Shown here piece by piece: positions 1-64,000 of a stretch of 64,000 nucleotides of DNA (position 1 is the stretch's first letter; each line of letters starts with the position of its first letter). This DNA comes from Monoplex corrugatus (lineage: Eukaryota > Mollusca > Gastropoda > Littorinimorpha > Ranellidae). The position numbers and the translations under genes were made by a program. Where the stretch lies: contig JAPXFY010000031.1 of the NCBI GenBank assembly GCA_030674185.1, forward strand, positions 44,859,066 to 44,923,065, given 5' to 3'. Below the pieces are notes generated by a model. That model had not been told where the DNA came from and made no database searches. It was given only the letters and a program-made list of their open reading frames with translations.

Positions 1-592
1 CCACCAGGAAGATGGACAGAAAAGCCAGTCTTTTCCCACTGGGTGTGTGGTACCCACCAGGAAGATGGACAAAAAGCCAGTCTTTTCCCACTGGGTGTGT
101 GGTACCCACCAGGAAGATGGACAGAAAAGCCAGTCTTTTCCCACTGGGTGCGTGGTACCCACCAGGAAATGGACAAAAAAGCCAGTCTTTTCCCACTGGG
201 TGTGTGGTATCCACCAGGAAGATGGACAGAAAAGCCAGTCTTTTCCCACTGGGTGCATGGTACCCACCAGGAAGATGGACAGAAAAGCCAGTCTTTTCCC
301 ACTGGGTGCGTGGTACCCACCAGGAAGATGGACAGAAAAGCCAGTCTTTTCCCACTGGGTGCATGGTACCCACCAGGAAGATGGACAAAAAAGCCAGTCT
401 TTTCCCACTGGGTGTGTGGTACCCACCAGGAAGATGGACAGAAAAAGCCAGTCTTTTCCCACTGGGTGTGTGGTACCCACCAGGAAGATGGATAGAAAAG
501 CCAGTCTTTTCCCACTGGGTGCGTGGTACCCACCAGGAAGATGGACAGAAAAGCCAGTCTTTTCCCACAGTGTGCGTGGTACCCAGCAGGAA
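1..592. repeat. 52-53-bp tandem array (11 copies), open at the left edge
   Basis: Eleven near-identical monomers of 52-53 bp, each containing CCACCAGGAAGATGGACA and TCTTTTCCCACTGGGTG, run from the window edge to about 592. Copies differ by single substitutions (TGTGTGG, GCGTGG, GCATGG) and one-base indels. Three frames are open through the array (up to 221 codons), but only because the monomer lacks stops, so I do not call genes. It lies upstream of two host exons and is probably intronic. Confidence 0.95.
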
Positions 593-776
593 CCCAGACC
601 TTCTGATTGAAAGTCTGATGTCATATGTGTTCTTATTGTGCTTGTCACACCTTAACAAATCCCTGCAATCAGACTGAAAGGTGGGAGTTCTATATTTATG
701 CCAACCAGGCCTCTGTTGCATCTGCGTCCATGTATCTTTGAGTATAAAACACAGGGATGATGTCTGTGTTGTGCAG

Positions 777-845
777 CAATGCAGCGATGTGTGTCTGATG
801 GCCTACCTGGGAGCTATGACACGTGGCTGTAATACTATGAACCAG
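777..845 (+). CDS. Penultimate coding exon of an unidentified host gene
   Basis: A 69-bp open segment (23 codons, beginning QCSDVCLMAY and ending CNTMNQ) is bounded by a pyrimidine/G-rich acceptor ending TTGTGCAG and a strong donor, CAG followed by GTGAGC. It ends in phase 0, and the candidate last exon at 4,556 starts in phase 0, so the two join into one uninterrupted C-terminal peptide. The amino-acid composition looks like ordinary conserved protein, unlike the arrays on both sides. I do not recognise the family. Earlier exons would lie left of the window. The intron that follows is 3.7 kb and almost all satellite. The splice sites and phase match are seen; that it is a real gene is inference. 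Confidence 0.5.
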
Positions 846-865
846 GTGAGCTTGAAGTTATTGCC

Positions 866-3800
866 AATCACAGTCACATGTTTGTACAGTCACACATTTC
901 ATTGCTAAACACAGTCACACGTTTATACAGTCACATTTCATTGCTAAACACAGTCACACGTTTATACAGTCACATTTCATTGCTAAACACAGTCACATGT
1001 TTATACAGTCACATTTCATTGCTAAACACAGTCACACGTTTGTACAGTCACATTTCATTGCTAAACACAGTCACATTTTTATACAGTCACATTTCATTGC
1101 TAAACACAGTCACACGTTTGTACAGTCACATTTCATTGCTAAACACAGTCACATGTTTATACAGTCACATTTCATTGCTAAACACAGTCACATGTTTATA
1201 CAGTCACATTTCATTGCTAAACACAGTCACATTTTTACAGTCACATTTCATTGCTAAACACAGTCACAGTTGTATACAGTCACATTTCATTGCTAAACAC
1301 AGTCACATGTTTAACAGTCACATTTCATTGCTAAACACAGTCACAGTTTTATACAGTCACATTTCATTGCTAAACACAGTAAACAGTTTTACAGTCACAT
1401 TTCATTGCTAAACACAGTCACACTGTTTTACAGTCACATTTCATTGCTAAACACAGTCACATGTTTAATCATCACATTTCATTGCTAAACACAGTCACAT
1501 TTTATACAGTCACATTTCATTGCTAAACACAGTCACATGTTTACAGTCACATTTCATTGCTAAAACACAGTCCATGTTTTATACAGTCACATTTCATTGC
1601 TAAACACAAGTCACAGTTTTACAGTCACATTTCATTGCTAAACACAGTCACAGTTTTACAGTCACATTTCATTGCTAAACACAGTCACATGTTTTGTACA
1701 GTCACATTTCATTGCTAAACACAGTCACATTTTATACAGTCACATTTCATTGCTAAACACAGTCACATGTTTTACAGTCACATTTCATTGCTAAACACAG
1801 TCACATGTTTATACAGTCACATTTCATTGCTAAACACAGTCACACATGTTTGTACAGTCACATTTCATTGCTAAACACAGTCACATGTTTATACAGTCAC
1901 ATTTCATTGCTAAACACAGTCACATTTTACAGTCAACATTTCATTGCTAAACACAGTCACATTTTTTTACAGTCAACATTTCATTGCTATAACACAGTCA
2001 CATGTTTATACAGTCACATTTCATTGCTAAACACAGTCACACAATTTTATACAGTCACATTTCATTGCTAAACACAGTCACAGTCACTTTCATTCAACAG
2101 TCACATTTCATTGCTAACACAGTCACATGTTTATACAGTCACATTTCATTGCTAAACACAGTCACATGTTATACAGTCACATTTCATTGCTAAACACAGT
2201 CACATTTTCAATTCATTTCATTGCTAAACACAGTCACATTTTTTACAGTCACATTTTCATTGCTAAAACAGTCACATGTTTTACATCACATTCATTTAAA
2301 CAGTCACATTTAACAGTCACATTCATTGCTAAACACAGTCACACTTTTACAGTCACATTTCATTGCTAAACACAGTCACATTTTATACAGTCACATTTCA
2401 TTGCTAAACACAGTCACATGTTTATACAGTCACATTTCATTGCTAAACACAGTCACATGTTTTACAGTCACATTTCATTGCTAAACACAGTCACACGTTT
2501 TAACAGTCACATTTCATTGCTAAACACAGTCACAGTTTATACAGTCACATTTCATTGCTAAACACGTCACATGTTTTAACAGTCACATTTCATTGCTAAA
2601 CACAGTCACATTTTATACAGTCACATTTCATTTGCTAAACACAGTCACATTTTACAGTCACTTTCATGCTAACACAGTCACAAATCACATTTCATTGCTA
2701 AACACAGTCACATGTTTGTACCAGTCACATTTCATTGCTAAACACAGTCCACATGTTTATACAGTCACATTTCATTGCTAAACACAGTCACATGTTTATA
2801 CAGTCACATTTCATTGCTAAACAAGTCAGTTTACAGTCATTTCATTGCTAAACACAGTCACAGTTTATAGTCATCATTTCATTGCTATCACATTCATTGC
2901 ACATCAGTACACACTTTATTGCTAAACAGTCACTTTACAGTCACATTCATTGCTAAACACAGTCACATGTTTAGAAGTCACATTTCATTGCTAAACACAG
3001 TCACATGTTTATACATCATTGCTAAACACAGTCACATTTCATAGCTAAAACAGTCACATTTATAGCTAAACACAGTCACATTTCATTGCTAAAAACAGTC
3101 ACATTTCATAGCTAAAACCAGTCACATTTCATAGCTAAAACAGTCACATTTCATAGCTAACACAGTCACATTTCATAGCTAAACACAGTCACATTTCATT
3201 GCTAAACACAGTCACATTTCATAGCTAAAACAGTCACATTTCATTGCTAAACACAGTCACATTTGCATAGCTAAACACAGTCACATTTCATAGCTAAACA
3301 CAGTCACATTTCATGCTAAACACAATCACATTTCATTGCTAAACACAATCACATTTCATAGTTAATACAATCACATTTCATTGCTAAACACAGTGACATT
3401 TCATTGCTAACACATCACATTTCATAGCTAAACAAATCACATTTCATTGCTAAACACAATCACATTTCATAGTTAAATACAATCACATTTCACATTTCAT
3501 GCTAAACACAGTACATTTCATTGCTAAACACAGTCACATTTCATAGCTAAACACAGTCACATTTCATTGCTAAACACAGATCACATTTCATTGCTAAACA
3601 AGTCACATTTCATTGCTAAACACAGTCACATTTCATTGCTAACACAGTCACATTTCATTGCTAAAACAGTCACATTTCATTGCTAAACACAGTCACATTT
3701 CATTGCTAAACACAGTCATCATTTCATAGCTAAACACAGTCACATTTCATTGCTAAACACAGTCACATTTCATTGCTAAACAGTCACATTTCATAGCTAA

Positions 3801-4490
3801 ACACAGTCACATTTCATTGCTAAACACAGTCACATTTCATAGCTAAACACAGTCACATTTCATTGCTAAACACAGTCACATTTCATGCTAAACAGTCACA
3901 TTTCATAGCTAAACACAGTCACATTTCATTGCTAAACACAGTCACATTTCATGCTAAACAGTCACATTTCATGCTAAACACAGTCACATTTCATTGCTAA
4001 ACACAGTCACATTTCATGCTAAACACAGTCACATTTCATTGCTAAACACGTCACATTTCATAGCTAACACGTCACATTTCATAGCTAAACACAGTCACAT
4101 TTCATTGCTAATACAACCAGTCACATTTCATTGCTAAACACAGTACATTTCATGCTAAACTCAATTTCATGCTAAACAGTCACATTTCATTGCTAACACA
4201 CAGTAACATTTCATAGCTAACACAGTCACATTTCATTGCTAAAACACAGTCACATTTCATGCTAACACGTCAATTTCATTGCTAAACACAGTACATTTCA
4301 TAGCTAAGCACAGTCACATTTCATTGCTAAACAGTCACATTTCATAGCTAAACACGTCACATTTCATAGCTAAACAGTCACATTTCATTGCTAAACACAG
4401 TCACATTTCATGCTAAACAGTCACTTTCATTGCTAAACAGTCATTTCATAGCTAACACAGTACATTTCATTGCTAAACAGCCTTGCTTAT
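866..4490. repeat. 39-bp tandem array grading into a 23-bp array, inside an intron
   Basis: From 866 to about 3,000 the monomer is 39 bp: a 23-bp core (AGTCACATTTCATTGCTAAAC plus AC) and a 16-bp half, AGTCACATGTTTATAC. From about 3,010 the 16-bp half is missing and the core repeats alone, alternating CATTGCTAAAC and CATAGCTAAAC versions. The first ten or so copies are clean. From about 1,400, and strongly after 2,000, copies carry many single-base deletions and insertions. The array fills nearly all of the intron between the exons at 777-845 and 4,556-4,627. Open frames of up to 177 codons are repeat artefacts. Confidence 0.95.
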
Positions 4491-4555
4491 GTTTTGTTCT
4501 GTACAGCCGTACTTTATGCTTCATAACCACTTACCTTGACCGATGTTTGTTTCAG

Positions 4556-4627
4556 TTTGTCAACAAATTCAACTTGATGTACGACCGGCAGTCTGTGGGC
4601 CGTCGAACAAGAGGACTGTTCTTTTAA
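4556..4627 (+). CDS. Last coding exon of the same unidentified host gene
   Basis: A 24-codon segment starts right after the acceptor GATGTTTGTTTCAG in phase 0 and ends with TAA at 4,625-4,627. It encodes a basic C-terminus ([12 protein letters not shown] ... TRGLFF). Joined to the exon at 777-845 it gives a 46-residue C-terminus that looks conserved, with hydrophobic, Cys and Arg clusters. No domain is recognised. The sequence after the stop would be 3' UTR, and a TTAA MITE sits 155 bp downstream. A possible poly(A) signal, AATAAA, lies near 7,323, but the transcript end cannot be fixed from sequence alone. Confidence 0.5.
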
Positions 4628-4782
4628 GTTCATCCTGATCTTCTAGTTATTTGTCTTGATATTGCTTAAATAGGGGTTGGGGGTTGCAGAATGCGTGGAC
4701 ATATCTTCTGAGGTTATTGAATTGTATGTTCTTTATTCCTTAGTCCCATCTGTACTCCAACACTGATCAGCGCTAATCTGAA

Positions 4783-4884
4783 TTAACCCTTTGACTCCTT
4801 GGTCTGTCCTCAGCCTGTTTGTCAGATTCAGTGTCAGAGTGTTGGTGTAAGCCGGTGGATAAGCTTAGGGAGTCAAAGGTTGAA
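4783..4884. mobile_element. TTAA-type MITE, about 100 bp
   Basis: It begins TTAACCCTTTGACTCC and ends with the inverted form GGGAGTCAAAGGTTGAA, giving inverted termini of about 13 bp next to TTAA (mutated to TTGA on the right). There is no coding capacity. The same termini occur at 62,412-62,561, so it is a repeated family. A TTAA target is typical of piggyBac-type transposition; assignment to that group is inference. Confidence 0.7.
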
Positions 4885-5195
4885 TTGAAGACTGTTACAG
4901 CTGAAATGTAAAGGGAATTCTTGACAGAAAGACAAGATATTTGTTTATTACTGTTTTTTAGTGAGTTTGTTACAGTTTTATAGTAGAAAAAAATTGTGAT
5001 GGCAAAATACGACATTTGTGCATGAGTTGTGTGGATGTGGGCTGGTAAAGTCATAGGCGTGTATTTCTTTGGAAGATTTGTTAACCTTCTTCAGCAGAAA
5101 ATGATCCGCAACACATTTCAGACAGACGGGAGCAGCTACAAGGATAAAATCTGTGCATTTAGTTAGTGGTTCAGTGGCTCTTGTTTGCGCCCAAG
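4885..5195. other. No gene seen
   Basis: Single-copy-looking, AT-rich sequence, possibly 3' UTR of the gene ending at 4,627. The open frames on the minus strand have no recognisable content. Confidence 0.4.
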
Positions 5196-5220
5196 ACAGA
5201 AACCATTCTGTTCTCTCCCT

Positions 5221-5254
<34 letters not shown>

Positions 5255-5965
5255 AGTCTCTCTGTCTTGTATGCACACAAGAGACAAACCATACTATTCC
5301 CTCTCTCTTTGTATGTTTCAGTCTTGCGTGCACTCAAAGGACAAACCATACTATTCCTCTCTCTTTCTGTTCTAGCTCTGTCTTACATGTACTCAGTAGA
5401 CAAACTGTATTATTCCATGTCTCTGTCTCTGTCTAACGTGCACTCAAGACACAGACTGTACTATTTCCTGCCTCTTTCTGTCTTACATGCTTGCAAGAGA
5501 CAGATCCTAATATTCCCTCTGTCTGTCTCTATCAGTCTCTCTCTGTCTTACGTGACTAAGAGACCAAACCACCTTATTACCTATCTTTCTCTCTGTCTCT
5601 TATAGTCTGTCTTTTGTGCACTGGAGAGACAACCATACTATTCCCTGTCTGTCTCTGTCTCTGTCTATGTGCAGCTCAAAGACAAGCCATACTATTCTGT
5701 CTGTCTCTGTCTCTTACAGTCTGTCTTATATGCACTGAAGAGACAAGCCATACTGTCTGTCTCTGTCTCTCTCTCAATCTCTTGCTCTGTCTCATGTGCA
5801 CTCAAGAGACAAAACCAAACTTCAAACCCCCCCCCCCCCCTTCTCTCTCTCTCTCCTCTCTCACTCTCTCCATCTCTGACAATCTCATGTCATACATGCA
5901 CTCGAAAGACAAGCCGTATTTTCCCCTGTCTCTATCTGTGCCTCAGTCTCTTAGTCTTACTACAT
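5196..5965. repeat. CT-rich degenerate minisatellite
   Basis: Runs of TCTC alternate with a conserved segment of the form GCACTCAAGAGACAAACC ATACTATTCC, with a spacing of roughly 65-75 bp. About ten diverged copies are present, plus a poly(C) run near 5,828-5,840. The open frames on both strands are low-complexity artefacts. Confidence 0.85.
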
Positions 5966-6194
5966 ACAAGTATGCTTACCATCTCTGAAAGTGGTGAATG
6001 ACAACAAAACTCCAGTGAGGTTGTGGAAGAAGCCATTAGGTTATGCCTGTTGCAAATACCTTGATAGAGCACAGCTGTAAATATTTGATTTTATGAATGG
6101 TGTTATTGTGACTGACTGACTTGACTTAGTCCTGGTCCAGACCAAAATGACCGCCAGCTATCAAGTAAGTAGGAACCAGAAACACAAAAATAGA

Positions 6195-6262
6195 ATCAGA
6201 ATGCATATCCAATATAACGAAACAAGACCGGGTGCAAATTTGTAACTAACTGGCCTTTTTTC
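6195..6262 (-). mobile_element. Fragment of a Penelope-like terminal repeat
   Basis: Read on the minus strand this matches the terminal motif seen at 19,846-19,912 and 60,449-60,500: AAAAAGGCCAGTTAGTT, then AAATTTGCACCCGGTCTTG. It is a short diverged end fragment without coding sequence. The assignment rests on similarity to the Penelope-like element at 58,747-60,525. Confidence 0.5.
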
Positions 6263-6269
6263 CCTTGTT

Positions 6270-6805
6270 GGGATGCTAGGAGCTCTTTCAGTACAAATAG
6301 TAACACCATCCTCTGGAAATAATGTGCTGAAATTTCTTCTTTTCTGTCGCTGTCTTTGTTTCTGCTTTGCTCCTTTGCTTTTTATCATTTTCCCTACCAT
6401 TTTCTGCCTTGCTGGTCTGTTCACCTGTATACACGTGTTTGATAAAGCCTTACAAACTTTCTCTGAGGAGTGATAATTGGGTACATGTATTGACTGCATG
6501 TTTGGCTGTAGGGAAATGTGCAGAGGCAATTTTAGGTAATTTAGACCAATTTTATATGTTTTAATATCCTTAGTTATGTTACTTTTGTATTCAGATCTGG
6601 GTTTTTTTTTAATCCCTTGGTGGTAAATCGGGCAGAGCGGTCAACACCAGGGGCACAGCCCTAGACTATTTGCACAAATGCATTGATACGTGTACTTAAT
6701 TTTCTTTCCCGTTGCTTTCCTCAGTCAGATACTGTGTACGTTTTGACATGGCTATAGCTCTGATAGAGCTCTGCACAGTCAGCTGGGCTCAGCACAATAT
6801 TAGTC
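6270..6805 (+). mobile_element. R1 interspersed repeat, copy 1
   Basis: About 530 bp, starting near GAGCTCTTTCAGTACAAATAG and ending TCTGCACAGTCAGCTGGGC. It shares its order of blocks (CACCATCCTCTGGAAA, CATTTTCTGCCTT, TGATAATTGGGTACATG, AATTTTAGGTAATTTA, GGTCAACACCAGGGGCA, then the 3' tail) with copies at 18,590, 32,040 and 34,920. The last 45 bp resemble the 3' end of the non-LTR element at 11,490-11,565. It has no significant ORF. It is probably a SINE-like or LINE-derived non-autonomous retroelement (inference). Confidence 0.7.
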
Positions 6806-6816
6806 AATAACAGTAA

Positions 6817-6975
6817 CAACTGGCCTTTTTCAAGTTTATACAGAACCGAAGAAGAATAGATGCACAAAACTTACAAGGAGATAGAAAGTGTCTTGTGTAT
6901 TTGTTCAGCATTGTTTTTTGTATGTGCTTGACAAAAACCAGTTGGCTGAAAATTTTGTCATGTTGAATACGCAAT
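6817..6975 (+). mobile_element. Penelope-like terminal fragments in inverted orientation
   Basis: CAACTGGCCTTTTTCAAG (6,817-6,834) is the inverse of the CTTGAAAAAGGCCAGTTG-type motif, and 6,927 onward reads CTTGACAAAAACCAGTTGGC then TGAAAATTTTG. Two inverted copies of the same end motif about 110 bp apart match the layout of the small Penelope remnant at 19,745-19,912. Confidence 0.5.
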
Positions 6976-7386
6976 CTGATTTTTTAAAATTTTTGTGTGT
7001 TTTTTATTCTTGAAGATTTCTTGGGGAGCGACAGCGCTACAACAGGGGTTGTTGTTTTGTAACAAGGAAAAAGATAAAATGTTTATCCTGTATTTTTATT
7101 TTAAGCAAACATTGGTCAAATGTTTACCCAAGCAAGTACTAAAGATTCCTAGTTTGACTAAAGTTTCTCCTTTTTCAAAAATCCGCTGACACGGTATATT
7201 TCCTGAAAACATAAGCGAGAGTGAGTGCTTGTTGTTAGCAGAGTTGTTTTCTGCTGGAAGTGATTTGTTCTGTTCATGTACAAGATGTATGGAATATATT
7301 GTGTAATTCTTGTCCAAGTGTTCAATAAATGTGTTAAGGAACTACGTTTGTGTTTTGTGAATAATTTTTCATACACGTGTGCAAAT
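6976..7386. other. No gene seen; possible poly(A) signal near 7,323
   Basis: AT-rich sequence with no recognisable coding region. AATAAA occurs at about 7,323-7,328 in TTCAATAAATGTG and could end the host transcript, but there is no independent support. Confidence 0.25.
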
Positions 7387-7434
7387 GCACTCAAACACAC
7401 ACACAAAACACACCACACAACCACACACAAACAC

Positions 7435-7479
<45 letters not shown>

Positions 7480-8026
7480 CTACAACACAACCATCATAGC
7501 ACCACACACACATACAGAACACCAGCACACACACAAAACAGACACATAACACACATTCACACACACACATACACACGCACACAATGCACACAAACATGCA
7601 TACAAACGCAACTGACACATATACACATGCACATTCAATTCCTGCACACACACACACACACATACACACTCACATACACACACACACACACAGAGCTCAA
7701 ACTGGAGTTTGTACCATGCATATACGTCGCACACACACAATCATCACACACACACACACACACACACTCACACACACACCACACACACACACACTCACCA
7801 CACATTCACACAACTCACACCACACACACGCACACACACAGTACCACACACACACACACACAACACAACACACACACACAACACACAGCACACAACACAC
7901 ACACAAAACACATACGTATAACACACACAAAACACATGCACACACACACAAACACACACACACATAATACACACATCACACATACACACACACACAACAA
8001 CACACACACACACACACTCACAAACA

Positions 8027-8066
<40 letters not shown>

Positions 8067-8105
8067 CACGTACACGCACACGCACGCACAACACACACAC
8101 ACACA
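7387..8105. repeat. CA-rich microsatellite, 0.7 kb
   Basis: Nearly continuous (CA)n interrupted by CAAACACA, CATACA, CGCACA and a short unique stretch near 7,695-7,735. Open frames here (His/Thr-rich on plus, Cys/Val-rich on minus) are composition artefacts. Confidence 0.97.
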
Positions 8106-8935
8106 GAAGCTCCAACCTCCCGGAGGGGACCACCACCTTGTGGTCGGGAGGCTTGAGGTCCCAATGATCCCTTGAGCTGTGCCGACATGGACTACTGACT
8201 GGAAAGCTTTGTTTCTTCCCTTGACAGTCCTGATAACCAAGGAAGTTAACTGGACTTTACTTGATACTTGACAGTTTACATTGATGCCATGGTAGGTTTA
8301 CCCATGTCGGACAGGTCAAGGGGGAGGGATGAGATGAAGCGTCCCACCTTCATTACCATTTTCATCCTCTTCATTTTCATAATCAGGAGTGGTTGTCGTA
8401 AGCAACCCGTAATCCCGAGTTCGAGTTACTTGGCCATGGGATGGGTGGCTGTACGTCAGTCAGTCGTGAAAGTACACTGTCTGGATTCATGCGGGACGGT
8501 TCCGAGCAGACGGATGCCATGAGATTGGCCATCTATTATCCCTTCCCCAGCACGGCAGCTGTCCTGGGGTGACTGACTAATTTCTCCCATTGTTGAGCCT
8601 ACGCCCATGAGCCAGCCTAACCAAACTGAATGAAAAAGAGATGTTTACAGCGACACGGACTCTGACTCTTGACTTTGAGGGTCGTGAGAAAACTGGATTT
8701 TGGGCGGCATGGTTGGTGTGGGGGGAACCAGTGTGGAAAGACTGCTGTCGTCGCTAAGCCCGTTTGCAGTCCAGAAAGGCTTTCAGGGCCTCACTGTGGT
8801 ATTTCAGAAGCTATTAAAAAAGTGCAGAGCCTACTTGATCAAATGCAAGGACAAGAGACAGTCGGACCATCTCATTAAAGCATCAATGTTGGTGGACTGT
8901 GGCACGAAGGTGTTGACGCACAACCAACAAATCGG
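8106..8935. other. No gene confidently seen; region upstream of a decayed LINE
   Basis: It begins with a GC-rich block holding inverted GGGGACC and GGTCCC segments (8,115-8,162). The stretch at 8,670-8,935 may be decayed LINE sequence upstream of the reverse transcriptase, but no frame is convincing. Confidence 0.3.
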
Positions 8936-8939
8936 CGCT

Positions 8940-11420
8940 CGTCCTTAAACACAAATCCTTCAAAGAAAAGAGAGCCTGTAAATTCTTATCTGATAACACA
9001 GAAGTGCACAATCCTCCACTGACGTTAGCCGAATTAAAAGCTGTTCTTCTGACTTACTCTGACTCTTCTCCTGGCCTGGATGAAATTCATTACAACTTTC
9101 TGAAGCATCTCCCTGAGAACTGTTTAGAAACCCTCTAAAATGCACAGTTACATATAGATGACAGGATTCTTTCCTCCCTCGTGGCGGGAAGCCCTGATCA
9201 TCCCTCTACCTAAACCTGGAAAATACCTGTCCAATCCTTCCAACTATTGCCCAATGGTCCTAACCAGTTGTCTTTGCAAAGTAATGGAAACAATGGTCAA
9301 CAGCAGATTGATGTGGAAACTGGAGAATGACGGCATCTTGGCTAAGGAACAGTGTAGTTTTGGCAAGTACCAATCCACAGTGGACCGTTTAATCTGCCTT
9401 GAAACGATGATCTGTAATGCATTTCTGAACAAACAACATGTAATGGCTATCTTCTTTGATCTAGAGAAAGCATGATACCACCTGGAAATCAGTAACACTT
9501 TCGGATCTACACGAATTGGGTTTTCAGGGTCACCTATCCTTGTTTGTCCATAATTTTTTGGCTGAGCGACAGTTTCAAGTGTAGGTTGGTAACAGTCTCT
9601 CCCGACATCCATGAGCAAGGGCTGGTGTACCACAAGGGAGCATTCTCTCTCCTGTGCTGTTCAGTATTAAGATCAACAACATAGTCAAGTCAGTACAGCA
9701 GGGCTCTGACTGTTCTCTGTTTGTGGACGATTTTGCATTATGTGCAACTGGAAGCTTCTATTGCAGGCGTTCAGCGGCGGCTGCAGCTGTGTGTAGATAG
9801 GATCCAACGGTGGGCAGAGACAAATGGCTTTGCTTTTTCCGCAACTAAAACACAGTGTATCCACTTTCATAACCTCCGACAATTCTTCGTTGATCCAGAA
9901 ATCCATCTGGGAAAGTCCGTTATTCCAGCTGTAAAAGAAGCCAAACTTGTGGGAGTGATCTTTGATCAAAACTTGAATTTCCTTTGTCATATCCAACATC
10001 TTAAAACATCGTGCCAGAAAGCTCTGAAAATTCTTCAAGTAATAGCTCACACAGATTGGGGTGCCAACAAGAAAGCACTACTTCACCTGTACAGAGCTTT
10101 AATTCGCTCTAAACTGGATTGTGGCTGTGCAGTATATGGCTCTGCGAGACCGTCCTACCTAAAACTACTGGATTCCAGTCACCATCAAGGGCTGCGCTTC
10201 TGTCTTGGTGCATTCAGGACAACTCCTGCATACAGTTAATATGCAGAGGCAGGGAACATTACCTGTCCTGCTGTAGACTAAAATTAACCATAAATGTTTA
10301 CTTAAAACTGTTCTCTGAACCAGAAAACCCAGCCTACGTCTGCGTCTTCAGACCGAATTTGAAAAACATCAAAAACTATTACTATTCTAGGAATCTGTCT
10401 CCGTCCTCATACAGAAATGCAGCTGGCAGCTATAGATTTAACAGTTGTTTCAGATTTCTCCAAATTTCCAGACAGCCCACCATGGACCTTGAAAACACCG
10501 AAAGTTTGTTTTGATGTTGCTTCCTTTCATAAAGACTGTACCAGCTCACTGGCGTACAAGTCATTCTATGCAGTATTGTGTCAGAAATTTCCGTCATCCC
10601 ACAGAATCTTCACTGATGGATGAAAGTGTGATGAAGGTGTTGGTGCCACTGCCTTTTGTTCTGCTGTTCCCAATCGTTCATTTGCAAAACATATTCCGTC
10701 CGACAGTTCTATATATATTGCTGAACTGACTGCTCTGGTTTTGGCACTAAAAATGGTGTCCAAATCCAAGCATAAAGATTTTCTCATTTTTTCTGACTCC
10801 CTTTCTGCTTTGCAGGCAATTGCTGGCCGAAACATGAGTCACCCAGAGCTGCTGAAGTTCTTTGAACTGTTTTCTATTCTTACAAGTGAAAGTTACAAGA
10901 TTGTTTTTGCCTGGATTCCTGGCCATGTTGGAATTGGAGGCAATGAAAAGGCTGACTGCCTGACCAAGAACGTCACAAGGGAAAAGATGTCTAAATCCTT
11001 CTTCCTTACACAGACCAGAAAGCCAAAGTGTACAGTTATGTGAGAAATCTCTGGCTGGAGGAATGGAAAAAGCAGACAGACAACAAACTTTTCCAAATCT
11101 GCCCCAACCTGAAAGAAATTCTCCCGTATGTTTCAGAGAAGTGTAGGAAAGAGTTTTATGTAGGTTACATACGGATCACACATCCTACTCTCATTCGTAC
11201 CTTTTCAAAAATGAAGGAGTACCGTGGTGTGTACCATGTGATGAGCCGTTGAGCATCAGACATCTTCTTGAATGCTGGAACTTGCACGATGTCAGACATA
11301 GGGATTACAGAACACTTCAGAGATGTCCCTCCTGATGCAATTTTCCAGTTGTCACAAGAGGTCAATAGATTTCATCTGATTGATTTTACGTGTGAGAACA
11401 TTTTTCTTTAAATGCATTTA
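8940..11420 (+). pseudogene. Non-LTR retrotransposon ORF2 remnant: reverse transcriptase plus RNase H
   Basis: Across several frames the sequence encodes a Jockey/I-type polyprotein. In order: an RT N-terminal block (LTLAELKAVL ... SSPGLDEIHYNFLKHLPENC, about 9,020-9,130); finger blocks (FFPPSWREALIIPLPKPGK, NYCPMVLTSCLCKVMETM, 9,158-9,475) ending FFDLEKA; the catalytic block LFVDDFAL near 9,720; thumb blocks (ETNGFAFSATKTQCIHF, KLDCGCAVYGSARPSYLK, 9,721-10,239); then an RNase H domain with IFTDG (about 10,606), FLIFSDSLSALQAI (10,781-10,830) and AWIPGHVGIGGNEKADCL (10,910-10,965). The RNase H acidic residues are visible. It is 5'-truncated, with no endonuclease, and carries many frameshifts and stops, so it is dead. 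The RNase H domain favours the I clade over canonical Jockey; that placement is from memory. Confidence 0.9.
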
Positions 11421-11489
11421 AGACTTGCGAGGATAATGGTGAGCTTGGCTATTAACCATTGCCTTTTGACATAAACTTAGGTGTCGTTT

Positions 11490-11565
11490 TTAACGTGGTG
11501 TTAGCTCTGATATGGCTCTTGTAGTCGGCTGGGCTATAAGCAATATGAACCTGAACCTGAACCTC
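11490..11565 (+). mobile_element. LINE 3' tail shared with R1
   Basis: GCTCTGATATGGCTCTTGTA, GTCGGCTGGGCTATAAGCAA and a short repeated AACCTG end the retrotransposon. The same tail ends the R1 copies at 6,740, 20,405 and 32,900, which suggests R1 borrows this LINE's machinery. Confidence 0.65.
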
Positions 11566-11589
11566 TGGAGACCATGCTGAATGCGCCCC

Positions 11590-12100
11590 TGGAATGTCAT
11601 CTGTTGGTTGGGTCTTGGCACCGTCTGCTATGGCTGTGCAAGCTGATGTGTTAGTGACAGTTCCTGTTACAGTTGGTGCAGATGACCTGGGCGGCCTGGG
11701 TTGTAGGGATTGCTGCACCACGCCTCCTCCGGTCTCTCCTGTCCACTACGAGCTGACCTCTCCTCATGTCTGCCTCTGTGATGCCCCTGTAGACCAGAGT
11801 GACGTCTGAATTTCCCTGCTGTTTGCGGAGATTTTGCAGACCTTCAGGCCTCTTTTGCAGGCGTCCTTGAAGCGAAGTAAGGGGTGACCAACTCTCCTGG
11901 TGCCCTGGACTAACTGTCCATACAGAATTTCTTTCGGAAGCTTCCCAACTTCCATACAACAAACATGCCCCAACCATCACAGGCAGAGTTGTCTCAGCAA
12001 GGAGTACATGCTGGGGATCTTGGTGCACTCCAGGATGGCTTGGTATCAGCTGACAGGACTGCATCCCACACCATGCTCACAACACCACCACTGATTAATT
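11590..12100 (-). pseudogene. Antisense non-LTR retrotransposon C-terminal fragment
   Basis: On the minus strand, broken frames give the conserved LINE C-terminal block: LCLRWLGHVCCME, KLPKEILYGQLVQGTRRVG, PLLRFKDACKRGLK, then a CCHC-like finger (CTNCNRNCH followed by spaced His and Cys). It is a different LINE family from the one at 8.9-11.4 kb and lies head-on to its 3' end. No intact ORF remains. Confidence 0.8.
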
Positions 12101-12189
12101 ACCGGTATGCATATTGTTCCGATTGGTTGTCTTTCAGCATACACACAGGTACCCGCTAGAAAAAATATCAATCAACTTGTAGATGCCGA

Positions 12190-15085
12190 CTTCTTTGTTG
12201 ATGAAAGTTATAGTTTATAGGAAATTGTTCCTTGCTGAAGGAAGTTAAAGTTTATAGGAAGTTTTCTTTGTTGAAGGAAGTTAAAGTTCATAGGAAGTTG
12301 TTCTTTGTTGAAGGAAGTTATAGTTTATAGGAAATTGTTCCTTGCTGAAGGAAGTTAAAGTTTATAGGAAGTTTTCTTTGTTAAAGGAAGTTAAAGTTTA
12401 TAGGAAATTGTTCCTTGCTGAAGGAAGTTATAGTTTATAGGAAGTTGTTCCTTGCTGAAGGAAGTTATAGTTTATAGGAAATTGTTCCTTGCTGAAGGAA
12501 GTTAAAGTTCATAGGAAGTTGTTCTTTGTTGAAGGAAGTTTTAGTTTATAGGAAGTTGTTCTTTGTTGAAGGAAGTTATAGTTTATAGGAAGTTGTTCTT
12601 TGTTGAAGGACGTTATAGTTTATAGGAAGTTGTTCTTTGTTGAAGGACGTTATAGTTTATAGGAAATTGTTCCTTGCTGAAGGAAGTTAAAGTTCATAGG
12701 AAGTTGTTCTTTGTTGAAGGAAGTTATTATTTATAGGAAATTGTTCCTTGCTGAAGAAAGTTAAAGTTCATAGGAAGTTGTTCTTTGTTGAAGGTAGTTA
12801 TAGTTTATAGGTAGTTGTTCTTTGTTGAAGGTAGTTATAGTTTACAGGAAGTTGTTCTTTGTTGAAGGAAGTTATAGTTTATATGAAGTTGTTCTTTGTT
12901 GAAGGACGTTTATAGTTTATAGGAAGTTGTTCTTTGTTGAAGGAAGTTATAGTTTATAGGAAATTGTTCCTTGCTGAAGGAAGTTAAAGTTCATAGGAAG
13001 TTGTTCTTTGTTGAAGGAAGTTATTATTTATAGGAAATTGTTCCTTGCTGAAGGAAGTTAAAGTTCATAGGAAGTTGTTCTTTGTTGAAGGTAGTTATAG
13101 TTTATAGGTAGTTGTTCTTTGTTGAAGGTAGTTATAGTTTACAGGAAGTTGTTCTTTGTTGAAGGAAGTTATAGTTTATAGGAAATTGTTCTTTGTTGAA
13201 GGAAGTTATAGTTTATAGGAAGTTGTTCTTTGTTGAAGGACGTTATAGTTTATAGGAAGTTGTTCTTTGTTGAAGGACGTTATAGTTTGTAGGAAGTTGT
13301 TCTTTGTTGAAGGACGTTATAGTTTATAGGAAATTGTTCTTTGTTGAAGGTAGTTATAGTTTATAGGAAATTGTTCCTTGCTGAAGGAAGTTAAAGTTCA
13401 TAGGAAGTTGTTCTTTGTTGAAGGAAGTTATAGTTTATAGGAAGTTGTTCTTTGTTGAAGGAAGTTATAGTTTATAGGAAGTTGTTCTTTGTTGAAGGAC
13501 GTTATAGTTTATAGGAAGTTGTTCTTTGTTGAAGGACGTTATAGTTTATAGGAAGTTGTTCTTTGTTGAAGGACGTTATAGTTTATAGGAAGTTGTTCTT
13601 TGTTGAAGGACGTTATAGTTTATAGGAAGTTGTTCTTTGTTGAAGGACGTTATAGTTTATAGGAAGTTGTTCTTTGTTGAAGGACGTTATAGTTCATAGG
13701 AAGTTGTTCTTTGTTGAAGGAAGTTATAGTTTATAGAAAGTTGTTCTTTATTGAAGGAAGTCGTATTCTATAGGAAGTTGGTTTTTGTTGAAGGACAGTT
13801 TTGTAGGAAATTGTTCTTTGTTGAAGGTAGTTATAGTTTATAGGAAGTTGTTCTTTGTTGAAGGACGTTATAGTTTATAGGAAATTGTTCCTTGTTGAAG
13901 GAAGTTAAAGTTCATAGGAAGTTGTTCTTTGTTGAAGGAAGTTATAGTTTGTAGGAAATTGTTCCTTGTTGAAGGAAGTTAAAGTTCACAGGAAGTTGTT
14001 CTTTGTTGAAGGAAGTTATAGTTTATAGGAAGTTGTTCTTTGTTGAAGGAAGTTATAGTTTACAGGAAATTGTTCTTTGTTGAAGGAAGTTATAGTTTAT
14101 AGGAAATTGTTCTTTGTTGAAGGTAGTTATAGTTTACAGGAAGTTGTTCTTTGTTGAAGGTAATGATAGTTTACAGGAAGTTGTCCGTTGTTGAAGGAAA
14201 TTATAGTTTATAGGAAGTTGTTCTTTGTTGAAGGTAGTTATAGTTTAAAGGAAGTTGTTCTTTGTTGAAGGTAGTTATAGTTTATAGGATGTTCTTTCTT
14301 GTTGAATGACGTTATAGTTTACAGGAAGTTGTTCTTTGTTGAAGGACGTTGTAGTTTACAGGAAATTGTTCTTTGTTGAAGGAAGTTATAGTTTATAGGA
14401 AGTTGTTCTTTGTTGAAAGAAGTTACAGTTTATAGTAAGTTGTTCTTTGTTGAAGGAAGTTGTTCTTCGTTGAAGGAAGTTACAGTTTATAGGAAGTTGT
14501 TCTTCGTTGAAGGAAGTTCAACCACAGGGATTGTTTGAAAGGCCGCGAAAGTGGTCAGACACAGACCATTTTGTTGTTCATCAAGGTCTGACATGTCCTG
14601 AACGGAATCCCAAGTTTGCCGTCTTTCAGAGCAGGCAGGAGGTCTTTCCCTGCGGTCATCAGGCCTGAATCCCTGAAGTCAGTGGCCAAGCCACAAGCCA
14701 AAGTTAACAAGAAACACCACGAAGATGCGGATGGGACCTGGAGCACCAATGCCTTGCCTCTCTCCGGACGATCACCTCCCAAGCTCCCGACGCCACTCAA
14801 TAGTCATTTCATCATTTGTTGAAGGAAGTTATATTTTATTGGAAGTTGTTCTTTGTTGAAGGTAGTTATAGTTTATAGGAAGTTGTTCTTTGTTGAAGGA
14901 AGATGTTCTTTGTTGAAGGAAGTTGTTTATAGGAAGTTGTTCTTTGTTGAAGGTGTTATAGGAAGTAGGCCTTTGTTGAAGGAAGCTGTTGTTTATAAGA
15001 AGTTGTTCTTTGTTGAAGATGCTATGGGAAGATGCTCTTTGTTGAAGGTGTTTCAGGAAGTTGTTCTTTGTTGAAGGAAATTGGA
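12190..15085. repeat. 37-bp tandem array (about 70 copies), interrupted once
   Basis: The monomer is GTTATAGTTTATAGGAAGTT plus GTTCTTTGTTGAAGGAC, 37 bp. The first kilobase alternates variants (AAATTGTTCCTTGCTG against AAGTTGTTCTTTGTTG), suggesting higher-order units of two or more monomers. The middle (13,200-13,700) is nearly homogeneous. The end past 14,820 is shortened and diverged. A 0.3-kb non-array block interrupts at about 14,520. Confidence 0.97.
14520..14815. mobile_element. Unclassified 0.3-kb block inserted in the 37-bp array
   Basis: A unique GC-richer block is flanked on both sides by GTTGAAGGAAGTT. The flanking repeat belongs to the array, so it cannot be distinguished from a target duplication. 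No terminal repeats or recognisable protein. An interspersed-repeat fragment is the likeliest explanation. Confidence 0.4.
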
Positions 15086-15144
15086 TATTATTGTCTCGAA
15101 ATATTCAGTCATTGCTAGTCGAGTGATTGGTGGGAGTTTCACAA

Positions 15145-15885
15145 GCACAGTCAGTCAGTCAGTCAGTCAGTCAGTCAGTCAGTCAGTCAGACAGGTGTGT
15201 GACACCTGAAACTAGAACGTAGTGAAGTACAATCAGTCATGTCAGTCAGTCAATCAGTCAATCAGTCATGTCAGTCAATCAGTCAGTCAGTCAATCAGTC
15301 AGTCAATCAGTCAGTCAGTCAGTCAATCAGTCAGTCAGTCAGTCAGTCAATCAGTCAGTCAGTCAGACAGGTGTGTGACACCTGACACTAGATTGAAGAA
15401 AAACACAGTTATTCAATCAGTCAGTCATCAGTCAGTCAGTCAGTCATGTCAGTCAATCAGTCAGTCATGTCAGACAGTCAGTCAGTCAGTCATGTCATTC
15501 AGTCAGTCAGTCAGTCATGTCAGTCAGTCAGGTGTTTGACACCTGAAACTAGAACGAAGTGAAGTACAGTCAGTCAGTCAGTCAGTCAGACAGTCAGTCA
15601 GTCAGACAGTCAGTCAGTCAGTCAGTCAGTCAGTCAGTCAGTCAGTCAGTCATGTCAGTCAGTCATGTCAGTCAGTCAGGTGTTTGACACTTGAAACTAG
15701 AACGAAGTGAAGTACAGTCAGTCAGTCAATCAGTCAGACAGTCAGTCAGACAGTCAGTCAGTCAGTCAGTCAGTCAGTCAATCAGTCAGTCAGTCAGTCA
15801 GTCAGTCAGTCAGTCAAACAGGTGTGTGACACCTGACACTAGAACGAAGTGAAGTACAATCAGTCAGTCAGACAGGCCTTGTGTG
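15145..15885. repeat. CAGT tetranucleotide array with a recurring palindromic spacer
   Basis: (CAGT)n with CAAT variants is broken five times (near 15,188, 15,367, 15,528, 15,677 and 15,818) by a spacer of about 45 bp: CAGGTGTGTGACACCTG (self-complementary CAGGTGT and ACACCTG), then AACTAGAACGAAGTGAAGTA. Spacing shrinks from about 180 to 140 bp, so the array is a higher-order repeat with variable tetranucleotide length. Confidence 0.95.
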
Positions 15886-15939
15886 TTATTTGTCATCAAA
15901 CAATCAGTTACATACATGTACATAACATCTCAAATATTA

Positions 15940-16960
15940 AATCAATTTGTTCTCTTTTTTCCTATCCTTTTCCTTCTCTAATTCTTCTTCTCCTCTTTTT
16001 TGTCTTTTCTCCTATTTCTTCTTCTTCTTGTTTTCTGTGATTTTCTCCTTCTAATTCTTCCTTTTTTTTTTATTCTTCTATTTTCTGTCCTATCCTTCAT
16101 CTAATTCTTCTTGACCTCTCCTTTTCTTTTTCTAATTTTTCTTCCTGACCTTTTCTCCTTCTGTTTCTTTTTTTAATTTTTCTTTTTTCTTCCTCTTCTC
16201 TTCTTGATTCTTCTTCTTTCGTCTTCTCGTTTTTGTGCTTTTCTCGGTTGAATTCTTTTTTTCTCCTCCATTTCTGTTCTTTTCGTCTTTTAATTCTTCT
16301 TCTTTGTTGTTGTTGTAGTTGTCTTTTCTCCTTCAAATTCTTCGGTTTTCTTCTCGACTTCATCTGTCCTTTTTTTATTCATATATATTTATATCTAATT
16401 CTCTCTCTCTCTCTCTTACTCACTCCTTTTGTGTTGTCTCTTTCGTTTCTTTCTAATTCTTCTCTTCTTTTTCTGTCCTTTGCTACTTATAATTCTTCTT
16501 CTCTTCTTTTTGTGCCATTTTCACTTTTTCTTTCATTTTTTCATTTTTCTATTATCTCTTTTTTTTCTTCTTCTAATTTTTCTTTCTCCTCTTTTTCTTT
16601 TTTCCAAACGTTTCTTCTCCTCCTATTTTTTTTTCTTTTCCTATTTCTTTGTCTCTCTTCTCGTCTCACCCCCACCCACCCACCTTCTTTCTGATCCTTT
16701 TATTTCTTGTCTGTTCTTTGTCCGTTTCCGTTTCTTGTTTTTTATGCTTTTTTTTATATTGTATTTGTCTTGTTCTCTTCTTCAATTTTTTTTTTCGTAT
16801 TCTCTTCTGGGTCTTGTTGTTCTTGTTTGTTTCTTGTTCTTGTTTACTTTTTCATTTTGCTCTTTTTTTCTTCTTATTTTCCCTTTATTGTGTTGTTTTT
16901 CTTCTTGTTCTCTTAATTGTTTTTCTTGTTCTCCTCTTTCTCTTCGTGCAGTTTATTTTG
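15940..16960. repeat. 1-kb polypyrimidine tract
   Basis: Almost only T and C on the plus strand, built from TTCTTCTTCT, TCTCCTTC and TTTTTCTTTT with no fixed period. Long homopurine-homopyrimidine DNA can form triplexes. The hydrophobic Leu/Phe/Ser-rich frame spanning it (to 17,223) is a composition artefact. Confidence 0.9.
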
Positions 16961-17046
16961 TCCCAAATAGATACATAAATGAAGTTTGCTGGGACTTTAT
17001 TGAGGACTTGGTGTTTTCTTTCCACCCATGTAGACATCTTCAGCTG

Positions 17047-17050
17047 ATGT

Positions 17051-17086
<36 letters not shown>
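17047..17086. repeat. (GT)n microsatellite
   Basis: A short GT dinucleotide run directly after the polypyrimidine region. Confidence 0.95.
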
Positions 17087-17089
17087 AGG

Positions 17090-18585
17090 GTGGGAGGGAT
17101 GGACCCCGGGGATGTATGTGTATGTATGTGCCAGCGTTATCCAACCTTTTCTTTCCCAGTTCACTCTCTCTCTCTCTCAAGTTCTGCACGAATGCTTCGA
17201 AATGTCCAGAAATCTTGCTATAAGTGTGTTGTTCGTGTTAGCTCACGCCAGTGACCGAAGTCGATAATTTCAGTGAGTTTCTTGGAAAACAAAACAAAAA
17301 ACAACAGCAGCAAAACGTGCAATATTCACTTCCCGGCTTGCAAATTGTTTGCTGTTGAGTGTGGAACTGTCAGGGTGATGCTGTGGAAGCTGAACTGATT
17401 AGAAGCGCATGCTTGATGCTGTGTGCCAGATTTGATCCTCAACTTTAAGAAGGTTTGCAGTATGTGTTCATTTTGTTACTGGGAAGAACCATACAGTTTT
17501 GCCAAGTATTTTGGTAAGGTTTATGGTAATGTCAATTTAAACTTAAAGGGTCTTGCTGTCAATACTGAATGGTGACTTTTTTTCTGAAGAAATCGGTCAG
17601 TATCATGTAAGTAAAAAAGAAAAGAAAAAAAAAGAAAGAAAATTGATGTTTCTGCTAAAAGATTTTGGAAAAAAAATAGCAGTTGATGGAGAAATATTGG
17701 ATAAAACTATTTCTGCCAACAGGTTTGTTTTTGGAATATGATTTGTTCTGTAAGTCCAGTAACATACTGAAATCGGTAACAAGACTATTTGAAAGAATTT
17801 TGTTGACGTAAAAACGACACTTTAATCTGTATAAATCGATTTTGTACTGTTAATATTTTTGCATTCTTAAATCCTGTATAATTTAGTATGATAATGTTCG
17901 TTAGCACGGTAAATTACGAAAAGAATGGTTACAATCTAGGAAAATTCAAGTGCAAATAAGTTTTCCTTTTTAATAAGTAATAAACTGGTCATATGAAAGT
18001 TTCATAATTGTGTATGTATATGAAAATTATTGAATTTCCGTTGATATAAATTGAAATGTTGTTAGCAAGAGAATGAAGAAAATCAGCTTGTATAGTACAC
18101 CAAAGCTGTATTGTTAAAAATAGGATGTGCTCTTAAGGTTAAAGCTGCATTTTCAAATTGTTATAGCAAGGAAACGTGTTTCCCGCAGGTTTATAAAGAC
18201 ATTGAGGTTTATTAGAAAGTGTAAAGCTTGTTTTGATATAGCGTAGCTTTAATAAGAATAAAATTCACAAGCATAAGTTTGATGTATATGTATTTAAATC
18301 AAAGTGCACACATTGTTCACATCCATTCAGTGGCAAAATTTTAGTGTAGAACCACTTGCGTACTGTTAGGGGAGGGGAGGAGAGGATTGGGATGAGGGGA
18401 ATCAAGGGGAAATCATTGTTGGACAAAAAGGCATGTTTTTGAGTTGGTCCTGGAGGGAAAAGGTTTGTAATTGACCTAACCACGGAAGAACGTTCCAGTT
18501 GAATGGAACGGAACAAATTTTTTTTAATGGCTGTTAGGACTGTAGACAAAACACAAACGAATGGAGTGAATGCTGTGACAAGTGT
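17090..18585. other. AT-rich intergenic or intronic sequence, no gene seen
   Basis: About 1.5 kb without long ORFs, recognisable element ends or tandem structure. A weak tRNA-like stretch near 17,385-17,445 (TTAGAAGCGC, then GATTTGATCC) was considered and not called. Confidence 0.5.
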
Positions 18586-18720
18586 CGGTGCCAACTCCCC
18601 CCAGGACTAGCATGTTAGTCCTTGTGTACGCCCCACCGTCGGGACTGCTGGGGACTGTTTCAGTATAAATTGTATCCCCACCTTCTGGAACTTCTGTGCT
18701 AGAAATTTCCTCTGTTTCTG

Positions 18721-18843
18721 CCTTGTTCCTTTGCTTTGTCATTTCTTCCTGTCATTTTCTGCCTTGTTCCTTTGCTTTGTCATTTCTTCCTGTCATTTTC
18801 TGCCTTGTTCCTTTGCTTTGTCATTTCTTCCTGTCATTTTCTG
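18721..18843. repeat. 41-bp unit, three copies, inside R1 copy 2
   Basis: CCTTGTTCCTTTGCTTTGTC plus the following 21 bases repeats three times at exactly 41 bp with almost no divergence. Other R1 copies have the unit once, so this is a recent local triplication. Confidence 0.9.
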
Positions 18844-19009
18844 CCTTGGTCCATTCGCCTGTTTTGTTAGTCTTACGTACTTTCTCTTACTAGGAGTGAT
18901 AATTGGGTACATTTAAATTTTAAGTACATTTTTGGCTCCAAGGAAATGAGATGCAGAAGTAATTAGGTAATTTAGGCCCGGTTTTATGTATAAAACTGTG
19001 TCCTTAGTT

Positions 19010-19715
19010 CATCATCATCATCATCATCATCAGGTGCCCTGCCGCATGGCGTTGGCGACCATGGACTTCCAACCATCTCTCTCGTTGCCCCCAGCATCTC
19101 CCCCACCCTCTTCATCCTCAGCCACCTTGCAAGTCCGTCCAGCATTCTCTCCCTGGGTCTACCCGGTGCTCTTCCCCTCCAGCTTTCCCGTTGTGACCAG
19201 GTGCTCCAAATCCCCCTTCCTCATAAAATGGCCTATAAATGTTGCTTGTCTTTTCCTAATCTTCCTTATCAGTGATCGACTTGTCTGCCTCCATCAAGAC
19301 TGTCTCGTTTGTTTTCTTTGCTGTCCATGGTACTCTCAACATTCTTCTTAGAAACCACATCTCGGCTGCCTCAATCCTGCTCTGGCTTTGCTTGGTGACT
19401 GTCCACGCTTCGCATCCGTACAACAGTATTGGTTCTATATAACATTCAAGGACTCTCTTTCTGATGTTAATTGATAGGCATTTGTTGGTAAGAATGCTTA
19501 TCTTCTTGAATGCTGTTTTGGCTTGGCCGATTCTGCCAGCTATTTCCGAGGTGCATCTGCCGTCTGATGAAATGACCATTCCCAGGCATTTGAACTTATT
19601 AACCTGTGTCAAGGTTGTGCCATTTGCTGTTATTTTGCAGGAAGGGATTTCATGTTTTTTTTACTGATCACCATGACTTCAGTCTTCCTGCTGTTTAGTT
19701 CCAACCCCTTACCTT
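19010..19715 (-). pseudogene. Antisense LINE fragment with ATG-repeat tail and 11-bp target duplication
   Basis: The minus strand encodes the C-terminal part of a non-LTR RT: VNKFKCLGMVISSDGRC, KKISILTNKCLSINIRKRV, PILLYGCEAWTVTKQ, AEMWFLRRMLRVPWTAKKTN (to about 19,256), then broken frames. Its 3' end is CGCATGGCG inverted followed by a (CAT)n run at 19,010-19,033, equal to an (ATG)n tail. TGTCCTTAGTT occurs at 18,999-19,009 and again at 19,716-19,726, a perfect 11-bp target duplication, so this is a 5'-truncated insertion into R1. Related pieces occur at 21,960 and 32,246. Confidence 0.88.
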
Positions 19716-19744
19716 TGTCCTTAGTTATCAGAAAAAATCACTAA

Positions 19745-19912
19745 AGAATAAGAACGCATATTTAATACAAGACACTGGATCCAGCAGCAGGGAAGTTTGT
19801 CTTTTTCTCCTAATTTTTGTATCTGGTGTTTGTAATCTTTCGCTTGAAAAAGGCCAGTTGGCCGAAAATTTGCGCCTGTCTTGTCTTGTATTAAATACGT
19901 GTTCTTATTTGT
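19745..19912 (+). mobile_element. Small Penelope-like 3'-end remnant with inverted termini
   Basis: TAAGAACGCATATTTAATAC at the left is matched, inverted, by GTATTAAATACGTGTTCTTA at the right. Between them GGCAGGGAAGTTT-like, GGTGTTTGTAAT and CTTGAAAAAGGCCAGTTGGC followed by CGAAAATTTGCGC follow the same order as the 3' end of the Penelope-like element at 60,369-60,480. It has no ORF and looks like a non-autonomous end-only copy. Confidence 0.7.
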
Positions 19913-20139
19913 TTTGTTTTTTTTTAGTTTTTTTTAATGGTTCCTGCTTGCTTGAACGTGGGCAGTCACTTGTTTTGGAGTCCTTATGTGTCAGTTTAGA
20001 AAAAAAAACCCCATGTGATAAATTGGAATAGTCAACACCAGGGGCATCTCCTTAGATATGTGTGCGAATACACTGACATGTTTACTTAAGTTTTCTTTGA
20101 CTTTTTTACCTGTTCTGGTTCTGTAGAATAATCTACAAC

Positions 20140-20400
20140 GGGCCTCGTGGCCTATACCATGGATGGTGGTATGCGTGCGCGGGCTCGTCTGAAGAGGATG
20201 GAGGTTCTCCAAATAGGTACTGTGACAATGGCTCCCTGAAGCGTTCGGTGGATGCTGCTTTGACTATGTGGGCGGGGAGAGAGTTCCATTCCGGGACGGT
20301 CCGCTGTGCGTAGGCAAACTTATCAATGTTGCCACGGGGTTGGTATCGCAGCAGGTTGCGTTGGTTGTTGGATCTGGTTCTGAAGTATGGTGTGTGTTTT
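20140..20400 (-). pseudogene. Antisense C-terminal tail of a non-LTR reverse transcriptase
   Basis: One minus-strand frame is open for about 85 codons and reads RNLLRYQPRGNIDKFAYAQ, RTVPEWNSLPAHIVKAAS, FREPLSQ. The WNSLP block is characteristic of the end of many LINE RT proteins. It lies inside R1 copy 2. Confidence 0.75.
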
Positions 20401-20664
20401 GAAACGGTTATAGCCCTGATATAGCTCTACACAGTCGGCTTGTGTACACTTCTTGTGGTAAGACTTTAAAACGACGAACTGAAAGGAGTGTAGCATTGGT
20501 GTCCTCTCCCCCCCCCCCCACTCCCAAGCTTATTGGGCCTTAGGGCTGTCCATGGCCATAACCAGGCCACGCTCAGCCTACCAGCATGTGACCACAGTAC
20601 TTCAAGGCTTAAAAAATAACAGTCCTTGTGTACAGTGTGTGCTAGGACCGAATCACTAAATGTC

Positions 20665-20745
20665 GGTAGTTTGTGGCCTCAATAGCACAGCTAGTTGAGT
20701 CTGATTCACGTGGTAATAGTTGTGGGTTCGAACAACTGGCCATAT
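20665..20745 (+). mobile_element. tRNA-like sequence (SINE head or tRNA pseudogene)
   Basis: It contains an A-box-like TAGCACAGCTAGTTGAG and, about 40 bp later, a B box GGGTTCGAAC in a tRNA-like layout starting GGCCTCA. Acceptor-stem pairing is poor and no clear anticodon arm is seen, so it is not called a functional tRNA. The 66-69-bp array starts directly after it. Confidence 0.45.
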
Positions 20746-20754
20746 TGCCTATCT

Positions 20755-21875
20755 TAATATTGTGATGGTATTGGTATAGGATTCAAGTCCCACTTTTCAT
20801 GATGGTAATCCCCCTTAACATTGTGGTGGTATTGGTATAGGATTCAAGTCCCACATTTTAGGATGGTAATCCCATCTTAACATTATTGTGATGGTATTGG
20901 TATAGGATTCAAGTCCCACTTCCCTAGGATGGTAATCCCCCCATCTTAACATTGTTGTGGTGGTATTGGTATAGGATTCAAGTCCCACTTCCCCAGGATG
21001 GTAATTCCCCCATCTTAACATTGTTGTGGTGGTGTTGGTATAGGATTCAAGTCCTACTTCCCCAGGATGGTAAATCCCACATCTTAACATTGTTGTGGTG
21101 GTATTGGTATAGGATTCAAGTCCCACTTCCCCAGGATGGTAATCCTATCTTAACATTGTTGTGGTGGTATTGGTATAGGATTCAAGTCCCACTTCCCCAG
21201 GATGGTAATCCCCCTATCTTAACATTGTTGTGGTGGTATTGGTATAGGATTCAAGTCCCATTTCCCCAGGATGGTAATCCCATCTTAACATTGTTGTGGT
21301 GGTATTGGTATAGGATTCAAGTCCCACTTCCCCAGGATGGTAATCCCCCCATCTTAACATTGTTGTGGTGGTATTGGTATAGGATTCAAGTCCCACTTCC
21401 CCAGGATGGTAATCCCATCTTAACATTGTTGTTGTGGTATTGGTATAAGATTCAAGTCCCACTAACCCCAGGATGGTAATCCCATCTTAACATTTTGTGG
21501 TGGTATTGGTATAGGATTCAAGTCCCACTTCCCCAGGATAGTAATCCCCCCATCTTAACATTGTTGTGGTGGTATTGGCATAAGATTCAAGTCCCACTTC
21601 CCTAGGATGGTAATCCCATCTTAACATTGTTGTGGTGGTACTGGTATAGGATTCAAGTCCCACTAACCCCAGGATGGTAATCCCCCTATCTTAACATTGT
21701 TGTGTGGTATTGGTATAGGATTCAAGTCCCACTTACCCAGGATGGTAATCCCCCCATCTTAACATTGTTGTGGTGGTATTGGTATAAGATTCAAGTCCCA
21801 CTTCCCCAGGATGGTAATCCCATCTTAACATTGTTGTGGTGGTATTGGTATAAGATTCAAGTCTCACTTATCAGA
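20755..21875. repeat. 66-69-bp tandem array (about 17 copies)
   Basis: The monomer contains TTGTGGTGGTATTGGTATAG, GATTCAAGTCCCACTTCCCC and AGGATGGTAATCC. Copies differ in the C-run length after AATCC (variants AATCCCATC and AATCCCCCCATC). GGATTCAAGTCCC in each monomer resembles a Pol III B box. Open frames on both strands are artefacts. Confidence 0.96.
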
Positions 21876-21954
21876 TGGTGATCCCCACAGGCCATTTCAG
21901 AGGTGGGTGCTGACAAACTTGAACCAATGTCAGTGTTATAGGATTAAAGTCCAC

Positions 21955-22055
21955 ACTTGCCTGGGAGGGTGGGAGATGTACTTGCAGCGGCAAGGGATAG
22001 ATTGGTATGGAGGGTCATGATCGCCAACGCCATGCGGCAGGGCACATGACACTAC
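21955..22055 (+). mobile_element. LINE 3'-end fragment
   Basis: GAGATGTACTTGCAGCGGCA, AGGGATAGATTGGTATGGAG and CGCCATGCGGCAGGGCACAT match the 3' end of the LINE at 32,660-32,755 and, inverted, 19,025-19,060. About 100 bp, with the triplet tail lost. Confidence 0.7.
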
Positions 22056-22935
22056 CCTTGGATGTTTATCCCCATCGTGGTATCAGCTGAGGTGGGTCTG
22101 ACACAAGTTTAGTACTTTGTTCAAGATTGGATTCATTGTAGGCCTACTTGAAAATTCCATATTTGCTCCACCCATATATGCCAACAAATAACTATCAGAT
22201 TCCAACGAAGCTGGCACATCTCGCGTGATAATCAGGAATCTGGACTGAGGACAGTAAATGTTAATGTTAGAGGATGTCCGATTTATAGCCATTTTGACAT
22301 TATGTACGTCATTTTTAGGGTTCTGTGCCATAATGACTGCAACATGAAGAGATCTTATTGGCACAACTGAGTGTATCCTGGTACTGCTCTAATCTGTGCA
22401 ATATGTGGTAAGTTTGCCCCATTTTTAGGCATTTTCATGCACACACGCTTTTACACTTGCACACTTGTGGTACTTATGTGTGTGATCAATGTTTTCTCAA
22501 TTTTTGTCCCTTAAAAGGGTGATTCTTTAGACTCTAAATCTCTAGCTTAGTTTTGTGTATGAGCATAGTGTGCATTTTTGGATTGTGTAGAAGTAAAAAT
22601 TAAAGTTTCAGTTAGCCTGGCAACTTCTTAAATGTAAAATAAAAAGATTGACACTGTAGTTTACTTAGCCTTTGACAGTGTACAGAATTTTCTTATTCCT
22701 TTGATCTGTGAATCGACCACAAAATCCCTTGTGGATTGTTGATATGCGCTGCAGCTTTGTAGTACTTTAACATTTGTGTTGGACTTGCAATGACCAAGCA
22801 AGGTTGACATTGCATTTTAACATTAAGCTGTATCGTGGGGTGAAGGTTAGTTTTCTTTCGGTTTTGCCTGTTTTTCCTGTAGCAACAGACATCAAGGGTC
22901 AATTGTTGGACGAGAGCCATGTATACCAGCAGCAG
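22056..22935. other. No gene seen
   Basis: Unique AT-rich sequence. ORFs on both strands overlap and show no recognisable motif. Confidence 0.4.
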
Positions 22936-22939
22936 GAGT

Positions 22940-23405
22940 GCAGTATATACTTTAAATAGGATGTCAAATTGGTTCCCAGTGACATCCAGGGTCAGACAGG
23001 GTTGTGTACTTTCTCCCTGCTCTTTGTGATTATTTATATGGACCACATCACCAGGGAAATGGACCCAGACCCAGAAGCGCTGAACGAGCCATTCGCTGAT
23101 CAGGCCATGCATGACAGAACCCAAGTTCATCTAGACAACTGAATGCATGCTGCAAGAAAAGATAGTTGGCAGACTGGACATTAATATAGATGGAAGTCGG
23201 TGGAAAAACAGAATTCAAATACTTAGGTAGCATTTTGACTGTTAGCTACCAACCAGCACCTCATTGCAGCATCCAAGCATCCCCAAGAACAAGGAACAGA
23301 ATAAATAAAAAAATTCGGGGGGAAAACTTCCCTGATCATCGTCAACAGGAGGAAAATCATATTCGTCAGATAAACATTTTGTCTGGAGCCTCAAGCACAG
23401 CTCGA
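22940..23405 (+). pseudogene. LINE reverse-transcriptase fragment with internal deletion
   Basis: Broken frames give SNWFPVTSRVRQGCVLSPC (RT motif B), a YMDHITREMDPDPEALNE-like block and FADQ, then jump to GRLDINIDGSRW and EFKYLGSILT, blocks normally about 60 residues downstream. So the catalytic-to-thumb segment is deleted. It ends in a poly(C) run at 23,411. Too decayed to function. Confidence 0.75.
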
Positions 23406-23494
23406 CCGACCCCCCCCCCCCCCCTAATGTTTGAGCATGGAAAATGCTTCAGTTTGGTCTGGATGAAAGGCGTTTACAGTGTGATTAATGTAAA

Positions 23495-24932
23495 GATCAT
23501 TGCTCTTCCTTTTGCCATTGCCTGATGTAGGTATATATTGTTTGTACAGGTGTATGATTAATGTATATATCATTGGTCTCCTTTTGCCATTGCCTGATGT
23601 AGGTATATATTGTTTGTACAGGTATATGGTTAATGTATAGATCATTGCTCTTCCATTTGCCATTGCCTGATGTAGGTATATATTGTTTGTACAGGTGTAT
23701 GGTTAATGTATAGATCATTGCTCTTCCATTTGCCATTGCCTGATGTAGGTATATATTGTTTGTACAGGTGTATGGTTAATGTATAGATCATTGTTGTTCC
23801 ATTTGCCATTGCCTGATGTAGGTATATATTGTTTGTACAGGTGTATGGTTAATGTATAGATCATTGCTCTTCCATTTGCCATTGCCTGATGTAGGTATAT
23901 ATTGTTTGTACAGGTGTATGGTTAATGTATAGATCATTGCTCTTCCGTTTGCCATTGCCTGATGTAGGTATATACTGTTTGTACAGGTGTATGGTTAATG
24001 TATAGATCATTGCTCTTCCGTTTGCCATTGCCTGATGTAGGTATATACTGTTTGTACAGGTGTATGGTTAATGTATAGATCATTGCTCTTCCATTTGCCA
24101 TTGCCTGATGTAGGTATATATTGTTTGTACAGGTGTATGGTTAATGTATGGATCATTGCTCTTCCATTTGCCATTGCCCGATGTAGGTAAATATTGTTTG
24201 TACAGGTGTATGGTTAATGTATAGATAATTGCTCTTCCATTTGCCATTGCCTGATGTAGGTATATATTGTTTGTACAGGTGTATGGTTAATGTATAGATC
24301 ATTGCTCTTCCTTTTGCCATTGCCTGGTGTAGGTAAATATTGTTTGTACAGGTGTATGGTTAATGTATAAATCATTGCTCTTCCTTTTGCCATTGCCTGG
24401 TGTAGGTAAATATTGTTTGTACAGGTGTGTGGTTAATGTATAGATCATTGCTCTTCCTTTTGCCATTGCCTGGTGTAGGTATATGTTTGTACAGGTGTGT
24501 GGTTAATGTATAGATCATTGCTCTTCCTTTTGCCATTGCCTGGTGTAGGTATATATTGTTTGTACAGGTGTGTGGTTAATGTATAGATCATTGCTCTTCC
24601 TTTTGCCATTGCCTGGTGTAGGTATATATTGTTTGTACAGGTGTGTGGTTAATGTATAGATCATTGCTCTTCCTTTTGCCATTGCCTGGTGTAGGTATAT
24701 ATTGTTTGTACAGGTGTGTGGTTAATGTATAGATCATTGCTCTTCCTTTTGCCATTGCCTGATGTAGGTATATATTGTTTGTACAGGTGTGTGGTTAATG
24801 TATAGATCATTGCTCTTCCTTTTGCCATTGCCTGGTGTAGGTATATATTGTTTGTACAGGTGTGTGGTTAATGTATAGATCATTGCTCTTCCTTTTGCCA
24901 TTGCCTGGTGTAGGTATATATTTGTACAAGCA
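23495..24932. repeat. 73-bp tandem array (about 19 copies)
   Basis: The monomer contains GGTTAATGTATAGATCATTG, CTCTTCCATTTGCCATTGCC and GTAGGTATATATTGTTTGTA. Early copies carry CCATTTGCC and CTGATGTAGG; later ones CCTTTTGCC and CTGGTGTAGG, so two homogenised sub-blocks exist with the switch near 24,310. Minus-strand frames of 79-111 codons are artefacts. Confidence 0.97.
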
Positions 24933-25046
24933 TCTTCCAATGTTTGATTTATTAGTGATTCTGTATTAACTGTTGTAAAATGTTTTATGCCCAGTGAGAA
25001 GTCTGAATGACTTTGGAAGATAGTGCTATACAAGATTCTTAATATA

Positions 25047-25115
25047 GCGCTTAGATTTGATTTTATCAAGATTTTGCGCCATATAAATATTGTAATTATT
25101 ATTATTAATTAAATG
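25047..25115 (-). repeat. Interspersed repeat end, minus orientation
   Basis: Inverted, it reads AATAATAATTACAATATTTA, TATGGCGCAAAATCTTGATA, AATCAAATCTAAGCGCT and matches 49,826-49,892. It is the end of a dispersed element of unknown class. Confidence 0.65.
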
Positions 25116-25825
25116 TGGGAGTTTTAATTTTACGGTTCAGTTTTATAGATCTAAAATGGCCGACGTACAGAAAATGTTGGGACATCGTGAATTTGCAACA
25201 TACGAATTTTTTTTATAACGGGGACATTGAAAACAGATTAGCTTTTCTGTTTGTGTTAAAAATTCAAATTTGAGAGATTAGCCTTTCAGTGTGTCAACGA
25301 TTGAAATCCTGAGATTTGCTTATTGGCAAGTTTGTTTGGTGGTTTGTCTTTTTCTGTATTTTTCTCAGTACTAAGTTTAAAATTAATAAAACGATATATA
25401 TATATATATATATATATGATTGTGAGAATTTCTTATAGAAGACATACCTGTACCCGTCTTTACAGCAGATACTACTTAGTACAAACTGATTTCCTCAGTG
25501 TAATATGATTATTGGAAGAGTGAGGGAATCTTGACAAGTCTTGCTGACAAAATACTTTAACGTGGGATTCATCACTTATTGTGGGTGGTCTTCGCAGATG
25601 ATCGTCTGATTGCTGGTTGATTCCTGCCTTAATGTTCATGAAAATAAACAAACAGTGCGTATGTTGGGTTGTTTAATTTGGTCACATCACCTCCTTGACA
25701 CTTAGGCCGTCCTTCAAGCAGCCTGGAAAGAGGCTGTTGCCAAGGAAGACCTTGGTAACTTGTAAGACTATGGCCCTGTCTCACTATGAACTGCTTGTCG
25801 CTACTCCTTGGACTGATGGAGAATC
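25116..25825. other. No gene seen; short (TA)n at about 25,395-25,417
   Basis: Unique sequence leading into the 45-bp array. Frames running from here into the array are extended by the array only. Confidence 0.4.
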
Positions 25826-25829
25826 CTCT

Positions 25830-28800
25830 GCCACAGCACTCCTTAAGTTCCCCAGCAACTGCCATTCTACTAGTGCCACAGCACTCCTTAAGTTCCCCGG
25901 CAACTGCCATTCTACTGGTGCCACAGCACTCCTTAAGTTCCCCGGCAACTGCCATTCTACTGGTGCCACAGCACTCAAGTTCCCCAGCAACTGCCATTCT
26001 ACTAGTGCAACAGCACTCCTTAAGTTCCCCAGCAACTGCCATTCTACTAGTGCCACAGCACTCCTTAAGTTCCCCAGCAACTGCCATTCTACTAGTGCCA
26101 CAGCACTCAAGTTCCCCAGCAACTGCCATTCTACTAGTGCCACAGCACTCCTTAAGTTCCCCAGTAACTGCCATTTTACTAGTGCCACAGCACTCCTTAA
26201 GTTCCCCAGCAACTGCCATTCTACTAGTGCACAAGCACTCCTAAGTTCCCAGCAACTGCCATTCTCTGGTGCCACAGCACTCCTTAAGTTCCCGGCAACT
26301 GCCATTCACTGTGCACAGCACTCAGTCCCAACGCCATTCTATTGCACAGATCTTAAGTCCCGCAACGCTCTACTGTGACGCACCAATTCCCCGAATGCAT
26401 TATGTGACAGCACTCAAGTCCCCAACTGCCTCACATGCCACGACTCCTTAGTCCCGCAACGCCATTCTAGTGCCCAGACTCCAATTCCGCAACTGCCATC
26501 ACAGTCCACAGCTCAGTTCCCAAACTGCATTCGTGCCACAGCATCTAAGTCCCAAACTGCCTTACTGGCCCACATCAGTTCCGACTGCCATTTATAGGCC
26601 ACACACCCTTAATTCCCCAACTGCCATTCTCTTGCCCGCACCAAGTTCCGCAATGCATCTACGTGCCCGCACCAGTTCCCAGCCATACAGTGCACAGCAC
26701 TTAAGTTCCAGCAAGCCATCTCTGTGCCCAGCACCTAAGTCCGCAGCCATTCTAGCCACAGCACAATTCCACAATGCCATTTACTGTGCCACGCACTCTA
26801 GTTCCCCCAACGCCTTATTGCCACAGCCTCCTTAAGTCCCCGCAACTGCATACTGCCCGCACCTTAGTTCCCCACAATGCTCACGTGCAGACCCTTAGTC
26901 CCCACAACTGCCTTATGTGCCACGCACAATTCCGCACGCATTCTACTGCAAGCACTCTAAGTCCGCACTGCCATTCTACGTGACAGATCTTTTCCCGAAT
27001 CATTTACTGTGCCACAGATCCTATTCCCAGCAATGCTTCTCTGTCCACAGATTTAAGTTCAAATATTTATGTGAAATCTTAAGAGCAACTGCCTTTTACA
27101 GTCACAGACCTATTTCCAGAATGATTTAGTGCACGCATCTTGTCACAACTGATTCTTAGTGCCCAGACTCTAGTTCCCCAGCATGATTCACAGTGCAGAT
27201 CTTAATTGCCACACTCCTTCACTAGGCCCAGCACCTAAGTTCCCCAGCAACTGCATTACTATGCCCGCACTCAAGTTCGCAACTCATTACTGGCCACAGC
27301 ACTCCTTAAGTTCCCAGCACTGCCATTCTATGTGCACGCACTCAAGTTCCCCGCAACTGCCATTCTATGGCCACAGCACTCCTTAAGTTCCCGCAACTGC
27401 ATTCTACTGTGCCACAGCACTCAAGTTCCAGCAACTGCCATTCTATAGTGCACAGCACTCCTTAAGTTCCCCAGCAACTGCCATTCTACTAGTGCCACAG
27501 CACTCCTTAAGTTCCCCAGCAACTCATCTACTGTGCCACAGACTCAGTCCCCCAACTGCCATTCTACTGTGCCACAGCACTCCTTAAGTTCCCAGCAACT
27601 GCCATTTATGTGCCACAGCACTCCTTAAGTTCCCCAGCAACTGCATTCTACTGTGCCACAGCACTCCTTAAGTTCCCCAGCAACTGCATTCTACTGTGCC
27701 ACAGCACTCCTTAAGTTCCCGCAACTGCATTTACTTGCCACAGACTCTAAGTCCAGAACTGCATTCTACTAGTGCACAGCACTCAAGTTCCCAGCAACTG
27801 CCATTCTACTGTGCACAGCACTCTTAAGTTCCCCGCAATGCATTTACATGCACACATCTTAAGTTCCAGCAACTGCATTCTACTGTGCACAGCATCCTTA
27901 AGTTCCCCAGCAACTGCCATTTACTGTGCACAGATCCTTAGTTCCGCAACTGCCATTCTACTAGTGCCACAGCACTCCTTAAGTTCCCCAGCAACTGCCA
28001 TTCTATGTGCACAGCATCCTTAAGTCCCAGCAACTGCCATTCTATTCACAGCACTTAGTCCCAGCAACGCATTTACTGTGCACAGATCTTAAGTTCCCGC
28101 ACTGCATTCTATGTGCCACAGCACTCTTAAGTTCCCCGCAACTGCCATTTACTGTGCACGCACTCTTAGTTCCCAACTGCCATTACTGTCAACACACTCC
28201 TTAATTCCCAGCAACTGCATTCTATAGTGCCACAGCCTCCTTAAGTTCCAGCAACTGCCATCACTAGTGCACAGCACCAGTTCCCCAGCAACGCCATTCT
28301 ACTGTGCCAAGCACTCCTTAAGTTCCCCAGCAACTGCCATTTACTAGTGCCACAGCACTCCTTAAGTTCCCAGCAACTGCCATTCTACAGTGCCACAGCA
28401 CTCCTTAAGTTCCCACAACTGCCATTCTACTAGTGCCCAGCACTCCTTAAGTTCCCAGCAACTGCCATCTAAGTCCACACAACTCAAGTTCCCCAGCACT
28501 GCCTTCTTACTAGTGCCACAGCACTCCTAAGTTCCCCAGCAACTGCCATTCTACTTGTGCCACACACTCCTTAAGTTCCCCGCAACTGCCATTCTACTAG
28601 TGCCACAGCACTCCTTAAGTTCCCCGCAACTGCCATTCTACTAGTGCCACAGCACTCCTTAAGTTCCCCAGCAACTGCCATTCTACTGGTGCCACAGCAC
28701 TCCTTAAGTTCCCCAGCAACTGCCATTCTACTGGTGCCACAGCACTCCTTAAGTTCCCCAGCAACTGCCATTCTACTAGTGCCACAGCACTCCTTAAGTT

Positions 28801-30212
28801 CCCCGGCAACTGCCATTCTACTGGTGCCACAGCACTCCTTAAGTTCCCCAGCAACTGCCATTCTACTAGTGCAACAGCACTCCTTAAGTTCCCCAGCAAC
28901 TGCCATTCTACTAGTGCCACAGCACTCCTTAAGTTCCCCAGCAACTGCCATTCTACTAGTGCCACAGCACTCAAGTTCCCCAGCAACTGCCATTCTACTA
29001 GTGCCACAGCACTCCTTAAGTTCCCCAGCAACTGCCATTTTACTAGTGCCACAGCACTCCTTAAGTTCCCCAGCAACTGCCATTCTACTAGTGCCACAGC
29101 ACTCCTTAAGTTCCCCAACAACTGCCATTCTACTAGTGCCACAGCACTCCTTAAGTTCCCCAGCAACTGCCATTCTACTAGTGCCACAGCACTCAAGTTC
29201 CCCAGCAACTGCCATTCTACTAGTGCCACAGCACTCCTTAAGTTCCCCAGCAACTGCCATTCTACTTGTGCCACAGCACTCCTTAAGTTCCCCTGCAACT
29301 GCCATTCTACTAGTGCCACAGCACTCCTTAAGTTCCCCTGCAACTGCCATTCTACTAGTGCCACAGCACTCCTTAAGTTCCCCAGCAACTGCCATTCTAC
29401 TAGTGCCACAGCACTCCTTAAGTTCCCCAGCAACTGCCATTCTACTAGTGCCACAGCACTCCTTAAGTTCCCCAGCAACTGCCATTCTACTGGTGCCACA
29501 GCACTCCTTAAGTTCCCCAGCAACTGCCATTCTACTGGTGCCACAGCACTCCTTAAGTTCCCCAGCAACTGCCATTCTACTAGTGCCACAGCACTCCTTA
29601 AGTTCCCCAGCAACTGCCATTCTACTAGTGCCACAGCACTCCTTAAGTTCCCCAGCAACTGCCATTCTACTGGTGCCACAGCACTCCTTAAGTTCCCCGG
29701 CAACTGCTATTCTACTGGTGCCACAGCACTCCTTAAGTTCCCCAGCAACTGCCATTCTACTGGTGCCACAGCACTCAAGCTCCCCGGCAACTGCCATTCT
29801 ACTAGTGCCACAGCACTCCTTAAGTTCCCCAGCAACTGCCATTCTACTGGTGCCACAGCACTCCTTAAGTTCCCCAGCAACTGCCATTCTACTAGTGCCA
29901 CAGCACTCCTTAAGTTCCCCAGCAACTGCCATTCTACTAGTGCCACAGCACTCCTTAAGTTCCCCGGCAACTGCCATTCTACTAGTGCCACAGCACTCCT
30001 TAAGTTCCCCAGCAACTGCCATTCTACTAGTGCCACAGCACTCCTTAAGTTCCCCGGCAACTGCCATTCTACTAGTGCCACAGCACTCCTTAAGTTCCCC
30101 AGCAACTGCCATTCTACTAGTGCCACAGCACTCCTTAAGTTCCCCGGCAACTGCCATTCTACTAGTGCCACAGCACTCCTTAAGTTCCCCAGCAACTGCC
30201 ATTCTACTACTC
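25830..30212. repeat. 45-bp tandem array (about 97 copies) with a ragged middle
   Basis: The monomer is CCTTAAGTTCCCCAGCAACT, GCCATTCTACTAGTGCCACA, GCACT (45 bp), with a 42-bp variant lacking part of CTCCTT. Copies at 25,830-26,230 and 28,560-30,210 are almost identical. Between 26,290 and 28,550 nearly every copy has scattered single-base deletions and is unreadable in any frame. The clean blocks are open in several frames on both strands (up to 559 codons on minus, 15-residue period) because 42 and 45 are multiples of three. Confidence 0.97.
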
Positions 30213-32035
30213 ATGGGATGAGAAGAAAGGCATGATTTTGATAATTTCATATGCTTCCATATTTTCCCACCTGATCTTGGAGGATGTGTACATTTCCATG
30301 AAAGTTACAAATAGTTGTGGGAAAATCTGGAGTAAATGGCTGCCTTCAGGATTATGAAGCAGGCTTCATCTTTCCACGACATCAGAGGGGCATTTGGGAG
30401 AGGCTGAAGCCAACAGTGTGGAATGTGAAGAGGATGGAATTTTTTTGAAGTGCATGGTTTTTTTGTTTTTGTTTTGTTTCTTGAGTAAATTGATGATACA
30501 CGTCTATCACAGGAGGTTGAGAACTGGACAAGTTGTGACCGGCAGATCACAACCCACAGTGAACACAACACAAGAATCTCCAATGAGAATCAACGATGAC
30601 GGTGAATGTCTGCAGACTGCTTGTTCTTGGTTTGCAAGGATGGACGAGCAGGTATGTCAAAATTTTTATATTTCAGTGAAATGTGTTTTGAACAATATTT
30701 TCTGGAACGAGTTTGCACGTGGTCTGGTTCTTCGGCCCACACTGTGCAGGCATTTTGATGCTGCATCGTCTGCTTCCATTTTCACTGGATTACCTTGCTT
30801 TCCATGTGATGTTGGCAGTTTTTTTTTGGTGGTGGCAGTGGTGGTGCACGTTGGGCATTTTAGCGTTGCTGTAAGCCACCAGACACTGACACTCAGCAGC
30901 ATGTATAAAGCGTTTTTACGTTCTGTGTTTATGCAGTGTTCAGACACAAGCAGAGTTGGATGTATGTTAATCCAGGAGATGGTCACCCTCCACCTATCGA
31001 GCGCAACAGGTAGGGTCAAAGTCAGACATGATTGAAGTCTGGCTTGTGACCAACTTGGCCAGTGCGTCAATTTAAAAGGTTCATGTTTGGATGTCATAAT
31101 TCTTACAGATAACACGGTGGATCCTGTTAGAGTTGTGATGGGGCTTTTTATAGTTGAACATAAATTCCAAGATATAAACTTCATCCCATGTAACATAACT
31201 ACAGTCCAGTTTAAATGTCAGTGTGTGAACTTCATGTGTGGATGTTGGGGAGAGAAGCTTGTAGAGGGAGACCAGGTTGGCACCGAGTTCCATCTTCCAC
31301 ACTGTTTGACCCTGACTGGGGCACAACTTTGTGCGTGTGGCTCCAGTCTACCCAACCCTAACCTTTACCTGACCACCTTCAGCGTTAGGGAAAGCAGAGC
31401 AGTGATGGAGGATCGCCTTCATAATATTGGGCCTGAGACAAGTTGAGGTCTGTGCCATCCTACTGCCCACCACCTTGGGTCGTGGCCAGCTATCACCCTG
31501 TCTTACAGCTAAAGCATTCACCTTCGTACTGTTTAATCTAAATTCAGAGCTGGAGCTGTAGCTGTCTTCCATTCGGCTGTGTGGGTCTGAAGCTGTCTTA
31601 GCTGTGTGACGTATGGTCCAGCCAGTTAACGTGTGGCTGACCGTGTTCATGGTTATGGACAGTAAAGTGAGGTGGACATTGTGATTTCCAATCCACTCAA
31701 CTGAATGGGCACCTGATTGTTCATCAATAAGCTTGCTGTAACCTGTTGAGGCAAAGAATTGCTGAAGTCAGAACAAGTCTCCCTGTGTAGGCCTGGTTAG
31801 GTGGTCTGATCGGCCTTCCCCACACTTAAACGCCACAAACCGCCCTGAAGTGGGCTGGAAACTGAACAAATCTGAAAGCAGCTGGCAATGGACAGTGATG
31901 ACATACATTGGTGGATTACAAACTTGCACCAGCAAACAGCGAAGATTGAAGCGTCGCCCGCCCTGGTTAACAGTTTACTGATGGTGTGCATGAGGGCTGA
32001 GGTGTATGTCTGGATCAAAACAGTTTGAAATGGCC
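30213..32035. other. Unique sequence; one candidate exon, otherwise no gene identified
   Basis: No tandem repeats. The long plus-strand frame 30,394-31,035 contains the candidate exon at 30,513-30,651 but reads through its splice signals and is not accepted as a gene. Confidence 0.4.
30513..30651 (+). CDS. Candidate internal exon, unidentified host gene
   Basis: A 139-bp segment lies between an acceptor (TACACGTCTATCACAG) and a consensus donor (GAGCAG then GTATGT). One frame is open across it and reads like ordinary protein: RLRTGQVVTGRSQPTVNTTQ ... GECLQTACSWFARMDEQ. The family is not recognised. No neighbouring exon was found, so the evidence is splice signals plus composition only. Confidence 0.35.
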
Positions 32036-32039
32036 ACTC

Positions 32040-32965
32040 AATGGCCTTGCTCATTTGCTTTGTCATGTCTTCCTACCATTTTCTGCCTTCTCAGTCCTTG
32101 CCTGTGTTCTGTAAAGCCTTACATTCTGTTAAGATTGATTGGGTGCATGTAGTACATTTTTGGCTCTTAAGAAAATCTGATGTGCAGACGTGATTCAGGC
32201 CCATTTTATACATGTTTTAGTGTCCTGGTTAAGTTTAAATATAATAGCCAGCAGAATCGGCCAAGCCAAAACAGCATTCAAGATGATGAAAAGCATTCTT
32301 ACCAACAAATGCTTATCAATTAACATCAGGAAGAGTTTTTGAATGTTAAATAGAACCGATAATGTTACACAGTTGTGAGATGTGGACAGTCAACATGCAA
32401 AGCCAGAACAAGATTGAGGCAGCCGAAATGTAGTTTCCAAGAACGTTGAGTTCCATGGACAGCAAAGAAAACAGACGACAGTCTTGATGGAGGCAGACAA
32501 GATCATTGATATGGAAGATTGGGAAAAGACAAGCAACATTTATAGGCCATTTCATGAGGAAAGGGGAATTAGAACACCTGGTCACAACAGGAAGGCTGGA
32601 AGGAGAGAACACCGGGTAGATCCAGGGAGAAAATACTGGATGAACTTGCAGGGTGGCTGAGGAAAGAGGGTGGTAGATGTGCTTGCAGCAACAAGGGATA
32701 GATTCATATGGAGGGCCATGATCACTGCCATGCGCAAGGCACATGATGATGATTAATGTCCCTAGTTAAATTTACATTTGTATTCAGGTGTGGTCTTTTG
32801 AACTCTTGAAAAATTGGAGTGGTCAATGACTGGGGCATTTCCTTAGATTATGTGTGAGAACGCATTGGTATGTGTTATTCTCCACTCAGATATGGTGTAT
32901 TGAGATTTTTATAGCCCTGATATGACTGCAGTTGGCTGGGCTTTAAACAACAGTGACCAGTCCGC
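32040..32965 (+). mobile_element. R1 interspersed repeat, copy 3, split by a LINE
   Basis: The 5' part has CATTTTCTGCCTT, TAAAGCCTTACATTCT and TTGGGTGCATG and stops at TGTCCTGGTTAAGTTTAAAT (32,221-32,240). It resumes at TGTCCCTAGTTAAATTTACA (32,757 on), a diverged duplicate of about 20 bp, and ends TTATAGCCCTGATATGACTG near 32,925. Confidence 0.7.
32241..32756 (+). pseudogene. Sense LINE C-terminal fragment inserted in R1
   Basis: The sequence matches, in opposite orientation, the LINE at 19,010-19,715: AGAATCGGCCAAGCCAAAAC, ACCAACAAATGCTTATCAAT, ATGGACAGCAAAGAAAACAG. It continues to the 3' end CCATGCGCAAGGCACATGAT plus ATGATGATT. Stops and indels abolish coding. It sits at the same R1 position as the LINE in copy 2. 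Confidence 0.85.
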
Positions 32966-33935
<970 letters not shown>

Positions 33936-33937
33936 AG

Positions 33938-34905
33938 GATGGAGGACAGCAAGTACGTAAGCAGTCGCCACTTGTACAACTACCATGGCAAGCCACACCA
34001 AGTACGTAAGTCACCACTTGTACAACTACCATGGCAAGCCACACCAAGTACGTAAGTCATCACTTATACAACTACCATGGCAAGCCACACCAAGTCCGTA
34101 AGCAGTCACCACTTGTACAACTACCATGGCAAGCCACACCAAGTACGTAAGTCACCACTTGTACAACTACCATGGCAAGCCACACCAAGTACGTAAGTCA
34201 TCACTTGTACAACTATCATGGCAAGCCACACCAAGTCCGTAAGTCACCACTTGTACAACTACCATGGCAAGCCACACCATGTACGTAAGTCACCACTTGT
34301 ACAACTACCATGGCAAGCCACACCATGTACGTAAGTCACCACTTGTACAACTACCATGGCAAGCCACACCATGTACGTAAGTCACCACTTGTACAACTAC
34401 CATGGCAAGCCACACCATGTACGTAAGTCACCACTTGTACAACTATCATGGCAAGCCACACCATGTACGTAAGTCACCACTTGTACAACTATCATGGCAA
34501 GCCACACCAAGTACGTAAGTCACCACTTGTACAACTACCATGGCAAGCCACACCAAATACGTAAGCAGTCACCACTTGTACAACTATCATGGCAGGCCAC
34601 ACCATGTACGTAACTACCATGGCAAGCCACACAATGTACGTAAGCAGTCACCACTTGTACAACTACCATGGCAAGCCACACCAAGTACATAAGCAGTCAC
34701 CACTTGTACAACTACCGTGGCAAGCCACACCAAGTACGTAAGCAGTCACCACTTGTACAACTACCATGGCAAGCCATACCAAGTACGTAAGCAGTCACCA
34801 CTTGTACAACTACCGTGGCAAGCCACACCAAGTACTTAAGCAGTCACCATTTGTACAACTACCATGGCAAGCCATAGCAAGCCACACTAAGTACGTAAGC
34901 AGTCT
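33938..34905. repeat. 46/49-bp tandem array (about 20 copies)
   Basis: The monomer is ACCATGGCAAGCCACACCAA, GTACGTAAGTCACCACTTGT, ACAACT (46 bp), or 49 bp with GTAAGCAGTCACC. A CATGTACG variant is homogenised in the middle. The last copies are rearranged. The array ends directly against R1 copy 4. Confidence 0.96.
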
Positions 34906-34919
34906 CCCCCATTGGGGCA

Positions 34920-35262
34920 GTCTCCCCCGTTGGGTTGCCGGGGGCTCTTTCAGTATAAATAGTATCTCCACCTTCTGGAAATTCCGTGCAAGAAATTTCC
35001 TCTTTTATGTCGCTGTTTCTGCCTTGTTTTGCTTTCTGTCATTTCTACTTGTCATTTTCTGCCTTAATGGTCCAATCACCTGTATTTGTTTGATAAAGTC
35101 TTATGTACTTTTTCTTCACATTGATAATTGGGTACATGTATTAAGTGCATTTTGGGTCTAAGGAGGTGAGATATGCCGAAGCAATTTTAGGTAATTTATG
35201 CCCGTTTTTATATATGTTTTGGTGTCCTAATGTATGCTTATATTTGTATTCGTATTCAGCAA
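34920..35262 (+). mobile_element. R1 interspersed repeat, copy 4, 3'-truncated
   Basis: It starts GGGGGCTCTTTCAGTATAAA, then TCCACCTTCTGGAAATTCC, CATTTTCTGCCTT, TGATAATTGGGTACATG, AATTTTAGGTAATTTA and GTGTCCTAATGTATG. It lacks the GTCAACACC and CCCTGATATGG 3' blocks. Confidence 0.7.
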
Positions 35263-35663
35263 GCGGGTTTGCGTGAAAACAAAGGAAAAGAAAACTGGAA
35301 AAAGATAACCCAGTTGCTGGATATAAATGTCTAATATTCACTCTATGAAATTGCAGAAATCATTACTTGATTTCAGTTTTGAAATTAAATGGCCTATGTC
35401 CTGTTTTTTGCCAAACATTTTGTCACTGTATCAAATACTTTACACATGCATGCACACTTTGTATTCCAAAAGTAATTTCATATACAAATGGCAATTTTTC
35501 TGGATGGAATTGTCTACAAAACCGATAGCATCAAGAAATGACCAGTTATGAACTTACAGGTCTATAATCCAAGTCATTTTTCTGCTTTCTGAGCAGTGTC
35601 TTAGATACAAAATCTGGGCCCACACTGTGCGGGTATTATCATATTGCTGCATTGCACACATTT
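35263..35663. other. No gene seen
   Basis: Unique AT-rich sequence. Minus-strand frames here extend out of the 22-bp array. Confidence 0.4.
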
Positions 35664-35664
35664 G

Positions 35665-35848
35665 GTACACTGGTTTTGACAGGAGTGTACACTGGTTTTG
35701 ACAGGAGTGTACACTGGTTTTGACAGGAGTGTACACTGGTTTTGACAGGAGTGTACACTGGTTTTGACAGGAGTGTACACTGGTTTTGACAGGAGTGTAC
35801 ACTGGTTTTGACAGGAGTGTACACTGGTTTTGACAGGAGTGTACACAT
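35665..35848. repeat. 22-bp tandem array (8-9 copies)
   Basis: The unit GTACACTGGTTTTGACAGGA plus GT repeats with no substitutions. The three minus-strand frames are open only through the array. Confidence 0.97.
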
Positions 35849-36154
35849 GGAAATGGCAAGTTTTTGTCTTGGTGAAAAACTTGGTTTTGTATATAAATCT
35901 ATATGCAAAATGTTATTTTTATTCAAAAAATAGTACAGTTGTTGAAGGGCAATTTGTCTATGAATATGTAATTGAGTATAAATCATGAAATGTAGCTGCA
36001 TATACATTAGTTTGTTAGTATGACCAAATATGTGTATGAGTTTGAATTTTCATGGTGTAGTTTTCTTTCAAAATGTACATGTTGATTTTTTTTCCAGATT
36101 CTGAATGACAGTGGTAGAAATGACCATATTCAAGGAATTTTCATGGGGGAGAGG
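35849..36154. other. No gene seen
   Basis: AT-rich unique sequence before the hairpin cluster. Confidence 0.4.
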
Positions 36155-36395
36155 GGGGTTTAACCAATTTTGACCCAACTGGTCTCTGTCAAGCATACAG
36201 AGCAAAGAAACTTTAGGGGGTGATATAAACCACATAAATCTCCTGCTGTTTTGTTGTGTTGGAGAACATTGCAACTCATTTTCTCCAACACAACAAAACA
36301 GCATGGGAGTTATGTGGTTTATATCATCCCCTAAAGTTTGTCTTTGCTCTGAATGCTTGACAGAGACCAGTTGGTCCAAAATTGGTGCCCCCATT
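36155..36395. repeat. Long inverted repeat, hairpin 1 (arms about 110 bp)
   Basis: 36,164-36,266 (CCAATTTTGACCCAACTGGT ... TTGTGTTGGAGAA) is mirrored by 36,280-36,383 (TTCTCCAACACAACAAAACA ... ACCAGTTGGTCCAAAATTGG). The loop is about 13 bp and mismatches are scattered. Predicted RNA from either strand would fold into one long stem. No TTAA or other target duplication is obvious. Confidence 0.9.
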
Positions 36396-36493
36396 TTCCG
36401 AATGCTTTGTTTTGTGTTTCTGGGTTTTGTAAAACTTTTTGTCAACACAACCAATCAACAGAACTACCACACACAGAAGTAAAATTCAACTGT

Positions 36494-36499
36494 TTTATT
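36494..36499 (-). promoter_or_regulatory. Candidate minus-strand poly(A) signal
   Basis: On the minus strand AATAAA occurs in CTTAATAAAACAG and is followed 20-25 nt later by a GT-rich element (TGTGTGTGG), the usual arrangement of a cleavage site. It would end a minus-strand transcript near 36,470 and place hairpins 2-4 in its 3' region. The signal is seen; its use is inferred. Confidence 0.35.
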
Positions 36500-36544
36500 A
36501 AGACAAATGTGCAATATAATTATGGTATGTTTTATAAAATGATT

Positions 36545-36863
36545 CCTGGATAAGGCTCAATACCAAGAGTGCCCAAGTTCTAGTCATTTAGAAAAGTGGG
36601 TCTTAAACACTGTACTGGAGGTAGTAGTCAGTACCAAGTTATATAAAATGAAGGTTGCCTATATTTGCCCCTTCATTTTTGATACTTTGTTACCTGCTGC
36701 CAGAACAGTGGCAAACATGAAGGGGTGAATGAACCTTTCTCTTGTAGATAACCTTCAGTTTATGAAACTGGGTACTGAATACCACCCCTCAAGAACAGTT
36801 TCCAAAACCACTTTCTAAATGACTAGAACATCTGCACTCTTGGTACAGAGCTTAATCCACTGG
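36545..36863. repeat. Long inverted repeat, hairpin 2 (about 320 bp, nearly loopless)
   Basis: ATACCAAGAGTGCCCAAGTT, CTAGTCATTTAGAAAAGTGG on the left pair with CCACTTTCTAAATGACTAGA, ACATCTGCACTCTTGGTACA on the right. Pairing continues inward through AGTCAGTACCAAGTTATATA and ATGAAGGTTGCCTAT against ATAACCTTCAGTTTATGAAA and CTGGGTACTGAAT. The centre is a GCCCCTTCAT / ATGAAGGGGT pair. Confidence 0.9.
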
Positions 36864-36877
36864 TCCCTCCTGCAGGT

Positions 36878-36980
36878 CTGGTCATTCTGGCAAAATCCTG
36901 GTTTTAGATTTGAAAACCCTACTAGTACTAGTGGGGTCTTTAAATCTAAAACCAGGATTCTGCCAGAATAGCCCAACCAG
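36878..36980. repeat. Long inverted repeat, hairpin 3 (103 bp, perfect palindromic centre)
   Basis: ATTCTGGCAAAATCCTGGTT, TTAGATTTGAAAACC pairs with GGTCTTTAAATCTAAAACCA, GGATTCTGCCAGAAT. The centre ACTAGTACTAGT is fully palindromic, so there is no loop. The length resembles a small-RNA precursor, but the missing loop argues against a standard miRNA. Confidence 0.92.
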
Positions 36981-37133
36981 AGATTGCTTTTTCAATAAAT
37001 TGGAAGCAGACCCCTGTTTGTCTGTTCTGTGGTGTTTGAGAGATGCATGAAAGATTTCAAAGTACAGAGGATTAAGGAAAAATTGTAAATTTCGACTTAG
37101 AGCAATATTTCAAGCACTTTCACCCCTTTCCAC

Positions 37134-37234
37134 AACCAATTTGATGCTAAAATAGTTTCCAAACCATTTCAAGGTCAGTATTGCCTTGAAATGGCTTGGA
37201 AACTATTTTCAGCTGTACCAGCACCAAATTGGTT
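37134..37234. repeat. Long inverted repeat, hairpin 4 (101 bp)
   Basis: AACCAATTTGATGCT, then AAAATAGTTTCCAAACCATT and TCAAGG, pairs with CCTTGAAATGGCTTGGAAAC, TATTTTCAGC and AGCACCAAATTGGTT. The loop is about 9 nt and one arm has an 8-nt bulge. Confidence 0.9.
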
Positions 37235-37815
37235 CAATGAGATGCACTGACCAACATGTAAAACTATTTACCCACATTCCTTAGAATTTTTTACATTCAC
37301 ATTTAGCATTTACCATACACAACTGAAGTTGCATACTCAGACTGTATGGAGTAATGTCCCAATCTGAATTGGTTATGGTAGACTGATATTAAAACCACTT
37401 CCATAAACTGGATATCTTCCAGCTCGGTATCCAATATATTCAAGTAACCTATTCATTTCCTTGAACTTGATAATTCTAAAAATTTTCTACAGATGGAGTT
37501 GCCCAAATTCCATGTGCAAAACCCAAACCACTAGCAAGGTCTTGATTATTCAAAATGGCCAAGAGTAGTTTGAGGTTTTTCTTCTTAAAAGGATTGTTTT
37601 GAGAAGGAGAGGGTAGTCTGGCTGGCTTTTATTGAAGTGATATTTTCTGAAGGGGGGGGGGGGGTAGGGTAGTTTATGGAGTTTTTAAGTGTTTAGGAAA
37701 GAGGAAAGGGTGGGGTAGTCTGTGAGGGTATTTCAAAAAGATCAAAGAAACAAACCTACAAACTAAACTCTCTCCCCCAACCCATCCAAACACAAAAACC
37801 AGAAAAAACAACCAG
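37235..37815. other. No gene seen
   Basis: Unique sequence with a poly(G) run at about 37,653-37,664. Small inverted repeats (for example TGGATA with TATCCA near 37,410) are too short to call. Confidence 0.4.
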
Positions 37816-37850
37816 AAGGCATATTTAATACAAGACAAGACAGGTGCAAA
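37816..37850 (-). mobile_element. Penelope-like terminal fragment at the array boundary
   Basis: AAGGCATATTTAATACAAGA, CAAGACAGGTGCAAA is the inverse of the Penelope-like end at 19,873-19,905. The 40/44-bp satellite starts at the next base. Confidence 0.6.
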
Positions 37851-40800
37851 AACCACAAGCTATATGAAATGACTGAACACAGTACACAAAAACCACAAGC
37901 TATATGAAATGACTGAACACAGTACACAAAAAACCACAAGCTATATGAAATGACTGAACAAGCAATATGGATGAAATGACTGAACACATAACACAAAAAC
38001 CACAAGCTATATGGATGAAATGATTCGACACATTACACAAAAACCACAAGCTATATGGATGAAATGACTGAACACACAGTACACAAAAACCACAAGCTAT
38101 ATGAAATGACTGAACACAGTACACAAAAACCACAAGCTATATGGATGAAATGACTGAACACAGTACACAAAAACCACAAGCTATATGAAATGACTGAACA
38201 CAGAACACAAAAACCACAAGCTATATGGATGAAATGACTGAACACAGTACATAAAAACCACAAGCTATATGGATGAAATGACTGAACACAGTACACAAAA
38301 ACCACAAGCTATATGGATGAAATGACTGAACACAGTACACAAAAACCACAAGCTATATGAAATGACTGAACAAGCAATATGGATGAAATGATTGAACACA
38401 GAACACAAAAACCACAAGCTATATGAAATGACTGAACACAAAAACTACAAGCTATATGGATGAAATGACTGAACACTGTACACAAAAACCACAAGCTATA
38501 TGAAATGACTGAACACAGTACACAAAAACCACAATATATATGGATGAAATGACTGAACACAGTACACAAAAACCACAAGCTATATGGATGAAATGACTGA
38601 ACACAGTACATAAAAACCACAAGCTATATGGATGAAATGACTGAACACAGTACACAAAACCCACAAGCTATATGGATGAAATGTCTGAACACAGAACACA
38701 AAAACCACAAGCTATATGGATGAAACGATTGAACACAGAACACAAAAACCACAAGCTATATGAAATGACTGAACACAGAACACAAAAACCACAAGCTATA
38801 TGGATGAAATGACTGAACACTGTACACAAAAACCACAAGCTATATGAAATGACTGAACACAGTACACAAAAACCACAAGCTATATGAAATGACAGAACAC
38901 AAAAACCACAAGCTATATGAAATGACAGAAAACAAAAACCACAAGCTATATGAAATGTCTGAACACAGTACACAAAAACCACAAGCTATATGAAATGTCT
39001 GAACACAGTACACAAAAACCACAAGCTATATGAAATGTCTGAACACAGGACACAAAAACCACAAGCTATATGGATGAAATGACTGAACACAGAACACAAA
39101 AACCACAAGCTATATGGATGAAATGACTGAACACAGAACACAAAAACCACAAGCTATATGGATGAAATGACTGAACACAGTACACAAAAACCACAAGCTA
39201 TATGGATGAAATGACTGAACACAGTACACAAAAACCACAAGCTATATGAAATGACTGAACACAGTACACAAAAACCACAAGCTATATGGATGAAATGTCT
39301 GAACACAGTACACAAAAACCACAAGCTATATGAAATGACTGAACACTGTACACAAAAACCACAAGCTATATGAAATGACAGAACACAGTACACAAAAACC
39401 ACAAGCTATATGGATGAAATGACTGAACACAGTACACAAAACCACAAGCTATATGAAATGACTGAACACAGTACACTAAAACCACAAGCTATATGAAATG
39501 ACTGAACACAGTACACAAAAACCACAAGCTATATGAAATGACTGAACACAGTACACAAAAACCACAAGCTATATGAAATGACAACACAGTACACAAAAAC
39601 CACAAGCTATATGGATGAAATGACTGAACATAGAACACAAAAACCACAAGTTACATGAAATGACTGAACACAGAACACAAAAAACCACAAGCTATATGGA
39701 TGAAATGACTGAACACAGTACACAAAAACAATAAGCTATATGAAATGACTGAACACAGAACACAAAAACCACAAGCTATATGGATGAAATGACTGAACAC
39801 TGTACACAAAAACCACAAGCTATTGAAATGACTGAACACAGAACACAAAAACCACAAGCTATATGGATGAAATGACTGAAGACAGTACACAAACACCACA
39901 AGGTATATGGATGAAATGACTGAACACAGTACACAAAAACCACAAGCTATATGGATGAAATGACTGAACACAGTACACAAAAGCCACAAGCTACATGGAT
40001 GAAATGACTGAACACAGTACATAAAAACCACAAGCTATATGGATGAAATGACTGAACACAGTACACAAAAACCACAAGCTATATGGATGAAATGACTGAA
40101 CACAGTACACAAAAGCCACAAGCTACATGGATGAAATGACTGAACACAGTACATAAAAACCACAAGCTATATGGATGAAATGACTGAACACAGTACACAA
40201 AAACCACAAGCTATATGGATGAAATGACTGAACACAGTACACAAAAACCACAAGCTATATGGATGAAATGACTGAATACAGAACACAAAAACCACAAGCT
40301 ATATGAAATGACTGAACACAGTACACAAAAACCACAAGCTATATGGATGAAATGACTGAACACAGTACACAAAAACCACAAGCTATATGGATGAAATGAC
40401 TGAACACAGAACAGAAAAGCCACAAACTATATGAAATGACTGAACACAGTACACAAAAATCACAAGCTATATGAAATGACTGAACACAGTACACAAAAAC
40501 CACAAGTTATATGGATGAAATGACTGAACACAGTACACAAAAATCACAAGCTATATGAAATGACTGAACACAGTACACAAAAACCACAAGCTATATGAAA
40601 TGACTGAACACAGTACACAAAAACCACAAGCTATATGAAATGACTGAACACAGTACACAAAAACCACAAGCTATATGGATGAAATGACTGAACACAGAAC
40701 AGAAAAGCCACAAACTATATGAAATGACTGAACACAGTACACAAAAATCACAAGCTATATGAAATGACTGAACACAGTACACAAAAACCACAAGCTATAT

Positions 40801-42352
40801 GAAATGACTGAACACAGTACACAAAAACCACAAGCTATATGAAATGACTGAACACAGTACACAAAAACCACAAGCTATATGGACGAAATGACTGAACACA
40901 GTACACAAAAGCCACAAGCTATATGGATGAAATGACTGAACACAGTACACAAAAACCAAAAGCTATATGGATGAAATGACTGAACACAGTACACAAAAAC
41001 CACAAGCTATACGGATGAAATGTCTGAACACTGGACACAAAAACCACAAGCTATATGAAATGACTGAACACTGTACACAAAAACCACAAGCTATATGAAA
41101 TGACAGAACACAGTACACAAAAACCACAAGCTATATGGATGAAATGACTGAACACAGTACACAAAAACCACAAGCTATATGAAATGACTGAACACAGTAC
41201 ACAAAAACCACAAGCTATATGAAATGACTGAACACAGTACACAAAAACCACAAGCTATATGAAATGACTGAACACAGTACACAAAAACCACAAGCTATAT
41301 GAAATGACTGAACACAATACACAAAACCCACAAGCTATATGGATGAAATGACTGAACATAGAACCCAAAAACCACAAGCTATATGAAATGACTGAACACA
41401 GAACACAAAAAACCACAAGCTATATGGATGAAATGACTGAACACAGTACACAAAAACAACAAGCTATATGAAATGACTGAACACAGAACACAAAAACCAC
41501 AAGCTATATGGATGAAATGACTGAACACTGTACACAAAAACCACAAGCTATATGAAATGACTGAACACAGTACACAAAAACCACAAGCTATATGGACGAA
41601 ATGACTGAACACAGTACACAAAAGCCACAAGCTATATGGATGAAATGACTGAACACAGTACACAAAAACCAAAAGCTATATGGATGAAATGACTGAACAC
41701 AGTACACAAAAACCACAAGCTATATGGATGAAATGTCTGAACACAGAACACAAAAACCACAAGCTATATGAAATGACTGAACACAGTACACAAAAACCAC
41801 AAGCTATATGAAATGACTGAACACAGTACACAAAAACCACAAGCTATATGGATGAAATGACTGAACACAGAACACAAAAACCACAAGCTATATGAAATGA
41901 CTGAACACAGTACACAAAAACCACAAGCTATATGAAATGACTGAACAAAGTACACAAAAACCACAAGCTATATGGATGAAATGACTGAACACAGAACACA
42001 AAAACCACAAGCTATATGGATGAAATGACTGAACACAGTACACAAAAACCACAAGCTATATGAAATGACAACACAGAACACAAAAACCACAAGCTATATG
42101 GATGAAATGACTGAACACAGAACACAAAAACCACAAGCTATATGAAATGACAACACAGAACACAAAAACCACAAGCTATATGGATGAAATGACTGAACAC
42201 AGTACACAAAAACCACAAGCTATATGAAATGACAGCACAGTACACAAAACCCACAAGCTATATGGATGAAATGACTGAACACAGTACACAAAAACCACAA
42301 GCTATATGGATGAAATGACTGAACACAGTACACAAAAACCACAAGCTATATG
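37851..42352. repeat. 40/44-bp satellite array (about 108 copies)
   Basis: The short monomer ACCACAAGCTATATGAAATG, ACTGAACACAGTACACAAAA is 40 bp; the long form has TATATGGATGAAATG and is 44 bp. The two forms are mixed without a strict order, but blocks recur (for example around 39,700 and 41,400, and 40,430 and 40,700), indicating segmental duplication of multi-monomer units. The many short minus-strand frames (MVFVYCVQSFH) are artefacts. Confidence 0.98.
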
Positions 42353-42487
42353 TAACCTAAAGACCCTTACAGCATTTTAAATCCTTTCCCACACATTAAT
42401 GGTATTAGTGTATGTTCAAAGCACAGTAACACTGCCTTGACAAAACAAACTACACTGTACACAGCAAAATGTCACAGATGTTCTTAC

Positions 42488-42595
42488 CAGATTGATCCAA
42501 CTGTTGATGGAAGCAGTGACAGTTGTCTGGTCTTCCCAAAGGGATTATTTCTGGTTGTCACAGTTATGACCATCCACAACACAAGAGGGGTACTG
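42488..42595 (-). CDS. Candidate exon on the minus strand, unidentified
   Basis: On the minus strand a pyrimidine-rich acceptor (CTTTTTTTTTTCCAG) is followed by 108 bp with one open frame (PLVLWMVITVTTRNNPFG ... LSLLPSTVGSIW) and a donor, CTG then GTAAGA. The peptide could be a membrane-proximal segment. Family not recognised. It would belong to a minus-strand gene ending near 36,470; that link is speculative. Confidence 0.25.
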
Positions 42596-42708
42596 CTGGA
42601 AAAAAAAAAGAAGAAAGAACTGGTCATTAGAAACATCCTGTTAACTACTTGTACACAGACAACAAACCACATTAATTTAAAATATGACTACAAGGAAAGA
42701 AAGAAAGA

Positions 42709-42995
42709 AAAGCATAAGTGTTCTCTATATGTAAAGAAAAGCATAAGTGTTCTCTATATGTAAAGAAAAGCATAAGTGTTCTCTATATGTAAAGAAAAGC
42801 ATAAGTGTTCTCTATATGTAAAGAAAAGCATAAGTGTTCTCTATATGTAAAGAAAAGCATAAGTGTTCTCTATATGTAAAGAAAAGCATAAGTGTTCTCT
42901 ATATGTAAAGAAAAGCATAAGTGTTCTCTATATGTAAAGAAAAGCATAAGTGTTCTCTATATGTAAAGAAAAGCAAAGGTGTTCTCTACATGTAC
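42709..42995. repeat. 29-bp tandem array (about 10 copies)
   Basis: The unit TAAAGAAAAGCATAAGTGTT, CTCTATATG repeats with no changes until the last copy (GCAAAGGTG). Confidence 0.97.
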
Positions 42996-43215
42996 TTATC
43001 TATTTTCATACAGTGTAAGACTACTCCTACTAAACTTTGAGTGTAGTGATCACGCTTACATCTAATGAATGTGTATTTCCTTAACTTGTTTCACCTAACA
43101 TTTCATGAATACTTGTTCAGAAATACAGTATTTAAAGGTGACCCCATGGTAAATGAAAAACACTTCAAATAATAAAAAGACAACCCTCTCAACAAATCAT
43201 CACATTCCTGAATTT
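42996..43215. other. Short unique spacer, no gene
   Basis: AT-rich sequence between two arrays. The large minus-strand frame that ends here comes from the satellite. Confidence 0.4.
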
Positions 43216-43219
43216 TTTT

Positions 43220-46200
43220 CTGGGTTTGTAACGCAACCTGACTGAATAGTATTATGTGTGACTGTCTTTGTCTATATTGATTTTGTAACACAGCCTGACT
43301 GATTAGTATTATGTGCGACTGTCTTTGTCTATATTGATTTTGTAACACAGCCTGACTGATTAGTATTATGTGCGACTGTCTTTGTCTATCTTGTTGTAAC
43401 ACAGCCTGACTGATTAGTATTATGTGCGACTGTCTTTGTCTATATTGATTTTGTAACACAGCCTGACTGATTAGTATTATGTGCGACTGTCTTTGTCTAT
43501 CTTGTTTTTGTAACACAGCCTGACTGATTAGTATTATGTGCGACTGTCTTTGTCTATCTTGTTGTAACGCAACCTGACTGATTAGTATTATGTGCGACTG
43601 TCTTTGTCTATCTTGTTGTAACACAGCCTGACTTATTAGTATTATGTGCGACTGTCTTTGTCTATATTGATTTTGTAACACAGCCTGACTGATTAGTATT
43701 ATGTGCGACTGTCTTTGTCTATCTTGTTTTTGTAACACAGCCTGACTGATTAGTATTATGTGCGACTGTCTTTGTCTATCTTGTTGTAACGCAACCTGAC
43801 TGAATAGTATTATGTGCGACTGTCTTTGTCTATCTTGTTGTAACACAGCCTGCATGATTAGTATTATGTGCGACTGTCTGTGTCTATCTTGTTTTAACGC
43901 AACCTGACTGAATAGTATTATGTGCGACTGTCTTTGTCTATCTTGATTTTGTAACACAGCCTGACTGATTAGTATTATGTGCGACTGTCTTTGTCTATCT
44001 TGTTTTAACGCAACCTGACTGAATAGTATTATGTGCGACTGTCTTTGTCTATCTTGTTGTAACACAGCCTGACTGATTAGTATTATGTGTGACTGTCTTT
44101 GTCTATCTTGTTGTAACGCAACCTGACTGAATAGTATTATGTGCGACTGTCTTTGTCTATCTTGTTGTAACGCAACCTGACTGATTAGTATTATGTGTGA
44201 CTGTCTTTGTCTATCTTGATTTTGTAACACAGCCTGATTCTGATTAGTTTATGTGCGATGGTTCTTTGTCTATCTTGATTTGTAACACAGCCTGACTGAT
44301 TAGTATTTATGTGCGACTGTCTTTGTCTATCTTGTTGTAACGCAACCTGACTGAATAGTATTATGTGCGACTGTCTTTGTCTATCTTGTTGTAACACAGC
44401 CTGACTGATTAGTATTATGTGTGACTGTCTTTGTCTATCTTGTTGTAACACAGCCTGCTGATTAGTATTATGTGCGACTGTCTTTGTCTATCTTGTTGTA
44501 ACGCAACCTGACTGATTAGTATTATGTGTGGACTGTCTTTGTCTATCTTGTTGTAACGCAACCTGACTGAATTAGTATTATGTGTGACTGTCTTTGTCTA
44601 TCTTGTTGTAACACAGCCTGCATGATTAGTATTATGTGCGACTGTCTTTGTCTATCTTGTTGTAACGCAACCTGACTGATTAGTATTATGTGCGACTGTC
44701 TTTGTCTATCTTGTTGTAACACAGCCTGACTGATTAGTATTATGTGCGACTGTCTTTGTCTATCTTGTTGTAACACAGCCTGACTGATTAGTATTATGTG
44801 CGACTGTCTTTGTCTATCTTGATTTTGTAACACAGCCTGACTGATTAGTATTATGTGTGACTGTCTTTGTCTATCTTGATTTTGTAACAGCCTGTATGAA
44901 TTAGTATATTATGTGTGACTGTCTTTGTCTATCTTGATTTTGTAACAGCCTGCATGATTAGTATTATGTGTGACTGTCTTTGTCTATCTTGATTTTGTAA
45001 CACAGCCTGACTGATTAGTATTATGTGTGACTGTCTTTGTCTATCTTGATTTTGTAAACAGCCTGCATGATTAGTATTATGTGTGACTGTCTTTGTCTAT
45101 CTTGATTTTGTAACAGCCTGCATGATTAGTATTATGTGTGACTGTCTTTGTCTATCTTGATTTTGTAACACAGCCTGACTGATTAGTATTATGTGTGACT
45201 GTCTTTGTCTATCTTGATTTGTAACACAGCCTGACTGATTAGTATTATGTGTGACTGTCTTTGTCTATCTTGATTTGTAACACAGCCTGACTGATTAGTA
45301 TTATGTGTGACTGTCTTTGTCTATCTTGTTGTAACGCAACCTGACTGATTAGTATTATGTGCGACTGTCTTTGTCTATCTTGTTGTAACACAGCCTGACT
45401 GATTAGTATTATGTGCGACTGTCTTTGTCTATCTTGTTGTAACACAGCCTGATGATTAGTATTATGTGCGACTGTCTTTGTCTATCTTGTTGTAACGCAC
45501 CTGATGAATTAGTATTATGTGCGACTGTCTTTGTCTATCTTGTTGTAACGCAACCTGACTGAATAGTATTATGTGTGACTGTCTTTGTCTATCTTGTTGT
45601 AACACAGCCTGCATGATTAGTATTATGTGTGACTGTCTTTGTCTATCTTGATTTTGTAACAGCCTGCATGATTAGTATTATGTGCGACTGTCTTTGTCTA
45701 TCTTGTTGTAACGCAACCTGATGAATAGTATTATGTGTGACTGTCTTTGTCTATCTTGTTGTAACACAGCCTGCATGATTAGTATTATGTGTGACTGTCT
45801 TTGTCTATCTTGATTTGTAACAGCCTGCATGATTAGTATTATGTGTGACTGTCTTTGTCTATCTTGTTGTAACATAGCCTGCATGATTAGTATTATGTGT
45901 GACTGTCTTTGTCTATCTTGTTGTAACACAGCCTGCATGATTAGTATTATGTGTGACTGTCTTTGTCTATCTTGTTGTAACATAGCCTGCATGATTAGTA
46001 TTATGTGTGACTGTCTTTGTACTATCTTGATTTTGTAACAGCCTGCATGATTAGTATTATGTGTGACTGTCTTTGTCTATCTTGTTGTAACACAGCCTGC
46101 ATGATTAGTATTATGTGTGACTGTCTTTGTCTATCTTGATTTTGTAACAGCCTGCATGATTAGTATTATGTTTGACTGTCTTTGTCTATCTTGTTGTAAC

Positions 46201-47155
46201 ATAGCCTGCATGATTAGTATTATGTGTGACTGTCTTTGTCTATCTTGTTGTAACACAGTCTGCATGATTAGTATTATGTGTGACTGTCTTTGTCTATCTT
46301 GTTGTAACACAGCCTGCATGATTAGTATTATGTGTGACTGTCTTTGTCTATCTTGTTGTAACACAGCCTGCATGATTAGTATTATGTGTGACTGTCTTTG
46401 TCTATCTTGTTGTAACACAGCCTGCATGATTAGTATCATGTGTGACTGTCTTTGTCTATATTGTTGTAACACAGCCTGCATGATTAGTATTATGTGTGAC
46501 TGTCTTTGTCTATCTTGTTGTAACACAGCCTGCATGATTAGTATTATGTGTGACTGTCTTTGTCTATCTTGTTGTAACACAGCCTGACTGATTAGTATTA
46601 TGTGTGACTGTCTTTGTCTATATTGTTGTAACACAGCCTGCATGATTAGTATTATGTGTGACTGTCTTTGTCTATATTGTTGTAACACAGCCTGCATGAT
46701 TAGTATTATGTGTGACTGTCTTTGTCTATCTTGTTGTAACACAGCCTGCATGATTAGTATTATGTGTGACTGTCTTTGTCTATATTGTTGTAACACAGCC
46801 TGCATGATTAGTATTATGTGTGACTGTCTTTGTCTATCTTGTTGTAACACAGCCTGCATGATTAGTATTATGTGTGACTGTCTTTGTCTATCTTGTTGTA
46901 ACACAGCCTGCATGATTAGTATTATGTGTGACTGTCTTTGTCTATATTGTTGTAACACAGCCTGCATGATTAGTATTATGTGTGACTGTCTTTGTCTATC
47001 TTGATTTTGTAACACAGCCTGCATGATTAGTATTATGTGTGACTGTCTTTGTCTATCTTGATTTTGTAACACAGCCTGACTTATTAGTATTATGTTTGAC
47101 TGTCTTTGTCTATCTTGATTTTGTAACACAGCCTAACTGTTTACAGTATTATGTG
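43220..47155. repeat. 54/57-bp satellite array (about 72 copies)
   Basis: The monomer is TTGTAACACAGCCTGACTGA, TTAGTATTATGTGCGACTGT, CTTTGTCTATC and TTG, with a 57-bp form where CTTGTTGT becomes CTTGATTTTGT. Variant blocks follow each other: GACTGATTAG with GCGACT early, GCATGATTAG with GTGACT after about 45,600. Frames of up to 375 codons (18-residue period with DRQRQSHIIL) exist only because 54 and 57 are multiples of three. Confidence 0.97.
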
Positions 47156-47662
47156 TGACGGTCCAACTCAACAATATCTGGAAAGACAGAGGCATACCAA
47201 ACAGCCTGAAAATTAGACTTTTAAAATGTTTGATCTGGTCAGTAATGATCTATGGCTGTGAGGCCTGAACTCTGAGAAAAGCTGATTGCAGAAGAATTGA
47301 GGCAGCAGAGATGTGGTTTCATACGAGACTACTGTGTGTCAAATGGACAGACAAAAGAACTAATGAAAGTGTCTGGGAAGAACTTGATACCACCAGAAAT
47401 GTAGGCCTACTAGCAGACATTGACAAGACTAAAATACATTGGCCATGTGTCACGCAATAAGAACACTGACCTCATGGCAACCATCTTTCAAGGAAAAACA
47501 GGGTCAAAAAGAAAAAAAGGCAGACCTCCAATCTCATACATCAAGAACATAACCAACACCAGTGGTCTAAATATTCAAGAAGTTATCCACAAAGTCAAGT
47601 CAGAGCAGACTGGAGGGAGGTGGTGGTGTCAAAGTGTGCAGCGGCCAACATTGAACCCAGTA
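47156..47662 (+). pseudogene. Non-LTR RT C-terminal fragment between two arrays
   Basis: Reads IWKDRGIPNSLKIRLLKCL, WSVMIYGCEA then a stop, TLRKADCRRIEAAEMWFHTR, LLCVKWTDKRTNESV, then after a frameshift RLKYIGHVSRNKNTDLMATI, FQGKTGSKRKKGRPPISYIK. This is the standard end of a LINE RT (YGCEAW, AAEMWF, GHV, GKRxxGRP). It is fused at both ends to satellites, with the 40-bp array starting about 30 bp after it. Confidence 0.85.
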
Positions 47663-47689
47663 ACGTCAACAGGTGAGACAGGTGAGACT

Positions 47690-49060
47690 TGTCACACCAT
47701 ACACACACCACAATAATGATTAATATCTGTATACTCTGTAAAACAATACACACATCACAATAATGTCTGTATACTTTGTCATGCCATACACATGCATCAC
47801 AAAGATATCCTTATACTTTGTCACACTATACACAAACCACAATCATATCCCTATACTTTATCACATCATAGTTCATACACAAATCACAGTAAGATCCCTA
47901 TACTTTGTCACACCACACACATAACAATGATATCCCTATACTTTGTCGCACCTTATACACATTACAATGATACCCCTATACTTTGTTATACTTTGTCACA
48001 CCTTACACACACATCACAATATCCCTATAGTTTGTCACATCATACACACATCACAAATGATATCCCTATAATTTGCCACACTGTATACACACCTTCTTAA
48101 TATCCCTATACTTTTCCATATCATGCACACATCACAATAATATTCTTATACTTTGTCACACGATCCATTCACATCACAATATTTTCATATCCCTATACTC
48201 TTGTCACACGATCCATTCACGTCTCAGTAATATCCCTATACTCTGTCACACCATACAAACACATCACAATAACATCCCTATACTTTGTCACACCATACAC
48301 GCATATCCCTATACTCTGTCACACCATACAAACACATCACAATAACATCCCTATACTTTGTCACACCATACACGCATATCCCTATACTTTGTTACACCAT
48401 ACAACACATCACAATAATATCCCTATACTTTGTCACACCATACACGCATATCCCTATACTTTGTTACACCATACAACACATCACAATAATATCCCTATAC
48501 TTTGTCACACCATACACACATCACAATAATATCGCTATACTTTGTTACACCATACAACACATCACAATAATATCCCTATACTTTGTCACACCATACACAC
48601 ATCACAATAATATCGCTATACTTTGTTACACCATACAACACATCACAATAATATCCCTATACTTTGTCACACCGAACACATATCACAATAATATCCCTAT
48701 ACTTTGTCACACCGAACACACATCGCAATAATATCCCTATACTTTGTCACACCGAACACACATCGCAATAATATCCCTATACTTTGTCACACCGAACACA
48801 CAATCGCAATAATATCCCTATACTTTGTCACACCGAACACACATCACAATAATATCCCTATACTTTGTCACACCGAACACACATCACAATAATATCCCTA
48901 TACTTTGTCACACCGAACACAGATCACAATAATATCCCTATACTTTGTCACACCGAACACACATCACAATAATATCCCTATACTTTGTCACACCGAACAC
49001 ACATCGCACTAATAACCCTATACTTTGTCACACCTTACATACATCTCAATATTACGCTTA
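47690..49060. repeat. 40-bp tandem array (about 34 copies)
   Basis: The monomer is TATCCCTATACTTTGTCACA, CCATACACACATCACAATAA. It is diverged at the left (47,690-48,200), has a two-monomer higher-order block at 48,240-48,660, and is homogenised with CCGAACACA after 48,660. Confidence 0.96.
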
Positions 49061-49323
49061 TACTTAGTCAAACCATACTGTCCCACTGTTCTGGTTGTGT
49101 CATCATAATACAGGTTTCTTTCCCCCTGAAATGGTTATGGTTATGAGGTCAGCCATATCACCTGAGTAAGTGTCATCAGTGAAGTCCATGAAACTATTGC
49201 TAGCTGAACTATGATAGTAATCAGTATACACAGAAGACAACAACCAACACTTACGTAAATCTGAAGAAGATAAAATACTAACAATAATAATGAAAGAAAG
49301 ACAAGTGCTGATCTTTTACTCAC

Positions 49324-49374
49324 ATGTTCCAAGGAACGTTCAGCAGCCAGGGCTGCAGCAGGGTCATAGTTAGT
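49324..49374 (-). CDS. Candidate 51-bp exon on the minus strand
   Basis: On the minus strand TCCCTACAAG precedes 17 open codons (TNYDPAAALAAERSLEH) and a consensus donor, CAT then GTGAGT. A second weaker open segment further along this strand (49,098-49,197, SFMDFTDDTYSGDMADL) could be a following exon, but the phases do not match directly. Family unknown. Confidence 0.28.
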
Positions 49375-49755
49375 CTTGTAGGGACATATGTACACTCATA
49401 AAAAATGAGTGGGGTGAAGTTTCTGCAACAAATATTTTGAATATCAATTATCAGGTACAGACAACCAACACTGCAAATGCTGTATGGAGAAACAACACAA
49501 AAACATATCATAATGCTTCAATCTTTTAGACATTCTAGTGATTCTACAGACAAGTAAAATGTAACAAACCTCACCCATTCCTGATCTAATTATCTTTCTT
49601 TTCTTCAATCTTTTAGACATTCTATAGCCAAGTAAAACGTAACTTACCCCACCTATTCCTGATCTTTTATTTCTTTTCTTTTATCCTGCCTCTTAATGTT
49701 GCTGGGGATGTTGCAGGAAGAAAGAGATGTCAGTCTGTGGCAAGGTGCAGGGCAA
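49375..49755. other. No gene seen
   Basis: Unique sequence with a local direct duplication: CTTCAATCTTTTAGACATTC occurs near 49,516 and 49,602. Confidence 0.4.
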
Positions 49756-49825
49756 AGCCTGCTATAGGGATGTGAGAAAACGTCCCTAGTGGATGGTTAG
49801 ACATATGATGCACCACTCAACATCT
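49756..49825. repeat. Single 65-bp-family monomer left of an interspersed repeat
   Basis: TGCTATAGGGATGTGAGAAA, ACGTCCCTAGTGGATGGTTA, GACATATGATGCACCACTCA matches one monomer of the array at 50,405-51,215, separated from it by the element at 49,826-50,362. Confidence 0.8.
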
Positions 49826-49924
49826 AATAATAATAATAATTACAATATTTATATAGGGCAAAATCTTGCTAAAAATCAAATCTAAGCGCTGAACATACAC
49901 ATATACCCGCATGCACACACATAC

Positions 49925-49993
<69 letters not shown>

Positions 49994-50362
49994 GCTATAG
50001 ATGGGGAAAAAGAAGAAAAGCAATGGAAAATTATAGAAAACATATAATATATACAAACATATATTACAATGTGATTCCACACCGAGTGGAGACAGGCTGC
50101 AGTGGGGGTTGGGTGAGGTCAGGATTTTATGCAGAGGTGAAAAGGTGAGTTTTGAGAGCGGACTTGAAGGAGACAAAAGTAGGTTGCTGACGGACTGAGA
50201 GAGGAAGTTTGTTCCAGGAGAGTGGACCAGAAACAGAGGTCGTGGACCATAGGTATTGAGCTTAGTGCGTGGAAAGCGAAAAGTCAGAGGATCGGAGGCA
50301 GAACGGAGAGTACGTGAGGGAACATAGATCTCAAGTAGGCTTGACAGATAATCGGGGGCTAC
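49826..50362 (+). mobile_element. Interspersed repeat inserted in the monomer family
   Basis: It begins AATAATAATAATTACAATAT, TTATATAGGGCAAAATCTTG (matching 25,047-25,115 inverted), contains (AC)n at 49,919-49,991, and ends before GGGATGTGAGAAAATGCCCC. The minus-strand frame of 198 codons has WNKLP-like RT-tail features only weakly (FRFPRTKLNTYGPRPLF), so the class is undecided. Confidence 0.55.
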
Positions 50363-51215
50363 AGGGATGTGAGAAAATGCCCCTAGTGATCGGATGGATG
50401 TACTATGCACCATGCAACACTTGCTATAGTGATGTGTGAAAACCCCCTAGAAATCGGTCAAGACATATGATGCACTATGCAACACCTGCTATAGGTATGT
50501 GAGAAAACACTCATAGTGGTCAGTCAGACATATGATGCACTATGCAACACCTGCTATAGGTATGTGAGAAAACACTCATAATGGTCAGTTAGACATATGA
50601 TGCACTATGCAACACCTGCTATAGGTATGTGAGAAAACACTCATAATGGTCAGTCAGACATATGATGCACTATGCAACACCTGCTATAGGTATGTGAGAA
50701 AACACTCATAATGGTCAGTTAGACATATGATGCACTATGCAACACCTGCTATAGGTATGTGAGAAAACACTCATAATGGTCAGTCAGACATATGATGCAC
50801 TATGCAACACCTGCTATAGGTATGTGAGAAAACACTCATAATGGTCAGTCAGACATATGATGCACTATGCAACACCTGCTATAGGTATGTGAGAAAACAC
50901 TCATAATGGTCAGTTAGACATATGATGCACTATGCAACACCTGCTATAGGTATGTGAGAAAACACTCATAGTGGTCAGTTAGACATATGATGCACTATGC
51001 AACACCTGCTATAGGTATGTGAGAAAATACTCATAATGGTCAGTTAGACATATGATGCACTATGCAACACCTGCTATAGGTATGTGAGAAAATACTCATA
51101 ATGGTCAGTTAGACATAATATGCACTATACAACACCTGCTATAGGTATGTGAGAAAATACTCATAATGGTCAGTCAGACATATGATGCACTATGCAACAC
51201 CTGCTATAGGTATGT
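50363..51215. repeat. 65-bp tandem array (about 13 copies)
   Basis: The monomer is GCTATAGGTATGTGAGAAAA, CACTCATAATGGTCAGTTAG, ACATATGATGCACTATGCAA, CACCT. Alternation of CAGTCAGAC and CAGTTAGAC suggests dimer units. Confidence 0.97.
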
Positions 51216-51960
51216 GAGAAAACGCCCCTAGCTATAGGGATGTGAGAAAACGCCCCTAGCTATAGGGATGTGAGAAAACGCCCCTAGCTATAGGGATGTG
51301 AGAAAACGCCCCTAGCTATAGGATGTGAGAAAACGCCCCTAGCTATAGGGATGTGAGAAAACGCCCCTAGCTATAGGGATGTGAGAAAACGCCCCTAGCT
51401 ATAGGGATGTGAGAAAACGCCCCTAGCTATAGGGATGTGAGAAAACGCCCCTAGCTATAGGGATGTGAGAAAACGCCCCTAGCTATAGGGATGTGAGAAA
51501 ACGCCCCTAGCTATAGGGATGTGAGAAAACGCCCCTAGCTATAGGGATGTGAGAAAACGCCCCTAGCTATAGGGATGTGAGAAAACGCCCCTAGCTATAG
51601 GGATGTGAGAAAACGCCCCTAGCTATAGGGATGTGAGAAAACGCCCCTAGCTATAGGGATGTGAGAAAACGCCCCTAGCTATAGGGATGTGAGAAAACGC
51701 CCCTAGCTATAGGGATGTGAGAAAACGCCCCTAGCTATAGGGATGTGAGAAAACGCCCCTAGCTATAGGGATGTGAGAAAACGCCCCTAGATAGGGATGT
51801 GAAAAACGCCCCTAGCTATAGGGATGTGAGAAAACGCCCCTAGCTATAGGGATGTGAGAAAACGCCCCTAGCTATAGGGATGTGAGAAAACGCCCCTAGC
51901 TATAGGGATGTGAGAAAACGCCCCTAGCTATAGGGATGTGAGAAAACGCCCTTAGTGGTT
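51216..51960. repeat. 28-bp tandem array (about 27 copies) derived from the 65-bp unit
   Basis: The unit CTATAGGGATGTGAGAAAAC, GCCCCTAG corresponds to the first 28 bp of the 65-bp monomer. Copies are nearly perfect. The array exits through one more full-length monomer (GTGGTTGGTCAGACATATGA, 51,955-52,000), so it arose inside the larger array. Confidence 0.97.
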
Positions 51961-52205
51961 GGTCAGACATATGATGCACCACACAACACCTAATCATATA
52001 TATATATACACACACTTGGAAAATTCGCCTCAGTATTTGAGCATTCGCTCGCGTTACGAGCAATGGTGTGGTTACGCCACGTGCTTCTCGCTGCTGCATC
52101 CCGCTCTCAGTGTGCGATGTTCTCTCGTAGAGGAAGCATCTCTGCATTCATTTGCGCTTTTCTGTGTTTTTTTGTGGTTCACGTGAAGAAATTTTGTTAC
52201 CCACG

Positions 52206-53249
52206 ATGTCGTCCAAGAAGATGGCTGCTAAGGATAGTGCTGCTAAGAGGAAGAAGGATACAATTTCCATAGAATTGAAGGAGATCATAGGAAAACACAA
52301 GCGTGGTCTACATGTGGCTGATCTCGCCAAGTTGTACAGCTGTACGTATCTGCACTATCCTGAAGAAGAAGGAAGAAATTAAGAAGCTTGATGTGGCCAA
52401 AGAAATTACCATGATTACCAAACAACGTCCAAAACTCCTAGATGTTGAGAAGCTGTTGAAGTGGATCAATGAGAAGCAGTTAAAAGGCGATTCTGAAGGT
52501 ATTACGTGCGCAAAGGTAAAGACGCTGTACATGGACCTTGTCAGGAAAACATCAGGCACGTCATCTGAAGATGAGAAGGCATTTAAGGCAAGCCGGGGAT
52601 GGTTTGAGAAATTTAAAACGAGAACTGGCATACACAGTGTAGTGCGACATGGGGAGGCTGCGAGCTCTGATACAGCTGCTGCAGAGAAATTTGTGCCCGA
52701 GTTCCAAGAACTCATTATTAGTGACGGGTCCATACCCCAGCAAGTTTTAATTGTGATGAGACAGGTCTTTTTTGGAAAAAAATGCCTAAGAGGACCTACA
52801 TCACGGCAGAGGAGAAATCTTTGTCTGGCCACATGCCAATGGAGGATAGGCTTACCCTCTTGCTCTGCACCAATGCAAGTGGAGATTACAAGATCAAGCT
52901 GTTGCTTGTCTACCACCCAGAGAATCCACGAGTTTTCAAGAGATGTAAGGTTCAGAAGAAGCAACTGAATATGATGTGGAAGGCCAATAGCAAAGCCTGG
53001 GTCACACAGGAAGTTTTCATTGAGTGGGTCAATGAAGTTTTTGGCCCCTCAGTGAAGAAATATCTTCAAGAGAAGTTGCCACTCAGGGCCTTGCTTGTGT
53101 TAGATAATGCTCCTGCACATCCTCCAGGGCTTGAAGATGATATGTTCCAAGGAAGAATTTCAATTCATCAAGGTCAAGTTTCTTCCTCCCAACACAACTT
53201 CACTCCTCCAAGTCCAACCCATGAGCCAGCAAGTTATTGCCAACTTTAA
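52206..53249 (+). pseudogene. Tigger transposase, N-terminal and catalytic part
   Basis: Cut-and-paste transposase with pogo/CENP-B-type DNA-binding domains and an RNase H-fold catalytic domain. Start ATG at 52,206 (MSSKKMAAKDSAAKRKK). HTH region TISIELKEIIGKHKRGLHVA, then a frameshift near 52,345 and KKKEEIKKLDVAKEITMITK. The Tc5-type HTH is SEDEKAFKASRGWFEKFKTR (about 52,570-52,620). The first catalytic Asp is in CDETG at 52,755-52,757, after a one-base loss in the preceding VFN codons. The second is in VLDNAPAHPPGLED (GAT at 53,103). A further frameshift lies near 53,150. The expected third Asp (the D of a PMDQQ-type motif) is Ser here (PMSQQVIANF, AGC at 53,224). Inactive even without the insertions. 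Confidence 0.93.
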
Positions 53250-54302
53250 CTCACTCAGTACGACAGAACGCTATAGCGGTCGTGATGAAAGGCACAGTTC
53301 CATACGACGAAACGCGATAACGGTTTCGATAATTATAATTTTTCGACACTCCCCTTGTGATCTCGCACGCCTAACATAGCCACACTGGTCACTGCAAACG
53401 TGTCAAGGGTCAAGGGGAAAGTTACTTCGTGAGATTCCGTAGCCATACACTCGTTGGGAAACGATTGACTTCGGCACCCCACACGACTGGCTAATCTGCA
53501 TTCGTGTCGAAAATGGCGTCGCAGGCGAGTATGAGTTTTCGAACGAAGTAGATTGCGACGGCGGCGTTTTACTGCTGCTGAAGTGATTGAAGTGCTTCAG
53601 ACTGAAGGATTGGACATCGAGGAGTATGATGAAGATAATGGTGAAAGTGTATCAAGTGATGGAAGCTGCCAGCAACAAGGTACTAACAGTGACCCAGTTT
53701 CAGACAACAGTAAAATGGGAGAGGGAGGTGGGCGAATACGTCACGAGAGACGAGCTGTCAGCGGGCCAAGCACAATGAGTCGCATGTCTGATGGAGTTTT
53801 CATTCACTCTCCCATGCATGACTGGCACAAAGATTTTAGTTTTTCTCCCACTTTGCCTCTGTTCTCTGGCTCTTGTGGCCTGCATGTCCCAGTTCAGTGC
53901 CACGCCCCCTTTGATTTCTTGAATCAGTTTGTGACAGACGACTTTCTAAATTCCATTGTCATAACAGAAGGCATAAGAGAACTGAGTGGCAAGCAGAATG
54001 AGCACTTCTCCTGACCTTCTCACTTTTGACTGTGTTCATGGAGCTGATCAGAGTGTGTGACTGTACGGTGATCCTGACCACACAATTTGGGGGTATTTTC
54101 AACATGGCACATGAAGAAGAAATATTCAAGAAAGAACTTCAATATTTTGGCATGAACTAACCCAGCATGTAAATATTCAGCTCTGAAAGTTTCATTTTTT
54201 CCTTTATGTTTTGTATTTTTTGTGACTTTTTCCCTAACCCTTCAAAATGGGCCGTCCCTGGGGAAACGCAAGGGGAAAAACTCTCCTTCCCGAGTGAGTT
54301 AA
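53246..54302 (+). mobile_element. piggyBac-like non-autonomous element with TTAA target duplication
   Basis: Flanked by TTAA at 53,246-53,249 and 54,299-54,302. The element proper (53,250-54,298, 1,049 bp) starts CTCACTCAGTACGACAG and, read inward from the right, CTCACTCGGGAAGGAGAG, so the termini share a short CTCACTC inverted repeat. Removing it with one TTAA restores Tigger codons ...VIANF then KKLYTK.... It keeps the N-terminal part of a transposase gene and lacks the catalytic region, so it is an internal-deletion derivative. Confidence 0.9.
53553..54014 (+). pseudogene. piggyBac transposase N-terminal fragment, 153 codons
   Basis: It begins RRRRFTAAEVIEVLQTEGLD and has an acidic, Ser-rich stretch (EEYDEDNGESVSSDG), typical of the disordered N-terminus of piggyBac transposases. 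It ends in FDFLNQFVTDDFLNSIVITE, matching the start of the conserved DDE_Tnp_1_7 domain (PxDFFxLFxxDxLxxxIVxET). The stop follows about 20 codons later and the catalytic acidic residues are absent. An upstream ATG (53,512) is in a frame broken by TAG; the true start was probably there. Confidence 0.8.
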
Positions 54303-54914
54303 GAAGCTGTATACGAAGGCCATGTTTCAGAGGTGTTTTGAGGTGACCAAAAATACAAGCCTGACCCTCAGAGAATTCTGGAAGGATGACTTCAATATCC
54401 TACATTGTTTAAATCTTATTGATAAGGGCTGGGAAGGAGTCGCAGTGAGGACCCTGAATTCTGCATGGCGAAAACTGGTGTGAGAGTGTCCCTGACCGAG
54501 ACTTTGAAGGTTTCCGTCCTGAACCTGTGGACCCGACAGTGCAGCTAGTCGATGAAAATGTCTCTCTGGGGCAAACTTTGGGTCTGGAGATGGATGGTGC
54601 TGATGTAGAGGAGTTAGTGCAGGAGCACAACGAAGAACTTATGACCCACGAACTTCTGGAACTTCACAAGGAGCAGCAGCAAAAGGTGGTAGAAGAGCTT
54701 TTGTCAGGGGAGAAGGAGGTAGGGGAGGATGCCCTCTCTTCCAGTGAGATTAAAGAAGTGTTGATAATGTGGGGAAAAAGCGCAACATTTTGTTGAAAAA
54801 CATCACCCTAATAAACTAGCAGTGTCTGGGTGGTGCATGAACTTATTTAAAGAATGCAATGTCTCTTTTCAGGGGCATCCTAAAACGAAGACAGAAGCAA
54901 GTGTCATAACATAA
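54299..54914 (+). pseudogene. Tigger transposase, C-terminal part
   Basis: It resumes as KKLYTKAMFQRCFEVTKNTS, LTLREFWKDDFNILHCLNLI, DKGWEGVAVRTLNSAWRKL, then after a stop and frame change ENVSLGQTLGLEMDGADVEE, LVQEHNEELMTHELLELHKE, EVGEDALSSSEIKEVLIMW, and finally ILKRRQKQVS just before the next element at 54,915. This is the usual order of the Tigger C-terminal region. Confidence 0.9.
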
Positions 54915-54940
54915 CGAGGGGTCCCAGCCAGAAGGTACTA
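54915..54940 (+). repeat. Left terminal inverted repeat of the OTU-DUF7869 element
   Basis: CGAGGGGTCCC, one variable base, GCCAGAAGGT, one variable base, CTA. It pairs with 62,708-62,733 inverted. Confidence 0.88.
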
Positions 54941-55119
54941 ACTGACCATTTTTCACATTTTTACTTTTTTGTTTTAATGGACTCAAAAACATGTTACCTT
55001 TGCTGTAATAGTGGTATTTTTGTGATACAACAATAAATTGATGACTTATTGATCAGAACTTAAAGCAGCCATGTAAAAAAGTGAGCAAGTGTTTACCTCC
55101 AGAGGATACTACGGACTGA

Positions 55120-55193
55120 TAGTACTTTCCGGCACTGACCAAAGTTGACATGCACCGGTGTCTCAGCTGTCTGGTCCCGGCCAGAAAGTACTA
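55120..55193. repeat. Subterminal repeats of the TIR motif
   Basis: 55,120-55,133 is the inverted motif TAGTACTTTCCGGC. 55,173-55,193 is a direct copy, GGTCCCGGCCAGAAAGTACTA with the GTCCC box included. They are likely transposase-binding sites by analogy with other TIR elements. Confidence 0.7.
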
Positions 55194-55499
55194 TGCAGTG
55201 CTAGTATTGAGTGCAGCTGCCAAAGCAGGGGTTAAGTGGCTGCCGGATTGTGTTTAACAGCCTGGTGGTACTTTTAGGCAGGACACCTGAGCTGTGTCGT
55301 ACCACTGTGAGGGATGTTTAAAACAGTCTATCTGATAACCCTGACAGTGGGGGTCTGGAAAGGTACCGTTAGATGCCAGTTTATCTGGCTAACAAATATC
55401 CTGTCTTTGGGACAGGATGTTTAATTATCAACAAAGCATTCCAGAGCTTGTGGCACCCTGAGAAAACTTTCAGGACGACACTTTCTCTTCAGCCTTTGT

Positions 55500-55563
55500 G
55501 AGATTCAGACCTGAGATTCAGACCGTCAGAAGTTTGGACTGCATCAACTATACTCTAGAAACG
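55500..55563 (+). other. 5' untranslated exon of the element gene (start not determined)
   Basis: It ends at a consensus donor, GAAACG then GTAAGT, at 55,563/55,564. The next acceptor, CTCATTGCAG, is at 55,896, just before the ATG-bearing exon. The intron (55,564-55,896) carries an 88-bp GT tract. The 5' limit given is arbitrary. Confidence 0.5.
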
Positions 55564-55622
55564 GTAAGTTTTTCCCTCATACATTTACACTTTAATACCA
55601 TTAAAAATATTATGTATATAAT

Positions 55623-55627
<5 letters not shown>

Positions 55628-55708
<81 letters not shown>

Positions 55709-55713
55709 CGTGT
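55628..55713. repeat. (GT)n microsatellite in intron 1 of the element gene
   Basis: A long pure GT run ending GTGCGTGCGTG. Confidence 0.97.
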
Positions 55714-55896
55714 TGTTTCTTTTGTTGTTGTTTGTTTTCCTTGTGCTGAATGTTAAGTGTTGAAATGAATGATATAATTATTGACGAAATATACATGCAT
55801 TGCTCAACGATTTTTGTTCATGCACACAACTGCAAGACTGACAAAGTACAATAGCATGATGCACACGATTTTGATTGATTAAGGATCTCATTGCAG

Positions 55897-56165
55897 ATAA
55901 CACTCCTGTTCTATCATGGCGGATCGTCCCCAAGCTGAGCAAGATGCCTACGACACACTGACTGGCAGCGATAGTGTCTACCTAAATCTGGCAGCAGCGT
56001 GGTCAGCAGACGTCTTTGGTGTTCCTGAATCAGAATACAACACCTCTGATAATGAGCCTCTCGTCAGGAAAACAATCCATCATGTTGAGTGTGATTCCGT
56101 CAGTTCTGACGAGGAAGCACTCAGCAGGAAAGCCGACATACACTTAGCTGACATGTCCAGTGAAG
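55897..56165 (+). CDS. First coding exon of the OTU-DUF7869 gene
   Basis: After the acceptor at 55,896 the ATG at 55,916 opens 83 codons: MADRPQAEQDAYDTLTGSDS, then an acidic Ser-rich stretch with SDNEPLVRK and DSVSSDEEAL, ending SSE. A donor (GAAG then GTATAT) closes the exon in phase 1, and splicing to 56,606 gives an in-frame EEVCQLSSDTTDD. Without the splice a stop (TGA) comes two codons later. The acidic, probably disordered N-terminus recalls those of piggyBac-type transposases, but no domain is assigned. Confidence 0.65.
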
Positions 56166-56328
56166 GTATATGATTGAAGGATTTATCACCTTTTTAATTA
56201 CCTGAATTTGTTAGCACTTTGTAATATACCATAACTCTGCTTATGTGCATAGAAATCATTATCATCAAGGCTCTGTCATTTCCCATTATTTTCTGTTGGC
56301 ATCACCATAATTCCTTTTCCTCACCAAT

Positions 56329-56373
56329 TGTGTGTGTGTGTGTGTGTGTGTGTGTGAGTGTGAGTGTGAGTGT

Positions 56374-56415
<42 letters not shown>
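56329..56415. repeat. (GT)n microsatellite in intron 2 of the element gene
   Basis: A GT run interrupted by GTGAGTGTGAGTG, ending GTGCGTGCGG. Confidence 0.96.
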
Positions 56416-56417
<2 letters not shown>

Positions 56418-56605
56418 CGGTGCATCGCGTTGCGTTATATTGTGCTATTGTGTGTTATGCTGTAGTGTGTGTTTTGGGGAGGAGGTTGTGCACAAAATGA
56501 GGAAGATTGCAGAAGCATTAGTCTTCTAACTAAGGCACTAACTAACTTAACAAAGTGTGCAGTTTTTAAAAAAAATTAACTGAGGTTGTTTGAATTCTTT
56601 TACAG

Positions 56606-57255
56606 AAGTTTGTCAACTGTCAAGTGACACCACTGATGATGTACCTTTAGCAGCCTTCATGAAGAGGAGACGTCGCAGGAAAACAACAGCAGAAAGAAAC
56701 CTAGAAAGAGCAGAAACTGCAAGTCTGAGGGAGGAAAGCAACTTAGCAAAGGAGAAGATGTCTCATATTAGTCGTCTAAACAATCTGTTAGCAAATGGTT
56801 TCCAGCCAGTTGAAGTGCCACCTGACGGAAACTGCTTTTTTGAGTCATGTTCAAAACATTTTGACTCAATGACTTCGTCCGACTTACGTAGGTGTCTGTG
56901 CGACTACCTTGAAGATGATTTCTCCATCTTTATCGGCTTTCTTGCAGCTGATGACACAACCGACGACAATGAGATACCTAAGGTATTTTCATAACGTTAC
57001 TCAACTCAGATGTCCCGGCATCTGGAGCAACGACGCAGCCGATCTTCTTCCTCTTGCACTTGCCAGCTGGACAAAAAGGACTGTGAAAATCTTTTCCAGT
57101 GATGTTGACAGACCGGTGCTTGAAATACCTCCTTTTGGAAAGTCTGTGGAGCCCAACAACAGCACTGTCATCTCACTGTCATTGCTTGCCCTAAAGGACG
57201 CTCCTCATTATGACGCCTGCATACCCATAGACAGAAACCAACATCCCCAGTAGCA
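56606..57255 (+). pseudogene. OTU-like cysteine protease domain of the element protein
   Basis: After the acceptor (CTTTTACAG) come a basic patch (MKRRRRRKTTAERNLERAE) and an OTU-type domain. Catalytic-loop signature PPDGNCFFESCSKHF (Asp 56,824, Cys 56,833), DLRRCLCDYLEDDFS, then GIWSNDAADLLPLALASWTK and TVKIFSSD, and the His box LKDAPHYDACIP (His 57,206). This order and the D-x-x-C and H spacing fit OTU deubiquitinase-like domains. The frame shifts by one near 56,960 and returns near 57,230, so this copy cannot make the domain. A role in stabilising the transposase or antagonising host ubiquitin is speculation. Confidence 0.8.
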
Positions 57256-58733
57256 CCAAGTCAGGCTGACGCTGAAGGTGGTCAGGCCCCAGAACAATCT
57301 CAAAATTCCCCACAGGAGTTGAATGCCTCTGTGTCTCTTGATGCAACTGAATCTGATGGCGGTCATGTGCCTGTTGACACCACTGAAGGGGGTGCAAACA
57401 GTAGTGACACCCATAGAAGTGTTGAGGACAACGAGCAGTATAATGCATCGCAATGCAAAACTCCTGAACCTTGTGAAACAATCCCTTCTTCACCCACACC
57501 CAGCACTTCTAAATCAACAGATCGAATTCAGACACCAAGAAAAGAAGGATCTTTTCGTACACCCCCTAAAACGAAACTGACAAGAAAAAGGGAAGCCAGA
57601 CCAGAAACATGGAAAAAGAACATCAGAAAAACTCTTCGTTTTCAGAACAAGGGAAACTGGTACCAAAGAAAGTCGTGAAACCCGCAGATTGTTCTCAATG
57701 CAAGCACAAATGCAGCAGAATAACCGAGGAGCAACGTCAGGACATATTCCAGTCATTCTATTCTTTGAACTCATATGACAGCCAGAAAAACTTTGTGTGC
57801 TCAAACGTCCACGAGAAAAAGACAAAAACATATCTCAACGAGAACGACATGCCATGTGAAAAACGTCGAAATGTCAGCCGTGAATTTTTCTTTACCCTTG
57901 AAGGCAAGAAGGAACGAGTCTGCAAAAACTTCTTTCTCTCCACTCTCGGTATTAGTCGCAGTTACCTTGACCACACTGTGAAAAAACAGCAAACATGGCA
58001 TCTTTGTTGGAGAAAACGGTCGCGGTAAACACCAGCCGTACAACAAGACCTCAGTCCAAGCTGTAGAAACAGTCAAACGGCACATTGAGTCTTTTCCGGT
58101 GGTAGAATCCCACTATACAAGGAAAGATACCAAAAGGAAGTATCTCTCATCAAATCTCAATGTGAAAAGAATGTATGAACTGTACAAAGAACAGTGTGTA
58201 GAAGAAGGTACACAGTCAGTAACATCAAAAAAGTACAGAAACATTTTTAATACCAACTACAATCTCTCTTTCCACGTACCAAAAAAAGACCAATGTGCTA
58301 CTTGCACTGCAGCTGCAATCAAGAAAAGTCAAAATACTCTGTCAGAAACCGAGGAGGCATCACACACACAACATCTCTCAAGAAGAGAAACTTCAAGGCA
58401 ACATAAAGCAGCCGACAAGGAGGCTGCTAAAACTGACCCATCACTGCATGTTGTTACAGTGGACATGCAAGCAGTCTTACAATGTCCTTGTGGCCTCGTC
58501 AGCCAACTATATTACAAAAGAAAACTGTGTGTTTATAATTTCACGATCTACTCTTTGTCCGATGGAAGAGCGACGTGTTATACCTGGGATGAGACGGAAG
58601 GAAAGAGGGGGTCGTGTGAGATAGCAAGCTGCCTGTTCAAGTATATTTCGTGTCTTCCGGCCCATGTCTAGCACGTGATCATATACTCTGATTGCTGTGG
58701 CGGCCAAAACAGGAATCAATACTTGACAGCTGC

Positions 58734-58746
58734 TCTACTTTTCGCC
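58734..58746 (+). repeat. Left 13-bp target duplication of the Penelope-like element
   Basis: TCTACTTTTCGCC, encoding LLFA in the host frame, is repeated exactly at 60,526-60,538. Confidence 0.92.
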
Positions 58747-58795
58747 AGATCCAAAACAAGAGTGACTGCCCGCGCCCAAGCAAACACAAACCAGA

Positions 58796-58919
58796 AGAAC
58801 AAGAAAACCAATGTAAGCGCGTCTCCAACAAGACAAAACAAAACAAGCGCAAATTTTCGGCCAACTAGCCTTTGTCAAGCGCGAACGCACGGTCACAGAC
58901 AAATCACAGACACCAAACA
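58796..58919 (-). repeat. Left arm of the 124-bp perfect inverted repeat
   Basis: Inverse of 60,405-60,528 with no mismatch found by eye. Contains the GGCC-loop motif discussed under the hammerhead-like finding. Confidence 0.93.
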
Positions 58920-58930
58920 TGGGTACTAAG

Positions 58931-60098
58931 ATGGGCACTAAGATGGGCCCCAGCTATGCCTGCTTATTCATGGGATATTTGGAGGAACATATCCTACAAC
59001 AATACAAGAAACCCAAACCTGAATTATACAATTTACAAAAGATACATAGACGATTGCATTGGCATGACATCCCTCGATCATGACCAACTTTTACAATTCA
59101 TCCACTACGTCCAAACGTTTCACCCATCCATCAAGTTCACATATGAAATTTCAAACACATCCATAAGCTTCCTGGATATCGAAGTTTCCCTTCAATCTGA
59201 ACAACTAGTCACTACAGTCCACTACAAACCTACAGACTCACATTCCTACCTGGACTACCAATCATCTCACACTTCCAACACCAGAAACAGCATTCCCTAC
59301 TCGCAGTTCTTGAGACTACAACGCCTCTGCTCAGACGAAGACAATTTTCGGGACAAAGCAGTTGAAATGACTAGATTTTTCCTGCGCAGACATTACCCAC
59401 CCGAGGTCATCAATGAAGCCCGGAAAAAAGTCAGCTCTGTCTCTCGGCCAAATGCCCTCCATTCAAAGCCCAAAGCTGTCACAGAGGATCGGCCAGTCCT
59501 CAGTCTAGTTTACCACCCGTCCGTGCACCTCATAAAATGGATCATCTTGTCCAACTGGAACATTTTGCGATCCAGTCCCACTACAGGTGAAACCTTTGAC
59601 AAGCGCCCTTTGATCGTCTACAAGAGAGACACCAATCTCCGCGACTTGCTGGTGCATTCGAATCTCAGCAAACCAGTCAGCCAACCACCAGGAACCTCTC
59701 CATGCAACAAACCTAAATGCAAGACTTGTCCTTTCTTGTGCTCAGCCACCACAGTCAAAGGCCCCAAATCTCATATGAGAATTACAAAACATTTCAACTG
59801 TCAAACTTATAACATAGTCTACTTGATCAGCTGCTCTAAATGTTCCCTATTGTATATTGGTGAAACTGGACGCACCCTTGACACACGTTTCAAAGAACAC
59901 TTGGCTGATATCCGCCACCAAAGGGATAAAACTATCCCCAATCACTTCAACCAATCAGACCACTCAATCAATGACATCCGAGTGAAAGGTCTGTGGCTTC
60001 TACACAATAACAGCACCATAGACAGGAAAGACAGAGAATCCCACCTCATAAATAAACTTGGAACACGCAAACCACATGGTCTTAACGACAAACCATGA
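58931..60098 (+). pseudogene. Penelope-like RT fragment plus GIY-YIG endonuclease
   Basis: RT motif GTKMGPSYACLFMGYLEEH (58,934-58,990) is in one frame. After a frameshift near 59,010 the main frame continues with YKRYIDDCIG, the catalytic YIDD at about 59,041, and SISFLDIEVSL, and is open to TGA at 60,098. The C-terminal GIY-YIG endonuclease reads YNIVYLISCSKCSLLYIGET, then GRTLDTRFKEHLADI, preceded by a Cys-rich linker (CNKPKCKTCPFLC). RT motifs before MGTKMGP are missing, so it is 5'-truncated. The frame given by the ATG at 58,872 reads through the inverted repeat and is not the natural start. Confidence 0.9.
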
Positions 60099-60404
60099 GT
60101 AACAAAATTCAGACATGCCGTTTCATGTCTCTTTCTGTTCCCACGCCTACCAGATTCTTGGCACCGGGCACAATCTACTCCCTTATCTCTTGGCTCTTGC
60201 CCTGTGCCTTCTTCAGAACAGGACTATACCGATATAGCATGGCCATTTCTCAAAATTGTAGAACTCATCTCACTTCCCTTTTGACATCACAGTTGCCTCC
60301 CCTCTCCCCTTTTCTTACTACTGCTCATGATGACATGGGCATTCCATCTCTCACCCACTGGACGAGGCGGCAGGGAAGTTTTTAGTCCCGTTTTTATTAT
60401 CCAT

Positions 60405-60528
60405 TGTTTGGTGTCTGTGATTTGTCTGTGACCGTGCGTTCGCGCTTGACAAAGGCTAGTTGGCCGAAAATTTGCGCTTGTTTTGTTTTGTCTTGTTGGA
60501 GACGCGCTTACATTGGTTTTCTTGTTCT
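60405..60528 (+). repeat. Right arm of the 124-bp inverted repeat, Penelope 3' end
   Basis: Holds CTTGACAAAGGCTAGTTGGC followed by CGAAAATTTGCGC, a motif also seen at 19,846, 6,927 and (inverted) 6,240. It overlaps the right target duplication by three bases. Confidence 0.93.
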
Positions 60529-60538
60529 ACTTTTCGCC
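60526..60538 (+). repeat. Right 13-bp target duplication of the Penelope-like element
   Basis: Identical to 58,734-58,746. The host frame resumes as LLFAVNTLPSIK. Confidence 0.92.
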
Positions 60539-61145
60539 GTCAACACGCTACCCAGCATCAAGACTATCACACAAAAGTATCTTGAATCAGGTCACACTCA
60601 GATGGAATGTGATTCAATGCACGCTGCGATTTCAGCTGCAAAGAAGAGCACCCCCATTTATGTTCCATCTGAGTGGGACATCGTCTTCAGGTTGGCACGA
60701 CGGCTAAACCGCTACAACGTTGTGCCAATCGGTCACGAATCGTTTTACAATTTCAAGACGCTGGCCTCATCATACATCAGAAATACAAAAACAGACACAA
60801 ACGGACATAGAGTCAACTGGCTGAACATCCGCTTGATCCAAGTGACCAAAGGGATTGACGACATCATGCTTTTCAAGACCAACATGAATGATGAAAGTAT
60901 GAGAGTCTTGAGGCTTGTGGGATCTTCCAGACGGGGACGACAAGAGCTGCCCAAAGTCCTACATCAATTGTATCACGATAAACTGCCAGTGTCTGAAGCC
61001 AAGAAAAGGGACCTGCTGTCACTGTGCACAACTGGTGTCATCCCGAAGACCTATCAGTTTCTATCGGGATCTTCCAGCATCTTCATCTGCAGACGACAAA
61101 TTGCCAGAGCCTGACGTCAAGGACTCAGAGAGTGACACAGACTAA

Positions 61146-61690
61146 AGTCTGGATCGGTCTCTGTCAGTGCCTGTGAAGGCTGTAATGACCAGTGACGCTA
61201 CGACTTTTCCATCAGTGAATTTCGGTGACAGCTATTGGAACTGAAAAAGTACAAACTGTGTGACCTGGCTGATTTTAACATGGATGATCGTGTTTAATTG
61301 TGTGTATTGAAGATTTGAACTGAATGCGACTGGGAACAAAATGCAAACTGACAACACTGACACAGATTTCACTGGTGACATTTACATGTATCACTTGTCA
61401 TGGTTTTGGCTGTCAGTTAAGTGACACTGAAGACAATAAAGTGTACCGCAAAATAAACAGCGAGGAAAGTCAGTGAAAGTGAATAGTGCACAGAAAAAAG
61501 TGACACATATACAGTGAAAATTTGAAGCTGTAATGTGATTATAAAAAAGGACCTTTGTGAGTGACAGTGGACAGTATGATATTGATATGGATTTAACACT
61601 TGTTACTGCTGTTCAGTGAGTAATTTACAATGTTTGGCATGCCTTAGTGAATGACAATACGTCAGCATGTAACACACACACATACACGCA
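61146..61690 (+). other. 3' flank of the DUF7869-like gene, no further gene
   Basis: AT-rich non-coding sequence. AATAAA occurs at about 61,435 (GACAATAAAGTG) and is a plausible poly(A) signal for the element transcript. Confidence 0.4.
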
Positions 61691-61694
61691 CACT

Positions 61695-61696
<2 letters not shown>

Positions 61697-61775
<79 letters not shown>
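61697..61775. repeat. (GA)n microsatellite inside the element
   Basis: A pure GA run of about 78 bp after a short CA stretch. Confidence 0.98.
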
Positions 61776-61777
<2 letters not shown>

Positions 61778-61970
61778 TTGCGTTGAGCATTTGTAATGAT
61801 AATGTCAGAAAAGTAAATTTTGCAATGTCTTTCAGCTTCGCCTTTGTGTTGTCAAACATAACAGCTTATAGCTCCGTTAGTCCAATGGCTGATTTCAGTA
61901 ATATTTCCTGCCAGGATGTAATTCTTGATCTCTAGAAGTTTTGTGCTCCGTTACATTCCTGAGAGTGCTG

Positions 61971-61996
61971 CCAACCAGAAAGTACTATGTAGCAGT
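61971..61996 (+). repeat. Right subterminal copy of the TIR motif
   Basis: CCAACCAGAAAGTACTATGT then AGCAGT matches 55,181-55,199 (CCAGAAAGTACTATGCAGT) in direct orientation. A weaker GGCCAGAAAGGAAGGC is at about 62,239. Confidence 0.7.
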
Positions 61997-62411
61997 GACA
62001 GAAACAGACACCAGCTGCACTCAGGTTTCCCCTTCCCCCGTCCTCGGACCACACAGTACCAACAGCAGTTAGCATTTCACAGCAGCAGTTTTGTGATCTC
62101 CCAGCCCCTCCCTCTGTCCACCAGCGAGTACTACCAACAGCTAACCTAAATCAGCATCGCGCTGGCGCTGCAGATATTAGTTACGGATGCCTGCTTTCTG
62201 GTTCTATTTATCAATAGTCCTTTCCGTCACTTAGCTGAGGCCAGAAAGGAAGGCTTGTGCATGAGTGCCAAAGAGTGCCAACACCAACATAATCTAATTT
62301 ATTTTTATACATAAATAGCTGCTGCTCTGAACTCAACTTTTTGTTTCTTTAAGAGATGTATAAATTCTGTCAAAAATGCCAGCATACCATTACCAGCGTC
62401 CTCCCGTGTAA

Positions 62412-62561
62412 TTAACCCTTTGACTCCCGCATCATGTCCACTGGTATCCTGCATTGCCAACCATGCTAGCAAAGCAAAAACTTGACCCTTTGATTCCCTC
62501 ACCCTATCCACCAGCTTCCAGCAGGAAGCTGGTGGATAGGGTTCGGGAGTCAAAGGGTTAA
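62412..62561. mobile_element. TTAA MITE with 14-bp perfect termini, plus extra right-end copies to 62,645
   Basis: TTAA then CCCTTTGACTCCCG on the left; CGGGAGTCAAAGGG then TTAA on the right (62,558-62,561). Its right half (62,486-62,561) is itself a hairpin centred on GCTTCCAGCAGGAAGC. Two more right-end-like segments follow (GGATAGGGTTCGGTAGTCAA and GGATAGCGTTCGGGAGTCAA). Same family as 4,783-4,884. Confidence 0.8.
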
Positions 62562-62707
62562 TTTTTTTTGCAGTCGGCGGATAGGGTTCGGTAGTCAAAG
62601 GGATAATTTTTTTTGCAGTTGGTGGATAGCGTTCGGGAGTCAAAAGTATTTCATTTGTAGGTAGCTAACTTTCAAACGCCATTTTCTCAAAAGTGACCTC
62701 TGAAGCA

Positions 62708-62733
62708 GTAGAACCTTCTGGCAGGGACCCCTC
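62708..62733 (-). repeat. Right terminal inverted repeat of the OTU-DUF7869 element
   Basis: TAGAACCTTCTGGCAGGGAC then CCCTCG, inverse of the left terminus with two mismatches. ATAA follows directly. Confidence 0.88.
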
Positions 62734-62865
62734 GATAAGTTCTTGGTGAAGCTACCCAAAAGACAGTCAAGTGATCCTGAACCACAACCTTGTCCCAGTG
62801 GGGTAAAATTCCCAAGAAGAGAGAGCCCTCCTGAATCAGAGGGGGATTCTCCTTCCCCACAGTAA
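62734..62865 (+). pseudogene. Tigger transposase, last codons
   Basis: DKFLVKLPKRQSSDPEPQPC, PSGVKFPREREPPESEGDSP, SPQ then TAA at 62,863-62,865. It continues the C-terminus cut at 54,914. Confidence 0.88.
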
Positions 62866-63138
62866 CCCTACTCCTCCTACCCATCGTCTCCCTCAAGCCA
62901 GCCACGACTCTTCAAAAAGGTAAAGTACAGTATATTATTTATCTTTGTTAAATGTTAGAAAAATTACTTTAATTCTGCATAAAATACCATGTTAATTGAT
63001 TTTCATATTTTTGGGGTGTGGAACGGATTAATTGGATTTCCATTATTTTAAATGGGGAAATTCGTTTCGAGATACGAGTTTTTCACGATGCGAGCTACGT
63101 TATGGAACAAATTAAATTCATAACCTGAGACGCGACTG
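62866..63138 (+). mobile_element. Tigger 3' UTR and right terminus
   Basis: AATTGGATTTCCATTATTTT, AAATGGGGAAATTCGTTTCG and AGATACGAGTTTTTCACGAT lead to the terminus at 63,138, followed by the TA target. Confidence 0.85.
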
Positions 63139-63149
63139 TATCTGTTACT

Positions 63150-63650
63150 GGGTTAATTACCAAAACTATTCGCAGCTTTTCATCATCAGTAATACCTGGA
63201 ATCTATTTGTGGCAAATAACAAGTCAGAATTCCAGAACTTGTGGAAGTTATATTGGTTTTACGACTCATATCGATTTTTTAAGGTAATTATTTATGGGTC
63301 AATTACCAAAATTATCACTTCACTGAATTCATCATGAGTGACGCCTGGAATCTGTAGGCCTATATCAAATGGCACATATCAAGCCAGCTGTGGAAGTTGT
63401 AATGATTTCACGACTCATGTAGGTGTTATTTTTAAGCTTGTTAAGGCAATAAATTAAAATCTGAGTTAATTACCAAAACTTATGACTACTCATAGGTTAA
63501 TTACCAAAACTTATGACTACTCATAGCTTTTCACATTCATATATTTATTATTATACCTGGACTGTGTGGCAAATACATGCCAGAATTTTAACATCTGTTG
63601 AAACTATAATGATTTCAGTACTCACAGGTAGGATTTTTTAAGAACTCGTT
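63150..63650. repeat. Degenerate tandem repeat, about 150 bp, three copies
   Basis: Each copy contains TTAATTACCAAAACT (or GTCAATTACCAAAATT), ATACCTGGAATCTA-like, GGCAAATAACAAGTCAGAAT-like and TTTACGACTCATA-like blocks in the same order (starts near 63,152, 63,298 and 63,470). A short internal duplication (AAAACTTATGACTACTCATA) occurs at 63,474-63,530. Confidence 0.7.
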
Positions 63651-64000
63651 TAGGAACTCACCAACATACCATGGCATACCCAAAACATGCATGCATTCAC
63701 TCACACTCACACACAATCTACAACAAATTAAATATTTACTAATTTGAGCAAAGTTTCATCATCTCATAAATAGTTTAAATCTGACTTGTGCTGGTGAAAA
63801 CCTTTCCGGTGATATTCAGTTTTTGCTTATTCAGGTTATTGGTTCATTCTTTACAGTTAAGTTATAATGTTTTATATGAATCACAAAACATATTAAATGA
63901 TCATACTGATACTCACGAGTGATAGTTTTTGCTTCGTACAATAGAATTATATTACTATAAGACATATCCCTTCCTATTTTATTATTTAAAAAATCGTAAC
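63651..64000. other. No gene seen
   Basis: AT-rich unique sequence to the window edge. Confidence 0.4.

Follow-up and report, generated by a model that had tools for sequence, protein, structure and literature searches.

An OTU-DUF7869 protein as the likely mobilising protein of a young DNA transposon family with terminal inverted repeats in Monoplex corrugatus

Introduction

The DNA transposons piggyBac and Kolobok duplicate a TTAA target. Sola as a group, so Bao et al. are said to have reported in 2009, uses a DDD triad. DUF7869 is a protein family of unknown role that is widespread in animals. For Sola2-type elements of slime moulds, the published description gives AT-rich target-site duplications (TSDs) of 4 bp following AWWT (ATAT, AAAT, ATTT), terminal inverted repeats (TIRs) of 12, 13 or 21 bp, a transposase of 888 aa and transposase-deleted derivatives; Sola2 elements with Fanzor1 are described there as well (PMC3627910). 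OTU proteases have already been reported from DNA transposons, namely Ginger1 and some Helitrons (PMC2836005). An earlier note on the present locus had regarded the linked protease as unusual for a DNA transposon, a statement that has to be toned down in view of these precedents. The term 'OTU' does not occur in the main text of a paper on bivalve transposons (PMC10294476). Our literature search returned no mention of DUF7869 and no element of the kind described below, which is no proof of its being unpublished.

In this study, we analyse a segment within a 64,000-nucleotide stretch of gastropod DNA (the window). Very probably, this segment is a broken-gene copy of a young TIR DNA transposon family whose single OTU-DUF7869 protein likely mobilises it by cut-and-paste, with DUF7869 as the predicted RNase H-fold transposase. 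The sequences show that the ends of the family are fixed and its duplications constant at 4 bp, that empty sites exist, that copies at different places are nearly identical, and that a deletion derivative has spread.

Results

Ends and architecture of the element

The features of the element and its surroundings are as follows.

52725..53249, + strand: portion of the Tigger-type host transposon with a Pfam DDE_1 hit (52725-53246, E 1.3e-23)
54911..54914: left target-site duplication ATAA
54915..62734, + strand: whole element, window copy (from TIRs, fixed ends in other copies and empty sites)
54915..54940, + strand: 5' TIR CGAGGGGTCCCAGCCAGAAGGTACTA, 26 bp
55120..55133, - strand: subterminal copy of GCCAGAAAGTACTA, candidate transposase-binding site
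55180..55193, + strand: subterminal copy of GCCAGAAAGTACTA, candidate transposase-binding site
61974..61987, + strand: subterminal copy of GCCAGAAAGTACTA
62709..62734, - strand: 3' TIR, reading CGAGGGGTCCCTGCCAGAAGGTTCTA, 26 bp
62735..62738: right target-site duplication ATAA

The window copy measures 7,820 bp, a nested insert of 1,792 bp counted in, and carries about 250 bp of repeats absent from other copies; without these extras the element is roughly 6 kb long. The earlier note had described 26-bp TIRs with two mismatches, flanked on both sides by ATAA. Both observations hold (the mismatches lie at positions 12 and 23), and only the right end moves, to 62734, one base past the coordinate given before. 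At a tolerance of three mismatches, the 21-base core of the termini has two occurrences in the window, each of them exact; none of 100 shuffled sequences contained it. The internal repeats of the terminal motif near both ends, likewise noted earlier, were found again: GCCAGAAAGTACTA has five matches in the window at up to two mismatches, against 0.47 expected, and two of the five lie inside the TIRs.

Insertion into a Tigger-type transposon

The element sits in the 3' part of a host transposon carrying a DDE_1 transposase gene, which the earlier note had named a Tigger. When the joined flanks were compared with the genome, 18 of the 40 scored matches crossed the junction, 17 of them at 91-93% identity and one at 82%. 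The first six junction-spanning matches were read; all are continuous and contain a single (G)ATAA. These empty sites bear out the proposal that the segment moved as a unit. It had also been claimed that removing the segment with one ATAA restores the Tigger frame. The frame of the joined window, KQVS*HKFLVKLPKR, has one in-frame TAA. Since all six Tigger paralogues read TCATTAGATAAG at the same place, the stop is a point change in the Tigger copy of the window and is not due to the element.

The gene and the nested insert

The following features lie within the element.

55916..56165, + strand: predicted exon 1 (MADRPQ...), splice sites read by eye
56606..61145, + strand: predicted exon 2 of the OTU-DUF7869 gene, its end set by eye after the intact copies
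56824..57226, + strand: OTU-like cysteine protease region, DGNCFF to HYDACIP, a stretch that crosses a frameshift
58456..58470, + strand: DUF7869 motif 1, TVDMQ, predicted first catalytic Asp
58684..58716, + strand: DUF7869 motif 2, YSDCCGGQNRN, predicted second catalytic Asp
58747..60538, + strand: nested Penelope-like insert, one copy of its 13-bp duplication included
60590..60613, + strand: DUF7869 motif 3, GHTQMECD, predicted third catalytic acid (E or D)

Exon 1 encodes residues that, by eye, are similar to the N-terminal ones of the intact ORF in family B. In the window copy the gene is broken by several frameshifts and by the nested insert in exon 2. The insert is foreign to the transposon and is bordered by a 13-bp duplication, TCTACTTTTCGCC. 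Its ORF (58869-60098) contains a GIY-YIG domain (Pfam) and, by eye, a YIDD reverse-transcriptase motif; it is presumably Penelope-like. The description of the OTU-DUF7869 gene as the only gene is thus right for the element, while the insert brings an ORF of its own. At loci L016 and L024 the OTU-DUF7869 frame is the sole long one, all others having at most 133 codons. It encodes about 1,000 residues, in which Pfam at E up to 0.5 finds, for the L016 protein, OTU followed by DUF7869 and no integrase family.

Copies, target sites and two families

The terminal pattern has 111 exact matches in the genome of about 3 billion bases, as against 0 for the reversed control. Both ends lie at the identical two positions in 16 of 20 fetched copies, and the left end does so in the remaining four. 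Further copies with these TIRs and constant ends around the gene, both anticipated by the earlier note, do therefore exist. Near-identical copies sit at different sites. Among 17 family A copies, TSDs of 4 bp flank 16; they are ATAT (11), AAAT (3), ATAA (1) and CGGT (1), one copy having unequal flanks. ATAT or AAAT thus stands on both sides in 14 of the 17, and TTAA in none. This count excludes L017, whose right end reads N, and L018, L020 and L025, whose right ends are unusable. The identity tables exclude these four and L010.

A second family, B, has 27-bp TIRs (26 bp in family A) and ATAT duplications in three of three cases. The proteins of the two families are 49% identical, and gene, CGAGGG termini and AWWT duplications are common to both. 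For L040, whose first half contains a stretch of N, the comparison of the body covers the sequence outside that stretch. A search for a TIR pair at the divergent locus L039 (37% identity) found none.

A deletion derivative lacking the catalytic half has spread. In the tally of full-length copies and derivatives L018 is left out, and L017 and L025 are classed as derivatives by BLAST alone. A function for the derivative-encoded OTU is unsupported, because private substitutions in 11 derivatives (3 silent, 15 replacement; 28% silent expected) give no sign of purifying selection.

DUF7869 and OTU domains

The DUF7869 core is predicted to adopt an RNase H fold with acids at the strand and helix places expected of a DDE/D transposase of the cut-and-paste type, and its acidic residues are invariant. 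Alignment A1 comprises 95 of the best 120 relatives listed, and A3 comprises 53 picked by OTU label or length. Together with the TIR-flanked copies and their constant ends, the predicted fold supports the earlier suggestion of DUF7869 as the transposase candidate. The OTU part has a predicted OTU fold, taken from a relative, with catalytic Cys and His. Against a curated score of 26 for Pfam PF25273 (DUF7869), the L016 protein scores 20.4 and that of family B 17.5; of the relatives, P0018 (26.5) and P0096 (31.6) lie above and P0003 (21.0) below. Among the matches listed, relatives at up to 58% identity carry a precomputed Pfam DUF7869 assignment, and the animal DUF7869 proteins are named only uncharacterised, hypothetical or domain-containing. 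PDB contained no sequence relatives of the protein, and prokaryotic contigs yielded none by peptide pattern and tblastn, which distant ones might escape.

Discussion

We propose that the DUF7869 half would recognise the TIRs and the repeated subterminal GCCAGAAAGTACTA motifs, cut at the CGAGGG ends and join these, with a stagger of 4 bp, to targets that are preferably AWWT. Its predicted catalytic acids are the D of VTVDMQ, the D of YSDCC and the E or D of GHTQMECD. The N-terminal OTU, a putative active deubiquitinase, may protect the transposase or change ubiquitin marks at donor or target.

Alternatively, the OTU-DUF7869 gene might be a passenger of an element moved in trans by another transposase, since capture of passenger genes by transposons is known and the deletion derivatives are mobile although their gene is not intact. 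We hold this to be improbable, given that L016 and L024 contain no other long frame, that the DUF7869 core is predicted to fold like RNase H and has invariant acids, and that two families with proteins only 49% identical have kept gene, CGAGGG ends and AWWT duplications together. Still less credible is an integrated virus or Polinton-like element with OTU as an anti-host protease and DUF7869 as integrase. OTU proteases are known in viruses, and a Foldseek search of viral structures gave one match below E 1e-3, a Harvfovirus fragment (E 3.3e-5), albeit at a TM of 0.15. On the other side stand the 26-bp TIR with its 4-bp TSD, the lack of a second long frame in L016 and L024, and viral contigs in which peptide pattern and tblastn (single sequence or alignment) found no relatives, although distant ones might escape.

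A more serious possibility, somewhat below an even chance, is that the element belongs to the Sola2 group and that DUF7869 is the Pfam name for its transposase or part of it, with an added OTU. AWWT-type duplications occur here too (ATAT or AAAT in 14 of 17 family A copies, ATAT in three of three of family B), and the DDD triad ascribed to Sola would suit a D-D-D reading of the predicted acids. A protein of about 1,000 residues is also not far from the printed 888 aa (PMC3627910). The TIRs are slightly longer here, we found no source linking DUF7869 to Sola2, and no Sola name appears among the best 120 entries in each of three protein listings, most of these entries being nameless. The wider reading, to which we give close to an even chance, sees in DUF7869 the catalytic core of a superfamily of eukaryotic DDE/D transposases that has not been described before. 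The superfamily would be spread through animals, among them molluscs, insects and echinoderms, and the two families measured have CGAGGG ends and 4-bp AWWT targets. In a lineage most apparent in molluscs, DUF7869 would have been fused to an OTU deubiquitinase that is kept catalytically intact and may aid transposition by ubiquitin editing. The earlier designation as a new DNA transposon family is retained at the family level and no higher, as the duplications match those printed for Sola2 (PMC3627910).

Because DUF7869 is likely the element's transposase, a probable function can be given to a protein family that is widespread in animals and had none. Its connection with ends, duplications and an RNase H fold would account for the copy numbers of such genes, and annotators could mask them as transposons. 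In a young family with near-identical copies, transposition can be tested directly. The presence of an OTU protease within one polypeptide, known from Ginger1, would add a case of transposase-deubiquitinase joining and raises the question whether transposons evade ubiquitin-dependent control.

Comparison with known systems

By description alone, the element resembles Sola2 in its 4-bp AWWT duplications, short TIRs, a transposase of about 900 residues and deletion derivatives; it differs in TIR length (26-27 bp versus the printed 12-21 bp, a range not known to be a strict limit) and in having an OTU domain, whereas Fanzor1 is described for Sola2 (PMC3627910). With Ginger1 it shares 4-bp target duplications, a single transposase gene, which in some of the Ginger1 families includes an OTU protease domain, and animal hosts, among them a mollusc (Aplysia). 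Ginger1, in contrast, has a 5' terminus TGTNR instead of CGAGGG, targets CCGG or CCGT instead of mostly ATAT or AAAT, and encodes a Gypsy-type integrase followed by a C-terminal OTU, whereas here OTU precedes DUF7869 (PMC2836005). DDE/D transposases and retroviral integrases (mariner/Metnase, HIV integrase) are alike in the predicted RNase H fold and acid placement; the PDB sequence search found no sequence similarity to them, and the OTU-DUF7869 protein differs by its long N-terminal region and its own Cys-rich motifs. Pfam PF25273 is probably the same domain, relatives at up to 58% identity carrying that assignment; Pfam lists no function for it, and here it is linked to a mobile element whose ends are defined.

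Results

An earlier note had described a 7.8-kb unit with 26-bp terminal inverted repeats (TIRs), flanked on both sides by ATAA and placed inside a Tigger gene. The unit is present at 54915-62734, its 26-bp TIRs show two mismatches when paired, ATAA stands on both sides, and the host has a DDE_1 match. The window holds two occurrences of the terminal core; 100 shuffles yielded none. The note had further proposed a search for other TIR-bearing copies, 4-bp duplications and empty sites, and all of these were found. A query made of both flanks with a single ATAA between them was run against the window's own genome; the junction was spanned by 18 of 40 scored matches (17 at 91-93% identity, one at 82%), and the six of the 18 that were read base by base are continuous and gapless (...GTCATTAGATAAGTTCTTGGTG...). 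These gapless sites with a single ATAA therefore indicate that the segment came in as a unit, duplicating four bases. The restored Tigger frame given in the note holds apart from one stop in the window (KQVS*HKF), which is absent in the six paralogues read.

The OTU-DUF7869 gene of the window copy, whose split into exon 1 and exon 2 is predicted, is broken by several frameshifts and by an insert:

58747-60538, Penelope-like insert, 1,792 bp, nested in the DUF7869 gene

Judged by eye, the insert is Penelope-like. It carries a GIY-YIG domain (Pfam), a YIDD motif read by eye, inverted arms of 127 nt (126/127 paired) and a 13-bp target duplication, TCTACTTTTCGCC, on both sides; the genomic copy L024 has the corresponding site uninterrupted.

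In the 3.02-Gb genome, a search with the element's first 686 bases gave 88 candidates, of which 40 were scored: the window, 24 near-complete matches at 91-97%, one shorter at 91% and 14 remoter at 70-78%. Twenty of the 24 were fetched, and both ends were found in 16 of them, at the same positions. Together with the window these make 17 copies, 16 with identical 4-bp flanks and none with identity over 5 bp; shuffled pairing of flanks gave at most 14 identical pairs in 10,000 trials.

Flank duplications in 17 copies
ATAT: 11
AAAT: 3
ATAA: 1
CGGT: 1
Unequal, TTTT/AAAT: L011

L011 and L022 are both derivatives and 99.9% identical, L022 being flanked by AAAT/AAAT; the unequal flanks of L011 might stem from recombination between copies. 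The 22-base terminal pattern matched 111 places in the genome, its reversed control none, and among 100 of the 111 places listed at least 30 inverted pairs lie less than 10 kb apart, each of the 30 joining an A-type to a T-type end. In two diverged copies without a long gene (L035, L036) the TIRs are closely similar and ATAT stands at either end.

Full-length structure is present in six of the 20 fetched copies (L016, L019, L020, L023, L024, L028), with no right end detected in L020, and the five compared are 98.6-99.8% identical, gap columns excluded. The element has multiplied recently. L016 retains a 927-codon frame in the order OTU, linker, DUF7869; the frames of L023 and L024 are open with a shifted C-terminus, and those of L019 and L028 are interrupted. 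Thirteen copies are deletion derivatives; L018 was left unassigned. In all 11 derivatives read the junction lies at the same place, with small sequence variants, and codons 436-835 of the 937-codon frame of L024 are missing, including all three acidic motifs. The residual OTU part gave no sign of constraint in these 11, ten of which have a 4-bp duplication. Given the shared junction, a single deleted founder thus reached many sites.

Several repeats were also observed. The right-end segment ~62390-62643 of the window copy holds tandem repeats of 45 bp along with nested inverted repeats. Other copies lack most of it at their right ends, and L009, L012, L015 and L016 carry similar repeats beyond the element ends. 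A 55-bp unit 3' of the gene (L024 element 4712-4986) is repeated in L016, L023, L024 and L028, whereas L019 and the window copy have a single unit each; the array is a variable minisatellite inside the transposon. Elsewhere in the window, the long open frames on both strands at 25632-26375 and 28574-30304 are built of tandem repeat and, judged by eye, are minisatellite, not gene.

A second family of the same genome (family B; three copies fetched, L037, L038 and L040) is 49% identical in protein. Its ends, CGAGGGTTGCCCGGATAAACCTCGTAT, match over 27 bp with one mismatch, and ATAT flanks all three copies on both sides. L037 has an intact 999-codon frame, counted from the first Met, and family B has an N-terminus similar to that of the window gene within one open frame. 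L037 is 99.6% identical to L038 and 99.7-99.8% to L040 in the two aligning stretches. Between the two families the predicted RNase H core is the best conserved part (120/171 identical, against 70/162 for OTU). Protein search of the same genome gave further OTU-DUF7869 relatives, with identity as low as 35%. One match (G000:C34:3069723-3071390) lies within a reported 4,033-residue open frame, possibly an artefact of an N run such as the one in L040.

Three protein searches returned 343, 451 and 435 relatives, the best 120 of each listed; those named are from molluscs, insects, echinoderms, a scorpion, a crustacean, a nemertean and a fish, along with a few entries assigned to bacterial MAGs. The closest named among the matches listed are from Littorina and Batillaria, which suggests a marine snail as the source of the window, and 34 of the best 120 of 343 in the first search carry the Pfam OTU label. 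A scan of bacterial and archaeal genomes by peptide pattern and tblastn, which could miss distant relatives, revealed none. Three DUF7869 proteins attributed to bacterial MAGs of Thiodiazotropha and Sedimenticola (P0041, P0047, P0132) probably represent contamination from bivalve hosts.

Discussion

The element moved as a unit with a 4-bp duplication, and a copy without the catalytic half spread, as expected if transposase was supplied in trans. DUF7869 would cut and join the element DNA. Seven matches to GCCAGAAAGTACTA, two of them inside the TIRs, lie within ~270 and ~520 bases of the ends of L024, compared to 0.055 expected from simple shuffles; they are putative DUF7869 binding sites. OTU would strip ubiquitin from the transposase or its vicinity.

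That the OTU-DUF7869 element forms a new superfamily is a reading slightly less likely than not. A transposase joined to OTU is already known from Ginger1, which as described differs from our element in ends, target and catalytic domain (PMC2836005). Target duplications of this type are also described for Sola2 (PMC3627910).
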